Program-made: the position numbers and the translations under genes
In this document: piece after piece, positions 1 through 50,778 of the stretch
Numbering within the stretch: position 1 is the first letter of the stretch
Layout: each line of letters starts with the position of its first letter
Notes under the pieces: generated by a model
Told to the model about the DNA's origin: nothing
Databases searched by the model: none
The model's input: only the letters and a program-made list of their open reading frames with translations
Source: Chitinispirillaceae bacterium
Lineage (GTDB): Bacteria; Fibrobacterota; Chitinivibrionia; Chitinivibrionales; Chitinispirillaceae
Length of the DNA stretch: 50,778 bases
Reading direction: 5' to 3'
NCBI GenBank assembly: GCA_016926315.1
Contig: JAFGOU010000592.1
Coordinates: 1-50,778 of the forward strand

Positions 1-86
1 GGAGGGGAGAGGATTCGAACCTCCGGTGGGGTTGCCCCCACGCAGGTTTAGCAAACCTGTGCCTTGAGCCTCTCGGCCACCCCTCC
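1..86 (-). tRNA. tRNA-Ser (anticodon GCU), 3' end clipped
   Basis: Read on the minus strand this is a class II tRNA. It has a 7-bp acceptor stem (GGAGGGG with CCCCTCC), a D-loop region, the anticodon stem-loop CAGGTTT-GCT-AAACCTG, a long variable arm with a GTGGGGG/CCCCAC stem, and the T-loop TTCGAAT. The anticodon GCT and the long variable arm identify serine (AGC/AGU codons). The window begins at the last acceptor-stem base, so the discriminator base and any encoded CCA lie outside it. Confidence 0.95.
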
Positions 87-113
87 AATCCGGAGAATGA
101 AATGGCGTGCACA

Positions 114-142
114 AATATAATTTCTTTTTGACATGCAGACAA
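114..142 (-). promoter_or_regulatory. Predicted sigma-70 promoter for tRNA-Ser
   Basis: On the minus strand there is a -35 TTGTCT (137-142), a 17-nt spacer and a -10 TATATT (114-119). The -10 lies 27 bases before the first tRNA base. The spacing is ideal and both hexamers are close to consensus. This is inferred from sequence only. Confidence 0.5.
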
Positions 143-184
143 GAAACCGCAGAAAAGCCTTCTGCACGGCATTAAAAACAGATT

Positions 185-2599
185 ATGAACAGCAGTAATT
201 TCCGCGATACTTACCGACGGTACCTTACCAACTTTCTCGCCAAGAACGAGTTGACGGCGACGCCCTACGACCGTTTTCTGTCGCTTGCCTACGCGCTGCG
301 AAGCGAACTGATGAAAAACTGGGTCGAAACCCAGCGGCGTTATCATGAGCGCAACTACAGGCGGATTTATTATTTGTCTACTGAATACATCCTCGGCAAG
401 AGCCTGTTCCAGAATCTTCTGAGTCTCGAAGCGGAGAACGAGGTGATGAGGGCGGTTGAATCGCTCGGGGTTCAGATGGACGATCTGCTGGCCCAGGAGG
501 ATGACTGCATGCTGGGCAACGGGAGCGAAGGGAGGCTGGCCGCCTGTCTGCTTGAGGCGCTGGCGACGCAGAAGTTTCCTGCGGTAGGATACGGGATCCG
601 CTACGAGTATGCCCAGTTCCACCAGGAGATACGCAACGGCATTCAGATCGAACGTCCCAACGACTGGCTGCGTCGCGGCAATCCATGGGAGATCGTGAGG
701 CCTGAATATGCCTGTACCGTAAGGTTCGGCGGCGAGTGTCACCGGATGCAATCCGGGGACCTTCTGGGCTCTTATGCATGGAAAAATGCCGAAATGGTCC
801 ATGCGATTCCCTATGATATGCCGATCGTCGGCTATCGCAACAATGTGGTCAATACGCTGCGATTATGGACCGCGCGGGCGTCCGAAGAGTTCCTCCCCGA
901 TTATCTCAACCACGGCGACTACGAACGCGCCTGCGATGATAAATCAAAATACAGCAATATCACCCGGATACTGTTCCCTGACGAAGACGTCCGCCGCGCT
1001 ACCGATCTGCGGATGAAACAGCAGTATTTTTTCGTCAGCGCTTCCCTTCAGGACATTATACGGCGTTTCAAACAGCACAACAGCGACATGGATGATCTCG
1101 ATAAGAAAGTCGCCATACATCTCGGAGGGAGCCGCTGTTCCCTTGCTATTCCGGAATTGATGAGGATACTTGTCGACCAGGAAGGCGTTCCATGGGAAAG
1201 GGCATGGGAGATGACCCGTGCCATATTTTCATATACGAGCCACGCCGTTTCACGGGAAGACTCGGAAATATGGCCGGTCTACAAGGTCGGCCAGATATTG
1301 CCGCGTCATCTCCAGATTATTTTCGACATCAACCAGATACACCTTGACAAGGTGAGAAAGAAATACGGTGATGACCCCGATCATCTGCGGGGCCTGTCGC
1401 TTATCGAGGAAGGTGAGGTAAAACGGATACGGTTCGCCGATATTGGAGTCCTCGGCTCCTCGTCGGTCAACGGCGTTTCAAGGGAACAGACCGATATCCT
1501 CAGGAAAAAAGTATTTACGTCCCTTGCCTTGTACGCTCCCGAACGGTTTACCTGCAAGGTAAACGGCGTCGGGCAGCGGCGCTGGCTGCTTACGATCAAC
1601 CCTCCTCTGGCGAAACTGATCACAAAAAGCATCGGTGAAAAATGGATAAAAGAACCCGAATCGCTGAAAGAACTTGAACACCTGGTCGAAGACGAGCGGT
1701 TTCTGGAATCGCTTGCGACGATGAAGAAAACGGCAAAGGTTAAACTGGCGGACTCGTTGAAAGGTGTCCCCGGTTTTCCTTCGGAAGAGTCGTTCATGTA
1801 TGACGTGCAGCTTGGCAAGATACACCTTAACAAGAGACAGCTGCTGCATGTTCTGTATATACTGCACCGCTATCTGAGCTTTCGTAAGGGCCTTTCGGCC
1901 GGCGCCCGCAGGGTCCATATCTTCGCGGGAAAGGCGTCGCCTTCGGATTTTCTGGCGAAACAGATTATCCGTCTCATAGCGGCGACAGCAGATTGCATCA
2001 ACAACGATCCGGAGATCCAGAGACTCATGCGTGTCGTCTTTATCCCTGATTTCAACATGACATGGGCCGAGAATATCATCCCGGCGGCTGATCTTGCCGA
2101 ACATCTTTCCACTGCCACCATGGAACCGGCCGGAACGTTCAATATGAAGTTCGCGCTCAACGGCGCGGTTTCGATTGCCAGCCTCAGCGGAGCGAACAAT
2201 GAAATAGCGGAAAAAATCGCCACGGAATATATTTTTACTTTCGGGAAGGGAGCTGAAGACCTGGCTGCAATGCAGGATTATCGTCCTTCGGATATTCTGG
2301 CAAAGGATGAGCGGCTGAGAGATATCTTCAACTTTCTGGAAGGAGAACTGGTTCCGAAAACCCCTAAAGGGAACGCTCTCCATCCTCTGCTGTCCTCGCT
2401 CCGTGACAGCGACCGCCAGTACACCCTTCTTGATTTCGATGATTACGTGAAAAAGCAGGATCTTATTGATACGCTGTATGCGTACCCGCTTGCATGGGCT
2501 AAAACCAGATGTTTCAATATAGCCCGCATCGGATGGTTTTCAAGTGACCGCCTGGTGCACGAGTATGCCCGCGATGTATGGAAGATCGATCCGGAGTGA
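185..2599 (+). CDS. Glycogen phosphorylase family protein with altered active site
   Basis: This 804-residue protein is collinear with GT35 glycogen/maltodextrin phosphorylases, which release glucose-1-phosphate from alpha-1,4-glucan using PLP. The scaffold is clear: GYRN around 217, LPRHLQII around 372, IPAADL around 632, and the PLP lysine K655 in NMKFALNG. Most substrate and phosphate motifs differ from the family. GNGGLGR is GNGSEGR (111-117), NDTHP is GGSRC (314-318), YTNHT is YTSHA (350-354), NGITPRRW is NGVGQRRW (460-467), the KR of IKRLHEYKRQ is GK (544-545), and EASGTGNMK is EPAGTFNMK. It may bind PLP and glucan but be inactive or altered in specificity, so the symbol glgP is withheld. 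No clear Shine-Dalgarno precedes the ATG. ptsI follows after 50 bp. Confidence is high for the family and low for activity. Confidence 0.9.
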   Translation: MNSSNFRDTYRRYLTNFLAKNELTATPYDRFLSLAYALRSELMKNWVETQRRYHERNYRRIYYLSTEYILGKSLFQNLLSLEAENEVMRAVESLGVQMDDLLAQEDDCMLGNGSEGRLAACLLEALATQKFPAVGYGIRYEYAQFHQEIRNGIQIERPNDWLRRGNPWEIVRPEYACTVRFGGECHRMQSGDLLGSYAWKNAEMVHAIPYDMPIVGYRNNVVNTLRLWTARASEEFLPDYLNHGDYERACDDKSKYSNITRILFPDEDVRRATDLRMKQQYFFVSASLQDIIRRFKQHNSDMDDLDKKVAIHLGGSRCSLAIPELMRILVDQEGVPWERAWEMTRAIFSYTSHAVSREDSEIWPVYKVGQILPRHLQIIFDINQIHLDKVRKKYGDDPDHLRGLSLIEEGEVKRIRFADIGVLGSSSVNGVSREQTDILRKKVFTSLALYAPERFTCKVNGVGQRRWLLTINPPLAKLITKSIGEKWIKEPESLKELEHLVEDERFLESLATMKKTAKVKLADSLKGVPGFPSEESFMYDVQLGKIHLNKRQLLHVLYILHRYLSFRKGLSAGARRVHIFAGKASPSDFLAKQIIRLIAATADCINNDPEIQRLMRVVFIPDFNMTWAENIIPAADLAEHLSTATMEPAGTFNMKFALNGAVSIASLSGANNEIAEKIATEYIFTFGKGAEDLAAMQDYRPSDILAKDERLRDIFNFLEGELVPKTPKGNALHPLLSSLRDSDRQYTLLDFDDYVKKQDLIDTLYAYPLAWAKTRCFNIARIGWFSSDRLVHEYARDVWKIDPE

Positions 2600-2649
2600 A
2601 CAGCCGCCGCATGACGTGAACGGCATCGGCGCTTCATAAGGTGCATACG

Positions 2650-4401
2650 ATGAAAAAAGAGATCAGACTTACCGGTATCCCCGTCGTATCAGGGTGGGGA
2701 ATGGGCAAGGCGTACTTTGTGGGACGGTCTGTTCAGCAGACGTCGACGGTATCAATTTCCCGTCAGGACCTCGGCAGTGAGATCATGCGGTTCAACGAAA
2801 TAAGGGAGCGCGCAAAAAAGGATTATCATCGGCACGTGGAGGAACTCGGCAAATCCGGGGGCGCCGATTCGTCCATTGTCAGCATATACCAGCATATTCT
2901 TGACGATCCGGCGTTCATAGGACAGGTCGTCGATAATATTTCAACAAAGCTGTATGACGTCGAGACCTCAATCAGAATAGTATCAAACGATTTTATCAGG
3001 CGGTTTGATGCCGCAGGCACGTCCTATTTCAAGGAACGTTCAGGCGATATGGTCGAGATCTGCGAGAAGCTGATCTCTTACCTCTATGAGGATGACGGGC
3101 GTGCCAGGAAATTTCTGGAACCGGTGATTCTTGTCGTCATGCGGACATTTACGCCGAGCGATATCCTTGCCTATGATAAATCAAAAATATGCGGTGTTAT
3201 CACCGCCAGCGGCGGCAAAACCTCTCATGCAGCCATCCTGGCAAGGTCCTATTCCATCCCTGTTGTTTCCGGCATTGGAAACCTTTCCGAGAACATTACA
3301 CCGGGGGATGTCGTCCTCGTCGACGCCGAGAAGGGCGTCGTTTATATCAGGCCCCAACAGTCCGTTGTCAGCAGGTATAAACGCCAGACGGTTGACGGGT
3401 CGATATTTGAAGAGTTAAGGAAAAAATGGCAGAGACCCGTATATACCCGTGACGGGGTAAAAATCGAAGTGATGGCGAACATTTCACTGCCTGAAGATGC
3501 GGAAGAAGCGAATATGTACGGCGCTGACAGCATCGGGCTGGTGAGGACGGAGTATCTCCTTTCGAACCGCAAGGAGATGCCTGCCAAGGATGTCCAGCGA
3601 GCCTATTATGAAAGCATCTTTAAGAAGGTGCATAGAAAGCACTGCGTGTTAAGGCTCATGGACATAGGCGGCGACAAGGTGCCGCAGTTTTTCGACATGC
3701 CCCCCGAGTTCAATCCTTTCATGGGGTGGAGAGCCATACGCATATTTCTTGAACGCAGGGAATATTTCGAAGACCAGGTGGAAGCGATCATGACCGCGGC
3801 ACGGACGTCAAATTACTCGATAATGGTGCCGATGGTCAGCACCCTTCAGGAGTGGATGGAAGCGAAAGGGGTGATAAGAGGTGTGGCGGAAAAACTGGGC
3901 ATGGAAATGCCCAAGTGCGGTGTGCTTTTCGAAGTGCCGCTCGCCATCCTCGAGATAAGCATGTTTCTCAAGGAGATGGATTTCGCTTCCATAGGCACCA
4001 ACGACCTGCTGCAGTATCTCAACGCGGCGGACCGCAACAATGCTAAGGTGAACTATTTGTATAACCCTGTTGAGCCGGCTTTTCTGCGGATTCTGCGCAC
4101 CGCGATCAAGACTGCCAATGACGGAGGAATGAAACTTTCCGTCTGCGGCGAAATGGCGGGGAATCCGCTCCATTGCGTGCTTCTGGCCGGCCTCGGTTTG
4201 AAAAGATTCAGTGTCATACCGCGGGTCATCCCGCTCATTAAGGAGATCATTTCACGTATCAGTTTTCTCGAGGTAGCCGAGAGTATTTCTTATATCGACG
4301 CGGTTGACTCGACCGAAGACATGTCACGCTGGCTCAAGAACCTGAACAAACGCTTCCTTGGGGATCTGCTCGATAAATTCCCCGTTACGGTCGACGTATA
4401 A
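2650..4401 (+). CDS. ptsI: Phosphoenolpyruvate-protein phosphotransferase (PTS Enzyme I)
   Basis: Enzyme I takes phosphate from PEP and passes it to HPr. The 583-residue protein has the N-terminal EI domain, then the swivelling phosphohistidine domain with GGKTSHAAIL (active His about 193), then the PEP-binding TIM barrel. The barrel shows MDIGGDK, NPFMGWRAIR, SIGTNDL and the C-terminal SVCGEMAG with the conserved catalytic Cys (about 499). Key residues look intact, unlike the gene upstream. The ATG at 2650 is chosen because TAAGGTG ends 6 bases before it; a GTG at 2641 would add three residues and overlap that site. No HPr or EII gene is in the window, so a regulatory phosphorelay is as likely as sugar transport. 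Confidence 0.93.
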   Translation: MKKEIRLTGIPVVSGWGMGKAYFVGRSVQQTSTVSISRQDLGSEIMRFNEIRERAKKDYHRHVEELGKSGGADSSIVSIYQHILDDPAFIGQVVDNISTKLYDVETSIRIVSNDFIRRFDAAGTSYFKERSGDMVEICEKLISYLYEDDGRARKFLEPVILVVMRTFTPSDILAYDKSKICGVITASGGKTSHAAILARSYSIPVVSGIGNLSENITPGDVVLVDAEKGVVYIRPQQSVVSRYKRQTVDGSIFEELRKKWQRPVYTRDGVKIEVMANISLPEDAEEANMYGADSIGLVRTEYLLSNRKEMPAKDVQRAYYESIFKKVHRKHCVLRLMDIGGDKVPQFFDMPPEFNPFMGWRAIRIFLERREYFEDQVEAIMTAARTSNYSIMVPMVSTLQEWMEAKGVIRGVAEKLGMEMPKCGVLFEVPLAILEISMFLKEMDFASIGTNDLLQYLNAADRNNAKVNYLYNPVEPAFLRILRTAIKTANDGGMKLSVCGEMAGNPLHCVLLAGLGLKRFSVIPRVIPLIKEIISRISFLEVAESISYIDAVDSTEDMSRWLKNLNKRFLGDLLDKFPVTVDV

Positions 4402-4432
4402 TACTTCAAGGCGCGCATGGTAAGAGGCCGTC

Positions 4433-4660
4433 TTATTCAGGAGGCAGCAGAGAGGCACCTATAAGGAAGATATGCTGGGGCGCTTGCGCGCTTACGTAGC
4501 TCCGGTCGTGCGTGCCTTCCCGTGAAATAAAATAGTGCGCTATGCCTTCGTTATGCAGTAGTGAATCCATCCTGCGGTTCCCTTTAAGGGCAAAATCTTC
4601 TGTTCGCAGTATCCGGGCGTTCATGGCGGATGCCTGCATGGATTTTAACGCCGGCCGCAC
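4433..4660 (-). CDS. Small hypothetical protein downstream of folE
   Basis: This is a 75-residue open frame starting 10 bases after the folE stop on the same strand and ending 31 bp from the convergent ptsI. I recognise no family. There is no signal peptide, membrane segment or metal motif. The context would fit a two-gene unit with folE, but the frame could also be chance read-through of the folE 3' untranslated region. Treat it as a weak prediction. Confidence 0.3.
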   Translation of the reverse strand: MRPALKSMQASAMNARILRTEDFALKGNRRMDSLLHNEGIAHYFISREGTHDRSYVSAQAPQHIFLIGASLLPPE

Positions 4661-4670
4661 AGGGAAAGGA

Positions 4671-5222
4671 TCAGGCCCTGTCCATGCCGATAAGATTAAG
4701 AAATTCCATGCGTGTCGACTGTTTTTTACGGAAGCATCCGAGCATGGCAGAGGTTACCATTCTGGAATTCTGTTTCTGAACGCCGCGCATCATCATGCAC
4801 AGATGGCGCGCCTCAATCACGACACCGACGCCCTGCGCATCAATCGGTTTTTCAAGGGAAGCGGCTATCTGCTGTGTCAGTCTCTCCTGAACCTGCAGCC
4901 TTCGGGCAAAGCAGTCAACAAGCCGTGCCAGTTTGCTTACGCCGTAGACTCTGTTTTTTGCGATGTAACCTATGTGGCACTTGCCGAAAAAAGGAAGCAG
5001 ATGGTGCTCGCACATGCTGTATACTTCAATGTCGCGCACGATAATCATATGGTTGCATTCTTCCGTGTAAACGGCGCTTTTCAGTATCCCGGCAGGGTCC
5101 TGAGCATACCCCTGCATGAGGAATTCATAGGCGCGCTTGACCCGTGCCGGTGTCTTGATCAAACCATGACGGCGGGGGTTTTCACCGATTGCGGAAAGAA
5201 GCTGCCTGATGATTTTTTCCAT
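4671..5222 (-). CDS. folE: GTP cyclohydrolase I
   Basis: FolE converts GTP to 7,8-dihydroneopterin triphosphate, the first step of folate/pterin synthesis, in the cytoplasm. The 183-residue length is normal for the short bacterial form. Zinc ligands are visible: C71 and H74 in [11 protein letters not shown], and C142 in [10 protein letters not shown]. The family stretch [20 protein letters not shown] follows the usual order, as does [12 protein letters not shown] near the C-terminus. The ATG is preceded by GGGAGC at good spacing. The gene lies opposite to its neighbours and converges on ptsI. Confidence 0.95.
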
Positions 5223-5375
5223 GGATGCTCCCGGTCGTTGAAGAATCGGTTGTTTTCATGAAAATACTCAAAGCAGAGCATGCAAAGATAGGTGTCTGTT
5301 TCTTGAAGGTGACAGTATAAAAAGATATTTTTCAAACGCCATGCGGTTATTGCCCGGGAAGGCGCGTTAAAGGAT

Positions 5376-6464
5376 ATGGGTCATATACAAGTGAAGAACA
5401 GGAGATCGGGATTGAGTACCCGTACAGTGCTCCTCGGGCTGCTGGTCCTCGTATGCTGCGCCGGTATTTTCGTGTTGGTGGTGGAGGTGATCAGGAACGC
5501 CGCGCCGGAAACGAAGCGGCTTGAATTGTACTATAAGGGGGCTCAACGGTTCAGCGAGGAGCAGAAAGCGCTTTATCTGAAAGGAATAGCAGGTTTCTGG
5601 GCTTTCGATTTGGAGAAAATAGCCGGGGGAATGCTCGTCAGCAAGAAAGACCGTCTTGAAATCAAGGAGAACGGCATCGTATGGCAGGCCGTTGAATGGA
5701 AAATGACGATGCCGGACAGTACCCGGACGGTTCTGACGCAGATTCGTACGGTCTATATCAATCCGTACGGCATCTCCAGGGGAGACACGCTCAGTGATGC
5801 TTATGTGCTTTCTCAGGCGTTTTTCGGCGGAGAAGACACTTGTTTCGGCGGGTATAACTACTCCGAATTGTGGCAGATGGCCCGCAGAGGCGGAGACCTT
5901 GTGTTGTCAAAACGGAACTACCGGCCTTACCGGGGAGCATTGGCCGTTTTTTTCCCCGCAGGCGCGGTAGATTTGGTGGAGCGCTCCGAAAAGCAGCTCT
6001 ATTACGATACGATCGCCGGGGGAGTCCGGGAGACAAAGTTGAATTCGGTAAATTACATACGGAAAACCGACGCTGGCACCGGGAAGGTTTCCCTGCTTCC
6101 GATCCGTGATTCCATCACCGGACTTGACGGATATTTCAGACTTTTTCTTGAAGGCAGATGGGGGAAGATGCAAGTCGGGATCCATGATGAAAACGATGCC
6201 GCCGTTCTTTTGGAAAAATATCATCAGCCTTTTATCGTTGATGAACAATGGCGGCTGTTTCCGAGGCCGCTGCCCAGAAAAGTCAGGGTGTATTTTATTA
6301 TCATGGCCGACGGCAGAGTTGACAGCGTACGGTTGCTGTATTCCTCGGAGAAGATTAACGCGATGTTTATCTCTGATTTGACCGCGCAGGTCGCGTCCTG
6401 GCGTTTTCCGGCCCACCATGCTTCTTCAATCCGGGTGTCACATACATTTACCATGCCTCATTAG
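5376..6464 (+). CDS. Single-pass membrane protein with TonB/AgmX-like C-terminal domain
   Basis: The 362-residue protein has a basic N-terminus and one membrane helix at about 18-40, so most of it is predicted to be periplasmic. The central 240 residues match no family I know. The last 70 residues (IIMADGRVDSVRLLYSS, then VASWRFPAHHASS) resemble the C-terminal domain of TonB and of AgmX/PglI proteins: a G-x-V strand, a helix, then WRFP. There is no proline-rich linker, so it is not a classical TonB. The ATG has AAAGGA only one base away; a TTG at 5411 with AGGAGAT upstream is a credible alternative start that keeps the helix. The hybrid kinase gene follows. Confidence 0.6.
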   Translation: MGHIQVKNRRSGLSTRTVLLGLLVLVCCAGIFVLVVEVIRNAAPETKRLELYYKGAQRFSEEQKALYLKGIAGFWAFDLEKIAGGMLVSKKDRLEIKENGIVWQAVEWKMTMPDSTRTVLTQIRTVYINPYGISRGDTLSDAYVLSQAFFGGEDTCFGGYNYSELWQMARRGGDLVLSKRNYRPYRGALAVFFPAGAVDLVERSEKQLYYDTIAGGVRETKLNSVNYIRKTDAGTGKVSLLPIRDSITGLDGYFRLFLEGRWGKMQVGIHDENDAAVLLEKYHQPFIVDEQWRLFPRPLPRKVRVYFIIMADGRVDSVRLLYSSEKINAMFISDLTAQVASWRFPAHHASSIRVSHTFTMPH

Positions 6465-6487
6465 GTCCGGTGCGGCGGATACCCGGA

Positions 6488-6520
6488 ATTACAAAAAAAA
6501 TGTCGACATTTTTTTGTAAT
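6488..6520. repeat. 33-nt near-perfect palindrome between two genes
   Basis: The arms are ATTAC plus eight A plus TGTC, facing GACA plus seven T plus GTAAT, so the only flaw is one extra A in the left arm. The centre is TGTCGACA. It lies 24 bases after the TonB-domain gene and reaches the first possible ATG (6519) of the kinase gene. It could be an operator, or an A/T-rich hairpin acting as terminator or translational block; it lacks the GC stem of a typical intrinsic terminator. Confidence 0.6.
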
Positions 6521-6569
6521 GACTGTATATTTAACTCAGCCCGTATACCCCATTCATAGGGCACACACC

Positions 6570-8966
6570 ATGGCGAAGTCTGTTTCGCAGCAATATAGTA
6601 TTGCCAGAGTAAGGCATTTGCTGCTGGAATTGGTCAAAACGCTTAACAGAAGCTTGCCTGACTTCTCTCCTCAAAAGGGTTTCGCGCCCGTTAAAAAGGG
6701 AAGCGACCCCGATCAGGTTCTTGAAAACGTAGTAACGGAATTGGGGTCGGTGCGCGACCGGGTGGCGCGTCTCCAGAAGCTTTCTCAGCTGCGCATTGAA
6801 ATGTGGAAAGCTGCCGCAGGAGACAAGACATCGGAAGAAAAACTCATTGAAAAGCTGCTTTTTCTCGTCGGGCCGGCGCTGGACCTGAGCCGTTGCGGCT
6901 ATTTTACCGTCCTCAGGGAAAAATCAGAGGCGGTGTGCACCATTCAATGGTTCAAGGCGAGGCAATACGCATCGCCGTCAAGCAGACTGCCCTATGATAT
7001 CGTCAGCGAATTCATCGGACAGCGGTATGTAGCCGCCTACGAAGACGTGCCGGCGGGAAAAAGACAGGAGGAGATCGCCGCCCTGCTTAAATTCTATAAA
7101 GTGAAATCGTTTCTGGCGGTTCCCTATGACGATCCCTACTCCTTCAGCGGTATCCTTACCTTTTCCGATTGTGAGCAGGTACGTACCTGGACTCAGACAG
7201 AGATCGACCTTTTAATCGAAATCGCGCATATCGTTTCCACGCGGGCGCGGCAGATCAAAGCGGAACAGTTGCTGCGCGAAACGAATTCAAGGCTTGAACA
7301 GCAGGTAAAGGCGCGCACGACTGAGCTGGCTGAGGCGAACCTGAAGCTGAAGGAAGATCTTGCGGAACGGGAAAAGGTGAAGAACGCGCTTGCGGCTGAA
7401 AAAAGACTTCTTGCCGTCACCTTGCGGAGTATTGGCGATGCCGTTATTTTACTTAATGCGGAGGGCCGGATAGCCCTTATTAATAAAGCAGCGGAAATAA
7501 TGACCGGATGGGCTCTGGAAGAAGCCGCAGGAAAAAAGTTTGAAATAGTCGTCCAGCTATTTGATGAAAAGCATTTTCCGGTATCGTATAAGAATTTCAT
7601 CGCGCAGTGTCCCCATGCATCCCTTCAGAGATCGGAGAACCGCTGTTTTCTCCGTTCCCGCGGCGGCAACGAAATCATTGCGGAGTATCAAGGCGCGGTT
7701 ATCAGGGAAAAAGACGGATACAACGGGAACGTCATGGTGCTGCGTGACATTACGCAGAGTCATTTTCTTGAGGAAGAACTCCTGAAGATCAAGAAATTCG
7801 AATCGGTGGGAGTACTTGCGGGAGGCATCGCGCACGATTTCAACAATCTGCTGACCGGGATCACCACGTATCTGTTCATGGCAAAGACAAACGCTTCCGG
7901 CAACAAAGAAGTGTGCTCGATGATAACAGAGGCGGAGAAGGCCGCGTTCAAGGCTACGACGCTGACCAAACAGCTTCTTTCTTTTGCCAAGGGTGGTTCG
8001 TCAGTAAGAGAGACCGTTTCAATCAGACAGGTAATACTCGACACGGTAGGTTTTTGCCTGAGCGGATCAAATGTCGATCACCGCATTGATGTCCCCGAAG
8101 ACCTCTGGCTGGCGGAGGTCGACAAGGGTCAGATCGACCAGGTCATGAGCAATCTCATCCAGAACGCGGTGCAGGCAATGCCCGGCGGCGGGACGGTGAC
8201 GATACAAGGGGAGAATCACCTCCGAGAAAACTCGGATTTTTCTTCGGCATCACCGAAATCCATTCCGCTGGCACCGGGCAAATATGTAAAGATTACCGTC
8301 GTTGACGAAGGAGTCGGGATTCCCTCTGACCAGTTGGACCGTGTTTTTGATCCTTATTTCACGACCAAAAAAGGGGGTACCGGCCTTGGTTTGACGACCG
8401 TTTATTCAATAATTAAACGGCATAAAGGGAACATCTATGCGGAGTCGACCCCCGGTAAAGGTTCGATTTTCACCTTTTTTCTGCCGGCATCCGATAAGCC
8501 GGAGCGCAAAAAATATCCGGATGAATCAACGATGAACGGCGGAACGGGGAGAGTGCTTATCATGGACGATGATGTGATCGTACGCACGGTGGTGGAATCT
8601 TTTTTAAAAAAGGCCGGCTACAGCCCGGTCGGAGTTTCGAACGGAACGCAGACCCTTGAGCTCTACGCCGAGGCGTTGTCTCAAAACGACCCCTTCCTCA
8701 TCACCATCTTGGATTTGACGATACCCGGCGGCATGGGAGGCAAGGAAACCGTACGCAAACTCCGTGAGATCGATCCCGATGCCAGGGTGATTGCTTTCAG
8801 CGGATATTCAAACGACCCCATATTTGCCGATTATAAACGATACGGATTTGACGGCGTTCTGGCAAAGCCTTTCAGCATTCAGGAATTCATGCGCGCGATC
8901 GGATCGGTAATGGGGCCCCGTAAGAGCGGAGAAAATTCTTCCGCGACTCCCGATGCACCCGTATAG
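6570..8966 (+). CDS. Soluble hybrid histidine kinase (GAF-PAS-HisKA-HATPase-REC)
   Basis: This is a sensor kinase without membrane segments. In order it has an N-terminal helical part, a GAF-like domain (about 85-225), a coiled coil (about 230-280), a PAS domain (about 283-400), a HisKA H-box GGIAHDFNNLL with the phospho-His near 422, and a HATPase domain. The HATPase shows the N-box SNLIQNAVQAMPGGG, the G1 box DEGVGIP, the F-box DPYFTTKKGG and the G2 box TGLGLTT. A C-terminal receiver follows with the phospho-Asp near 715 (LDLTIPGG) and Lys near 766 (AKPF). The HDFNN H-box is typical of NtrB-like kinases with fused receivers. The ATG at 6570 is chosen because the ATG at 6519 lies inside a palindrome without a ribosome site. 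No response-regulator gene is adjacent, so its output is unknown. Confidence 0.88.
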   Translation: MAKSVSQQYSIARVRHLLLELVKTLNRSLPDFSPQKGFAPVKKGSDPDQVLENVVTELGSVRDRVARLQKLSQLRIEMWKAAAGDKTSEEKLIEKLLFLVGPALDLSRCGYFTVLREKSEAVCTIQWFKARQYASPSSRLPYDIVSEFIGQRYVAAYEDVPAGKRQEEIAALLKFYKVKSFLAVPYDDPYSFSGILTFSDCEQVRTWTQTEIDLLIEIAHIVSTRARQIKAEQLLRETNSRLEQQVKARTTELAEANLKLKEDLAEREKVKNALAAEKRLLAVTLRSIGDAVILLNAEGRIALINKAAEIMTGWALEEAAGKKFEIVVQLFDEKHFPVSYKNFIAQCPHASLQRSENRCFLRSRGGNEIIAEYQGAVIREKDGYNGNVMVLRDITQSHFLEEELLKIKKFESVGVLAGGIAHDFNNLLTGITTYLFMAKTNASGNKEVCSMITEAEKAAFKATTLTKQLLSFAKGGSSVRETVSIRQVILDTVGFCLSGSNVDHRIDVPEDLWLAEVDKGQIDQVMSNLIQNAVQAMPGGGTVTIQGENHLRENSDFSSASPKSIPLAPGKYVKITVVDEGVGIPSDQLDRVFDPYFTTKKGGTGLGLTTVYSIIKRHKGNIYAESTPGKGSIFTFFLPASDKPERKKYPDESTMNGGTGRVLIMDDDVIVRTVVESFLKKAGYSPVGVSNGTQTLELYAEALSQNDPFLITILDLTIPGGMGGKETVRKLREIDPDARVIAFSGYSNDPIFADYKRYGFDGVLAKPFSIQEFMRAIGSVMGPRKSGENSSATPDAPV

Positions 8967-8970
8967 GCCG

Positions 8971-8995
8971 ACGTAACTCGGTTACGTTATATAAT
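8971..8995 (+). promoter_or_regulatory. Perfect -10 box preceded by a palindrome, upstream of the sigma-factor gene
   Basis: ACGTAACTCGGTTACGT (8971-8987) is a 7-bp perfect inverted repeat with a 3-nt centre. Two bases later is TATAAT (8990-8995). The palindrome occupies the spacer where a -35/-10 pair would sit, and the expected -35 (GCCGAC) is poor. That pattern would fit an activator- or repressor-controlled promoter for the ECF sigma gene at 9115. It could instead be a small hairpin ending the kinase transcript. Confidence 0.35.
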
Positions 8996-9114
8996 GATCA
9001 ACCCTGTGCGACGTCTTCGGGAAGAGGTTTTGTGCATTTCCAGTGACGGGGGAAACGGATTAAAGCAGCAATGGTCCCGGCCGGCAAGTGCCTGTAAACG
9101 GAGGTCGTTTAGCC

Positions 9115-9594
9115 GTGGACGGCAGCACGTTCAAACATATTTACGACCGGAACGCGAGAAGGCTTTATAACTTCATCCTGTGGACAACGGGCAACAGGTC
9201 TGCAGGTGATGATATCCTGCAGACGGTTTTCATGAAGGTATGGCGGAGCGCTGCTGTTCCACAGTCTGAGAATGAACAGACCGCCTGGCTTTACGCAATA
9301 GCGCGCAATGCATGCATAGACCATTTCAGGAGTGCCAGAAAATTCGTCGAATACAATGACAACATAGGCGTTAAAGAAGAAAACAGTGAAGAAAGCGATG
9401 ACGGCAAGACAGCGTGGCGGCAGCTCTCACAGCTGGAGGAGACCGAACGGGCAGTCGTTTACCTGCATCTGAAACTCGGCTATACGTATGCCGAAATAGG
9501 CAGGCTCATGAGTATGACGGAAAACAATGCGCGCGTCAAGGCATTCAGGGCTCTGCGGAAATTGCGCGATGTGCTGATCAGGAAGGGGCTATGA
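9115..9594 (+). CDS. ECF-family RNA polymerase sigma factor
   Basis: This 159-residue sigma-70 protein has only regions 2 and 4, as in extracytoplasmic-function sigmas. Region 2 includes DDILQTVFMKVWRS and WLYAIARNACIDHFR. Region 4 includes a helix-turn-helix (YTYAEIGRLMSMTENNARVK). It would direct RNA polymerase to a stress or envelope regulon. The GTG at 9115 is chosen because GGAGGT (9100-9105) lies 9 bases upstream; the GTG at 9088 would put that site inside the gene. The stop overlaps the next start as ATGA, so translation of the pair is coupled. Confidence 0.88.
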   Translation: MDGSTFKHIYDRNARRLYNFILWTTGNRSAGDDILQTVFMKVWRSAAVPQSENEQTAWLYAIARNACIDHFRSARKFVEYNDNIGVKEENSEESDDGKTAWRQLSQLEETERAVVYLHLKLGYTYAEIGRLMSMTENNARVKAFRALRKLRDVLIRKGL

Positions 9595-9932
9595 ACTATT
9601 TCAGACCAGGGGAGCATCCTTCGGAGGAACAGCTGATGGAGCTCGCGGTGACAGGAGGTCCTCCTGACATCAGGGAACACGCTGATGCCTGTGCGCCATG
9701 CTCGGATATCCTCAAAGAGTTCCGCCGGGTGAAAGAACAGGTGGATTCGGTCGGCGTGGAAGATGTGCCGGAGCAGGTAAGGCTCTCCATCCTTAACGCG
9801 GCGCGGCACGGAGGAGGAGCGGGTTTTCTCCAGGAACTGTTCTTGAACCCTTTTTTCATAGCGCTTGCGGTGGCGATAGTGGTCATTCTGCTTTATTTTC
9901 TTGTCGGATCGGAGGTGTTCAGGAGCCCGTAG
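9591..9932 (+). CDS. Membrane-anchored zinc (ZAS-type) anti-sigma factor
   Basis: This 113-residue protein is coupled to the sigma gene by an ATGA overlap, with GGAAGGGG as ribosome site. The cytoplasmic N-terminal part carries H-x3-C-x2-C (HADACAPC, about residues 31-38), the core of zinc anti-sigma domains. One membrane helix (FFIALAVAIVVILLYFLVG, about 86-104) ends in a very short tail. The inferred role is to hold the neighbouring sigma at the membrane until a signal releases it. With almost no periplasmic domain, the signal may be sensed in the cytoplasm (for example redox at the zinc site) or through a partner. Confidence 0.8.
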   Translation: MNYFRPGEHPSEEQLMELAVTGGPPDIREHADACAPCSDILKEFRRVKEQVDSVGVEDVPEQVRLSILNAARHGGGAGFLQELFLNPFFIALAVAIVVILLYFLVGSEVFRSP

Positions 9933-9988
9933 CTATTAAGCTCTCCTGTTTTATCCTCAGCAGTCTATTGTTTAGGTGTCCGTGTTTT

Positions 9989-11872
9989 TTACTGCCGGAC
10001 GAATTGAAGAATGCGCTCGACAATGCTTTCCGGATCTAACGAAAGAGACATAAGCAGTCTGTCGATGCTTCCGTGTGGAATGAACTGATCCGGAAGTCCC
10101 AGACGCAGGAACCGCGGCATGCGCCGCAGGCCGCAGTCAGAGGCAAAGGAAAGCAGCGCAGAACCGAACCCGCCTTCGAGGTTGTTGTTCTCCAGCGTAA
10201 CGATGTCAGGATACTCCTTAAAAAGGCGCGTATAACTCTCGCGGTCGAAAGGTTTGATGAACTGCGCGTCGACAATGGCGGGAGAGATGCCGTGACTTTG
10301 AAGCATTTCGCCCGCCTCCGATGCCAGCGTGAAAAAATCACCGGCACTGATGAGGGCGCATCCTGAACCCGGCCTGACGACATCAGGAACGCCTGCAGGC
10401 AGAACCTGCAGCGGTTTGTCAAGGGCTGCGCCGGGACCGCAGCCGCGGGGATAGCGGATAAACGAGGGGCCCTTGGTATTCGCAAGAGCGGTATAGAGCA
10501 TCTGACGGAGGCTGTTTTCATCGCGGGGCGCCATGATTGAAGCGCCAGGGACACCCCGCAGGAAGGACAGATCGAACAGCCCGTGATGGGTTGGACCGTC
10601 GTCGCCGACGAGTCCTGCCCGGTCAATGCAGAAAACCACCGGCAGATTATCCAGCGCGACGTCATGAATAATCTGGTCGAGCGAACGCTGAAGAAAAGTC
10701 GAGTATATGGCGACGACAGGCCGCAGCCCTTTAAGCGCCAGGCCGGCTGCGAAGGTGACCGCATGCGGTTCCGCTATGCCGACATCGAAGAAGCGTTCAG
10801 GAAATTCCCTGGAGAATTTTTCAAGGCCGGTGCCGTCACGCATGGCGGCGGTGATAGCGACGATTTCAGGACGTGTACGGGCGATATCTGCCAGGGTGGA
10901 GCCGAAAACTTCGCTGTAAGAGGGCGTTTTCTTCGTTGCCGTAATGGTTTCGCCCGTCGTTTTTGAAAAGCTGCCGATGCCGTGGAATTTCGTCGCATCG
11001 TCTTCGGCAAAGCTGACGCCTTTGCCTTTGGTGGTAATGACATGCACAAGCACCGGCGTTCGTGAAAACTGCTGGACGGCTTTAAAGACCTCTATCATTT
11101 CGTTGATATTATGACCGTTGATCGGGCCGAGATACTGTATTCCCATATCCTGGAAGAGCTTGCCGGGGATAAGAAGATGCTTGAGAGAGTCGTCGATGCT
11201 GTGCACGACGTTCCGTATGCTTTTTCCGACACCGGGAAGCGTGCCGAGCATGTCCCATATCTCGGATTTTATCTTATGGTATCGTTTATCGGTTATCACA
11301 CGGGTAAGATAGCGTGACAATGCGCCGACGTTTTTTGAAATGGACATTTTGTTGTCGTTAAGAACGATAGTCAGTTTGGTCGTGCTGGAACCGAGATTGT
11401 TCAGCCCCTCAAAGGCGAGGCCTCCGCTGAGCGCGCCGTCACCGATAACGGCCACGACCTCTTGTTTTTGCCTGAGGAGGTCACGGGCCTGCGCAATGCC
11501 CAGCGCAACGCTGATGGACGTCGAAGCGTGACCCGAAGAAACGGCATCGTACTCACTTTCCGTTACGCGCGGGAATCCGCTTATACCGTTGAACTGCCTG
11601 AGGGTTTTGAACCGTTCGCGCCTGCCGGTAAGTATCTTGTGCGCGTATGCCTGGTGCCCCACATCCCATACCAGGATGTCTTCCGGTGTATTATAGGCAT
11701 AATGGAGCGCGATGGTGAGTTCAATCGCGCCCAGGCTCGGTGCAAGATGGCCGCCCGTACGGCTTACCACATCAACCATAATTTCGCGGATTTCTCCGGC
11801 AAGTTTCGGAAGATTTTCAGGAGGTAATGCCCGCAAATCAGCTGGAGAGTTGATCGAATCAAGCAGTTTCAA
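9989..11872 (-). CDS. dxs: 1-deoxy-D-xylulose-5-phosphate synthase
   Basis: Dxs joins pyruvate and glyceraldehyde-3-phosphate, with thiamine diphosphate, to open the MEP isoprenoid pathway. Family motifs are intact: SRTGGHLAPSLGAIELT, WDVGHQAYAHKILTGRR, the ThDP motif VIGDGALSGG through LNDNKMSIS, and DRAGLVGDDGPTHHG. I place the start at the TTG at 11872 (protein MKLLDSINSPADLR, 627 residues), 7 bases after AAGGA, because this matches typical Dxs N-termini. A longer frame from the GTG at 11908 takes its first eight codons from an insertion-sequence terminal repeat and is not the native start. The IS separates the gene from a predicted promoter at 13288-13316. The gene is convergent with the anti-sigma gene. 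Confidence 0.95.
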   Translation of the reverse strand: MKLLDSINSPADLRALPPENLPKLAGEIREIMVDVVSRTGGHLAPSLGAIELTIALHYAYNTPEDILVWDVGHQAYAHKILTGRRERFKTLRQFNGISGFPRVTESEYDAVSSGHASTSISVALGIAQARDLLRQKQEVVAVIGDGALSGGLAFEGLNNLGSSTTKLTIVLNDNKMSISKNVGALSRYLTRVITDKRYHKIKSEIWDMLGTLPGVGKSIRNVVHSIDDSLKHLLIPGKLFQDMGIQYLGPINGHNINEMIEVFKAVQQFSRTPVLVHVITTKGKGVSFAEDDATKFHGIGSFSKTTGETITATKKTPSYSEVFGSTLADIARTRPEIVAITAAMRDGTGLEKFSREFPERFFDVGIAEPHAVTFAAGLALKGLRPVVAIYSTFLQRSLDQIIHDVALDNLPVVFCIDRAGLVGDDGPTHHGLFDLSFLRGVPGASIMAPRDENSLRQMLYTALANTKGPSFIRYPRGCGPGAALDKPLQVLPAGVPDVVRPGSGCALISAGDFFTLASEAGEMLQSHGISPAIVDAQFIKPFDRESYTRLFKEYPDIVTLENNNLEGGFGSALLSFASDCGLRRMPRFLRLGLPDQFIPHGSIDRLLMSLSLDPESIVERILQFVRQ

Positions 11873-11876
11873 CGGT

Positions 11877-11884
11877 AAATCCTT
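11877..11884. repeat. Target-site duplication, left copy (AAATCCTT)
   Basis: This is an 8-bp direct repeat, identical to 13267-13274, flanking the insertion sequence. Read on the minus strand it is AAGGATTT, which contains the dxs Shine-Dalgarno. Eight bp is the usual duplication length for IS256-family elements. Confidence 0.9.
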
Positions 11885-11911
11885 GGTAGTGTCAAGATTT
11901 TTTCGCACATT
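11885..11911. repeat. IS256-family terminal inverted repeat, dxs side
   Basis: Outer end GGTAGTGTCAAG, inner end TTTTTCGCACATT. The inner block is identical to the inverted copy at 13240-13266. Confidence 0.85.
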
Positions 11912-11976
11912 CTTTTTTGTGGAGTTCCTTAAGACGCATATATTGTCAGTTAATTTCCGGTCCCTGCAGCGTGCCG

Positions 11977-13161
11977 TCAGGCCGCCGCCTCCTGCATCAG
12001 GTTCTTCTTAGCCAGCAGTTCCATGTCCAGGTATTTCTTGCTGCTCCAGACAGTCCCTGCAACGTGTCGTAGTCTCGCAGCGGCCAGCATGAGCGCCGAG
12101 TTGCCGTCGGGGAAGCTCCCCACGACCCTGGTACGCCTCCGTATCTCACGCATGAGCCGCTCAAGGCTGTTGTTCGTCCGTATCCGCGTCCAGTGTTCCT
12201 GCGGGTACGACATGTAGGTCAGCGTGTCCAGGAGCGACTCCGTGACCTTTTCCGCGGCCTTCGTGAGCTTCATGCCCCGGAGCTTCTCGGCAACCGCCTT
12301 GCCTTTCGCGTCAGCATCCTCCCGGCTCTCCTGCGCGTGGATCGCCTTCAGCATGACCGCCACCTCCCGCATGAGCTTGTTGGGAACCACCGAAAACACG
12401 TTACGGTAGAAGTGAACCACGCACCGCTGCCATTTTGCGCCTTCAAAGCACTCGTGAAGGGCCTCCACAAGGCCCAGGCAGCAGTCCGAGATGAACAGGT
12501 CTACGCCGTGCAACCCCCGCTCCTTGAGCCAGCGCAGGAAGCCAAGCCATCCTTCCTTGTCCTCCTTCGCCCCTTCCGCAACACCCAGAATCTCCCGGTA
12601 GCCGTCATCCGCAACGCCGATAGCCACCAGCACGGAAACTACCCTCACCTCGCCAGCCCAGCAGCGCTTCAGACATATCCCGTCCATATACACATACGGG
12701 AACGCCCGCTCGATGGGCCGGTTCCGCCACTTCTCGATGTTCGCGTACGCCTTCTTGTTCAGCTCGCTTACCGTGCCCGCAGACACCTTCGTCCCCCACA
12801 GTGCCTCGGTGATGTCCTCCACGCGGCGAACAGAAACACCGGCTAAATACATCTCTATGAGCGCCTCCTCTACCGAGCACTCCCGCTGGCGATATCGCTC
12901 GATAATCGCCGTCTCGAACGGAATCGTGCGAAGCTTCGGAACTTTAAGGCTCACTTCTCCGGCCTTGGTCTGTAGTTGACGAACATAATGTCCGGCCCGG
13001 GTATCCTTCCGCGCATCGGTATGCTCATATCTCGATGCATTGCATAGACGATCCGCCTCCTGGTCCAGCAATCCGTTCAACGTCTCTTCCACACTTCCCC
13101 GGACCATCTCTCCAAGCTGGTTCTTGATGAACTCCTCGTTTACTTCAATTATTTTACCCAC
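11977..13161 (-). CDS. IS256-family (mutator-type) transposase
   Basis: This DDE transposase is of the Transposase_mut family. Relative to the longer frame from 13200, the catalytic residues are D173 (VYMDGICLK), D239 (FISDCCLGL) and E347 (RTNNSLERLMREIRRRTR). The family C-x2-H signature is CVVHFYRN at about 260. Length (394 residues) is normal for the family. I choose the GTG at 13161 because AGGAGG lies 5 bases upstream; another GTG at 13200 has no such site. It appears intact. Transcription through it could continue into dxs, because about 100 bp without an evident terminator separate the two. Confidence 0.93.
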   Translation of the reverse strand: MGKIIEVNEEFIKNQLGEMVRGSVEETLNGLLDQEADRLCNASRYEHTDARKDTRAGHYVRQLQTKAGEVSLKVPKLRTIPFETAIIERYRQRECSVEEALIEMYLAGVSVRRVEDITEALWGTKVSAGTVSELNKKAYANIEKWRNRPIERAFPYVYMDGICLKRCWAGEVRVVSVLVAIGVADDGYREILGVAEGAKEDKEGWLGFLRWLKERGLHGVDLFISDCCLGLVEALHECFEGAKWQRCVVHFYRNVFSVVPNKLMREVAVMLKAIHAQESREDADAKGKAVAEKLRGMKLTKAAEKVTESLLDTLTYMSYPQEHWTRIRTNNSLERLMREIRRRTRVVGSFPDGNSALMLAAARLRHVAGTVWSSKKYLDMELLAKKNLMQEAAA

Positions 13162-13239
13162 GAGACCCTCCTCTGGTTGTTTGTAAAGTGAATTTAGCAC
13201 TCACCAACAATATACCAGTCCGAGGGTCTCACCTCAAAA

Positions 13240-13266
13240 AATGTGCGAAAAATAAGATACGTTATC
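13240..13266. repeat. IS256-family terminal inverted repeat, dnaA side
   Basis: Inverted copy of 11885-11911. It holds the shared inner block read in reverse and ends in ACGTTATC next to the duplication. Confidence 0.85.
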
Positions 13267-13274
13267 AAATCCTT
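13267..13274. repeat. Target-site duplication, right copy (AAATCCTT)
   Basis: Identical to 11877-11884. Joining the flanks across one copy reconstructs an uninterrupted dxs leader with promoter, AAAGGA and TTG start. Confidence 0.9.
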
Positions 13275-13287
13275 TCGGTTGTTATCA

Positions 13288-13316
13288 AAGATACCTCAGG
13301 GGTGCGGGACACGCAA
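13288..13316 (-). promoter_or_regulatory. Predicted original dxs promoter, now cut off by the IS
   Basis: On the minus strand, TTGCGT (13311-13316), a 17-nt spacer and TATCTT (13288-13293). Without the IS the -10 would lie about 30 bases before the dxs TTG start. With the IS in place it is 1.4 kb away and would read through the transposase gene. Confidence 0.4.
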
Positions 13317-13417
13317 GAACCAGCATCTGAACGACCGAAAGTGCAGAAGTACTGCAACGGAGGCATACGGACGAGGGAATAAAATGATGGTTATTTCAGT
13401 AATGATGCTGATTGATG

Positions 13418-14809
13418 TTATGGTGACCTGATCGTGGCTTCGATGGCATCGATTTTTTTTCTCAGCTCACCGTTTTTGCCTATTTCGCTTTCGATTTTTT
13501 TACATGAATGAATTACCGTTGAATAATCCCGGCCGCCGAAATCGAGACCAATGGAATTGAGTGACTGGCTCGTCAGCTTTTTACACAGGAACATGGCAAC
13601 GGAGCGGGGGAAAGAGACGTCACGTTTGCGCGTATGGGCGCTCAACTGGTTAGGACTGATTCCGAATGATTCGGCCACTTTTTTCTGGATGTTTTTGATG
13701 GAAATTCGTTCGTTTTTTCGGGAAATGACATCAACGCAGAGCTCTTTAGCGAGATCCAGGGTTATGTCTTTTCCGGTGAATGACGAAGATGCGATCAGCT
13801 TGATGAGGGTACCCTCAAGTTCACGCACGTTGGAAGTGATATTGCCGGCGATGAACTGGACGACCTCATTGGGAAGCGATAACCCGTCCGTTTCGGCTTT
13901 CTGTCGGATGATAGCTATGCGTGTTTCAAGGTTCGGGGGCTGGATATCGGAAACGAGGCCTCCCATAAAACGGCTTATAATGTGTTCATTCATGTCCGGT
14001 ATTTTGTCAGGAGGCCGGTCTGAGGAAAGAACGATCTGCTTTCTTTCCAGAAGCAGCTTGTTGAAAATACGGTAAAATTCCTTCTGCGTGCCTGGTTTTC
14101 CGCTGAAAAAATGGATATCATCGATCAGCAGAAGGTCGACCGTGGTGAATTTTTTATAAAAAGAGGTGGAATCCTTCTGATGAACGACATAGTTGATGTA
14201 TTGTGTCGAAAACTCTTCGCTCGTAAGATAAACGATATTTTCAGCGGTCCCTTCGGTCTTGGCGAAATGACCAACCGCCTGTAGAAGGTGGGTCTTCCCC
14301 AGTCCGGTGCCTCCGTGGATTATAAGAGGATTAAAGGATGTTTTTCCCGGAGCTTCTGCAACAGCCATGGCTGCAGCGTGCGCCATTTGATTGCTGTCTC
14401 CGACTACGAAACGTTCGAAGGTATAGAGAGGGTGGAATTGATTAGGTGTTTCAACGGATGTGCGGGCAGACCTTTCTCTGCTTTCGGTAATTTCATCACA
14501 TATCGGTTCTACGATTTTCCATTCTTTTTGAGTGGGGATAAAGGAAATTGAATTAAAAGAGATTCCGGCTTCTTTTAAGATCTCCTTTATGAGCGATAAA
14601 AAGTGTTCCTCAATAAAGTCGGCAAAAAACTGGTTAGGTACAAGGATATCTGCATTGCCCTGATTCATTGAGAAATCGGTTGTTCGAAACCATGTTTCAT
14701 AGCTTGCCGGACCTATCTTTTCAAAGATTTTACGGAGACATTTCTGCCAGGGAGACAGCGCGGAGGTTTCATCGACGAAATTAGTTTTAAACATGTTGTC
14801 AACATTCAT
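13418..14809 (-). CDS. dnaA: Chromosomal replication initiator protein DnaA
   Basis: DnaA is the AAA+ ATPase that binds oriC and opens the duplex. The 463-residue protein has domain I (about 18-90, WQKCLRKIFEKIGPASYETWF), a linker, and an AAA+ domain with Walker A GGTGLGKTH (166-174) and Walker B LLLIDDIHF (about 226-234). The C-terminal DNA-binding domain carries a DFGGRDYSTVIHSCKKIE-type signature. Length is normal. The ATG at 14809 has no obvious Shine-Dalgarno; a second ATG five codons in would match the more usual start context about as well. The gene is not beside dnaN, recF or gyrB in this window. A DnaA-box-like TTGTCAACA sits on its first codons, compatible with autoregulation. Confidence 0.96.
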   Translation of the reverse strand: MNVDNMFKTNFVDETSALSPWQKCLRKIFEKIGPASYETWFRTTDFSMNQGNADILVPNQFFADFIEEHFLSLIKEILKEAGISFNSISFIPTQKEWKIVEPICDEITESRERSARTSVETPNQFHPLYTFERFVVGDSNQMAHAAAMAVAEAPGKTSFNPLIIHGGTGLGKTHLLQAVGHFAKTEGTAENIVYLTSEEFSTQYINYVVHQKDSTSFYKKFTTVDLLLIDDIHFFSGKPGTQKEFYRIFNKLLLERKQIVLSSDRPPDKIPDMNEHIISRFMGGLVSDIQPPNLETRIAIIRQKAETDGLSLPNEVVQFIAGNITSNVRELEGTLIKLIASSSFTGKDITLDLAKELCVDVISRKNERISIKNIQKKVAESFGISPNQLSAHTRKRDVSFPRSVAMFLCKKLTSQSLNSIGLDFGGRDYSTVIHSCKKIESEIGKNGELRKKIDAIEATIRSP

Positions 14810-14959
14810 TCAAATTCAATGGAAGCAGAATGCTTATAAAACAAAAAGCGGCACCTTGTTTAAGGTAAATAATTAAATCAAAAACGCAATTCCAATATTA
14901 TCAAGACAATAACCAATATTTTTACGCATTGTAAATTTGCCGCGTTGTTTTTCAATAGA

Positions 14960-14968
14960 TTATCAACA
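14960..14968 (+). promoter_or_regulatory. DnaA-box-like site
   Basis: TTATCAACA, one mismatch to the consensus box. Confidence 0.5.
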
Positions 14969-14995
14969 TGTTTTCGACCTTTTCTAAACATTGTG

Positions 14996-15004
14996 TTATC
15001 AACA
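14996..15004 (+). promoter_or_regulatory. DnaA-box-like site
   Basis: TTATCAACA, a direct repeat of the site 36 bp to the left, in the same orientation. Confidence 0.5.
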
Positions 15005-15174
15005 CCAGCAAAATCGTTTTAAGAGTGAAATAATATAATATTATTTGAAAGGATGTCAAAGGTTAAATTTAAGAAACATCGGACACCCCTAAAAAGGAGA
15101 AAAAGGGGCAATTTTTCTATTTATTTACAAAACGGATTCTGTGTTTTTTGTAATATTTAAAGAATCGGACAATG

Positions 15175-15195
15175 GACAATGGGTGACCTATTGTC
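15175..15195. repeat. 21-nt palindrome in the dnaA upstream region
   Basis: GACAATGGGT, a central G, then ACCTATTGTC: ten-base arms with one mismatch. GGACAAT also occurs just to the left as a tandem copy. The form suggests a dimeric repressor operator or a replication-control site. I cannot assign a protein. Confidence 0.4.
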
Positions 15196-15440
15196 AATTA
15201 AGCGACTAAAAGGCCGTCGCTCAAGGAGTCTTGGCGGGAGATTAGCCTTTGATCAGCATGGTAATAAGGGAAAAATTACCTAACAAAACATACTGACGCA
15301 AAAACGCAACATTCAAGAAATATGTGATTGAAAATGGAAATCAATACATATTATATAGCGCTGTTTGGAAGAAACTCAAAAATGGTCTGTTTATTAAAAT
15401 GAGTCCGCATATATCGTTTCGGGATGAGAAAAGGAATGGA

Positions 15441-16319
15441 TTATAACCGTGCCGGCAGACGTAACCCGTTCTCGCGAAGATCGTTGAGGAATTTCCTGAG
15501 GGATGAAATCTGGAAACGAAGTTTCATGATATCATCGATCGATAAACCGGCTTCGATAGAATTCAAGCGATTAAGGAGCAATTCACAGGATACGGTAAGA
15601 GAATCTGCAGCATTAAGAATCCTTAATGTCTTGAGCGATATGTTTTCAAGAGCAGAAACAGTCTCAGGTACGGATACAGTCATCTTTTTCGTCGCCTCGT
15701 GTGCGTTGCGAAGCGCATCAACGAGGGTATCGGCTTTGACGGAGGAAAAAATCCTTGCTTTGTTGAGGATTCCGGCGAGCGATACCGTGAAGCTATCAAT
15801 TTTTTTTATCATAACATCAAGCCCGTTTTCAAGGGATCCTTCCTCTTTCATAAACTTATCGATCATTATATTAAGTAATCCTATTTTATCACTCAATTCC
15901 GCCACATAAGCGATACCTTCGACAGGCCCCATGGGGAAAATGCCTGAAAGCGGTTCATGAGGGCCAATGGCTGGTTTACGTTCATCGCCGGGGTCGATTT
16001 CTATGTAGCGGTCACCCATGAAACCTTTCGCATCGGCGACGATACGGTAATTCTCATGAATTTCGAGGGGTTCTCTGGTTTCAATCCTGACGCAGGTTTT
16101 TCCATCCTTCAGATAGATGTTCCTGACGGTACCTGCTTCTGCGCCGCGGAACCGGACCGGATCCTGTTTTTTAAGGAAATTCATTGAGTTGGGAGAATCA
16201 AAAACAAGGGTGCGGTAATATGCGGGCGCCAGGATGTGTGTCAATAAATAGACGGTGATGCCGGCGATAAAGAGTGCCAGGAAAAGAATGACGCAATATC
16301 CTAGATTACGATCGCTCAT
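15441..16319 (-). CDS. MlaD/MCE-domain lipid-transport substrate-binding protein
   Basis: This 292-residue protein has an N-terminal membrane anchor (about 8-30) followed by one MCE domain (about 38-115, with VRFRGAEAGTVRNIYL and KGFMGDRYIEIDPG). A long helical C-terminal region follows. MlaD-type proteins form periplasmic hexamers that carry phospholipid between inner and outer membrane with an MlaE permease and an MlaF ATPase. The gene follows hisS on the same strand after 20 bp, so they may share a transcript. A matching MlaE permease is 10 kb away at 26205-26987; no MlaF is seen. Confidence 0.8.
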   Translation of the reverse strand: MSDRNLGYCVILFLALFIAGITVYLLTHILAPAYYRTLVFDSPNSMNFLKKQDPVRFRGAEAGTVRNIYLKDGKTCVRIETREPLEIHENYRIVADAKGFMGDRYIEIDPGDERKPAIGPHEPLSGIFPMGPVEGIAYVAELSDKIGLLNIMIDKFMKEEGSLENGLDVMIKKIDSFTVSLAGILNKARIFSSVKADTLVDALRNAHEATKKMTVSVPETVSALENISLKTLRILNAADSLTVSCELLLNRLNSIEAGLSIDDIMKLRFQISSLRKFLNDLRENGLRLPARL

Positions 16320-16339
16320 ATGATTTTGTATACGAGGAA

Positions 16340-17638
16340 TCAGGGCCGATTAAGTGACAACAGCCGCAGGGTGCTGTTCACAATCTCATGGCGCGCGACC
16401 ATCGATTCGTTTCCGGAGGACATGTCTTTTATTTTTACCATGCCCTTTTTTGACTCATCACCGCCAGCGAACAGGACGAACAACGCCCGTGCGGCATTTG
16501 CATTTTTCATCTGTTTGCCGACGGAGAGGTCTTTCAGTGAGAATTCGCAGGACACGCCGGCTGCGCGAAGTTCCTGAACAAGCGATATGACCTCTGCCGG
16601 GCTGGTCCCTTCCAGCGCAGCGATATAACAGAAACTTCTCCCGGTCCTAACCGGAGAAATGCCTTTTTCTCTCATAAGATCGGCAAGGACGACATCTCCG
16701 GCTGCAAAACCGGCGGCTGGAACAGGCGGACCCCCGTACTGCTCGATCAAACGGTCATACCTGCCGCCACCGGCGACGGCACGCATGCTCTTTGCGTTGT
16801 CAAACACTTCGAAAACAATCCCCGTGTAGTAGGCAAGACCACGGACCGTGCCTATGTCAAAAGCGACATATTCTGAAAACCCGTACAGCATGAGAGTGTC
16901 CATCAGATTTTTCAGCGTCGTATAGGCAGGGGTATCTGAACCAAGTTTACGGACGTCATCGAGATCCTTCAGCTCGAATATCCTTCCGATCCGGCTTCGG
17001 ATTTTTTTGTCGGGAAAGGCATCAAACAAAATCCGGTCGAATTCATCCGAAGAAAGTTTTGTTTTTTTATCGAGAATGGAATAGAGTATGCCGCAGTCAT
17101 TCCCGGTCATGCCGGCTGCGGTAATAAGCTCCTCAAGAAGTGTGCGGCTTGAAATACGCACCTTGAAATCAGCTGCAGAAAAACCGAGCAGGCGCATCAT
17201 ATCAACGGATGCGGCGATAAGCTCCGCATCGGCACTTACTTCGGCGATGCCGATAATGTCCATGTTCAGCTGAAAAAACTCTCTGAGGCGGCCCTTCTGC
17301 ATCTTCTCGTAGCGGAAAAGTCTTGGGATTGAATACCACCTGAGCGGCAGTTTAAGGTTCGTGCCGCGTGATGCCACCATCCTTGCAAGTGTCGGCGTAA
17401 TTTCAGGACGCAGCGCGAGATCTCTTCCTTTTTTGTCCTTGAAAGCGTACAATTGATCTTCTATTTCCGCCCCTGATTTTTTTGTGTAAAGATCAAGGCG
17501 CTCGAACGTCGGTCCGTCATACTGTTCGAAACCGTAACGCCTGCATGTTTTTTCCCACGAAGAGAAAATGAAACTCTGGAACGCCATCTCATCGGGGAAA
17601 AAATCGCGTGTCCCTTTGGGACCGGTAGGTACGGGCAT
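16340..17638 (-). CDS. hisS: Histidyl-tRNA synthetase
   Basis: This class II synthetase charges tRNA-His. It starts at MPVPTGPKGTRDFFPDE, the family N-terminus (432 residues). An upstream ATG at 17713 would add 25 residues with no family match. Motif 2 (RWYSIPRLFRYEKMQKGRLREFF), the histidine-specific RGLAYYTGIVFEV and motif 3 region AGGGRYDRLI are present, then a C-terminal anticodon-binding domain. Motif 2 and the preceding LALRPEITPTLARMV differ from the E. coli form and look closer to a divergent bacterial subgroup; that comparison is from memory. The mlaD-like gene follows directly. Confidence 0.93.
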   Translation of the reverse strand: MPVPTGPKGTRDFFPDEMAFQSFIFSSWEKTCRRYGFEQYDGPTFERLDLYTKKSGAEIEDQLYAFKDKKGRDLALRPEITPTLARMVASRGTNLKLPLRWYSIPRLFRYEKMQKGRLREFFQLNMDIIGIAEVSADAELIAASVDMMRLLGFSAADFKVRISSRTLLEELITAAGMTGNDCGILYSILDKKTKLSSDEFDRILFDAFPDKKIRSRIGRIFELKDLDDVRKLGSDTPAYTTLKNLMDTLMLYGFSEYVAFDIGTVRGLAYYTGIVFEVFDNAKSMRAVAGGGRYDRLIEQYGGPPVPAAGFAAGDVVLADLMREKGISPVRTGRSFCYIAALEGTSPAEVISLVQELRAAGVSCEFSLKDLSVGKQMKNANAARALFVLFAGGDESKKGMVKIKDMSSGNESMVARHEIVNSTLRLLSLNRP

Positions 17639-17924
17639 GTGGGCGCTGCCTTTCAGAACTGGTGATGTACAAAAATACAATCTATCGGGGGAAATAGCCA
17701 CATGCCTGCGCACATCAGCATGGCGTCACGTAAATCATCGTCTGGACTTTCTGCATACGGCCATGCCTTGTTTAGTCAGGATTAAACGCAAGACAGGAAG
17801 GACTAATACCGAAAAATATTTCCAGCGATGGACATCAGGCCATCCTGCGGGCTGATTTATTTTAAACATACCGAAAACGCTGACGTGTTATGCCGCGGCC
17901 GGCCATCTTGAAAGTAAATACGTG

Positions 17925-18860
17925 ATGGAAAAGGAACTGTTTCAAGGGGAGTTCTGGAAACCCTGCCCGGGCACCGGCGCCGGTTATCTCTGCTGCGGAT
18001 ACCAGATACTTACTCCGCAGCGCGGGTGCGGTATGTACTGCCGGTACTGCATTCTTCAGGTATACTTTGAACGTCAATGCCCTGTTCTGTTCAGGAATTA
18101 CGCCGAACTGGAGCGCGAAGTGGCCCGTAAAATGAAACAATGGCGCGGCGTCGTCAGGTTCGGAACGGGAGAATTCACCGACAGCCTTTTTGCAGAGGAC
18201 GAGCTTGGAATGTCGCGTAAAATCGCCCGAACACTGGAGCCCTACCGGAACGTCATCGTAGAATTCAAGACCAAAAGCGTGAACATAGCACGCCTTCGTG
18301 AAATACGCAGGCCCGAACGTGCGATAATCGGTTTTTCTCTCAACACGCCGCGCATGATCGCTCTCTACGAAAACGGGACCGCGCCGGTTGAAGAACGGCT
18401 TGCCGCCGCACGGGAGTGCGAGAAGATGGGTTTTTTTGTGGCGTTTCATTTTGACCCGCTTTTCTGGTATCACGGCTGGGAACGGGAGTACCGGGAGGTG
18501 GTCAGATCGATATATGCACATGTCAAGGACGCGCGGAAAATCGCATGGTGCAGCATGGGAGGGTTCAGGACCAATCCGCTTTTAAAAAAACACCTGCGTG
18601 CAGGCAATGAACACCTTCCTCTTTTTTCAGGCGAGATGATCACCGGCAAAGACGGCAAACTCCGTTTTTTCAGGCCTTACCGTGTCGCCCTGTACTCGGC
18701 CCTGAGGGATGAATTTGAACGTCACGATTCCCGGGCGCCGGTCTATCTCTGTATGGAAAGCCGCGAAGCGTGGGAGGCTGCCGGAATGCTGTACCTTATT
18801 CCCGAAGGCCTGCCGAGATATCTTGATAAAAGAGCGGAAGATATGCTTGGAATAAAATAG
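17925..18860 (+). CDS. Spore-photoproduct-lyase-like radical SAM protein
   Basis: This 311-residue protein begins with a cysteine-containing KPCPGTGAGYLCCGYQ segment and then the radical SAM motif C-x3-C-x2-C (CGMYCRYC). The pattern and the following ILQVYF match the SPL (SplB) family, which repairs spore photoproduct thymine dimers in Bacillus. The N-terminal part of classical SPL is missing, and the stretch where SPL has its hydrogen-donor Cys reads RFGTGEFTDSL with no Cys. I therefore call it SPL-like with unknown substrate. The start is uncertain: GTG 17922 or ATG 17925. No sporulation gene is in the window. Confidence 0.7.
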   Translation: MEKELFQGEFWKPCPGTGAGYLCCGYQILTPQRGCGMYCRYCILQVYFERQCPVLFRNYAELEREVARKMKQWRGVVRFGTGEFTDSLFAEDELGMSRKIARTLEPYRNVIVEFKTKSVNIARLREIRRPERAIIGFSLNTPRMIALYENGTAPVEERLAAARECEKMGFFVAFHFDPLFWYHGWEREYREVVRSIYAHVKDARKIAWCSMGGFRTNPLLKKHLRAGNEHLPLFSGEMITGKDGKLRFFRPYRVALYSALRDEFERHDSRAPVYLCMESREAWEAAGMLYLIPEGLPRYLDKRAEDMLGIK

Positions 18861-18894
18861 TGTGATTTTCAATCGACGGCGGTTTTTGATAGTT

Positions 18895-18918
18895 GTTTAG
18901 TATTAAATTATATTAAAC
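18895..18918. promoter_or_regulatory. AT-rich imperfect dyad upstream of araD
   Basis: GTTTAGTAT and ATATTAAAC form arms around an AT core, 27-50 bases before the araD start. The position fits an operator or -10 region for the araD-araB unit. No regulator gene is adjacent, so this is only a candidate site. Confidence 0.25.
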
Positions 18919-18944
18919 ACGCTTTTAACAAGGGAAAGCGCCCG

Positions 18945-19646
18945 ATGCTTGAACGCCTTAAGGAAGAGTCCTACAAAGCGAACATGCTGCTCCCGAAGTT
19001 CGGCATTGTAAATCTGACCTTCGGAAACGTAAGCGTCGCTGACCGCGCGGGCGGGATCATCGCGATAAAACCGAGCGGCGTATCGTACGATGATATGAAG
19101 CCCGAGCATATGGTCCTCGTAGACTTCGATGGGAAAAAAGTGGAAGGCGAGCTTAATCCGTCGTCCGACACGCCCACCCACTGCTGTCTGTACCGCGGAT
19201 TTACGGGGATCGGCGCGGTCGTTCATACGCACTCCGTCTGCGCCACCGGTTTCGCACAGGCGGGAATGGCTATCCCGTGCCTTGGGACCACCCATGCCGA
19301 CTATTTTTACGGCGAGGTCCCGGTGACCCGTAAGATGACGCCGGAAGAGATAGGCGGCGGGGCCTATGAACGTGAAACAGGGAACGTGATCGTGGAGAGG
19401 TTTAAAAATCTCAGGTATCAGGACGTCCCCGGCGTGCTGGTGCACAGCCACGGGCCTTTCGCGTGGGGCGGTACCGGGGAAAAGGCGGTTGAGAACGCCT
19501 TTGCCATGGAGCTGGTTGCCCGGATGGCGCACTATGCATTGACATTAAGAAAAACGCCGCTGCATATCCAGAAAGAGCTTCTTGACAAGCATTTTCTGCG
19601 GAAGCACGGAAAAAACGCCTATTACGGGCAGAAAAAAACACCGTAA
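18945..19646 (+). CDS. araD: L-ribulose-5-phosphate 4-epimerase
   Basis: AraD converts L-ribulose-5-phosphate to D-xylulose-5-phosphate, the last step of L-arabinose entry into the pentose phosphate pathway. The 233-residue protein is a class II aldolase-fold metalloenzyme. It shows FGNVSVAD, IKPSGVSYDD, LNPSSDTPTHCCLYRGF, the metal histidines in VVHTHSVCATGFAQ and the HSHGPFAWG segment near the C-terminus. Length is typical. GGGAAAG precedes the ATG. araB follows 48 bp later on the same strand, forming an araD-araB pair. Confidence 0.93.
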   Translation: MLERLKEESYKANMLLPKFGIVNLTFGNVSVADRAGGIIAIKPSGVSYDDMKPEHMVLVDFDGKKVEGELNPSSDTPTHCCLYRGFTGIGAVVHTHSVCATGFAQAGMAIPCLGTTHADYFYGEVPVTRKMTPEEIGGGAYERETGNVIVERFKNLRYQDVPGVLVHSHGPFAWGGTGEKAVENAFAMELVARMAHYALTLRKTPLHIQKELLDKHFLRKHGKNAYYGQKKTP

Positions 19647-19694
19647 CCGTATTCAATACAAAACAAATATCAACTGAACAACCAGGAGGATTTT

Positions 19695-21386
19695 GTGGCA
19701 GAACGTTTCACGATAGGGGTCGATTACGGTACCAATTCGGTTCGCGCCATCGTGGTAAGCACCAGTACCGGCAAGGATGTCGGATCGTTTGTCTTCAACT
19801 ATCCGTCCGGGCATCAGGGTATTCTTCTTGATAAGAATGACCATCACCTTGCGCGTCAGAACCCGGCAGATTATATAAAGGGACTTGAGGTTTCAGTCGT
19901 GTCGGCACTCAAGCAGGCAAAAAAGCATAAAGGTTTTTCACCGGAAAGCGTTATCGGCATCGGCGTCGATACGACCGGCTCAACGCCGATACCGGTCGAC
20001 CGCAGAAACGTGCCGCTCGCCCTGCAGAAAGAGTGGAAGAAAAACCTCGCTGCCCACGCATGGCTCTGGAAAGATCACACCTCGGCGGAAGAAGCCGCCA
20101 GGATCACGGAGACCGCGAAAAAGCACGCTCCGAAATACATCGAGCGGTACGGCGGCACCTATTCGTCGGAATGGTTCTGGGCAAAAGTATGGCACTGCCT
20201 CAACGCGGAGCCCGCGGTTTTTGACGCCGCCTATTCCTGGGTGGAACTCGCCGATTTTATTCCGGCGATACTCGCCGGCGTAAAGGATCCGACCGCCGTC
20301 ATGCGGGGCGTATGCGCCGCAGGCCACAAGGCGATCTTCCAGCACGACTGGGGAGGACTTCCCGACAAGAATTTTTTAAGCATGCTGGACCCGAAGCTCG
20401 CCGACCTGCGCGACCGCCTCTTTGCGACGGCGTACGACGCAAAAACGCCCGCCGGCACCCTGTGCACCGAATGGGCTGCCAAACTCGGTCTGCGCGCGGG
20501 AATCCCCATCGCCATAGGCGCGTTCGACGCGCATTACGGGGCCATCGGCGCAGGGGTCGCCGAAGGAACGCTGGTCAAGATCATCGGCACCTCGACCTGC
20601 GACTGCACCGTCGTCTCCCGGGAACATAAAAAAGGCGAGATTCCAGGAATCTGCGGGACGGTGCTCGGTTCCATTCTGCCTGATTACTACGGTGTCGAGG
20701 CCGGACAGTCTGCGGTGGGAGATATATTCAAGTGGTTTGTCGAAGTGGTATGCGGCAATGACGGATCGCTGCATACGAACTTTACAAAGCAGGCGCAGAA
20801 GCTTGCTCCCGGCCAGACGGGACTCGTCGCTCTTGACTGGAACAACGGGAACCGCACGATACTCGTGGATCCGAGGCTCACCGGTCTTATCGTCGGGCAG
20901 ACCCTCTACACCACGCCGGCCGAAATTTACCGGGCCCTCATCGAGGCCACGGCTTACGGCGCACGCGCGATCATCGAAAGGATCAAGGAGTACGGCGTTC
21001 CCGTCGACCGCATCGTCTGCTGCGGCGGTATCGCGGAAAAGAATCCGATGCTCATGCAGATCTATGCCGATGTTACGGGCTGTACCATGCTTATCTCCGG
21101 TTCCTCGCAGACGTGCGCTCTCGGCTCATGCATCGCTGCAGCGGTGGTTGCAGGAGAGAGGAACGGAGGATATGATTCCTTCCCTGAAGCACAGGGGAAG
21201 ATGACGTCCCTCAAACCGGCGAAATACACGCCGAATCCAAAGGCAAAAGCCGTTTATGATGAGCTGTATGCCATATACCGTCTCTTGCATGACGGATTTG
21301 GAGGCGTCAACCGTCTTGTCGACATGTCAGGCATTATGAAAGACCTGATCGCGATCAGGGAAAAGTGTTCGCCGGCTTCTCAATAG
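19695..21386 (+). CDS. araB: L-ribulokinase
   Basis: AraB phosphorylates L-ribulose with ATP. The 563-residue FGGY-family kinase begins FTIGVDYGTNSVRAIVV (ATP-binding phosphate-1 motif). It contains GIGVDTTGSTPIPVD, GAFDAHYGAIGAG, IIGTSTCDC and VCCGGIAEKNPMLMQIYADV (adenosine region), and its length matches AraB. The GTG start is preceded by AGGAGG at 7-8 bases. A good intrinsic terminator lies just downstream. araA is 17.6 kb away, so the pathway is split into two units in this genome. Confidence 0.95.
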   Translation: MAERFTIGVDYGTNSVRAIVVSTSTGKDVGSFVFNYPSGHQGILLDKNDHHLARQNPADYIKGLEVSVVSALKQAKKHKGFSPESVIGIGVDTTGSTPIPVDRRNVPLALQKEWKKNLAAHAWLWKDHTSAEEAARITETAKKHAPKYIERYGGTYSSEWFWAKVWHCLNAEPAVFDAAYSWVELADFIPAILAGVKDPTAVMRGVCAAGHKAIFQHDWGGLPDKNFLSMLDPKLADLRDRLFATAYDAKTPAGTLCTEWAAKLGLRAGIPIAIGAFDAHYGAIGAGVAEGTLVKIIGTSTCDCTVVSREHKKGEIPGICGTVLGSILPDYYGVEAGQSAVGDIFKWFVEVVCGNDGSLHTNFTKQAQKLAPGQTGLVALDWNNGNRTILVDPRLTGLIVGQTLYTTPAEIYRALIEATAYGARAIIERIKEYGVPVDRIVCCGGIAEKNPMLMQIYADVTGCTMLISGSSQTCALGSCIAAAVVAGERNGGYDSFPEAQGKMTSLKPAKYTPNPKAKAVYDELYAIYRLLHDGFGGVNRLVDMSGIMKDLIAIREKCSPASQ

Positions 21387-21411
21387 AGGGTGTTTCCCTG
21401 CGAGGTACATT

Positions 21412-21438
21412 AAGCTCCTCGTAATGGGGGGCTTTTTT
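21412..21438 (+). terminator. Intrinsic terminator after araB
   Basis: AAGCTCC pairs with GGGGCTT (one G-T pair) around a short loop, followed directly by six T. It ends the araD-araB transcript. Confidence 0.7.
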
Positions 21439-21458
21439 AACAGGCGGAAAAGGATAGA

Positions 21459-21488
21459 TTGACAAAACGCCCTTCAAAGTGATATAAT
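21459..21488 (+). promoter_or_regulatory. Near-consensus sigma-70 promoter
   Basis: TTGACA (21459-21464), an 18-nt spacer and TATAAT (21483-21488). Both hexamers are perfect. It drives the gene at 21554, giving a leader of about 60 bases that ends in AAAGGA. Confidence 0.75.
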
Positions 21489-21553
21489 TCAACAAAACCT
21501 GACTGCACAGTCGCGCCGATGAGGTCGCGTACAGGAAGGGAAAGGATTTTTAT

Positions 21554-22720
21554 ATGAACGAACTGCTGACTTCGGCGCTGTGGGCCGGTGCCGGAGCGGG
21601 GGCAGCATTAGCCATAAGCGCAATCATCGTACTAATCCGCCGCAGAGCACTGCACAGGCGTAATGCGAGGCGTGACCGGATCGTCACCTCCGTTCAGGAA
21701 AAATGGACCGACGTGGACAGCATCCTTGCGTCGTACCGGGCAGAACGTATCTCCACTGAGGAATTCCGCAATTCGTTATTGGAAAAAATTGAAACCGTCA
21801 ACCGTACCTACAAGCCAGGCGTCCATGTCCTTGATATCTTTTTCGTAAAGTATACCGAGAAGCTTATCGAGGAGTATTCCCGGATAGCCGAAAGCGGCGT
21901 GATTGAAACGGTCCAGCGCGAAACGGTCTCTATGATGTTCCCGCCGCTGGCGGCAGCCGCCCGGAAACGCGGCGCCATCGTTCCGCCGAAAGAAGAGGCT
22001 CAGGTTTTAAAAGCGGGAACGGAGCACGGGGAGCCTGTACCTGAAACGGCGTCACGGCTTTCAGATGATGCAGTCATCAGCGCGGTTGCTGAATCGTCCA
22101 AGGAAGAAAAAGACCTTCCTCTCGAGACGTTCCTTGCAATGGACACGGGCTCGGGGGTCATCGGTGAAACGGCGCGGGCGACCGCTGTTCCTGAAGGGCG
22201 TCAAGATGAGCAGAAGGTGCCTGTCCCTCCGGAAGAAAAGGCGCCCGGAGTAGGAGATGGCCTCAAAGAAGGGGCGGCTATTGACCCCGGTTTAACGGAA
22301 GAAACGATGACGTCGGCTACGGTCGCTCAATTTTCACTGGCTGACAAAGTATCCAAACTGCCGCCGGCGCCGGCAGAAGAACCGTACGCGGTCAAGCAGG
22401 AAGAGAAAGACGAAGAGACCATGGCCGAAGCGGCGGTTTCCTTCCCGGTACGAATACCGGCGGCTCCGCTCAGTAAACCGCCGGCTGCGCGTGCTTCATT
22501 GAGTTCACGAATGCCGGCACCCGAAAAACAGGAAGAGAAGATACCGCAGCCGGCCACGATGTACGACATAGAGGCAGAGACCATTATTGCGGACCGCAAT
22601 GATCTCCTTGGCGTCAGCAAAAGGGCGGAGCAGACGGCCCCGGGAGACAAGAGCCAGATAGGTATTACGGGCGATGATGTCAGCGACATGCTGGACCAGT
22701 TTTTCGCCGGAAAACAATAA
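21554..22720 (+). CDS. Uncharacterised membrane-anchored protein with acidic/proline-rich region
   Basis: This 388-residue protein has one N-terminal membrane helix (about 9-30) followed by RRRALHRRNARR, which predicts a cytoplasmic body. Residues 45-130 are predicted helical (DRIVTSVQEKWTDVDSILAS and on). About 140-350 is low-complexity and rich in E, P, A and K. The C-terminal part has TMYDIEAETIIADRNDLLG and ends in a conserved-looking ITGDDVSDMLDQFF. I do not recognise the family. It has a near-consensus promoter of its own and is convergent with rlmB, with only 9 bp between the stops. A scaffold or envelope-associated role is possible, but that is inference. Confidence 0.65.
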   Translation: MNELLTSALWAGAGAGAALAISAIIVLIRRRALHRRNARRDRIVTSVQEKWTDVDSILASYRAERISTEEFRNSLLEKIETVNRTYKPGVHVLDIFFVKYTEKLIEEYSRIAESGVIETVQRETVSMMFPPLAAAARKRGAIVPPKEEAQVLKAGTEHGEPVPETASRLSDDAVISAVAESSKEEKDLPLETFLAMDTGSGVIGETARATAVPEGRQDEQKVPVPPEEKAPGVGDGLKEGAAIDPGLTEETMTSATVAQFSLADKVSKLPPAPAEEPYAVKQEEKDEETMAEAAVSFPVRIPAAPLSKPPAARASLSSRMPAPEKQEEKIPQPATMYDIEAETIIADRNDLLGVSKRAEQTAPGDKSQIGITGDDVSDMLDQFFAGKQ

Positions 22721-22729
22721 TTCTTTTAT

Positions 22730-23488
22730 TCAAACAGCTGTTTTCTGCCTCTGTCGCATGCATTCGTACATGATCACCGCTCCGGCGGCAGCCACATTGA
22801 GAGAGTTTACTCTGTTGTCCATTGGAATCGACACAAAGCACGTGCAGAGTTTTTCAAGATAGGGCGGTATGCCCCGGTGTTCGCCGCCCAGAACAATAAC
22901 GACAGGACCGACGAAGTCGATCTGCACAGGCGGGACGCCCTTCGCGGCTCTGGCGCCGACAACGGTAAACCCGGATTTCACGTATTCGCGGACAATGCCT
23001 TCGAGGTTTTTAGGACGCACAATGGTGCAGTGCTCCACCATTCCTGCAGAAGCTTTTGCCACGGAGGAAGAGAGCGGGGCGGTATTTTTCCGCTCCAGAA
23101 GAAGCGCGTCAACGCCGAATGCGACACAGGAACGTATAAGCGCTCCGAGGTTCTGCGGGTCCTCGATGGACGCGGCGAGTACAAGGAGAGGCGTCGATAC
23201 CTTTGCCAGTTTCGCATCCAGCGCTTCTGGAGAACAATAGGGCCGTACGCTGCACAAAGCCGCAACACCCTGATTGTTATCGGTCCCGGCGAGCCGGGCG
23301 ATTTTCAGCGGAGGCACGAGGTTGTAAGCGAGCCTTTCCTTCCTGCATGTTTTGATGAGTCTGAAGAGCAGGGGGTTTCGTTTCGTCTTGTCAAAATAGA
23401 TATGGTCAACGGTCTCGAGCCTTTTGGAAAGGAGCTCTTCGACGGCATGGATGCCGTACACCGCGCCGGGCGTTTCCATTTCCTTCAC
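22730..23488 (-). CDS. rlmB: SpoU-family 23S rRNA 2'-O-methyltransferase (RlmB-like)
   Basis: The 252-residue protein has the N-terminal substrate-binding domain (VYGIHAVEELLSKR) and the knotted SpoU/TrmH methyltransferase domain. SpoU motifs are clear: SIEDPQNLGALIRSCVAFGV, VVIVLGGEHRGIPP and SIPMDNRVNSLNVAAAGAVI. RlmB methylates the 2'-OH of a guanosine in 23S rRNA; the exact target cannot be read from sequence, and paralogues such as TrmH share these motifs. It is divergent from tatA. Confidence 0.85.
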   Translation of the reverse strand: MKEMETPGAVYGIHAVEELLSKRLETVDHIYFDKTKRNPLLFRLIKTCRKERLAYNLVPPLKIARLAGTDNNQGVAALCSVRPYCSPEALDAKLAKVSTPLLVLAASIEDPQNLGALIRSCVAFGVDALLLERKNTAPLSSSVAKASAGMVEHCTIVRPKNLEGIVREYVKSGFTVVGARAAKGVPPVQIDFVGPVVIVLGGEHRGIPPYLEKLCTCFVSIPMDNRVNSLNVAAAGAVIMYECMRQRQKTAV

Positions 23489-23599
23489 CTCTTATCGTCA
23501 GAACACGCAGGAAATACGCACATGTTTTTGCCGCGTCAATAGATGCGGAACATAAACGGCGTTAAATATATTTTATCCAACAGGACAAGGAGGCAGAGA

Positions 23600-23806
23600 A
23601 TGTTCGGAAATATCGGTCTGCCGGAAATACTGATTATTCTTCTCGTCGTTATTCTGCTTTTCGGGGCTAAAAAAATCCCTGAGCTTGCCAGAGGGCTCGG
23701 GCAAGGCCTTAAGGAATTTAAAAAGGCGGCGAAGGACGGGGACAAGGATACTGTCAAGGAGGCGGCAGCAGAGAAGCCTGATAAAAAGGAAAACACGAAG
23801 GCGTGA
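23600..23806 (+). CDS. tatA: Sec-independent translocase subunit TatA
   Basis: This 68-residue protein begins [20 protein letters not shown]. After the short membrane helix comes the [21 protein letters not shown] hinge and amphipathic helix, then a charged tail. TatA oligomers form the pore for folded proteins. The ATG at 23600 has AAGGAGG upstream; a start at 23543 would add 19 residues without family match. The stop overlaps the tatC start (GTGA). Confidence 0.93.
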
Positions 23807-24531
23807 GCCAGTCGGGCGAAACCGGAGAGATGACGTTTCTTTGCCACCTGGAAGAGCTTCGGTGGCGGATAATAAAAATTATTATTGCGATCGCCTTATG
23901 CGCCGTACCGTGCGGCGTTTTCTGGAAAAAAATTTTCACCCTTGTCATGATGTATCCCCTTGAGTTCGCGGACCCGAAACCGCACCTGATAATCACCAGT
24001 CCGGTCGAGAGCGTCATGATAAGCATTAAAATAGCGCTTGGAGGAGGGATTCTACTCGCGGCGCCTGCGGTTTTTTATCAGATGTGGAGGTTCGTTTCAC
24101 CGGGGCTTTTTCCGAAAGAAAGGCGCATCGTCTTGCCGGCGGCGGCGGCTTCGACGATTGCGTTCCTTTCCGGGATAGGATTCTGCTACCTTCTGCTTCC
24201 GTTTCTTCTACGAGTACTGACCGGCTACGCCGGCGGCCTTCTTGACCCGTATTTCACGATCAACGGTTATTTCGATTTCCTCCTGAAGCTCAGTCTGGCT
24301 TTCGGATTGGTGTTCGAACTGCCGGTCGTATCGTTTGTACTTGTGAAGATGAGGCTCCTGACGCCCGCGTTTCTCACGCGTCATTCGCGGGTTGCCGTCA
24401 TTATTATTTTTCTGATCGCCGCCGTGTTGACGCCTCCCGATGTTTTTTCACAGCTGACACTGGCGGTCCCTCTGCTTCTGCTTTACGCTCTGAGCATTAT
24501 CGTCGCACGTATCGCAGGGAGGAGCGCATAA
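23803..24531 (+). CDS. tatC: Sec-independent translocase subunit TatC
   Basis: TatC is the six-helix core receptor for twin-arginine signal peptides. The 242-residue protein has the family start [15 protein letters not shown], the [12 protein letters not shown] loop, [10 protein letters not shown] and a late LTPPDVFSQ motif. It starts with GTG overlapping the tatA stop. Its own stop overlaps the ATG of the fusion gene (TAATG), so the three are translationally coupled. Confidence 0.94.
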
Positions 24532-25331
24532 TGGATATGGGAATAGGTTTTTCCGAGGTTTTACTTATTCTCATGCTTGTTCTGGTTTTTTTCGGTTCCA
24601 GGGAATTCCCGAGGTTCGTTCGGGAGAGCGCTCGATTTTTTGCACGTATGCGCAGCTTCGGTGAAAAAATCCGGCATGAACTTGATGATATTTCCGGAAG
24701 CCCCGAGGGTATTTCACGCTTTCCTGAAGGCGATACTATCCAGACACAGAAGAAGGAGCTGCGGAGCAGATATATCGCTGTTCGCAGGGGGCTTGCTCCT
24801 GCAGAGCGCGCAGAAAAATCGCGTCGTATCTGCCTTTATCTGAACGAGTCCGAAAGGTTCAGGAACGCCGCTGCCGTTATGATATACGTAAACATCGGCA
24901 GCGAAGTCGAGACACGCGAACTCATAACCGAGATGGTCCGTGACGGCAAACGGGTCCTTATTCCATACTGCAGACGTGAGTCAAGAGCCATGGGTTTAGG
25001 GGAGATCAGAGACCTTGACAAGGACATTGTCGCAGGAGAAGGGGGTGTGCCTGAACCGCTGCCCGGACTCCGTGACCGTTTTTTCCGGAGCGACCTCCGG
25101 TTCATCATCTGTCCGGGAGTCTGTTTCGATGCCTACGGAGGACGTTTGGGGCGAGGGTTGGCCTTTTACGATAATTTTTTACGCGAATTCAGGGGCAGTG
25201 TCCCGCTCTTCGGACTTGCGTTCGACTGCCAGATGCATGCGGAGCGTCTTCCGTTTTCGTATAATGACGTCCCCATGGATCAGATCGTCACTGAAACCGG
25301 TTTCAAACTGCCGGACGGACTTGCGGGATGA
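24531..25331 (+). CDS. TatB-like domain fused to 5-formyltetrahydrofolate cyclo-ligase
   Basis: Residues 1-60 are a TatA/TatB-type segment: membrane helix GFSEVLLILMLVLVFFG, SREFPRFVRESARFF, and an amphipathic helix. After a linker of about 12 residues, 72-262 form a complete 5-formyl-THF cyclo-ligase (YgfA/MTHFS): KKELRSRYIAVRRGLAPAER, VMIYVNIGSEVETREL, FIICPGVCFDAYGGRLGRG and LAFYDNFL. That enzyme turns 5-formyl-THF into 5,10-methenyl-THF with ATP. The frame is continuous, AGGGAGGAG precedes the ATG, and the start overlaps the tatC stop. A free TatB gene is not present here, so this segment may serve as TatB. I cannot exclude cleavage, internal start or non-function of either half. Confidence 0.85.
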   Translation: MDMGIGFSEVLLILMLVLVFFGSREFPRFVRESARFFARMRSFGEKIRHELDDISGSPEGISRFPEGDTIQTQKKELRSRYIAVRRGLAPAERAEKSRRICLYLNESERFRNAAAVMIYVNIGSEVETRELITEMVRDGKRVLIPYCRRESRAMGLGEIRDLDKDIVAGEGGVPEPLPGLRDRFFRSDLRFIICPGVCFDAYGGRLGRGLAFYDNFLREFRGSVPLFGLAFDCQMHAERLPFSYNDVPMDQIVTETGFKLPDGLAG

Positions 25332-26221
25332 CGATAATCACCTTCCTGCTCATCGTGTCCTGTTGTATCGCTGCCGCGATGCTGGCCGTTTTGCTCGTGC
25401 CGTTTACCCTCGTCGGCGAATTGAATGTTACGTCAGCCTTACGCAGTCACTGCTTCCTGCATGTGCGCTGGCTGCATCCATGGCTTGCCCGATGGGAGTA
25501 TAACGCCGCAAGCAAACGTTCAAAGTTGACGCTGTTCGGGATTACCCGCGCGGAGGGCGGCAGCGCGGCCGGAAGGGAAACAGGCGAATCGCCGATGAAA
25601 AAAAAAGACACATCCGTTCCGTTCGTGTACAGCACGGATGCTCTTATACATTCGACAGCTCGGCAGAAACCTCAACAACAACCGGGGGTTTCCGCCGGGA
25701 CTTATGAAAACCGCCGTGAAGCGCCGTCACCGGGCAGCCCCTTTGCGGAGAAAGGTTTTTCCGGAAGGTTACCCCGCTTCTGGCTGAAGATAAAGTCCGT
25801 TTTGTCAATACTGGAAGACATCCGTAACCGGCGGACGGCCGGGAAAATACTCCGGTGGTGCGCAAAAACCATTGGCCTTTTCTCCGGCATGGCACATTTT
25901 CGTCATTTACGGATTCATGCAAAAGCAGGGACCGGCGACCCCGCCGAAACAGGAAGAATATTCGGCTGTTGGTCAGCACTTGAAAGCGGCTGTTTCGGCA
26001 TGGACAGGAGTATCGATGTGCAGTTCTCGCCGGATTTCTCCGGCGGCACATTTGAATGCGACGGAAGCATCGCTGTGCGGATTTCCACAGCCCGCGTCCT
26101 TCTGACGCTGCTGTGGCCTCTGCTGACATTTCCCTATCTCAGAGCTTATTTTCTGTGGCGGCGGATACGGAAAAAGACCCGTCCTGAAAACCCGGGGGAG
26201 CGGCATGCCTGCCATGCTTGA
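25328..26221 (+). CDS. DUF2953-like membrane protein
   Basis: This 297-residue protein has an N-terminal membrane helix (about 4-28), a low-complexity middle (about 70-140), and a C-terminal part with HAKAGTGDPAETGRIFGCWSA. That segment is the GTGDPA-x-TG signature of DUF2953 proteins. Function is unknown. A second hydrophobic stretch lies near 254-271 (LTLLWPLLTFPYLRAYFL). The ATG overlaps the stop of the fusion gene, and the gene overlaps mlaE by 17 bp, so it belongs to the tat-mlaE transcript. Confidence 0.65.
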   Translation: MTIITFLLIVSCCIAAAMLAVLLVPFTLVGELNVTSALRSHCFLHVRWLHPWLARWEYNAASKRSKLTLFGITRAEGGSAAGRETGESPMKKKDTSVPFVYSTDALIHSTARQKPQQQPGVSAGTYENRREAPSPGSPFAEKGFSGRLPRFWLKIKSVLSILEDIRNRRTAGKILRWCAKTIGLFSGMAHFRHLRIHAKAGTGDPAETGRIFGCWSALESGCFGMDRSIDVQFSPDFSGGTFECDGSIAVRISTARVLLTLLWPLLTFPYLRAYFLWRRIRKKTRPENPGERHACHA

Positions 26222-26987
26222 TACAATCGCGTCAGCGTTCGGCTCTGCGACAAGAGAGTCTGTCCAGCAGCTGGGTGCGATTACCCGGTTTTTTCTACGA
26301 ATTGTAAAGGTGATGCCGTTTTCCCTGGCGCGTTTTCATCTCATTACCGAGCAGATGATGATCGTCGGAGTACGGTCGCTTCCGGTCGTTCTGTTGACGT
26401 CGGTGTTTGTCGGCGCGGTATCAGCCTGGCAGGCGAAATATCTGTTTGCAGGAGCCATTCCGCTCAACTACCTGGGCATGGCGGTCGGCAAAGCGGTGCT
26501 TACGGAACTGGGGCCAGTCCTTGCCTCGCTTGTCATCACCGGAAGGGTAGGTGCAAAGCTGGCCGCGGAACTCGGTACCATGCGGGTAACGGAACAGCTT
26601 GACGCGATGGTTTGCCTTTCCTTGGACCCGTATCCGTACCTGCTTGCCCCCCGGATGATCGCGTGCGCCATAATGGTCCCGATGCTCACTGTTTTTGCGG
26701 CATTTTTCGCAATTGTCAGCGCCCAGCTTTTGGCACAGACGGCGATGGGTCTGCATCCTTCGGCGTTTTACCACGGGCTTAAGATGTTTTTCAAATTTCA
26801 GGACGTTGTCATCTGCATGGTAAAATCTTTCGTGTTCGGATGCATCATCGCGCTGTGCGGGTGTTATTTCGGATTCCTTACCAAGGGAGGCGCCATCGGG
26901 GTCGGGGAATCGACCAAAAAAGCCGTCGTCGCGGCCATGGTGCTTATTCTTATCGCGAACCTGATCGTGGTAAAAATTCTGCTCTAA
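26205..26987 (+). CDS. mlaE: MlaE-family ABC lipid-transport permease
   Basis: This 260-residue inner-membrane permease has the MlaE domain. Typical segments are PVVLLTSVFVGAVSAWQ, LTELGPVLASLVITGRVGAK, AAELGTMRVTEQLDAM and the late YFGFLTKGGAIGVGESTKKAVV. It would pair with an MlaF ATPase and an MlaD protein to move phospholipid. No ATPase is adjacent; an MlaD-like gene is at 15441-16319. GGGGGAG precedes the ATG. It is the last gene of the overlapping tat cluster and is followed by tRNA-Glu on the opposite strand. Confidence 0.9.
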   Translation: MPAMLDTIASAFGSATRESVQQLGAITRFFLRIVKVMPFSLARFHLITEQMMIVGVRSLPVVLLTSVFVGAVSAWQAKYLFAGAIPLNYLGMAVGKAVLTELGPVLASLVITGRVGAKLAAELGTMRVTEQLDAMVCLSLDPYPYLLAPRMIACAIMVPMLTVFAAFFAIVSAQLLAQTAMGLHPSAFYHGLKMFFKFQDVVICMVKSFVFGCIIALCGCYFGFLTKGGAIGVGESTKKAVVAAMVLILIANLIVVKILL

Positions 26988-27017
26988 GGGGGCAGGATGG
27001 CGGGATAGTTCTTAAAG

Positions 27018-27089
27018 TAGTCCCGAGGGGAATCGAACCCCTGCTGCAAGAATGAAAATCTTGAGTCCTAACCACTAGACGACGGGACC
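27018..27089 (-). tRNA. tRNA-Glu (anticodon UUC)
   Basis: Minus-strand cloverleaf: acceptor GGTCCCG with CGGGACT, D-arm TCTAGTGGTTAGGA, anticodon stem-loop CAAGATT-TTC-ATTCTTG, T-arm CAGGGGTTCGATTCCCCT. The anticodon TTC gives Glu. The discriminator base is A; CCA is not encoded. Confidence 0.95.
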
Positions 27090-27104
27090 GTAAGAGCGGG
27101 TGAA

Positions 27105-27134
27105 AATATACATCACTGTCCGGAAAGTGTCCAA
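27105..27134 (-). promoter_or_regulatory. Predicted promoter of tRNA-Glu
   Basis: On the minus strand, TTGGAC (27129-27134), an 18-nt spacer and TATATT (27105-27110), 15 bases before the first tRNA base. Confidence 0.55.
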
Positions 27135-27160
27135 AAAAAACCGGTGAGAAGCAGATAAAA

Positions 27161-27216
27161 CGACGAATACCTGTTCCCGTGCTTTTTGAATCCCGTGCAA
27201 TAAGGTATTTTCGTCG
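27161..27216. repeat. Long stem-loop between tRNA-Glu and the SRP RNA gene
   Basis: CGACGAATACCT (27161-27172) pairs with AGGTATTTTCGTCG (27203-27216), 12 bp with a 2-nt bulge. The 30-nt loop holds the repeat CCCGTGC twice. It is not followed by a T-run. It may be a structured leader or a transcript end; the function is unknown. Confidence 0.45.
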
Positions 27217-27279
27217 ATGATGTCGTGCGGTTTTAGAGGGGGCTGGTTTGCCGGCGTTAAGTTTTTTTTATTGAAAATC

Positions 27280-27383
<104 letters not shown>

Positions 27384-27396
27384 GAATCGGGAGCGT

Positions 27397-29109
27397 ATGA
27401 GCTACATCGTTTTTGCGCGCAAATGGCGTCCGACGACTTTCGACGACGTGATCGGTCAGTCGCATATCACCGATACGCTTAAGAAAGCCATAGAAAAGAA
27501 CAGAATTGCCCATGCATATATCTTTTCCGGTACGCGCGGCGTCGGCAAGACCACGACAGCACGTATCCTGGCCCGCGCGCTCAACTGCGAAAAGGGGCCG
27601 ACCCCTGTACCATGCGGGTCATGCGACTCCTGCAGGGGGATCGCCGCAGGTTCAAGCTTTGACGTGCTGGAGATTGACGGCGCATCCAACAACTCTGTCA
27701 ACGATATACGCGAACTCCGTGAGAATGTCGGTTTTTCTTCAATGGGAGGAAAGTACCGCATTTATGTGATTGACGAAGTACACATGCTTACCAAACAGGC
27801 TTTCAACGCCCTGCTTAAAACTCTTGAAGAGCCCCCGCCGAACGTCATATTCATATTTGCCACCACCGAACCGCAGAAAATACCCGCCACCATTCAGTCG
27901 CGATGCCAGCGATACGATTTCCGCAGGATAATTCCCGAGCAGATCGTCGAGCGTCTGTCTTATATATGCGGCAAGGAAAACCTGGAAGCCGAACAGGGGG
28001 CGCTTGAGCTCATAGCGTCGAAAGCCGACGGCAGCATGCGGGATGCTCTCTCGCTGCTTGACCAGGCGTGCTCGTACTGCACGGGGATGCTTACCGTGCA
28101 GGAGACCCGTATTGTTCTTGGCTTTGTCAATGTTGAAACATATGAACGGATCATGGCCGCCGTGGCGGGAAAAACTGCCGCTCCGGTTCTGGAAGCCGTC
28201 AGGCAGGTCCTGTATGACGGGTACGACCTCGATGAATTTGTCGCGGGTCTGGAGGAATATGTGCGCGGGCTTCTGTTTATGAAGGTCGGCGAAGGCGGGG
28301 GAAACGCCGTCGGCCGGTCGCTTCCCCAGGCAGCGCTTTTTACCGAAGGGGATCTTCTGCGGATGATGGAGATCGTCAGCAGAACGGGAAATGAGCTTAC
28401 AAGGGCCGCCTACCCGAGGTTTGCGACCGAGTTGATGCTGCTGAAGCTGGTGTTTCTTGACAGCACCGTGTCGCTTGAGCGCATCATCTCCATGCTTGAA
28501 AACGGCACCGGGGGAACCACGCCAGCCGCCGGTAAAAATTCATCTGCCGTTCCGGACAGGAACGGACTGAATCCCGGGGAGTTAAAAAAAAAACCTGATC
28601 CGGCGGTGATCGAAACGCAGACACCGGCCCGGGAAGCGCGCGTTTTGGCAAATCTTCCGCCTAAAGGAGGTGCCCCGGACTACGGAGGAGAAGAGGATTT
28701 TAATGACCGTCCGCCGTCGGGTGCAGGGGGAACTTTTTCGGAACAATGGCATAAATTCATAGACAGAGTGATGCACGACCGTCCCCATATAGGTACTTTC
28801 TTGTCGCTTGCGACGGTGGCCGGTTGTACCGACTCATCGATAGATCTGGTATTTGACGGCAATTTTTCATTTCAATTCGGCGAGGTGAACAAAAAACAGC
28901 ACCGTGAGGAGATCACGAAGATGCTGAACTCTTTTTTTGGAAGACAGGTCGCCGTACACATGACCCTTGAGGCAAAACTTTCCGAAAAAGGCGCGGCGAG
29001 CCATATAAGGCCCAAGGCGGCGCATGCGGAGGCAATGGCGAGTGAAATCGCACGCGAACCGGTCATAGGGGCCGTGCTTGATATATTTGACGGCGAGGTT
29101 TTGAAATAA
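27397..29109 (+). CDS. dnaX: DNA polymerase III subunit gamma/tau
   Basis: This is the clamp-loader AAA+ ATPase. The 570-residue tau form has Walker A GTRGVGKTT (45-53), four zinc cysteines (64, 73, 76, 79), Walker B VIDEVHML and the SRC finger segment IQSRCQRY. The third clamp-loader domain follows, then a low-complexity linker (about 370-445) and a C-terminal domain. The ATG at 27397 is used; a TTG at 27382 falls in the SRP terminator region. Codons 396-399 contain a ten-A run that could slip. Both alternative frames stop within 1-5 codons, giving a gamma-like product of about 400 residues. Confidence 0.93.
   Translation: MSYIVFARKWRPTTFDDVIGQSHITDTLKKAIEKNRIAHAYIFSGTRGVGKTTTARILARALNCEKGPTPVPCGSCDSCRGIAAGSSFDVLEIDGASNNSVNDIRELRENVGFSSMGGKYRIYVIDEVHMLTKQAFNALLKTLEEPPPNVIFIFATTEPQKIPATIQSRCQRYDFRRIIPEQIVERLSYICGKENLEAEQGALELIASKADGSMRDALSLLDQACSYCTGMLTVQETRIVLGFVNVETYERIMAAVAGKTAAPVLEAVRQVLYDGYDLDEFVAGLEEYVRGLLFMKVGEGGGNAVGRSLPQAALFTEGDLLRMMEIVSRTGNELTRAAYPRFATELMLLKLVFLDSTVSLERIISMLENGTGGTTPAAGKNSSAVPDRNGLNPGELKKKPDPAVIETQTPAREARVLANLPPKGGAPDYGGEEDFNDRPPSGAGGTFSEQWHKFIDRVMHDRPHIGTFLSLATVAGCTDSSIDLVFDGNFSFQFGEVNKKQHREEITKMLNSFFGRQVAVHMTLEAKLSEKGAASHIRPKAAHAEAMASEIAREPVIGAVLDIFDGEVLK
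28576..28598 (+). promoter_or_regulatory. Putative slippage site in dnaX (A10)
   Basis: GGGGAG (28576-28581) is followed by TT and ten A (28584-28593), then CCTGA. One extra A, or -1 slippage, reads K-K-K-T then TGA. One fewer A reads K-K-N-L-I-R-R then TGA. This matches the logic of dnaX in E. coli (ribosomal frameshift at A AAA AAG with an upstream Shine-Dalgarno-like site) and Thermus (transcriptional slippage on an A run). Confidence 0.6.
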
Positions 29110-29124
29110 AAGGAGGGCAGGCTC

Positions 29125-29433
29125 ATGTCGCAGATAAACAAGCTGTTGAAACAGGCGAAGACGATGCAGTCGCAGGTAATGAAAATGCAGGGGGAACTCC
29201 AGAAAAAAGAGTTTGAGGGGATTGCAGGCGGGGGCATGGTACGAGTCGTCCTTAACGGCGCTCACGGGCTTGTTTCCGTAAAAATCAATCCCGAGGTCGT
29301 CAATTCTCAGGATGTTGAAATGCTCGAAGACCTGGTATCCGCGGCGCATGCGTCGGCGCTGGAAAGTCTTAACAAGGCGTCGGAATCCGCTTACGGTTCG
29401 TTTACGGGCGGGCTTTCCATGCCCGGCCTGTGA
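29125..29433 (+). CDS. ybaB: YbaB/EbfC family nucleoid-associated protein
   Basis: This small DNA-binding protein (102 residues) has the family pattern: a helical start INKLLKQAKTMQSQVMKMQ, the GIAGGGMVRVVLNG turn with the conserved G-G-V/M strand, VSVKINPEVV, and a C-terminal helix with glycine/methionine-rich end. It forms dimers that bind DNA. An AGGAGG-like site precedes it. It sits between dnaX and recR, its usual place. Confidence 0.93.
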   Translation: MSQINKLLKQAKTMQSQVMKMQGELQKKEFEGIAGGGMVRVVLNGAHGLVSVKINPEVVNSQDVEMLEDLVSAAHASALESLNKASESAYGSFTGGLSMPGL

Positions 29434-29445
29434 GGAAAATGACGG

Positions 29446-30048
29446 ATGATACCCTCGCTTGAAAGACTGATCGACCTTCTGACGACGCTTCCGACCATAG
29501 GACGCAAGAGCGCATGGCGGCTTGCGCTTCACCTGCTGGAGCGGCCGGCGGACGAGGTGTCCGCTATCGCGCAGGCAATACTTGACATGAGAAATAATAT
29601 CGTCAGGTGCCGCCGCTGTTTCATGTACAGTGAAAAAGAACTCTGCGAGATATGCTCGTCGGCAAGGCGCGAGCAGTCCATTATCTGCGTGGTGGAAAGA
29701 TCCCACGACATTTTTGCGATAGAAAAAATCGGCAGGTTCAGAGGCGTTTACCATGTTCTCGGCGGCGTGCTTTCGCCGCTTTCCGGCATAACCCCCGACA
29801 AGCTTAAAATTCCCGAACTGGACCGCCGGATAAAGGAAGAAAAACCGACTGAACTTATTATCGGGCTTGGCGGGAGCGCTGAAGCGGAAGCCACGGCGCT
29901 GTATCTTGCCAGACATTTTAAAAGCGCAGGACTGCGGGTCACGCGGCTTGCGCGCGGATTGCCCGCCGGCATGGAGCTGGAGTACGTCGACCAGATCACG
30001 CTCGGGCAGGCACTCAATGAGCGGACCGACATTCACTACGGAGATTAA
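29446..30048 (+). CDS. recR: Recombination mediator protein RecR
   Basis: RecR works with RecO/RecF to load RecA on gapped DNA. The 200-residue protein has the N-terminal helix-hairpin-helix (LERLIDLLTTLPTIGRKSA), the four-Cys zinc finger (CRRC...CEIC), a Toprim domain (ICVVERSHDIFAIEKIGRF, YHVLGGVLSPLSGI) and a C-terminal Walker-B-like end (LARGLPAGMELEYVDQITL). Length is typical. The upstream start shows GGAAAATGACGG. It is followed 4 bp later by pgpA. Confidence 0.95.
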   Translation: MIPSLERLIDLLTTLPTIGRKSAWRLALHLLERPADEVSAIAQAILDMRNNIVRCRRCFMYSEKELCEICSSARREQSIICVVERSHDIFAIEKIGRFRGVYHVLGGVLSPLSGITPDKLKIPELDRRIKEEKPTELIIGLGGSAEAEATALYLARHFKSAGLRVTRLARGLPAGMELEYVDQITLGQALNERTDIHYGD

Positions 30049-30052
30049 GATC

Positions 30053-30553
30053 ATGAGCTCGAACACGCTCGGCAGATTTTTGAGAAAAACGGGGGCCAGT
30101 TTTTTTTTCGTAGGCTATCTTCCTGCATCGGGCACGGTTGCGTCGTGCATAGTCATTGTATTTTTATGGCTCTTAAACGGCAACGGAGTGCTTGCATCCG
30201 GAGGCCCCGCGTACTGGCTGATATCGCTCACGGCGGTCGGATGCAGCTTTTTTCTTTCCAGCCGCAGCCGCGAGCTGTTCGGGAGGGAAGATTCAGGCCG
30301 GATCGTCATTGACGAGGTGGCCGGACAGCTTGTGACCTTCTGCATGGTGCCCCTGACCCTGCGGACGCTCATCGCCGGTTTTCTCCTGTTCCGGTTTTTT
30401 GATATCGTAAAACCGTTCCCCGTTTACCGCATGGAATCGCTCGACGACGGTGTCGGCGTCACCATGGACGATGTCGCCGCCGGTATTTGCGCCAACGCAT
30501 CGCTCCTGGTCATTGTGCTCGCTTACCATGCGATAAAAGGTTACCTGCAATAG
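30053..30553 (+). CDS. pgpA: Phosphatidylglycerophosphatase A
   Basis: PgpA removes the phosphate from phosphatidylglycerol-phosphate in the inner membrane. The 166-residue protein has the family motifs GYLPASGTVAS, GRIVIDEVAGQ, LFRFFDIVKPFPV and a late DDGVGVTMDDVAAG, with several membrane helices. The ATG at 30053 lies 4 bp after the recR stop with GGAG upstream; an earlier in-frame ATG at 29867 would lie inside recR and add a basic, non-family stretch. Confidence 0.9.
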   Translation: MSSNTLGRFLRKTGASFFFVGYLPASGTVASCIVIVFLWLLNGNGVLASGGPAYWLISLTAVGCSFFLSSRSRELFGREDSGRIVIDEVAGQLVTFCMVPLTLRTLIAGFLLFRFFDIVKPFPVYRMESLDDGVGVTMDDVAAGICANASLLVIVLAYHAIKGYLQ

Positions 30554-30565
30554 GAGGTGATCGAC

Positions 30566-30889
30566 GTGTCGCATCCGGTCATCTATATCGCCGGTCTGGT
30601 CCGTCAGCACATGTCAGAGATTTGTTTAGGCATTACCGCCGTATCGCTGATCCTTACCGGGCCCTACATCAACACGCTTGTCCAGCGGCTGATCAGCCGT
30701 ATGCACTGGCTGGTCCGTTTTTTTGTGTTTGTCCTGATATGCACCATCGGTTACGGATTTCTGGCCCAGATCATATACCGTTTTCTCAAGCTGTACCTTG
30801 CTCATCAGAAAGCCCTGCCGCTTATTCTGATCGTCGCCTTTATATATCTGTTGCTGGCATTTTTTGCGCGTGAACAGCGCCGTATTTAA
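30566..30889 (+). CDS. DUF3392-like small membrane protein
   Basis: This 107-residue protein has three predicted membrane segments. The pattern INTLVQRLISRMHWLVRF and the later FVLICTIGYGFLA resemble DUF3392 proteins known from Vibrio-type genomes. It ends FFAREQRRI. Function is unknown. The GTG at 30566 is chosen because AGGAGGT lies 7 bases upstream; a GTG at 30557 is inside that site. It is followed closely by pncC. Confidence 0.65.
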   Translation: MSHPVIYIAGLVRQHMSEICLGITAVSLILTGPYINTLVQRLISRMHWLVRFFVFVLICTIGYGFLAQIIYRFLKLYLAHQKALPLILIVAFIYLLLAFFAREQRRI

Positions 30890-30908
30890 CCTGTCGGGCG
30901 GAAAATCC

Positions 30909-31376
30909 TTGAACAGCGCGCGGATACTTGGAAAGGCTCTGGGAAAAAGAAACATGACTCTCGCGGTCGCGGAGTCGTGCACCGGCGGCATGGTCGGCGG
31001 CGCAATAACCGCAGTGCCAGGCTCGTCGCGATATTTTGCCGGAGGCGTCATCGTCTATGAAGACCGCGTCAAGAGAAGAGTGCTCAAAGTCCCTGCATCG
31101 CTGCTTAAAAGGTACGGCGCGGTGAGCAGACCTGCTGTTATCGCCATGGCCCGCGGGGTGAAAAGGCTTTTTAAAACAGACTGCGCAATTGCTGTCTCAG
31201 GCGTTGCGGGTCCGGGCGGCGGAACAAGGGGAAAACCGGTCGGACTCGTCTTCATTGCTGCGGCGGTCAATAACACGGTGCATGTATCTGAAGCCAGGCT
31301 CAAGGGAAACAGGGGAGAGATCCGGAGGAAGGCAGTGGAAACATCGTTGAAACAGCTGATAAACCTTATGAAATAG
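30909..31376 (+). CDS. pncC: Nicotinamide-nucleotide amidohydrolase (CinA C-terminal domain, PncC)
   Basis: This enzyme deamidates nicotinamide mononucleotide to nicotinate mononucleotide. The protein is a stand-alone CinA C-terminal domain: MTLAVAESCTGGMVGGAITAVPGSS, GGVIVYEDRVK, the conserved AIAVSGVAGPGGGTRGKPVG and a basic C-terminal helix. The start is uncertain. The TTG at 30909 gives the usual 20-25 residues before AESCTGG; a GTG at 30870 would overlap the preceding gene. Confidence 0.88.
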   Translation: MNSARILGKALGKRNMTLAVAESCTGGMVGGAITAVPGSSRYFAGGVIVYEDRVKRRVLKVPASLLKRYGAVSRPAVIAMARGVKRLFKTDCAIAVSGVAGPGGGTRGKPVGLVFIAAAVNNTVHVSEARLKGNRGEIRRKAVETSLKQLINLMK

Positions 31377-31383
31377 GCGGTAT

Positions 31384-33024
31384 ATGCAGATTCAGCCGGA
31401 ACTCAATGTTCTCACCTTTATTGCGCTCTACGCTGAGACACATTTCCGGTTCTTCAGGTGGTTCCCGAGTCTGCTGTTCTCGCGCATGCCGGAGGTGCTA
31501 TTCGATGTTCCGAGACGGCTTGGCCCCGGAGAAGACCTACCGGTACTGCTGATGGTAAATGACGTCCACCGTTTTCCTTCGGAATTGTCCGGATGCGCAG
31601 TCGTCATTTCACGTCAGCGCGAAAAACCACTGCGTTTCGATTTCCCCGACAGCGTGTCTTTCGAACTGGAACATCCCTTGCGCAGAGTAATGCGTGCGTT
31701 TATCTTCACCATACGCCGCACCGAGCTCCCCTCGGGCCTGTTTCATGTGACCTGTACCGTAGCAGTGAAGAGCGGCGGGAAAAGACGCGACGTTGTCAAC
31801 GACAATCTGCCTTCCACCGGAAAGCTTTCGTTTACCTGTTTCGCCGCATCGGATTCCCTGCCCGGAAGCGAATACTGCAGTTACGGAGACCTCCATGTGC
31901 ACTCCCAGTATTCGCAGAGCCACGTTGAATTCGGTCCTCCGCTCGCCGCGATAAAGGCTATGGCGCGCGCAAGCGGCCTTTCGTTCGCGGCGGTAACCGA
32001 CCACTCGTACGATCTGGCATGTTCGATGGACGATTACCTGGCGTCTGACCAAGGACTCGGACGATGGCTTGCCTTCCAGCGTGATATTGTCTTACAAACG
32101 GGGAAAGGAGTCTCGCTTATTCCCGGCGAAGAGGTGTCGTGCCTTAACGGGAAGAAAAAAGTGGTACACCTCTGCGGCATCGGTATAAAGGACTATATTC
32201 CCGGAACGCTCGACGGCGCGCGAAAAAAACGACGCGGGGAAAGACAGTTGACGATTCAGGAAGCGGTGAAAGCAATCCACGGGCAGAACGGCGTTGCGGT
32301 CGCCGCGCACCCGGGCGTAAAGCCCGGTTTTTTTCAGAAGATTTTTCTGTCCCGTGGCGCATGGTCAGAACAGGATGCAAAGACCGGGATAGACGCGTTT
32401 CAGATCTTCAATGACGGCTATACCCGGTCATGGTATAATGGCAAGTCGTTGTGGATTAAAACGCTGCGGCAGGGACATAAAGCATCGCTTGCGGCCGGGA
32501 ACGACGCCCACGGTGACTTTAACCGGTACCGGGCGCTTGCCGTTCCGTTCATTTCTGTCAGCGAAAATCAGGGGCGTTATTTCGGGTGCGGGAAAACAGG
32601 CGTTTACGGAAAAGCGGCGGACGCTTCCGTAATTATTGAACGCATTCGCGAAGGGAACACGTTCATAACGACGGGCCCTTATGTCGCGATCAGTTCCTCC
32701 GGTTCACCGGCAGATTTTGTGCCGGTTGGGCGGACGGCGGAAGGCAAGGTGAAAGAGCTTTTTATCCATGCCATAAGCACTCCTGAATTCGGACATATTC
32801 GATCCGTCGAACTATACGGAGGCGGCAGCAAGGGCGGTGACCGCAGGGAGAAAAAGGTTTTTACGCGCTATTACGACGGGACCGGCCACCAGGCATGCGA
32901 GAGGATTGAACTCTCATCGCTGCCGGCCGGAACATCATACGTGAGAGCTGAAGTCTCCTGTTTGAATCCGTCGGGCGGTTCCGGGAGATCGGCAGCTTTC
33001 ACCGGCGCCGTGTTTCTTCGGTAA
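31384..33024 (+). CDS. PHP-domain metal-dependent phosphoesterase
   Basis: This 546-residue protein has an N-terminal part of about 165 residues with no family I know. A PHP domain follows with all metal motifs: GDLHVHSQYSQSH, AAVTDHSYDL, LIPGEEVSC, GVAVAAHPGVK and AAGNDAHGD. A C-terminal region (about 440-546) looks beta-rich. PHP proteins are phosphoesterases with two or three metals (trehalose-phosphate, histidinol-phosphate or nucleic-acid types). This long form is similar to proteins annotated only as PHP-domain. No signal peptide is obvious. Substrate unknown. Confidence 0.75.
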   Translation: MQIQPELNVLTFIALYAETHFRFFRWFPSLLFSRMPEVLFDVPRRLGPGEDLPVLLMVNDVHRFPSELSGCAVVISRQREKPLRFDFPDSVSFELEHPLRRVMRAFIFTIRRTELPSGLFHVTCTVAVKSGGKRRDVVNDNLPSTGKLSFTCFAASDSLPGSEYCSYGDLHVHSQYSQSHVEFGPPLAAIKAMARASGLSFAAVTDHSYDLACSMDDYLASDQGLGRWLAFQRDIVLQTGKGVSLIPGEEVSCLNGKKKVVHLCGIGIKDYIPGTLDGARKKRRGERQLTIQEAVKAIHGQNGVAVAAHPGVKPGFFQKIFLSRGAWSEQDAKTGIDAFQIFNDGYTRSWYNGKSLWIKTLRQGHKASLAAGNDAHGDFNRYRALAVPFISVSENQGRYFGCGKTGVYGKAADASVIIERIREGNTFITTGPYVAISSSGSPADFVPVGRTAEGKVKELFIHAISTPEFGHIRSVELYGGGSKGGDRREKKVFTRYYDGTGHQACERIELSSLPAGTSYVRAEVSCLNPSGGSGRSAAFTGAVFLR

Positions 33025-33194
33025 AAAGCTTCATCTGCCTTTGCAGGATTTTGTATCTGCCGTGCTGCAAGAGGACCGGCCCAATGGAAAGCAAGTGATC
33101 GAATGGCTATGATTTCCAATCTGCCTCTCACATCAACGGCGGCCGCGGGTCTTTGCCGGCACGGGGCATGCTTCTTCTTCAGGGTCGCGCCGGT

Positions 33195-35264
33195 TCAGGT
33201 CCGGGGTTTGATACCGTGCAGAGCGCGCTGGAGAGTTATGTCCAGGGCGTTTTTATCGTACGGCTTTGTGAACCAGTGGTAAATATTGAGGGTTTCAATA
33301 CTCTTTGCTATGGGCGGATAGCCTGAGACCACTATCACGATAAGGTCGTTCCTTATCTCCCGCAGTTTTTTTATAAGCTCCTGCGGGTCTTCGCTTCCGA
33401 GTCTCCAGTCGGTAATGATGATACGGCACTTCTCCCGGTTCGCCTTGAGTGCTTCGATCGCTTCGCTGCCAATTGACGCCTCGATGATCGAGTAGTCGAA
33501 TTCCTTAAGGAAAAATTTCATGATGTTCCTGATCTTCGGGTCGTCTTCAAGCATGATGATCATCGTGCTGACGCGGTTGAGCATGAGAGATTTCGTGTCC
33601 GCCTCGGATTCGCCTTTGACGACCAGGGGCATTTCGATGCGGAAGGTCGTCCCGTTCGGGCTGGTCTGCTCCACGAACACGCGGCCGTGGTGCAGGGAGA
33701 CGATGCGGTGGACGAGAGCAAGGCCAAGCCCGGTTCCCTTTCCAGGTTTTTTTGTCGTAAAAAACGGATCGAAAATCTTCTCGGTGAGGTCGGGAGAGAT
33801 GCCGGTCCCCGTGTCCTTGACACGGATTACCGCAGTATCGCTGCCGGCGCGGCTTTTGGCCGAGCAGTTGACCGTAATGGTGCCGCCGTCCGGCATCGCG
33901 TCCCTTGCGTTATTGAAAAGGTTTTGAAACACCCGCTTAAGGTGGTCAGGGTCTCCGTGGATTTTCAGGGACTCTTCTGGAAGTACAAGCTGAAGCCGGT
34001 ACGCATCGCCGAACTGCTTCTGGCACTGGGTGATGATGGGAGAGAAAAAGCTCTTGAGCTCTATGTGCCGGTAATCAAGGAGTTTTTTCCTTCCCAGAGC
34101 AAGGAGCTCGGAGATGAGGAATCGGGCGTCGGCGGCCGTTTCATTGATCAGCTCCATCCGTTTTTTTGTTTCCGGCTCAGCGGTTTCCTTCATGGCAATG
34201 GCGGATATGTCGGTGATCGTCTGGAGCGTATTGTTGAAATCGTGCGCCATGCCGCTCGCCAGGGATCCGATGGATTCCATCTTCTGGTGCTGGTAGAGAC
34301 GGTTGGCCATCTCCTCGCGCTGAGCTACCGCCAGTTCGCGGTCAGTCACGTCGGCCATGAGGCCGTCGTACGTTTCCGAGCCGGAACTGCGCGACGTCTT
34401 CTGTACCGTGCAGTCGACGAATTTGATTTTGCCGTTTTTATCGCGGATTTCAAGCTGGTTTTTTACCCCGCTTTTTTCAAGTTTGAACGATTCCGGCTTG
34501 TTGATGAAGGAACGGATGTTCATGCCGACGATCTTATCCGGCGGGAGCCCCATCAGTTCTTTGCATCCCTTGTTCGACCAGACGAAGTTCCCTTCCGAGT
34601 CCATGGTGAAGACCATCTCGGGGAGACGGTCCGCAAGCGTATCGTAGCGCATCTCCGACGACAGGGCTTTCCGCACGGTCTGATAGTTGTTCCGTGAGAC
34701 CATCGAACTGAGCCATGAGGCGAACAGCAGCAGTCCTGTTCTCATGCAGAAATCGAACAACGGGGGATACGATTCAGGATGCATGGAAAACTCCGTGACG
34801 GCAAAAGCCGTATATCCCGCCACCGAGGCAACGCCGCCGAAGATCGAAAGGCTGCTGCGGTAATGAAACGCGGTAAAGGCTATCGCTATGAAATAGGCGC
34901 AGAAGATAATCCCCGGCAGCTGGTCCGCGGCCGGGGAGGGGGAGAGCGTTGAAAACAGAATCGCGGTGATGACGGCAACATCGCAGAACGTCAGCAGAAA
35001 AACATACTGCTTGGCAACACGTCTTTTGTTCTTTGTCAAAAAAAGGTAGAAAGTGCTGTAGCCGGCTATAATGATGACCGCTAACGACAAAAGGGTGGCC
35101 GAGAGGGAACTCAGCTTGCCGAGGAGCCATGCCGGTATATAAATGACCGACACGACGGCGGCACACCAGAGCCGTATCCATGAGAGCCACCGTTCAGACT
35201 TAGTCTCCGCGACAAGAATGGTCTGCGTTTTCCCCGGCAGATTCTGTATCAGGTCTGTTGCCAT
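33195..35264 (-). CDS. Membrane-bound hybrid histidine kinase (6 TM-PAS-HisKA-HATPase-REC)
   Basis: This 689-residue protein has about six membrane helices in the first 190 residues, with no large periplasmic loop. A PAS domain follows (about 205-310), then the H-box [12 protein letters not shown] (phospho-His about 341). Next come the N-box [17 protein letters not shown]-boxes KDTGTGISP and [11 protein letters not shown], and a C-terminal receiver (LEDDPKIRN, phospho-Asp in IIITDWRLG, Lys in TKPYD). It resembles the soluble kinase at 6570-8966 in H-box and receiver layout. The ligand is unknown. GGAGAC precedes the ATG. Confidence 0.9.
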
Positions 35265-35381
35265 GGGCGTCTCCGGCCGCCAGTATTCAAGAATAAATCA
35301 TACATTAAATGCGGGAAAAATGTCAACCCTCCGCGTGGATTAAAATAGGTTACGACCACGCATAATTCCATTTAATTTCAA

Positions 35382-36290
35382 TCAGTTCTGACAAGGCGGC
35401 AGATCCCAGCGATATCCGTTGCTTTGGGCGATTACGGCGCCTTCAAGCGAGGTGAGCTTTATCATGGCTCCCGTCTGGCTGAGCCACAGCAGAACCGAAG
35501 GTGAAGGGTGGCCGTACGGGTTTGCGGAGCCGCATGAGATAACGGCGACCATCGGCCGGACATGTCCGTAAAACACCGGATCGAGAGAACCGGCGCTTCC
35601 ATGGTGAGGGATGACCATGATCCCGGAGGAGAGGCCGATTCCTTCGTTCAGGGAGAGCCGACGCATCGCGCAGGTGTCGATGTCGGAGGTGATCAGCGCC
35701 CGTGTCAGGCCGTTGGAAACCAAAAAGACCGCGCTGAAGCGGTTTTTAAGCGAATCGACGGCGAAAAGCGAGTCGCCGGATGTGTCGGGCGGCCAGAGGC
35801 AGCGTAGTTCTATATTGTCAAGCAATGCGGGCATATCACCCGCGGAAACAGGTAAAAAACGGATCCTTTCGCGCCACCGCGGCATCATGTTTCTTATGAA
35901 AGACGTATCGATGAAGGGGGTCACGATCAAAAGCCCTGTCCATGCGAAGCCGCTGTCAAGCAGCGTCAGGCCTCCATAGTGGTCAAGGTGTCCGTGCGAC
36001 AGCGCTATCGCCCTGACCGGCGGCGTGCCGAGCGCGCAGAGCTGTTTTTTCCAGAGTTCGTATCCTTCGGGCGGTCCCATGTCGAACAGTACGGAGCTGC
36101 CGTTTGAAACAACCGCCTGCGCCAATCCTTCTCCTACGTCAAAGACCGCAAAGGTAACGGTATCGTCCGTTGGCAGGTCCTGCCGCCAGGGGTCGCACAT
36201 CATGATGGCAACACAGACGCACGCGGCCAGCGGCGACGCGGTAAAAGCAGACCTTTTGTTACAGATAAAACGACATTTTCCCGCGCACAC
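35382..36290 (-). CDS. Secreted ComEC-like metallo-beta-lactamase-fold protein
   Basis: This 302-residue protein has a hydrophobic N-terminus (about 15-32), then a complete MBL domain with TFAVFDVGEGLAQAVV, the metal motif LSHGHLDHYGG, SDIDTCAMRRL, MVIPHHGSAGS and GSANPYGHPSPSV. These segments match the C-terminal domain of the competence protein ComEC/Rec2, but the channel part is absent. The start is GTG with GGGAG upstream, and it overlaps the end of the upstream beta-barrel gene by 32 bp. It is predicted to act outside the cytoplasm, possibly as a nuclease or phosphodiesterase. Metal ligands seem intact. Confidence 0.8.
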   Translation of the reverse strand: MCAGKCRFICNKRSAFTASPLAACVCVAIMMCDPWRQDLPTDDTVTFAVFDVGEGLAQAVVSNGSSVLFDMGPPEGYELWKKQLCALGTPPVRAIALSHGHLDHYGGLTLLDSGFAWTGLLIVTPFIDTSFIRNMMPRWRERIRFLPVSAGDMPALLDNIELRCLWPPDTSGDSLFAVDSLKNRFSAVFLVSNGLTRALITSDIDTCAMRRLSLNEGIGLSSGIMVIPHHGSAGSLDPVFYGHVRPMVAVISCGSANPYGHPSPSVLLWLSQTGAMIKLTSLEGAVIAQSNGYRWDLPPCQN

Positions 36291-37926
36291 GGATCGTCTC
36301 CCACGATGAGAAAGGAAGTTCCTGTTCGATGGTCATGTCCGAAAACGTCTTGCGGCAGAGCAGCAGCCGCTGTCTGATGCCGGCGGTCTTTTCACATGTC
36401 CCGGTACTGCTGATGTATGCCATGAATGAAGGGGCGAGTTCCAGTGCCGTGTTTACTGTCACCGGGGCATAGATGCGAACGCGGCTGCTCCGGTAATCCT
36501 GTTGTGAGGTGCGACTGGCAGTGAGTACGATGCGGGTCCATGGCGTCACCGGCAGAAAGCACTCCGCGGACGCCTGCTGACGGAAAACACTCCCGGTATC
36601 GTGGAACAGGGGCGACCAGGAGTACCAGACGCGGTACGTGCACCAGGCCCTACCTGAAAGTTCCGCACTGGAAAAAAGGTAACGCAGCGTCCCGTTGTTT
36701 AAAAGTAAGTTCAGGCGGGGCGCGAATGAGAGAAAACGGTTGAGTTTTTTCCGGAACAGCAGTTCGCTGCCCATGAGATACCCGGAAACGCTGTCGGTTT
36801 TTGCCTGCGTACGCATGAGCCTGACCGTTTCGCTCCGCGGAGCGGCATAGTGCGCCGGCACGCCGGTGAACGTCCCTTTGAACGAAGAGTTCGCTGTGCC
36901 GTGTGACACGGAAGCCTGCCACGGTATCGCTTCGAAATCGTCAAAATTGACGCTGCCCTGTAATTCGCATTTCCATTTGGGAGCAGGGGAAAAGGCAATC
37001 CCGGTGTGAAGAAAACCGAAATCCTTGGCAGGATTGCCGTCGTCGGTTGTACGAAGATAGGATACGCCGCCGAAACCGGTGAACCTGCCTGACAGGACGG
37101 CGCTGCAGCTTAACTGCCCGATCCGTTCGGAACGGCCTGCGTGGAAAAAAACTTCCGTTTCGGAAAAGGCGGATTTCCCGTTTTCATGCGGCAGGGAGCG
37201 AGAGACCGCTGCGCCGTTCCATGTCCGGGCAGTGCCGTAGAACCAGGTGGAGGAAACCGCGGTGTCCGTGCCGCCGCCGGCCCGCGGGAAATAGCCGGAA
37301 ACAAACGGTGCCTTGCGCTTCGGGCTGAAGTTCCCGCACGCGAAACGCACGCCCGGTAAGGGCGCGGCCGAAACGGAGCGCCGGAACCAGCGGCCATACG
37401 CATCGGTAAAGTCCACTCTGCCGGATGCCGCTGCGCGTGCCGGATCGCCGATGGAGAACAGGGCGTACTGCCGCCCCGAGTCGGCTGCGCCCCGCCTTGA
37501 AAAATAGAACCCCGTCTGGCCGGGAAAAGGGACCGCCGGTCCATTGTCAAACGAAAGAATCGGTCTGAAAGGGGCGAGATCGGGAAAATCAACAAAGATC
37601 CTTTCGACTGCGCCGTTGTCCCAGGGGAGATACCGGGAAAGTCCGTCGGGTTCGGCCGGCAGGTCTGACGGCAGTTCCGGGAACAGGTCCTGCAGGATGC
37701 GAAGGTCTCCTTGAGAAACGCGCAGCGGCATGGCGTAGTACTGCTCGATCTTGCGCCAGACTGAAGAGTCGAGAATCCCCTCCTCGAGCATGCGGAGAGC
37801 CTCGTTTTCGTCGGCCGGCAGAACAGACAGCTCGAGTTCGCTCGACGCTGCTGAATCGGTAAACAGCGGGAAGACGAGCCAGAGAAAGGCGCAGAAGCCA
37901 AGCTTATGGATAGGGGTGCGTGTCAC
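36259..37926 (-). CDS. Predicted outer-membrane beta-barrel with degenerate HhH-like N-terminus
   Basis: The signal peptide KLGFCAFLWLVFPLFTDSAASS follows a possible GTG start at 37926; an in-frame ATG at 38094 would add a 56-residue unlike stretch. The N-terminal part, with EQYYAMPLRVSQGDLRILQD and a paired later helix, resembles the helix-hairpin-helix domains of Bacteroidota proteins that combine ComEA-like HhH with a beta-barrel. The rest is beta-rich, with many short aromatic strands, and ends in RVRGKMSFYL, a typical barrel C-terminus. Function is unknown. It overlaps the downstream ComEC-like gene and is divergent from a DUF1207-like gene. Confidence 0.65.
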   Translation of the reverse strand: MTRTPIHKLGFCAFLWLVFPLFTDSAASSELELSVLPADENEALRMLEEGILDSSVWRKIEQYYAMPLRVSQGDLRILQDLFPELPSDLPAEPDGLSRYLPWDNGAVERIFVDFPDLAPFRPILSFDNGPAVPFPGQTGFYFSRRGAADSGRQYALFSIGDPARAAASGRVDFTDAYGRWFRRSVSAAPLPGVRFACGNFSPKRKAPFVSGYFPRAGGGTDTAVSSTWFYGTARTWNGAAVSRSLPHENGKSAFSETEVFFHAGRSERIGQLSCSAVLSGRFTGFGGVSYLRTTDDGNPAKDFGFLHTGIAFSPAPKWKCELQGSVNFDDFEAIPWQASVSHGTANSSFKGTFTGVPAHYAAPRSETVRLMRTQAKTDSVSGYLMGSELLFRKKLNRFLSFAPRLNLLLNNGTLRYLFSSAELSGRAWCTYRVWYSWSPLFHDTGSVFRQQASAECFLPVTPWTRIVLTASRTSQQDYRSSRVRIYAPVTVNTALELAPSFMAYISSTGTCEKTAGIRQRLLLCRKTFSDMTIEQELPFSSWETIRVRGKMSFYL

Positions 37927-37981
37927 AGGGTATTTTAAACTTTCAAAAAGGCAGACAATATACAACCTTGTTTTTTTTAAG

Positions 37982-38782
37982 ATGAAAAAAATATTTTTTA
38001 CTTTTTTATGCCTTGTTGTTTCCGGCAATCCCTCTTCTGCCGGGAGCATTGAATTGTTACCGGAGCGGGTTCCGTTTTTCAGCGCGACGGCCATGGAATT
38101 CTGTCACTACGTATTTACCGGTGCCGAAAACGGCAGCCTGGTAAACCACGGAAACCTCGGTGTAGAATTCCCTGCCGCCGGATTTTCCTTAAAAGAAAGC
38201 ACGAACTGCCTGGCGGGCTTCGCCGCCGCCGTGCACCTGGTGATGTTCCCTGACGACATGAAGTTTCCCGTTGACAATTTTTACGCCACGCTCGCGTTGT
38301 ACGCGGAGTGCTTCAGGTCTGAAAAAATCTCCTGCCGTTTTTATCCTGTCTATCACGTATCAGGCCATCTCGGCGACGGTGCGGAAAACGATTCCGCCCT
38401 GGTGCATGCCCGGGCCGTTTCAAGCGAGATGTCCCTGTTGGAGGTCTCGTTGTCGCCGCTGCGGTCCGTGTCTTTTTCGGCAGGTTACGGCTATTATTAC
38501 CACGTCTGCGCCCAGCAGGGGCTGACTGACCGGTTCGACCTTGCGGTGCGTTGTCAGCCTGCCCGGGGAAAAGGGTTGAAGCCTTTTTTGACCATAGCGG
38601 GCCGGTTTATCAATCTTAACGCCTGGCGGGCGGGCGTGGACGCGGAGGCTGGCGCGGAGTTCGTCTGCGCACAAGGCCGTGGAGTCGGCGTCTCCTTAAG
38701 GTATTTCAACCGGATGCATCCGGGTTACTACTTCGAGCAAAGGGAGAAGAGCGCCGGGGTAAAAATCTTTTTTTTATTATGA
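37982..38782 (+). CDS. DUF1207-like outer-membrane protein
   Basis: This 266-residue protein has the signal peptide MKKIFFTFLCLVVSG. DUF1207 proteins show repeated beta strands and a conserved H-x-S-x-HLGD motif; here it reads YHVSGHLGDG. The C-terminus YFEQREKSAGVKIFFLL ends in hydrophobic residues as in barrels. The domain has no known function. It starts 55 bp from the divergent beta-barrel gene, so both may share a regulatory region. Confidence 0.65.
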   Translation: MKKIFFTFLCLVVSGNPSSAGSIELLPERVPFFSATAMEFCHYVFTGAENGSLVNHGNLGVEFPAAGFSLKESTNCLAGFAAAVHLVMFPDDMKFPVDNFYATLALYAECFRSEKISCRFYPVYHVSGHLGDGAENDSALVHARAVSSEMSLLEVSLSPLRSVSFSAGYGYYYHVCAQQGLTDRFDLAVRCQPARGKGLKPFLTIAGRFINLNAWRAGVDAEAGAEFVCAQGRGVGVSLRYFNRMHPGYYFEQREKSAGVKIFFLL

Positions 38783-39005
38783 ACTATGGGCGATTTTGAC
38801 ATTCGCTCATCGAACCCTCGCTTCGTGGCCCTGGTGGCGTACCTATGGTGCGTACGCTTCTGTTTACCGTTAAAAAAAACGTTAATCCGCCGGTGCGATG
38901 CATTATATTTTCATTTCAATTATTTAGCCGGTTGGTGAACGAATCAAATCGGCATATATTTCCATTAATTATAATTATCATCAACATTCAAGAAAGGACT
39001 TTCGT

Positions 39006-40514
39006 ATGGTGTCGGAACTTTCAAAGAAGGAAATCTGGTTTGTCACGGGCAGTCAGCACCTCTACGGCCCGGCAGTGCTGAAGCAGGTCGCCGAGGACTC
39101 GAAGACGATCGTCGCGGCACTCGGGAAATCGAAGGAAATCCCTGTTTCCGTCGTTTTCAAGCCGGTCATGAAGGTGCCTGACGAGATTACCGGTCTCTGC
39201 GTAAACGCAAGCGCTTCGGCAAACTGCATCGGCATCATCACCTGGTGCCATACTTTTTCCCCGTCGAAGATGTGGATCAACGGGCTCAAGATCCTCCAGA
39301 AGCCGGTCCTCCACCTGCACACGCAGTTCAACCGCGACCTGCCGTGGGGACAGATCGACATGGATTTCATGAACCTGAACCAGTCGGCGCACGGCGACCG
39401 CGAGCACGGATTCATCATGACCAGGATGCGCATAGACCGCAAGGTCGTGGTAGGACACTGGCAGGACGAGGAGGTCCAGAAGCGCATCGGCGTATGGACC
39501 CGCGCCGCCGCCGCGTGGGACGACATGCAGAATATGAAGGTCGCCCGTTTCGGCGACAACATGCGCGAAGTCGCCGTCACCGAAGGCGACAAGGTCGAGG
39601 CACAGATTAAGCTCGGTCTTTCGGTAAACAGCTACGGCGTGGGCGACATCGTGAAGGTCATCAACAAGGTCACTGACGCCGAGATCGACAAGGTCGTCAA
39701 GGAGTATGATGCCATATACCAGATCGACGCTGCAGGCAGGAAAGGCGGCGCGCTCCATAACAATGTCCGCTACCAGGCACGCATCGAGATCGGTATCAGG
39801 TCTTTCCTGCGGAAGGGCGGTTTCAAGGCTTTTACGACTACCTTTGAAGACCTGCACGGGCTTGAACAGCTTCCGGGCCTTGCCTCGCAGCGGCTCATGG
39901 CTTCGGGCTATGGTTTCGGCGCTGAAGGAGACTGGAAGCACGCATCTATGGTAAGGGCGCTTAAGGTAATGGGTGAAGGGCTCAAGGGCGGCTGTTCGTT
40001 CATGGAGGATTACACGTACCACCTCAACCCGAAGGGCATGAAAGTGCTCGGCGCGCACATGCTTGAGATCTGTCCGACCATCGGCGACGGCAAATCGAAG
40101 CTTGAGGTGCACCCGCTCGGCATCGGCGGCAAGGACGACCCGGCGCGTCTTGTCTTCAATGTACCAACCGGCCCGGCAATCAACGTGAGCCTTATCGACA
40201 TGGGCAACCGTTTCCGCATGATCGTGAATGCGGTCGATTGCGTCGCTCCCGAAGCGCCGCTTCCCAAACTGCCGGTCGCACGCGCTCTCTGGGTGCCGCA
40301 GCCCGATCTCAAGGTGGGTGCGGCAGCGTGGATCTACGCCGGCGGCGCGCACCATACGGCGTTCAGCCAGGCCGTCACCGCTGAATATATCGAGGACTTC
40401 TGCGACATGGCCGGTATTGAGTATGTGTGCATCGACCGGAAGACCAACATTTCGGATTTCAGGAAAGAGCTCAAGTGGAACGAGATGTACTACATGCTCG
40501 CCAAGGGGCTCTGA
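39006..40514 (+). CDS. araA: L-arabinose isomerase
   Basis: AraA converts L-arabinose to L-ribulose using Mn. The 502-residue length is typical. Conserved segments are [12 protein letters not shown] at the N-terminus, [27 protein letters not shown], the metal region with [15 protein letters not shown], and HMLEICPTI and [15 protein letters not shown] later. AAAGGA lies 8 bases before the ATG. A 223-bp upstream region holds the repeat CGTTAA on either side of an A-run. A strong terminator follows. With araD-araB at 18945-21386 it completes the arabinose pathway, but no transporter or regulator is in the window. Confidence 0.96.
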
Positions 40515-40544
40515 TCAGCATACGACACGTATTCCGAACAGATG

Positions 40545-40580
40545 ACGCCTGCCGGTTTTAAACCGGCAGGCGTTTTTTTT
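40545..40580 (+). terminator. Intrinsic terminator after araA
   Basis: The two arms ACGCCTGCCGGTTT and AAACCGGCAGGCGT form a perfect stem around a one-base centre, followed directly by an uninterrupted T run. It is among the clearest terminators in the window. Confidence 0.93.
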
Positions 40581-40658
40581 CGCGCGAATAGTTATTTTAA
40601 GGCTCTGCATTTTATAACGTACCATGCACATGCGGCCGGATAAGGAAATAATTCTGAT

Positions 40659-43600
40659 ATGCCTGGCGTAAAACGGGTGTTCGTCGAGAAAAAAGAGGGA
40701 CTTGACATAGCCGCGAAGGGCCTTTGGGAGGACCTGCGCGATAATCTCTGTATTAAGGGCATCACCGGCGTGCGGCTGGTCAACCGCTACGATATTGAGG
40801 GCATTACCGACCGGGAATATGCGTCCGCGCGTGACATCGTCTTTGCGGAACCGCCGGTAGACCATGTTTACGACGAAGAGCTTCCGGTCAGGGCTGACGA
40901 AAGGCTTTTTGCCGTAGAGTACCTGCCCGGGCAGTACGACCAGCGTGCCGATTCCGCAGCCCAGTGCATACAGATTATTACACAGGGGAACAGGCCGGCG
41001 GTCGCCTCGGCGCAGGTCGTCCTAGTGAAGGGAGCCATAAACGACGCCGATTTTCTTGCCTTAAAAAAATACTGCATCAACCCTGTCGATTCGCGCGAGG
41101 CGTCGATTGAAAAGCCGGCAACGCTCTCGTTGAAACTCGAAACGCCATCGGACGTACCGGTGATCGAGGGCTTTCGCCATAAAAAGAAGAGCGGCCTGGA
41201 ACGCCTGCGCTTCGACCTCGGCCTTGCCATGCGGCACGAGGACCTGGCGTTCTGTCAGGAGTATTTCAGGGACACCGAGAAACGCGATCCGACGCTTACC
41301 GAAATACGGATGCTGGATACCTACTGGTCCGACCACTGCCGCCACACCACTTTTCTCTCTGAAATCAGCGGGGTGAAAATAGCGCCGTCGGTCTATACGA
41401 AACCGGTCGTTTCCGCATATGATGCCTACCGTGCATCCCGGAAATATGTATACAGAGGAAAGAAGCCGAAAACGATGTGTCTTATGGACATCGCGACCAT
41501 CGGCATGAAGGAGCTCGGGATGAAGGGGCTGCTCGACGACCTTGACACATCAGACGAGATCAACGCGTGCAGCATCGTGGTAAAGGCACTGATTGACGGA
41601 AAAGAGGAGCCGTGGCTCGTCATGTTCAAGAACGAGACCCACAACCACCCGACCGAGATCGAGCCGTTCGGCGGTGCCGCGACCTGCCTCGGGGGCGCGA
41701 TACGCGATCCGCTGTCGGGGCGTTCCTACGTGTACCATGCCATGCGCGTGACCGGTTCCGGCGACCCGCGGAAAAAAGCGGAGGAGACCCCGGCCGGCAA
41801 GCTGCCCCAGCGGAAAATAACCACGCTCGCGGCGCAAGGGTACAGCTCGTACGGCAATCAGATAGGGCTCGCCACCGGCATGGTGTCGGAGGTATATGAC
41901 GAGGGGTTTGTCGCCAAGCGCATGGAGATCGGCGTCGTGATCGGGGCCGTTCCGGCGGCGAACGTGCGCCGCGAGGCGCCCGCGGCGGGGGACCTCGTCC
42001 TGCTCGTCGGCGGCCGCACCGGCCGCGACGGCTGCGGAGGAGCGACCGGTTCGTCAAAGGCGCACGACGAGGAATCGATCCTCACGTGCGGCGCGGAGGT
42101 GCAGAAGGGCAACGCCCCCACCGAACGGAAGATCCAGCGTCTCTTCCGTGACCCGGAAGTCACGCGCATGATAAAACGGTGCAACGACTTCGGCGCGGGA
42201 GGCGTTTCGGTCGCCATCGGAGAGCTTGCTGCCGGGCTAGATATAGAGCTTGACGCGGTGCCTAAGAAATACGAAGGCCTTGACGGTACGGAACTTGCTA
42301 TTTCGGAGTCGCAGGAGCGGATGGCCGTGGTGATAGGAGAGAAGGACCTCGGGCGCTTCGAAAAGGCCGTCGCGAATGAAAACCTGGAAATGGCAGTGGT
42401 GGCGCGCGTCACTGACGCGCGCCGCCTGCGCATGGCGTGGCGGGGGAAAACGATCGTCGATCTTTCGAGGGAATTTATCGACACGAACGGCGTCCGTCAG
42501 AAATCCTCGATCATGGTGGCTGCGCCAGACGCCTGCGGAAATTTTTTCCGGCGTCCGCTGCCGGAGGCGAGGAATAGAGGGGGAACGCTTAAAGAAAAAT
42601 GGCTCGCGCTCATGGAAGACCTCGACGTGTGCTGCCAGCGCGGGCTGGTCGAGCGTTTCGACAGCACCATCGGCGCCGCGTCAGTGCTTCTGCCGTTCGG
42701 CGGGAAATACCAGTCAACGCCGATTGAATGCATGGTGGCAAAGCTGCCGATTATCAAAGGAGAGACGATCACCGGCACGGCAATGAGCTGGGGTTATTTG
42801 CCCCGGCTGTCATTCTGGAGCCCTTTTCACGGCGCGCTTTACGCGGTCATAGACGCGGCCGCGAAAATCGTCGCGGCCGGCGGAAATCACCATACGATAC
42901 GGCTCACGCTGCAGGAGTATTTCGAAAAACTCGGAACCGACCGGAAAAAATGGGGCAAACCGTTTGCCGCGCTTCTCGGCGCTTTTACGGCGCAGAGGTC
43001 GCTGGGAATCGCGGCCATCGGAGGCAAGGACAGCATGTCGGGTTCCTTCAAGGATATCGCGGTGCCCCCCACGCTGGTGGCTTTTGCACTGACCGCTGTC
43101 GACGTGCGTAAAATAATCTCTCCTGAGTTCAAAGGCCCGGGCCGTTCCGTGGTACTGCTGCCGCTTCCGCGAGACAAGGCCGAGATGCCGGATTTTAAAA
43201 AACTCGACAAGATGTTTTCAGCGGTCCATCGCGCCATCGGCAAGGGCGCTGTCTCCGCGGCCCACAGCGTCCGCAGCGGCGGCATAGCCGAAGCGGTAGC
43301 GAAAATGAGCTTTGGAAACAGGATCGGTCTCACTCTGGATAAGTCATTTGACTTAAGGGGTCTTTTCTCGCCGGATATCGGTTCGCTCGTCGTTGAAATG
43401 AACGTCGGGAATCCGGGCATGCATTTCCGAGGCGTGGAGCATGTAACGCTCGGCAGGACCTCGCCTGAGTCCGTGATCAGGGCCGGGCATGAGACATTGA
43501 CAATTGAGGATCTTCAACGACGGTGGGAGATGCCCCTTGAAAAGGTGTTCCCGACTAAGGTGCCGCGTGCGTCGGTGAAATGCGAAAGTGCCGATTTTAC

Positions 43601-44435
43601 CGGAATGGGCATCCGGCGTAGCGGTCCGCGTATTGCGAGGCCGAGGGTGTGTATTACCGTGTTTCCGGGGACCAACTGCGAATACGATTCAATGCGCGCG
43701 TTCGCGAGAGCCGGCGCGGAGCCGCACTTTTTCATCATGAAAAACCTGACGGCCGCCGACATCGACGAATCGATTCGCCGTATCGTGAAACAGATAAAAG
43801 AATCGCAGATTCTCATGATACCGGGAGGATTCAGCGCCGGCGACGAGCCTGACGGGTCGGGGAAGTTCATCGCGGCATTTTTCCGTCACCCGCATGTTAA
43901 GGACGCCGTTGACGACTTGCTGCACAAACGTGACGGTCTTATTATAGGTATATGCAACGGCTTTCAGGCGCTCATCAAGCTCGGTCTCGTTCCGTTCGGC
44001 AGTATCACCGCCATGGAACCTGCCAGCCCGACGCTTACTTTCAACACCATAGGCCGCCATATTTCGCGCATGGCGTACACCCGCGTGGCGTCGGTAAAGT
44101 CTCCCTGGTTTGCCGGAGTACATGTCGGCGACATTCACGCCGTACCGATCTCGCACGGCGAGGGGAGGTTTGTAGCGCCAGGTCCTCACATAGCCCGGCT
44201 TCTCAAAAACGGCCAGGTGGCGACGCGGTACACGGATCCTGATGGGAATCTCCTGGACGACGATGACGGTAATCCGAACGGCTCGCACGGCGCCATAGAG
44301 AGCATCACGAGCCCTGACGGGCGTGTCGTGGGGAAAATGGGCCACTCGGAGCGCAGGAGCGAATTCACCGCAAAGAACATCTGCGGGAACAAGGATCAGA
44401 AATTATTCGAATCAGGTGTACGCTATTTTCTCTGA
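40659..44435 (+). CDS. purL: Phosphoribosylformylglycinamidine synthase (single-chain PurL)
   Basis: This enzyme performs the fourth step of purine synthesis (FGAR to FGAM, with glutamine and ATP). At 1,258 residues it is the large form with all domains: N-terminal PurS-like region, two AIRS-type synthetase halves (TYWSDHCRHTTFLSEI, FKNETHNHPTEIEPFGGAATC, ISESQERMAVV, FGGKYQSTPIECMVAK) and a C-terminal class I glutaminase. The glutaminase has the catalytic Cys1099 in GICNGFQALIKLG and ISHGEGRF. The large form is usual in Bacteroidota, Proteobacteria and some Clostridia; smaller PurL/PurQ/PurS genes are used elsewhere. ATAAGGAAAT precedes the ATG. Confidence 0.96.
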   Translation: MPGVKRVFVEKKEGLDIAAKGLWEDLRDNLCIKGITGVRLVNRYDIEGITDREYASARDIVFAEPPVDHVYDEELPVRADERLFAVEYLPGQYDQRADSAAQCIQIITQGNRPAVASAQVVLVKGAINDADFLALKKYCINPVDSREASIEKPATLSLKLETPSDVPVIEGFRHKKKSGLERLRFDLGLAMRHEDLAFCQEYFRDTEKRDPTLTEIRMLDTYWSDHCRHTTFLSEISGVKIAPSVYTKPVVSAYDAYRASRKYVYRGKKPKTMCLMDIATIGMKELGMKGLLDDLDTSDEINACSIVVKALIDGKEEPWLVMFKNETHNHPTEIEPFGGAATCLGGAIRDPLSGRSYVYHAMRVTGSGDPRKKAEETPAGKLPQRKITTLAAQGYSSYGNQIGLATGMVSEVYDEGFVAKRMEIGVVIGAVPAANVRREAPAAGDLVLLVGGRTGRDGCGGATGSSKAHDEESILTCGAEVQKGNAPTERKIQRLFRDPEVTRMIKRCNDFGAGGVSVAIGELAAGLDIELDAVPKKYEGLDGTELAISESQERMAVVIGEKDLGRFEKAVANENLEMAVVARVTDARRLRMAWRGKTIVDLSREFIDTNGVRQKSSIMVAAPDACGNFFRRPLPEARNRGGTLKEKWLALMEDLDVCCQRGLVERFDSTIGAASVLLPFGGKYQSTPIECMVAKLPIIKGETITGTAMSWGYLPRLSFWSPFHGALYAVIDAAAKIVAAGGNHHTIRLTLQEYFEKLGTDRKKWGKPFAALLGAFTAQRSLGIAAIGGKDSMSGSFKDIAVPPTLVAFALTAVDVRKIISPEFKGPGRSVVLLPLPRDKAEMPDFKKLDKMFSAVHRAIGKGAVSAAHSVRSGGIAEAVAKMSFGNRIGLTLDKSFDLRGLFSPDIGSLVVEMNVGNPGMHFRGVEHVTLGRTSPESVIRAGHETLTIEDLQRRWEMPLEKVFPTKVPRASVKCESADFTGMGIRRSGPRIARPRVCITVFPGTNCEYDSMRAFARAGAEPHFFIMKNLTAADIDESIRRIVKQIKESQILMIPGGFSAGDEPDGSGKFIAAFFRHPHVKDAVDDLLHKRDGLIIGICNGFQALIKLGLVPFGSITAMEPASPTLTFNTIGRHISRMAYTRVASVKSPWFAGVHVGDIHAVPISHGEGRFVAPGPHIARLLKNGQVATRYTDPDGNLLDDDDGNPNGSHGAIESITSPDGRVVGKMGHSERRSEFTAKNICGNKDQKLFESGVRYFL

Positions 44436-44455
44436 CAGAAACAGGAGAGATTTTT

Positions 44456-45088
44456 ATGCTGCATTCATTGGCGGCATGGTTCAACGGCGGAGGGCCTTTC
44501 ATGTGGGCGATACTTGCCGTACTTGCATTCGCCGTCGCCGTGGTCGTCGAAAGGATGATCTTCTACTACCACACCTGCCGCGGAGCAGGCACAGGCATGG
44601 TGGCGGATATCGCACGCCATCTCAACGGCAGCGACATGGAAAAAGCGCGTCAGTCAGCTGCCGGGAACGCGCCGGTCGCGGTGCTCCTGCGCACCGCATT
44701 GGAGCGGTTCCATGCCGGCATGAGTCACCGCGAAATACAGGAGGGGATCGAGGAGACTGCGATAAAAGAGCTCCCGCGTCTCGGCGAACGGCTCAACTAC
44801 CTTGTGCTGTTCGCCAATATCGCCACGCTCACCGGGCTCCTCGGCACCATCATGGGACTGCAGAAGGCGTTTTCGTCGCTCGGCGTGGTCGAGGCATCAC
44901 AAAAGGCGGCCAAGCTGGCGGAGGGGATCTCCGAACTCATGGTGTGTACCGCTTTCGGGCTCATGGTGGCGGTCCCGTGCATGGTAGCCTACACTTTTCT
45001 TCACAACAAGCAGAACCGGCTTGCCAAGGACCTTGACGAATCAATCGTGAAGATAATGAACTATTTCAGGAAAAAACGGCCTGAATAG
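44456..45088 (+). CDS. exbB: ExbB/TolQ/MotA-family proton-channel protein
   Basis: This 210-residue protein has an N-terminal helix (about 14-34), a cytoplasmic middle and two later helices. It shows the family block LPRLGERLNYLVLFANIATLTGLLGTI and ending AFGLMVAVPCMVAYTFL. ExbB/TolQ use the proton gradient with ExbD/TolR to drive an envelope partner; the tonB and receptor genes after it suggest the Exb role. CAGGAGAG precedes the ATG. Confidence 0.9.
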   Translation: MLHSLAAWFNGGGPFMWAILAVLAFAVAVVVERMIFYYHTCRGAGTGMVADIARHLNGSDMEKARQSAAGNAPVAVLLRTALERFHAGMSHREIQEGIEETAIKELPRLGERLNYLVLFANIATLTGLLGTIMGLQKAFSSLGVVEASQKAAKLAEGISELMVCTAFGLMVAVPCMVAYTFLHNKQNRLAKDLDESIVKIMNYFRKKRPE

Positions 45089-45095
45089 ACCCGCC

Positions 45096-45587
45096 ATGAA
45101 ATCGTTATTTCTGAGCCGCAGCGAGCCGCTGTCCCAACAGGCCGAGGACAACGAGATAGACATCGCCCCGGTCATGAACATGTTCATCATACTGGTGACG
45201 TTCCTCATCTCCATGGTCGTGTTCACCCATGTCGCGGTCCTTGAGCTTTCCGTTCCGCCGAACGTAAGCGCGGGACTCAGCCAGTCAAAGGGAAAGCCCA
45301 GGGTCAGACTGACCGTTCGCATCGGGACCGATTATGCCGGCATCGTTATCGGAGACAGGCTCCTCGATTCCCTGCCGGTGGAAAGCGGAAACCTGCCGCT
45401 CGAGCGCCTGGCGGAATGCCTCCTTCTGCGAAGGGAAGAAACTGCCGTACGGGACGAAGTCATCGTCGCTTCGCGCGACGAGATAGATTTTCAGCAGGTC
45501 GTCCGTGTCATGGATCTGTGCCGTGAGACCGGCTTCTCCAAAATCGGGCTTTCGAGCGCGACCGTTGACCCGACCGCAGGCAGGTAG
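45096..45587 (+). CDS. exbD: ExbD/TolR-family protein, first copy
   Basis: This 163-residue protein has one membrane helix (about 28-48). Before it comes the conserved Asp-containing EIDIAPVMNMFIILVTFLI and after it a periplasmic domain (about 55-155). The Asp (D22) is placed as in ExbD/TolR, slightly before the helix. The start is 7 bp after exbB. Confidence 0.88.
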   Translation: MKSLFLSRSEPLSQQAEDNEIDIAPVMNMFIILVTFLISMVVFTHVAVLELSVPPNVSAGLSQSKGKPRVRLTVRIGTDYAGIVIGDRLLDSLPVESGNLPLERLAECLLLRREETAVRDEVIVASRDEIDFQQVVRVMDLCRETGFSKIGLSSATVDPTAGR

Positions 45588-45623
45588 AGGCGCATGGACG
45601 AATACTGAGCCGGAAGCTTCGCT

Positions 45624-46088
45624 ATGAAATTCCAGAAATTCAGCATCGGCAGTGCGGACACCGGTACATTCAGGCCCCAGCTCACGTCGCTCGTCGACGT
45701 GATGGCGATCATCCTCGTGTTCCTGATCAAGTCGTTTTCGACCGAAGGCAACATCATCACTCCCTCTTCCGATCTTGAGCTCCCGGTATCCACGTCGCAG
45801 AAAAAGCCAGAAGCCCGATGGAACATCGAGATTACTCGCGCGAGCGTGATGTCCGAAGGAATGCGCATCGCGGCGACCGGCGCGTATGCGGAAAAGGACT
45901 CGCTTCTGATCCCCGAACTCCTGACATGGCTCAGGAACACCCGCAGGCTTCGCGGCGACACGACCTCGCAGACGCTTATTCAGTGCGACAGAAAAGTGCC
46001 ATATTCTATTGTCAAGAAAGTGATGTATACCTGCAGCAAAGCGCAGTTCACCGACTTTTCCGTGCTGGTGATACAGGAGGAACAGTGA
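45624..46088 (+). CDS. exbD: ExbD/TolR-family protein, second copy
   Basis: This 154-residue ExbD protein is not a copy of the first; the two are only distantly alike. The membrane part FRPQLTSLVDVMAIILVFLIKSF carries the conserved Asp in SLVDVM, and the periplasmic part is 105 residues. Two ExbD proteins with one ExbB is found in some Gram-negatives. The tonB ATG overlaps the stop (TGATG). Confidence 0.88.
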   Translation: MKFQKFSIGSADTGTFRPQLTSLVDVMAIILVFLIKSFSTEGNIITPSSDLELPVSTSQKKPEARWNIEITRASVMSEGMRIAATGAYAEKDSLLIPELLTWLRNTRRLRGDTTSQTLIQCDRKVPYSIVKKVMYTCSKAQFTDFSVLVIQEEQ

Positions 46089-46939
46089 TGCGGCCTGCAC
46101 GTGAACTGCTGCTTAAAGTCTACGAACACGAGGCAGGAGTCGAAACAGCTCCGGGCGAGAAGCTGTTCAGAATAGTGGCACTCTGCTCGTTTGTTCTGTT
46201 TGGAAGCATCGGTTTGTACCTTCGTACTCATAACCCGCCGCGGCAGGTTCTTGAGGAAAAGATAGCGCGTTCACGCCGGGTTTCTTTCATCATCGAAGAG
46301 GCGAGAAAGCCGGAAATGACCATAGAAAAAGCAGCTCGTGCGCCTGAACCGGCGAAGACGGCTTCTGTCAACATAGAGAAAAAAGAACCGGAGACGGCAT
46401 CGAGAGAGCCGGTGGACCTGACGGACAGGCCGGTACTCGATCAGGCAACGGAGGATACGAAGCCTGACAACACGGCCGCGGAGACCGGACAGCTTGTACG
46501 CAGGGTGTACGGTCTCAGGAAGGTATACTCGACAGGTATCGGCGCGGACGGCGACGCCGCCGACGCTGTTGTGGGCAAACTGGGAAACACGCTCAACACC
46601 GACATAGACACCGTTACCGCCACGGAAGAAGAGCTTAAGGGAAAAATCGCGCCGGTCACGACCGTGCATGCCATGCCGCGTTTCAAGGTACGGATAAAAC
46701 CCGAATATTCAAAAGCGATGATTGAGAACGGCATCCAGGGCGTCATAATGGCCAGACTGCTTGTCGATACGGACGGAAAGGTAAAAAAAGTATCGATACT
46801 TGACGACCTTGGTTACGGGTCAAAACAGAAGGTCTATGAAGCGTGCTGGAAACTCGTGTTCGAGCCGGCGACACTGCGTGACGGCACGCCGGTAGCCGTC
46901 TGGCTCAATGTCCCGTTCAGGTTTGAACTTACCCCATAG
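46088..46939 (+). CDS. tonB: TonB-family energy transducer
   Basis: This 283-residue protein has a cytoplasmic N-terminus, one membrane helix (about 27-45), a charged and proline-containing spacer, and a C-terminal TonB domain. The domain begins RFKVRIKPEYSKAMIENGIQG and includes IMARLLVDTDGKVKKVSILDD and WKLVFEPATLRDGTPVAVW. TonB passes energy from ExbB/ExbD to outer-membrane receptors. The proline/glutamate-lysine spacer is short compared with E. coli TonB. It is coupled to the second exbD, and a receptor gene follows 8 bp later. Confidence 0.88.
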   Translation: MRPARELLLKVYEHEAGVETAPGEKLFRIVALCSFVLFGSIGLYLRTHNPPRQVLEEKIARSRRVSFIIEEARKPEMTIEKAARAPEPAKTASVNIEKKEPETASREPVDLTDRPVLDQATEDTKPDNTAAETGQLVRRVYGLRKVYSTGIGADGDAADAVVGKLGNTLNTDIDTVTATEEELKGKIAPVTTVHAMPRFKVRIKPEYSKAMIENGIQGVIMARLLVDTDGKVKKVSILDDLGYGSKQKVYEACWKLVFEPATLRDGTPVAVWLNVPFRFELTP

Positions 46940-46947
46940 CATCCCGT

Positions 46948-49686
46948 ATGACCGGAAAAGCATTCTTGATAATGGCGTTTTTGTTCCTTGCCGGCACCGG
47001 TTACGCCCGGCTGAACGGGGCGATCGATACGGTGCCTTCACTCCCGCCTGTCGCTAAAGCTGATTCGTCGGTCGAAATAGAGCCTGTTCTTGTCAATTTT
47101 GTAAAGGCAGACTATCCTCAGCCCCTGCTGAAAGAGGGCATCGAAGGGACCGTAACGATGACTTTGCTCGTCAACGAACGGGGAAGGGTGGACAGCATTG
47201 CGGTCGTCAAAGGCATCCATCCAGAATTGGATATGTCTGTTTCAAAGGCAGCACGGCAGTTTATCTTTGTCCCGGCTCAGGCTGGAGGCATACCGGTGCC
47301 GGTGCTCATGACGTACGAATACCATATAAGGCTGGAGGATGCCGTCCAGGTCATTGAGGAACAGGTCAATCTGTCCGGCGTCGTGCTGGAACGCGGCACG
47401 CGCAATTCCGTACCGGGCGCAACGGTTTCGGTTTTCTATCAGGACACCTCCTTTGATACGTCGCTCGGAATGCCGTTCTCTTTTTACCTGAAAAAAATCG
47501 GCGCCTTTTCAGGACAGGCCCTTCACGGGAATGCGCTTGTCACCTTAACCGACTCGGCGGGAAGGTTTTCGTTCAGCTCGCTGCCGTCAGGCATGGCCAC
47601 CATCGTCATCGTCGCACCCGGGTGCGGAAGATTCGTCGACAGGATCGGTATCAGGCGGGGCACCGCGCTTGAGGTCATCTTAAGGGTTGACCGGATTTCC
47701 TATTCTGATTATGAGATCGTGGTATACGGAAAGCAGGATAAAACAGAGGTGTCCACCCGCACGCTGACCGTTACCGAGATACAGAAACTTCCCGGTTTTT
47801 CCGGTGACGCCATAAAAGTCATCCAGTCCATGCCCGGGGTCGCGCGGCCCACGTTCATCAGCGGAGACATTATCGTGCGGGGAGCCCCGACATGGGATTC
47901 GAGATTTTATCTGGATGGAGTGCTTATTCCGACCCTGTATCACTACGGCGGCTTAAAATCCACCTACAACTCCGACGCGCTTGGATCGATACAGTTCTAT
48001 CCGGGCGGATTTTCGAGCCGTTTCGGCGGAGCTGTCGCCGGAGTCATAGACCTCGCGGGACGCAATGCCAAGCGCGACCGTTTTCACGGTTACGGAGACA
48101 TCAACCTTATCGACGCTTCGGCAATGGTGGAAGGACCGGTCGGAAAAAAGTGCGGCATACTGGCCACGGTGCGGAGGAGCCACGCCGGAGACCTGCTCAA
48201 CTGGGCGGTGCAGGACGCGGGAATCATCGATCTCCCGGTGAGCGTCGCCCCGTACTATTATGACTTCGTGGTGCGCGGCGATGCCGATATCGGCAGATCA
48301 AACAGGCTGTTCTGCACTTTTTTCGGCTCCAGGGACGCGCTCGAGCTGGTGGTGCCGTTTTTCCGGGGAGGGTCAAGCGAGGTCGATTCGCTTTCCAACC
48401 GTATACAGGAGTCCTCCAAGTTCACCATGGCGATAGCGGGCTTTGACAGCAAAATATCCGGGGGGCTTGAGAATTCTGCACGTATCGCCGTAAACCGCGA
48501 CAGCGGAGACGCCTCGATCCTCGGCTTCGCCAGGTTCGGTTACCGCGGATGGGAATACACCGTCCGCGACGAACTGCGCTGGACCCTGACCGGACGGCAT
48601 CTCCTTGCGGCAGGACTCGACCTATGGTGGATGGATTACCGTCAGCATTCGATATTTCCCAACGCAGACAACACCTTCCAGTACGATACGATGGACTCGC
48701 GTTTCGGTCTGGTTGCCCCGTATGTACTCTTTGAATGGCGACCTGCAGAAAGGCTGCTGATCACCCCGGGGCTGAGGTTCGACTACTATCAGGAGCTGAA
48801 ACATGACGGGGCGCTGCTTCCGGAATTCTGGCGATATACCGCGTTCGATAACCGACGCGGGATTTCCGGTGAACCGTCTCTGCGCGTTTCCGCCCGGTAC
48901 GAAACCGCTCCGGGACAGTGCGCGAAGTTCTGCATAGGCACCTACAACCAGAGTCCTCAGCCGATGGGTTTCGTCACCCACGAGAAGCTCGGCAATCCTT
49001 TCCTTCCAGCGACCAAGGCCCGCCATATCATCGGCGGGTATGAGTGGCGCATCACGGACCTCGTTTCCGCCGATATCCAGGCATACCACAACCAGCAGTG
49101 GGACATTCCTGAGCAGACCGCCATTGACGAGTTCCTGCGCGATCCTTCGACTCCACGTTTTTCCCCGGGAGGGATCGGAAGGATGTATGGCATCGAACTC
49201 CTGCTTCGGCACGAACAGGGGGGACGGTTTTTCGGCTGGCTCGCGTATTCGCTTTCTCGGAGCGAGAGATACGCCGGCGGGAAGGGGTGGAAGGTGTACG
49301 ACAGAGACCAGCCCCACAATCTCCAGATGGTGGGAAGCTGCCGTTTGCCGCACGAATGGCAGGCGGGCGTCCGCCTCCGTTTCGTGACCGGAAACCCCGA
49401 AACGCCGGTCGTCGGCAGCGTCTATGACGTGACAAACGGTTATTACCGGCCGCTGTACGGCGCGGAAAACTCATCACGCGCAGGCCCGTTCCTCCAGACC
49501 GACATGCGTGTCGACAAGAAGTTTGTATTTGACAAATGGATCATATCCTTTTATCTGGACTGCCAGAATGTGTTTTTCTACCTGTATGCAAGTCCTGAAT
49601 TCGCCGTGTATAATTACGATTATTCCCAGAAAACCAACATTTCGTTCCCTTTCATCCCGTCGCTCGGCGTAAGGGCCGATTTTTAA
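46948..49686 (+). CDS. TonB-dependent receptor with own TonB-C-terminal-like domain
   Basis: After a signal peptide (about 1-20) comes a TonB C-terminal-like domain (about 48-128, with YPQPLLKEGIEGTVTMTLLV and ARQFIFVPAQAGGIPVPV). Next is a carboxypeptidase-like regulatory domain (about 140-245), the plug (LPGFSGDAIKVIQSMPGVARP, FISGDIIVRGAPTWDSRFYLDG) and a 22-strand-type barrel to residue 912. The C-terminal residue is F. A TonB-type domain on the receptor's N-terminal side is known to me from other FCB/Myxococcota receptors, but its role is not established. It is in the exb-tonB operon, so both may act together. The substrate is unknown. Confidence 0.85.
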   Translation: MTGKAFLIMAFLFLAGTGYARLNGAIDTVPSLPPVAKADSSVEIEPVLVNFVKADYPQPLLKEGIEGTVTMTLLVNERGRVDSIAVVKGIHPELDMSVSKAARQFIFVPAQAGGIPVPVLMTYEYHIRLEDAVQVIEEQVNLSGVVLERGTRNSVPGATVSVFYQDTSFDTSLGMPFSFYLKKIGAFSGQALHGNALVTLTDSAGRFSFSSLPSGMATIVIVAPGCGRFVDRIGIRRGTALEVILRVDRISYSDYEIVVYGKQDKTEVSTRTLTVTEIQKLPGFSGDAIKVIQSMPGVARPTFISGDIIVRGAPTWDSRFYLDGVLIPTLYHYGGLKSTYNSDALGSIQFYPGGFSSRFGGAVAGVIDLAGRNAKRDRFHGYGDINLIDASAMVEGPVGKKCGILATVRRSHAGDLLNWAVQDAGIIDLPVSVAPYYYDFVVRGDADIGRSNRLFCTFFGSRDALELVVPFFRGGSSEVDSLSNRIQESSKFTMAIAGFDSKISGGLENSARIAVNRDSGDASILGFARFGYRGWEYTVRDELRWTLTGRHLLAAGLDLWWMDYRQHSIFPNADNTFQYDTMDSRFGLVAPYVLFEWRPAERLLITPGLRFDYYQELKHDGALLPEFWRYTAFDNRRGISGEPSLRVSARYETAPGQCAKFCIGTYNQSPQPMGFVTHEKLGNPFLPATKARHIIGGYEWRITDLVSADIQAYHNQQWDIPEQTAIDEFLRDPSTPRFSPGGIGRMYGIELLLRHEQGGRFFGWLAYSLSRSERYAGGKGWKVYDRDQPHNLQMVGSCRLPHEWQAGVRLRFVTGNPETPVVGSVYDVTNGYYRPLYGAENSSRAGPFLQTDMRVDKKFVFDKWIISFYLDCQNVFFYLYASPEFAVYNYDYSQKTNISFPFIPSLGVRADF

Positions 49687-49696
49687 CGAGGTGCCC

Positions 49697-50778
49697 ATGA
49701 AAACCGTTCGCCTTGTTCCGCCGCTTCTTATGACGATGATTATCATGTGCGGGATACAGTTTCCGACACGGTACGAACGGGTGGAGAACGACCGCGTGCG
49801 CACGCTGGCGTTTGTGTACGACAACAAAACGCTTGCCGAGGCAGCCCCGGGCGATACGGTGACCCTTCGTTCGTATTTCGCGGGTGAACGGGTGAGCGGC
49901 ATACAGTGGACCGTGTCAACCCGTGTTATTACTGACAACGTTCTCGGAGACACCTTCGGCGACACGGAAAGCCTTTCGGGATACATGGTTCCGGGACGCT
50001 ACCGCGAATATTTCGGAGGCGGAACCGATTCGGCCGTTTTTGATTTCGTGGTGCCTCCGGACGTCATTACCGTACATTTCGGCGGCGACATGACCGTTGC
50101 CGACCTGATGCCTTCCGGCGCCGCAGTTCCTTTCCCCGAGCCGTTTTCTTCCGTGCCGGTTTCGGCGCTGATCGAGTCGCTCGACAGCATAGCCGGCATG
50201 ATTCCGGCCCGTATTTTCGAACTCCCCGGCTATCCGCCCTACCAGTGGCTGACGGCCGCGCTGGCCGGCGCCGGGCTCGGGCTGGATGCGCTGGAACCGC
50301 TGCTGCAGATGTCTTCGGTAAACATAAAGATATTCGCTCTCGTCAATGGAAAACACCGCGTCGAATCAACCTTGACGGTGCGCTACAACAGCAGATTCCA
50401 CATTCTTGAACCTGCTATTTCAATCAACCATAATCCGTCAGTGAACTGGATCGAAATAGTGCGTCTCAAGAAGGACTCCGCCGCGGTGTTTTATGACCCC
50501 TTACGCGATACGGGGAAGATTGACGCTGTTTTTCCATTCAACGACGCCGATGACACCGTTCCCATTGACGAGGGATACCGCTATTTTCTGGTATGCGACA
50601 GCGCTGCCGCGTCCCTCGATTCGGGCAGCAGCCTGACTGGCGGCAACGTCGAAAGGGAAAACCTTCTCTGTCGCTGGTTTTTCAGGAACGAGGAAAACGT
50701 TGACAACGTTCCCCTCGATTCCCTTGTCAGCATACAGGGCTCCCCGTACAACTCGGCGGCACTGCTGCCTCCGGTTGA
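49697..50778 (+). CDS. Secreted/lipoprotein-like protein of unknown function, 3' truncated
   Basis: An open frame starts at ATG 49697, 10 bp after the receptor stop, and runs to the window end (at least 360 residues). The N-terminus MKTVRLVPPLLMTMIIMCG is hydrophobic with a Cys at about 18. It resembles a signal peptide, though the residue before Cys is Met, not the usual small lipobox residue. The rest is beta-rich with no family I recognise. Its place at the end of the exb-tonB-receptor run suggests a surface partner of the receptor. Confidence 0.65.
   Translation, partial: MKTVRLVPPLLMTMIIMCGIQFPTRYERVENDRVRTLAFVYDNKTLAEAAPGDTVTLRSYFAGERVSGIQWTVSTRVITDNVLGDTFGDTESLSGYMVPGRYREYFGGGTDSAVFDFVVPPDVITVHFGGDMTVADLMPSGAAVPFPEPFSSVPVSALIESLDSIAGMIPARIFELPGYPPYQWLTAALAGAGLGLDALEPLLQMSSVNIKIFALVNGKHRVESTLTVRYNSRFHILEPAISINHNPSVNWIEIVRLKKDSAAVFYDPLRDTGKIDAVFPFNDADDTVPIDEGYRYFLVCDSAAASLDSGSSLTGGNVERENLLCRWFFRNEENVDNVPLDSLVSIQGSPYNSAALLPPV

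Follow-up and report, generated by a model that had tools for sequence, protein, structure and literature searches.

In the window analysed here, a stretch of 50,778 nucleotides from a Chitinispirillaceae bacterium, we identified a divergent paralogue of glycogen phosphorylase that is best explained as a dead phosphorylase acting as the dedicated partner of PTS Enzyme I, the product of the next gene, within a PTS that is probably regulatory (we put the probability of this reading at roughly 0.55). The label pGP is used here for the clade of divergent GT35 paralogues that includes the window protein. As judged from the sequences, the pseudoenzyme status of pGP is well supported, and the protein has probably evolved from an enzyme into a regulator. 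The linkage between pGP and Enzyme I is also well supported.

The pGP gene and its rewritten motifs

The pGP gene runs from ATG to stop without internal stop codons. It was located with its changed motifs as follows (motifs are given as canonical form, then window form):

185..2599, + strand: pGP, catalytically rewritten GT35 glycogen-phosphorylase paralogue, 804 amino acids
521..532, + strand: glycine loop, GGLG to GSEG, residues 113-116 (phmmer and clade alignments)
1124..1138, + strand: NDTHP to GGSRC, residues 314-318 (G at D339 in 148/149 and C at P342 in 147/149 pGP rows)
1238..1246, + strand: NHT to SHA, residues 352-354 (phmmer and clade alignments)
1559..1585, + strand: TNGITPRRW to VNGVGQRRW, residues 459-467, N484 kept (phmmer and clade alignments)
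1814..1837, + strand: KRIHEYKR to GKIHLNKR, residues 544-551, K574 kept (phmmer and clade alignments)
1940..1948, + strand: PGY to PSD, residues 586-588, Y613 to D (D in 147/149 pGP rows)
2123..2149, + strand: EASGTGNMK to EPAGTFNMK, residues 647-655, PLP lysine K655 kept (codon 2147-2149)

A preliminary description of this DNA had reported a full-length phosphorylase scaffold in which most active-site motifs were rewritten and the PLP lysine was retained, with E. coli MalP as the reference. In a phmmer comparison, the solved human liver phosphorylase aligned to residues 5-803 at 667 bits, and the canonical GGLG, NDTHP, NHT, TNGITPRRW, KRIHEYKRQ and EASGTGNMK lay opposite the changed motifs, all of which were found at the residues quoted; the scaffold, the reference motifs and the retained lysine were thus all borne out. 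The GK quoted for residues 544-545 sits in GKIHLNKRQ. The changes of G612Y613 to SD and of E572Y573 to LN, together with that of Y648 to F, go beyond those first listed.

Lys655 is the PLP lysine, K680 in the numbering of animal phosphorylase, which is used here along with the residue roles. In this numbering, the window protein carries G135S, L136E, N338G, D339G, T340S, H341R, P342C, N376S, T378A, T483V, K568G, R569K, E572L, Y573N, Y613D, Y648F and G677F, and is unchanged at E88, N133, G134, R292, H377, N484, W491, K574, E672, T676 and K680. Compared with what an active phosphorylase (EC 2.4.1.1) should possess, the PLP lysine is present (K655) and the glucosyl site keeps H377, N484 and E672, with N for Y573. 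The phosphate site is disrupted (G for K568, K for R569, S for G135 and E for L136; K574 and G134 are kept), and so is the acceptor side, where GGSRC and A replace NDTHP and T378, D339 being changed in 149/149 pGP rows.

Whole-length matches to PF00343 (797 bits) and TIGR02093 (847 bits, cut-off 553) and the phosphorylase fold place the window protein in the GT35 family. Its predicted fold is unchanged from that of phosphorylase, and all 50 VIA-align matches listed for it are phosphorylases. The GlgP and MalP equivalog cut-offs were missed (NF011562, 693.6 versus 1546 bits; NF011561, 613.8 versus 1273 bits). Chance was considered as the source of the motif changes and rejected: relatives share the rewritten motifs, and the TIGR02093 cut-off is passed while those of the equivalogs are not.

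Signature, drift and selection in the pGP clade

Site counts were based on 149 pGP and 68 canonical rows (142 and 67 once identical rows were removed), two duplicates (L011 and L012) having been removed and the deeper pGP members (L157-L162) kept outside; alignment A2 comprised 116 of the 120 proteins listed, the short pieces P0079, P0108, P0115 and P0119 being left out. The canonical rows were invariant at most listed active-site positions, and copies from the same genomes as pGP kept the canonical residues. This invariance partly reflects shared descent, because L013-L042, which make up 30 of the canonical 68, are the best-scoring matches of the phylum.

The pGP rows possess a near-fixed signature of their own, comprising G339 (148 of 149), C342 and D613 (147 each), A378 (144) and S376 (143). 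Other catalytic positions drift within the clade: H377 is kept in 83 of the 149 rows, N484 in 77, Y573 in 59, K568 in 30 and R569 in only 16. Largely kept in the main clade are K680 (145/147), E672 (142/147), W491 (149/149) and K574 (135/149). Of 192 columns that were at least 97% invariant in the 67 distinct canonical phosphorylases, 93 were kept at 90% or more in the 142 distinct pGPs and 24 at 10% or less; of the latter 24, we ourselves assign 14, from the residue roles, to active-site loops or positions next to them. Within the PLP pocket, K680, T676, N133 and W491 each remain in 94-100% of pGPs, and the PLP contacts K568, Y648 and G677 are mostly lost (kept in 20, 26 and 6%, respectively). 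In the deeper branch, K680 aligns with arginine in three of the five full-length members (G026, G029 and G030, which match PF00343 at 393-545 bits), the other two (G027 and G028) keeping lysine; P0128 likewise has arginine at this position.

The preliminary description had proposed a GT35 tree with scoring of the catalytic columns. In quick, unrooted trees, a single branch with SH-aLRT support of 100 parted the canonical rows from the pGP rows, both with 38 main pGP rows (79-row tree) and with 27 main and deeper pGP rows together (53-row tree), and the catalytic columns proved to be rewritten clade-wide. The pseudoenzyme reading offered there is therefore well supported by the clade-wide rewrite, the drifting catalytic residues and the arginine that lies opposite the PLP lysine in some of the deeper members.

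Purifying selection on pGP is strong. In five of seven close pairs, those in which dS was not saturated, pGP dN/dS was 0.037, 0.052, 0.106, 0.142 and 0.072, a range (0.04-0.14) resembling that of Enzyme I and GlgP; pGP is thus not a pseudogene. Internal stops were absent from the listed pGP matches.

Distribution of pGP in Fibrobacterota

Among 167 Fibrobacterota genomes (G001-G167), pGP was recognised in 39, all within G001-G040, G005 having none. Profile A1 detected 33 of them, 29 near full length and four partial (G010, G013, G033 and G037), and a fragment in G039 and the deeper members in G026-G030 complete the set. These genomes include Chitinispirillum alkaliphilum (G007) and Chitinivibrio alkaliphilus (G026), and the source-named close relatives of the window protein belong to Chitinispirillaceae, Chitinispirillales, Chitinispirillia, Chitinivibrionales or 'Fibrobacter sp.'. 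Where a source names them, pGP relatives are annotated as glycogen or starch phosphorylase. Among the matches listed, G041-G167 gave canonical-range or partial scores; beyond Fibrobacterota, the six proteins inspected among the matches listed as ranking lower than the pGP group (120 per search; P0143, P0144, P0148, P0154, P0177 and P0212) had largely canonical motifs.

A full-length canonical phosphorylase (more than 1080 bits to PF00343) is also present in 30 of the 39 pGP genomes, and G003, G014 and G033 have a further phosphorylase match that is unlisted or weak. The PF00343 search gave no canonical match in the other six (G002, G017, G020, G023, G034 and G035), which must be due to incomplete assemblies or real loss. 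pGP is 39-43% identical to canonical copies of the same phylum, and members of the clade extend down to 32% identity to the window protein with the operon still kept. In nine genomes (G043, G045, G046 and G051-G056) the phosphorylase appeared as two matches, with best scores below the single full-length ones elsewhere, and may be a split or interrupted gene.

Linkage of pGP to PTS Enzyme I

The gene directly downstream of pGP in the window, which offers the strongest hint at what pGP does, encodes PTS Enzyme I:

2641..4401, + strand: PTS Enzyme I, 586 amino acids from GTG, with an in-frame ATG at 2650 (TIGR01417, 432 bits, cut-off 341.7)
3226..3228, + strand: phospho-accepting histidine of Enzyme I (motif match, GGKTSH)
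4144..4146, + strand: C-terminal catalytic cysteine of Enzyme I (motif match, LSVCGEMAG)

Besides passing the TIGR01417 cut-off and carrying both motifs, the product has R296, R332, R358, E431 and N454/D455 in the Enzyme I numbering, and the PDB Enzyme I 2hro matches it at 320 bits. It consists of the three Enzyme I domains only, a Pfam scan having found no N-terminal sensor domain.

In the main pGP loci, a same-strand Enzyme I gene came next in 30 of 34, the remaining four ending with the contig. With deeper and fragmentary loci included (41 in total), it lay directly downstream of pGP in 37 of the 37 loci having downstream DNA; G010 was counted via a second contig piece (L164), and L047, L069, L071 and L072, whose contigs stop short of where Enzyme I would lie, stand outside this count. 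With start codons picked by script, the gap between the two genes had a median of -4 bp, was exactly -4 in 18 of 37 loci and ranged from -11 to 112; in the window it is +50 from the ATG at 2650 and not an overlap. No match to the linked Enzyme I turned up in the flanks examined around canonical phosphorylase genes (30 loci, L010 and L074-L102, with no downstream DNA for L101), and one Enzyme I locus outside the pGP group (L163 in G060) contained no phosphorylase match. The linked Enzyme I itself keeps the phospho-histidine and the examined PEP-site residues in 37/37 loci and the cysteine in 36/37, the other one ending with the contig; of five control Enzyme I rows, L103 and L106 were disregarded because of wrong reading frames.

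Pairwise distances of pGP and Enzyme I were correlated after controlling for DnaA, with a partial r of 0.68 for 16 genomes and 0.58 for 13 genomes when partial rows were dropped; 0 of 5000 permutations reached this value in either set. Of the two types of DnaA paralogue, only one served as the control. This co-variation beyond shared ancestry is suggestive only, because neighbouring genes can share local rate effects. A first mirror-tree that used canonical GlgP as control (partial r 0.96, 23 genomes) was rejected, since the GlgP distances were discordant: the canonical GlgPs of G021 and G022 (L075 and L086) are only 60% identical, compared with 86% for pGP and 93% for Enzyme I, which points to gene transfer or a mis-binned contig. 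Many genomes of the pGP set have two DnaA matches over the cut-off, of two types (loci L166-L195); the window DnaA (13418-14809, - strand) is 72% identical to L195 and 42.5% to L175, both from G001.

Remaining components of the relay and other neighbours

Of 40 genomes, 38 gave a match to HPr (all but G010 and G013), and 19 of the 20 HPr loci read carry the phospho-histidine and serine motifs. EIIA_2 was found in 40/40. PTS_EIIC (PF02378) was found in 0/43 genomes, the search covering permeases of this family and not those of the mannose or ascorbate type. HPr kinase exceeded its cut-off in 6/43 genomes, of which only G031-G033 carry pGP. The presence of Enzyme I, HPr and EIIA_2 together with the missing PTS_EIIC makes the PTS of pGP genomes look like a signalling rather than a transporting system, as far as gene content can indicate. 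At an E-value of 1e-40, the linked Enzyme I was the only match to itself in 11 pGP genomes (G009-G012, G014-G016, G024, G026, G029 and G030). In 27 of 40 genomes, other and more distant Enzyme-I-like proteins also match at this threshold, so HPr may have donors besides the linked Enzyme I there.

Several other genes were noted in the window:

4671-5222, - strand: GTP cyclohydrolase I
5376-6464, + strand: protein with a sub-threshold match to an AgmX/PglI C-terminal domain
11977-13200, - strand: IS256-family transposase, between dxs (9989-11908) and dnaA (13418-14809)

A larger open reading frame over the GTP cyclohydrolase I gene (4542-5261, + strand) has no family match and is probably a shadow. 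An AgmX/TonB-like gene lies downstream of the pGP-Enzyme I pair in 18 of 34 loci, and a GTP cyclohydrolase I gene further downstream in at least 14 of 34. Since these genes are also often kept, part of the pGP-Enzyme I adjacency may be plain synteny. The neighbouring GTP cyclohydrolase I, PdxA, CBM and histidine-kinase genes were also weighed as possible functional partners, but their presence was put down to synteny within the lineage.

Possible function of pGP

We propose that pGP is no longer phosphorolytic and that its phosphorylase fold serves as a partner of Enzyme I. The protein would bind Enzyme I and/or HPr, and would hold a ligand in its former active site or in an allosteric site, such as an alpha-glucan, a sugar phosphate, phosphate, or PLP where the lysine remains. 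When occupied, it would alter the flow of phosphate that starts at PEP and passes via Enzyme I and HPr to regulators of the EIIA type, and thereby may feed carbon-reserve status into a signalling PTS. An ancestral contact between phosphorylase and PTS would then have been kept while catalysis was given up. The near-constant K680 of the main clade allows PLP as a ligand. However, to judge from the deeper branch, pGP can probably fulfil its conserved role without PLP: the PLP sensor considered in the preliminary description is not supported as a general function, with deeper members lacking the lysine in the same operon and K568, Y648 and G677 mostly lost in the main clade. The glucan sensor suggested there may still be correct. 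Some residual chemistry or sugar binding is still conceivable, because K680, E672, W491 and K574 are kept in the main clade and the window protein also keeps H377 and N484. We would suggest more tentatively, as a claim that may well fail, that a Fibrobacterota lineage recruited a dead phosphorylase as an obligate allosteric subunit of Enzyme I, so that the relay would sense stored glucan or sugar phosphate at its very entry.

Another explanation is that pGP is a PLP-dependent phosphorylase or glycosyltransferase with a changed reaction, using another donor or acceptor, and that Enzyme I is adjacent only for co-expression. The nearly constant K680, E672, K574, R292 and W491 of the main clade and the unchanged predicted fold would fit such an enzyme, and near-fixed new residues (G339, C342, S376, A378 and D613) are what a new specificity would need. 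However, H377, N484, Y573, K568 and R569, which bind the glucosyl or phosphate group, vary within the clade, as would not be expected of a functional active site, and arginine takes the place of the PLP lysine in three deeper members whose operon is the same. We therefore consider a changed reaction unlikely, including the phosphorylase with a new acceptor that had been put forward earlier. A further idea is that pGP is a glucan- or PLP-binding sensor that acts not via the PTS but by itself or on canonical GlgP, with which it might form a heterodimer. Phosphorylases being dimers, a dead subunit could modulate an active one, a full-length canonical copy is available in most pGP genomes (30 of 39), and four residues of the PLP pocket (K680, T676, N133 and W491) are retained; but six pGP genomes show no canonical copy, the pGP gene is tied to Enzyme I and not to canonical glgP, and the loss of other PLP contacts and of the lysine in some members speaks against PLP sensing throughout. 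Such a sensor seems improbable to us.

Two other explanations fare much worse. That pGP is an ordinary active glycogen phosphorylase obscured by sequence noise or an alignment artefact would agree with its annotation and with the TIGR02093 match, but the same changes occur in more than 100 distinct sequences while canonical copies of the same genomes keep canonical residues, which makes this highly improbable. A functionless gene decaying within the Enzyme I operon is hardly credible: catalytic motifs have indeed been lost and adjacency can persist by inertia, but the low dN/dS values contradict decay, as do the absence of internal stops, a near-fixed signature specific to the clade and an operon kept at identities down to 32%.

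If pGP is indeed a dead partner of Enzyme I, several consequences would follow. Metabolic models would miscount the glycogen-degrading capacity of these organisms, because sources call pGP glycogen or starch phosphorylase. The tie to Enzyme I suggests a route that links PEP flux with reserve polysaccharide, and pGP makes the role of a PTS without PTS_EIIC permeases directly testable.

Comparison with known systems

Pseudoenzymes are well known among kinases. The preliminary description knew of no described family with the pattern of pGP, and in our searches of the open-licence papers of PubMed Central neither a family of dead GT35 phosphorylases nor a pGP-Enzyme I operon was found described. 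In its lineage, pGP is widespread and conserved. The Chitinispirillum description mentions storage polysaccharides such as glycogen and contains neither 'PTS' nor 'phosphotransferase'; in a Fibrobacteres phylogenomics paper, 'glycogen', 'PTS' and 'phosphotransferase' are all absent. Compared with GT35 glycogen and maltodextrin phosphorylases (human liver phosphorylase, 3ceh and 1fa9; E. coli MalP, 1l5v; GlgP of the same genomes), pGP has its acceptor-side and phosphate motifs rewritten and its catalytic residues drifting within the clade.

The closest likeness in partnership is offered by E. coli, where, according to two papers (PMC11046441, PMC5320558), HPr interacts with glycogen phosphorylase and regulates it. 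PDB entries 9s8b and 9s8k contain a glycogen phosphorylase chain together with an HPr chain. In both systems a phosphorylase-fold protein would work with general PTS proteins. However, the E. coli phosphorylase is an active target of HPr, whereas pGP appears dead and is tied by its operon to Enzyme I, so that the direction of control may be reversed; an obligate Enzyme I subunit, if real, would be the reverse of the known control of HPr over phosphorylase.

A second likeness is to the nitrogen PTS (EINtr, NPr and EIIANtr), described as purely regulatory in PMC4635465: pGP genomes similarly have Enzyme I, HPr and EIIA_2, with PTS_EIIC (PF02378) not found. In contrast to that system, the Enzyme I linked to pGP in the window shows no N-terminal sensor domain in the Pfam scan, and the neighbouring pGP may take the place of such a domain.
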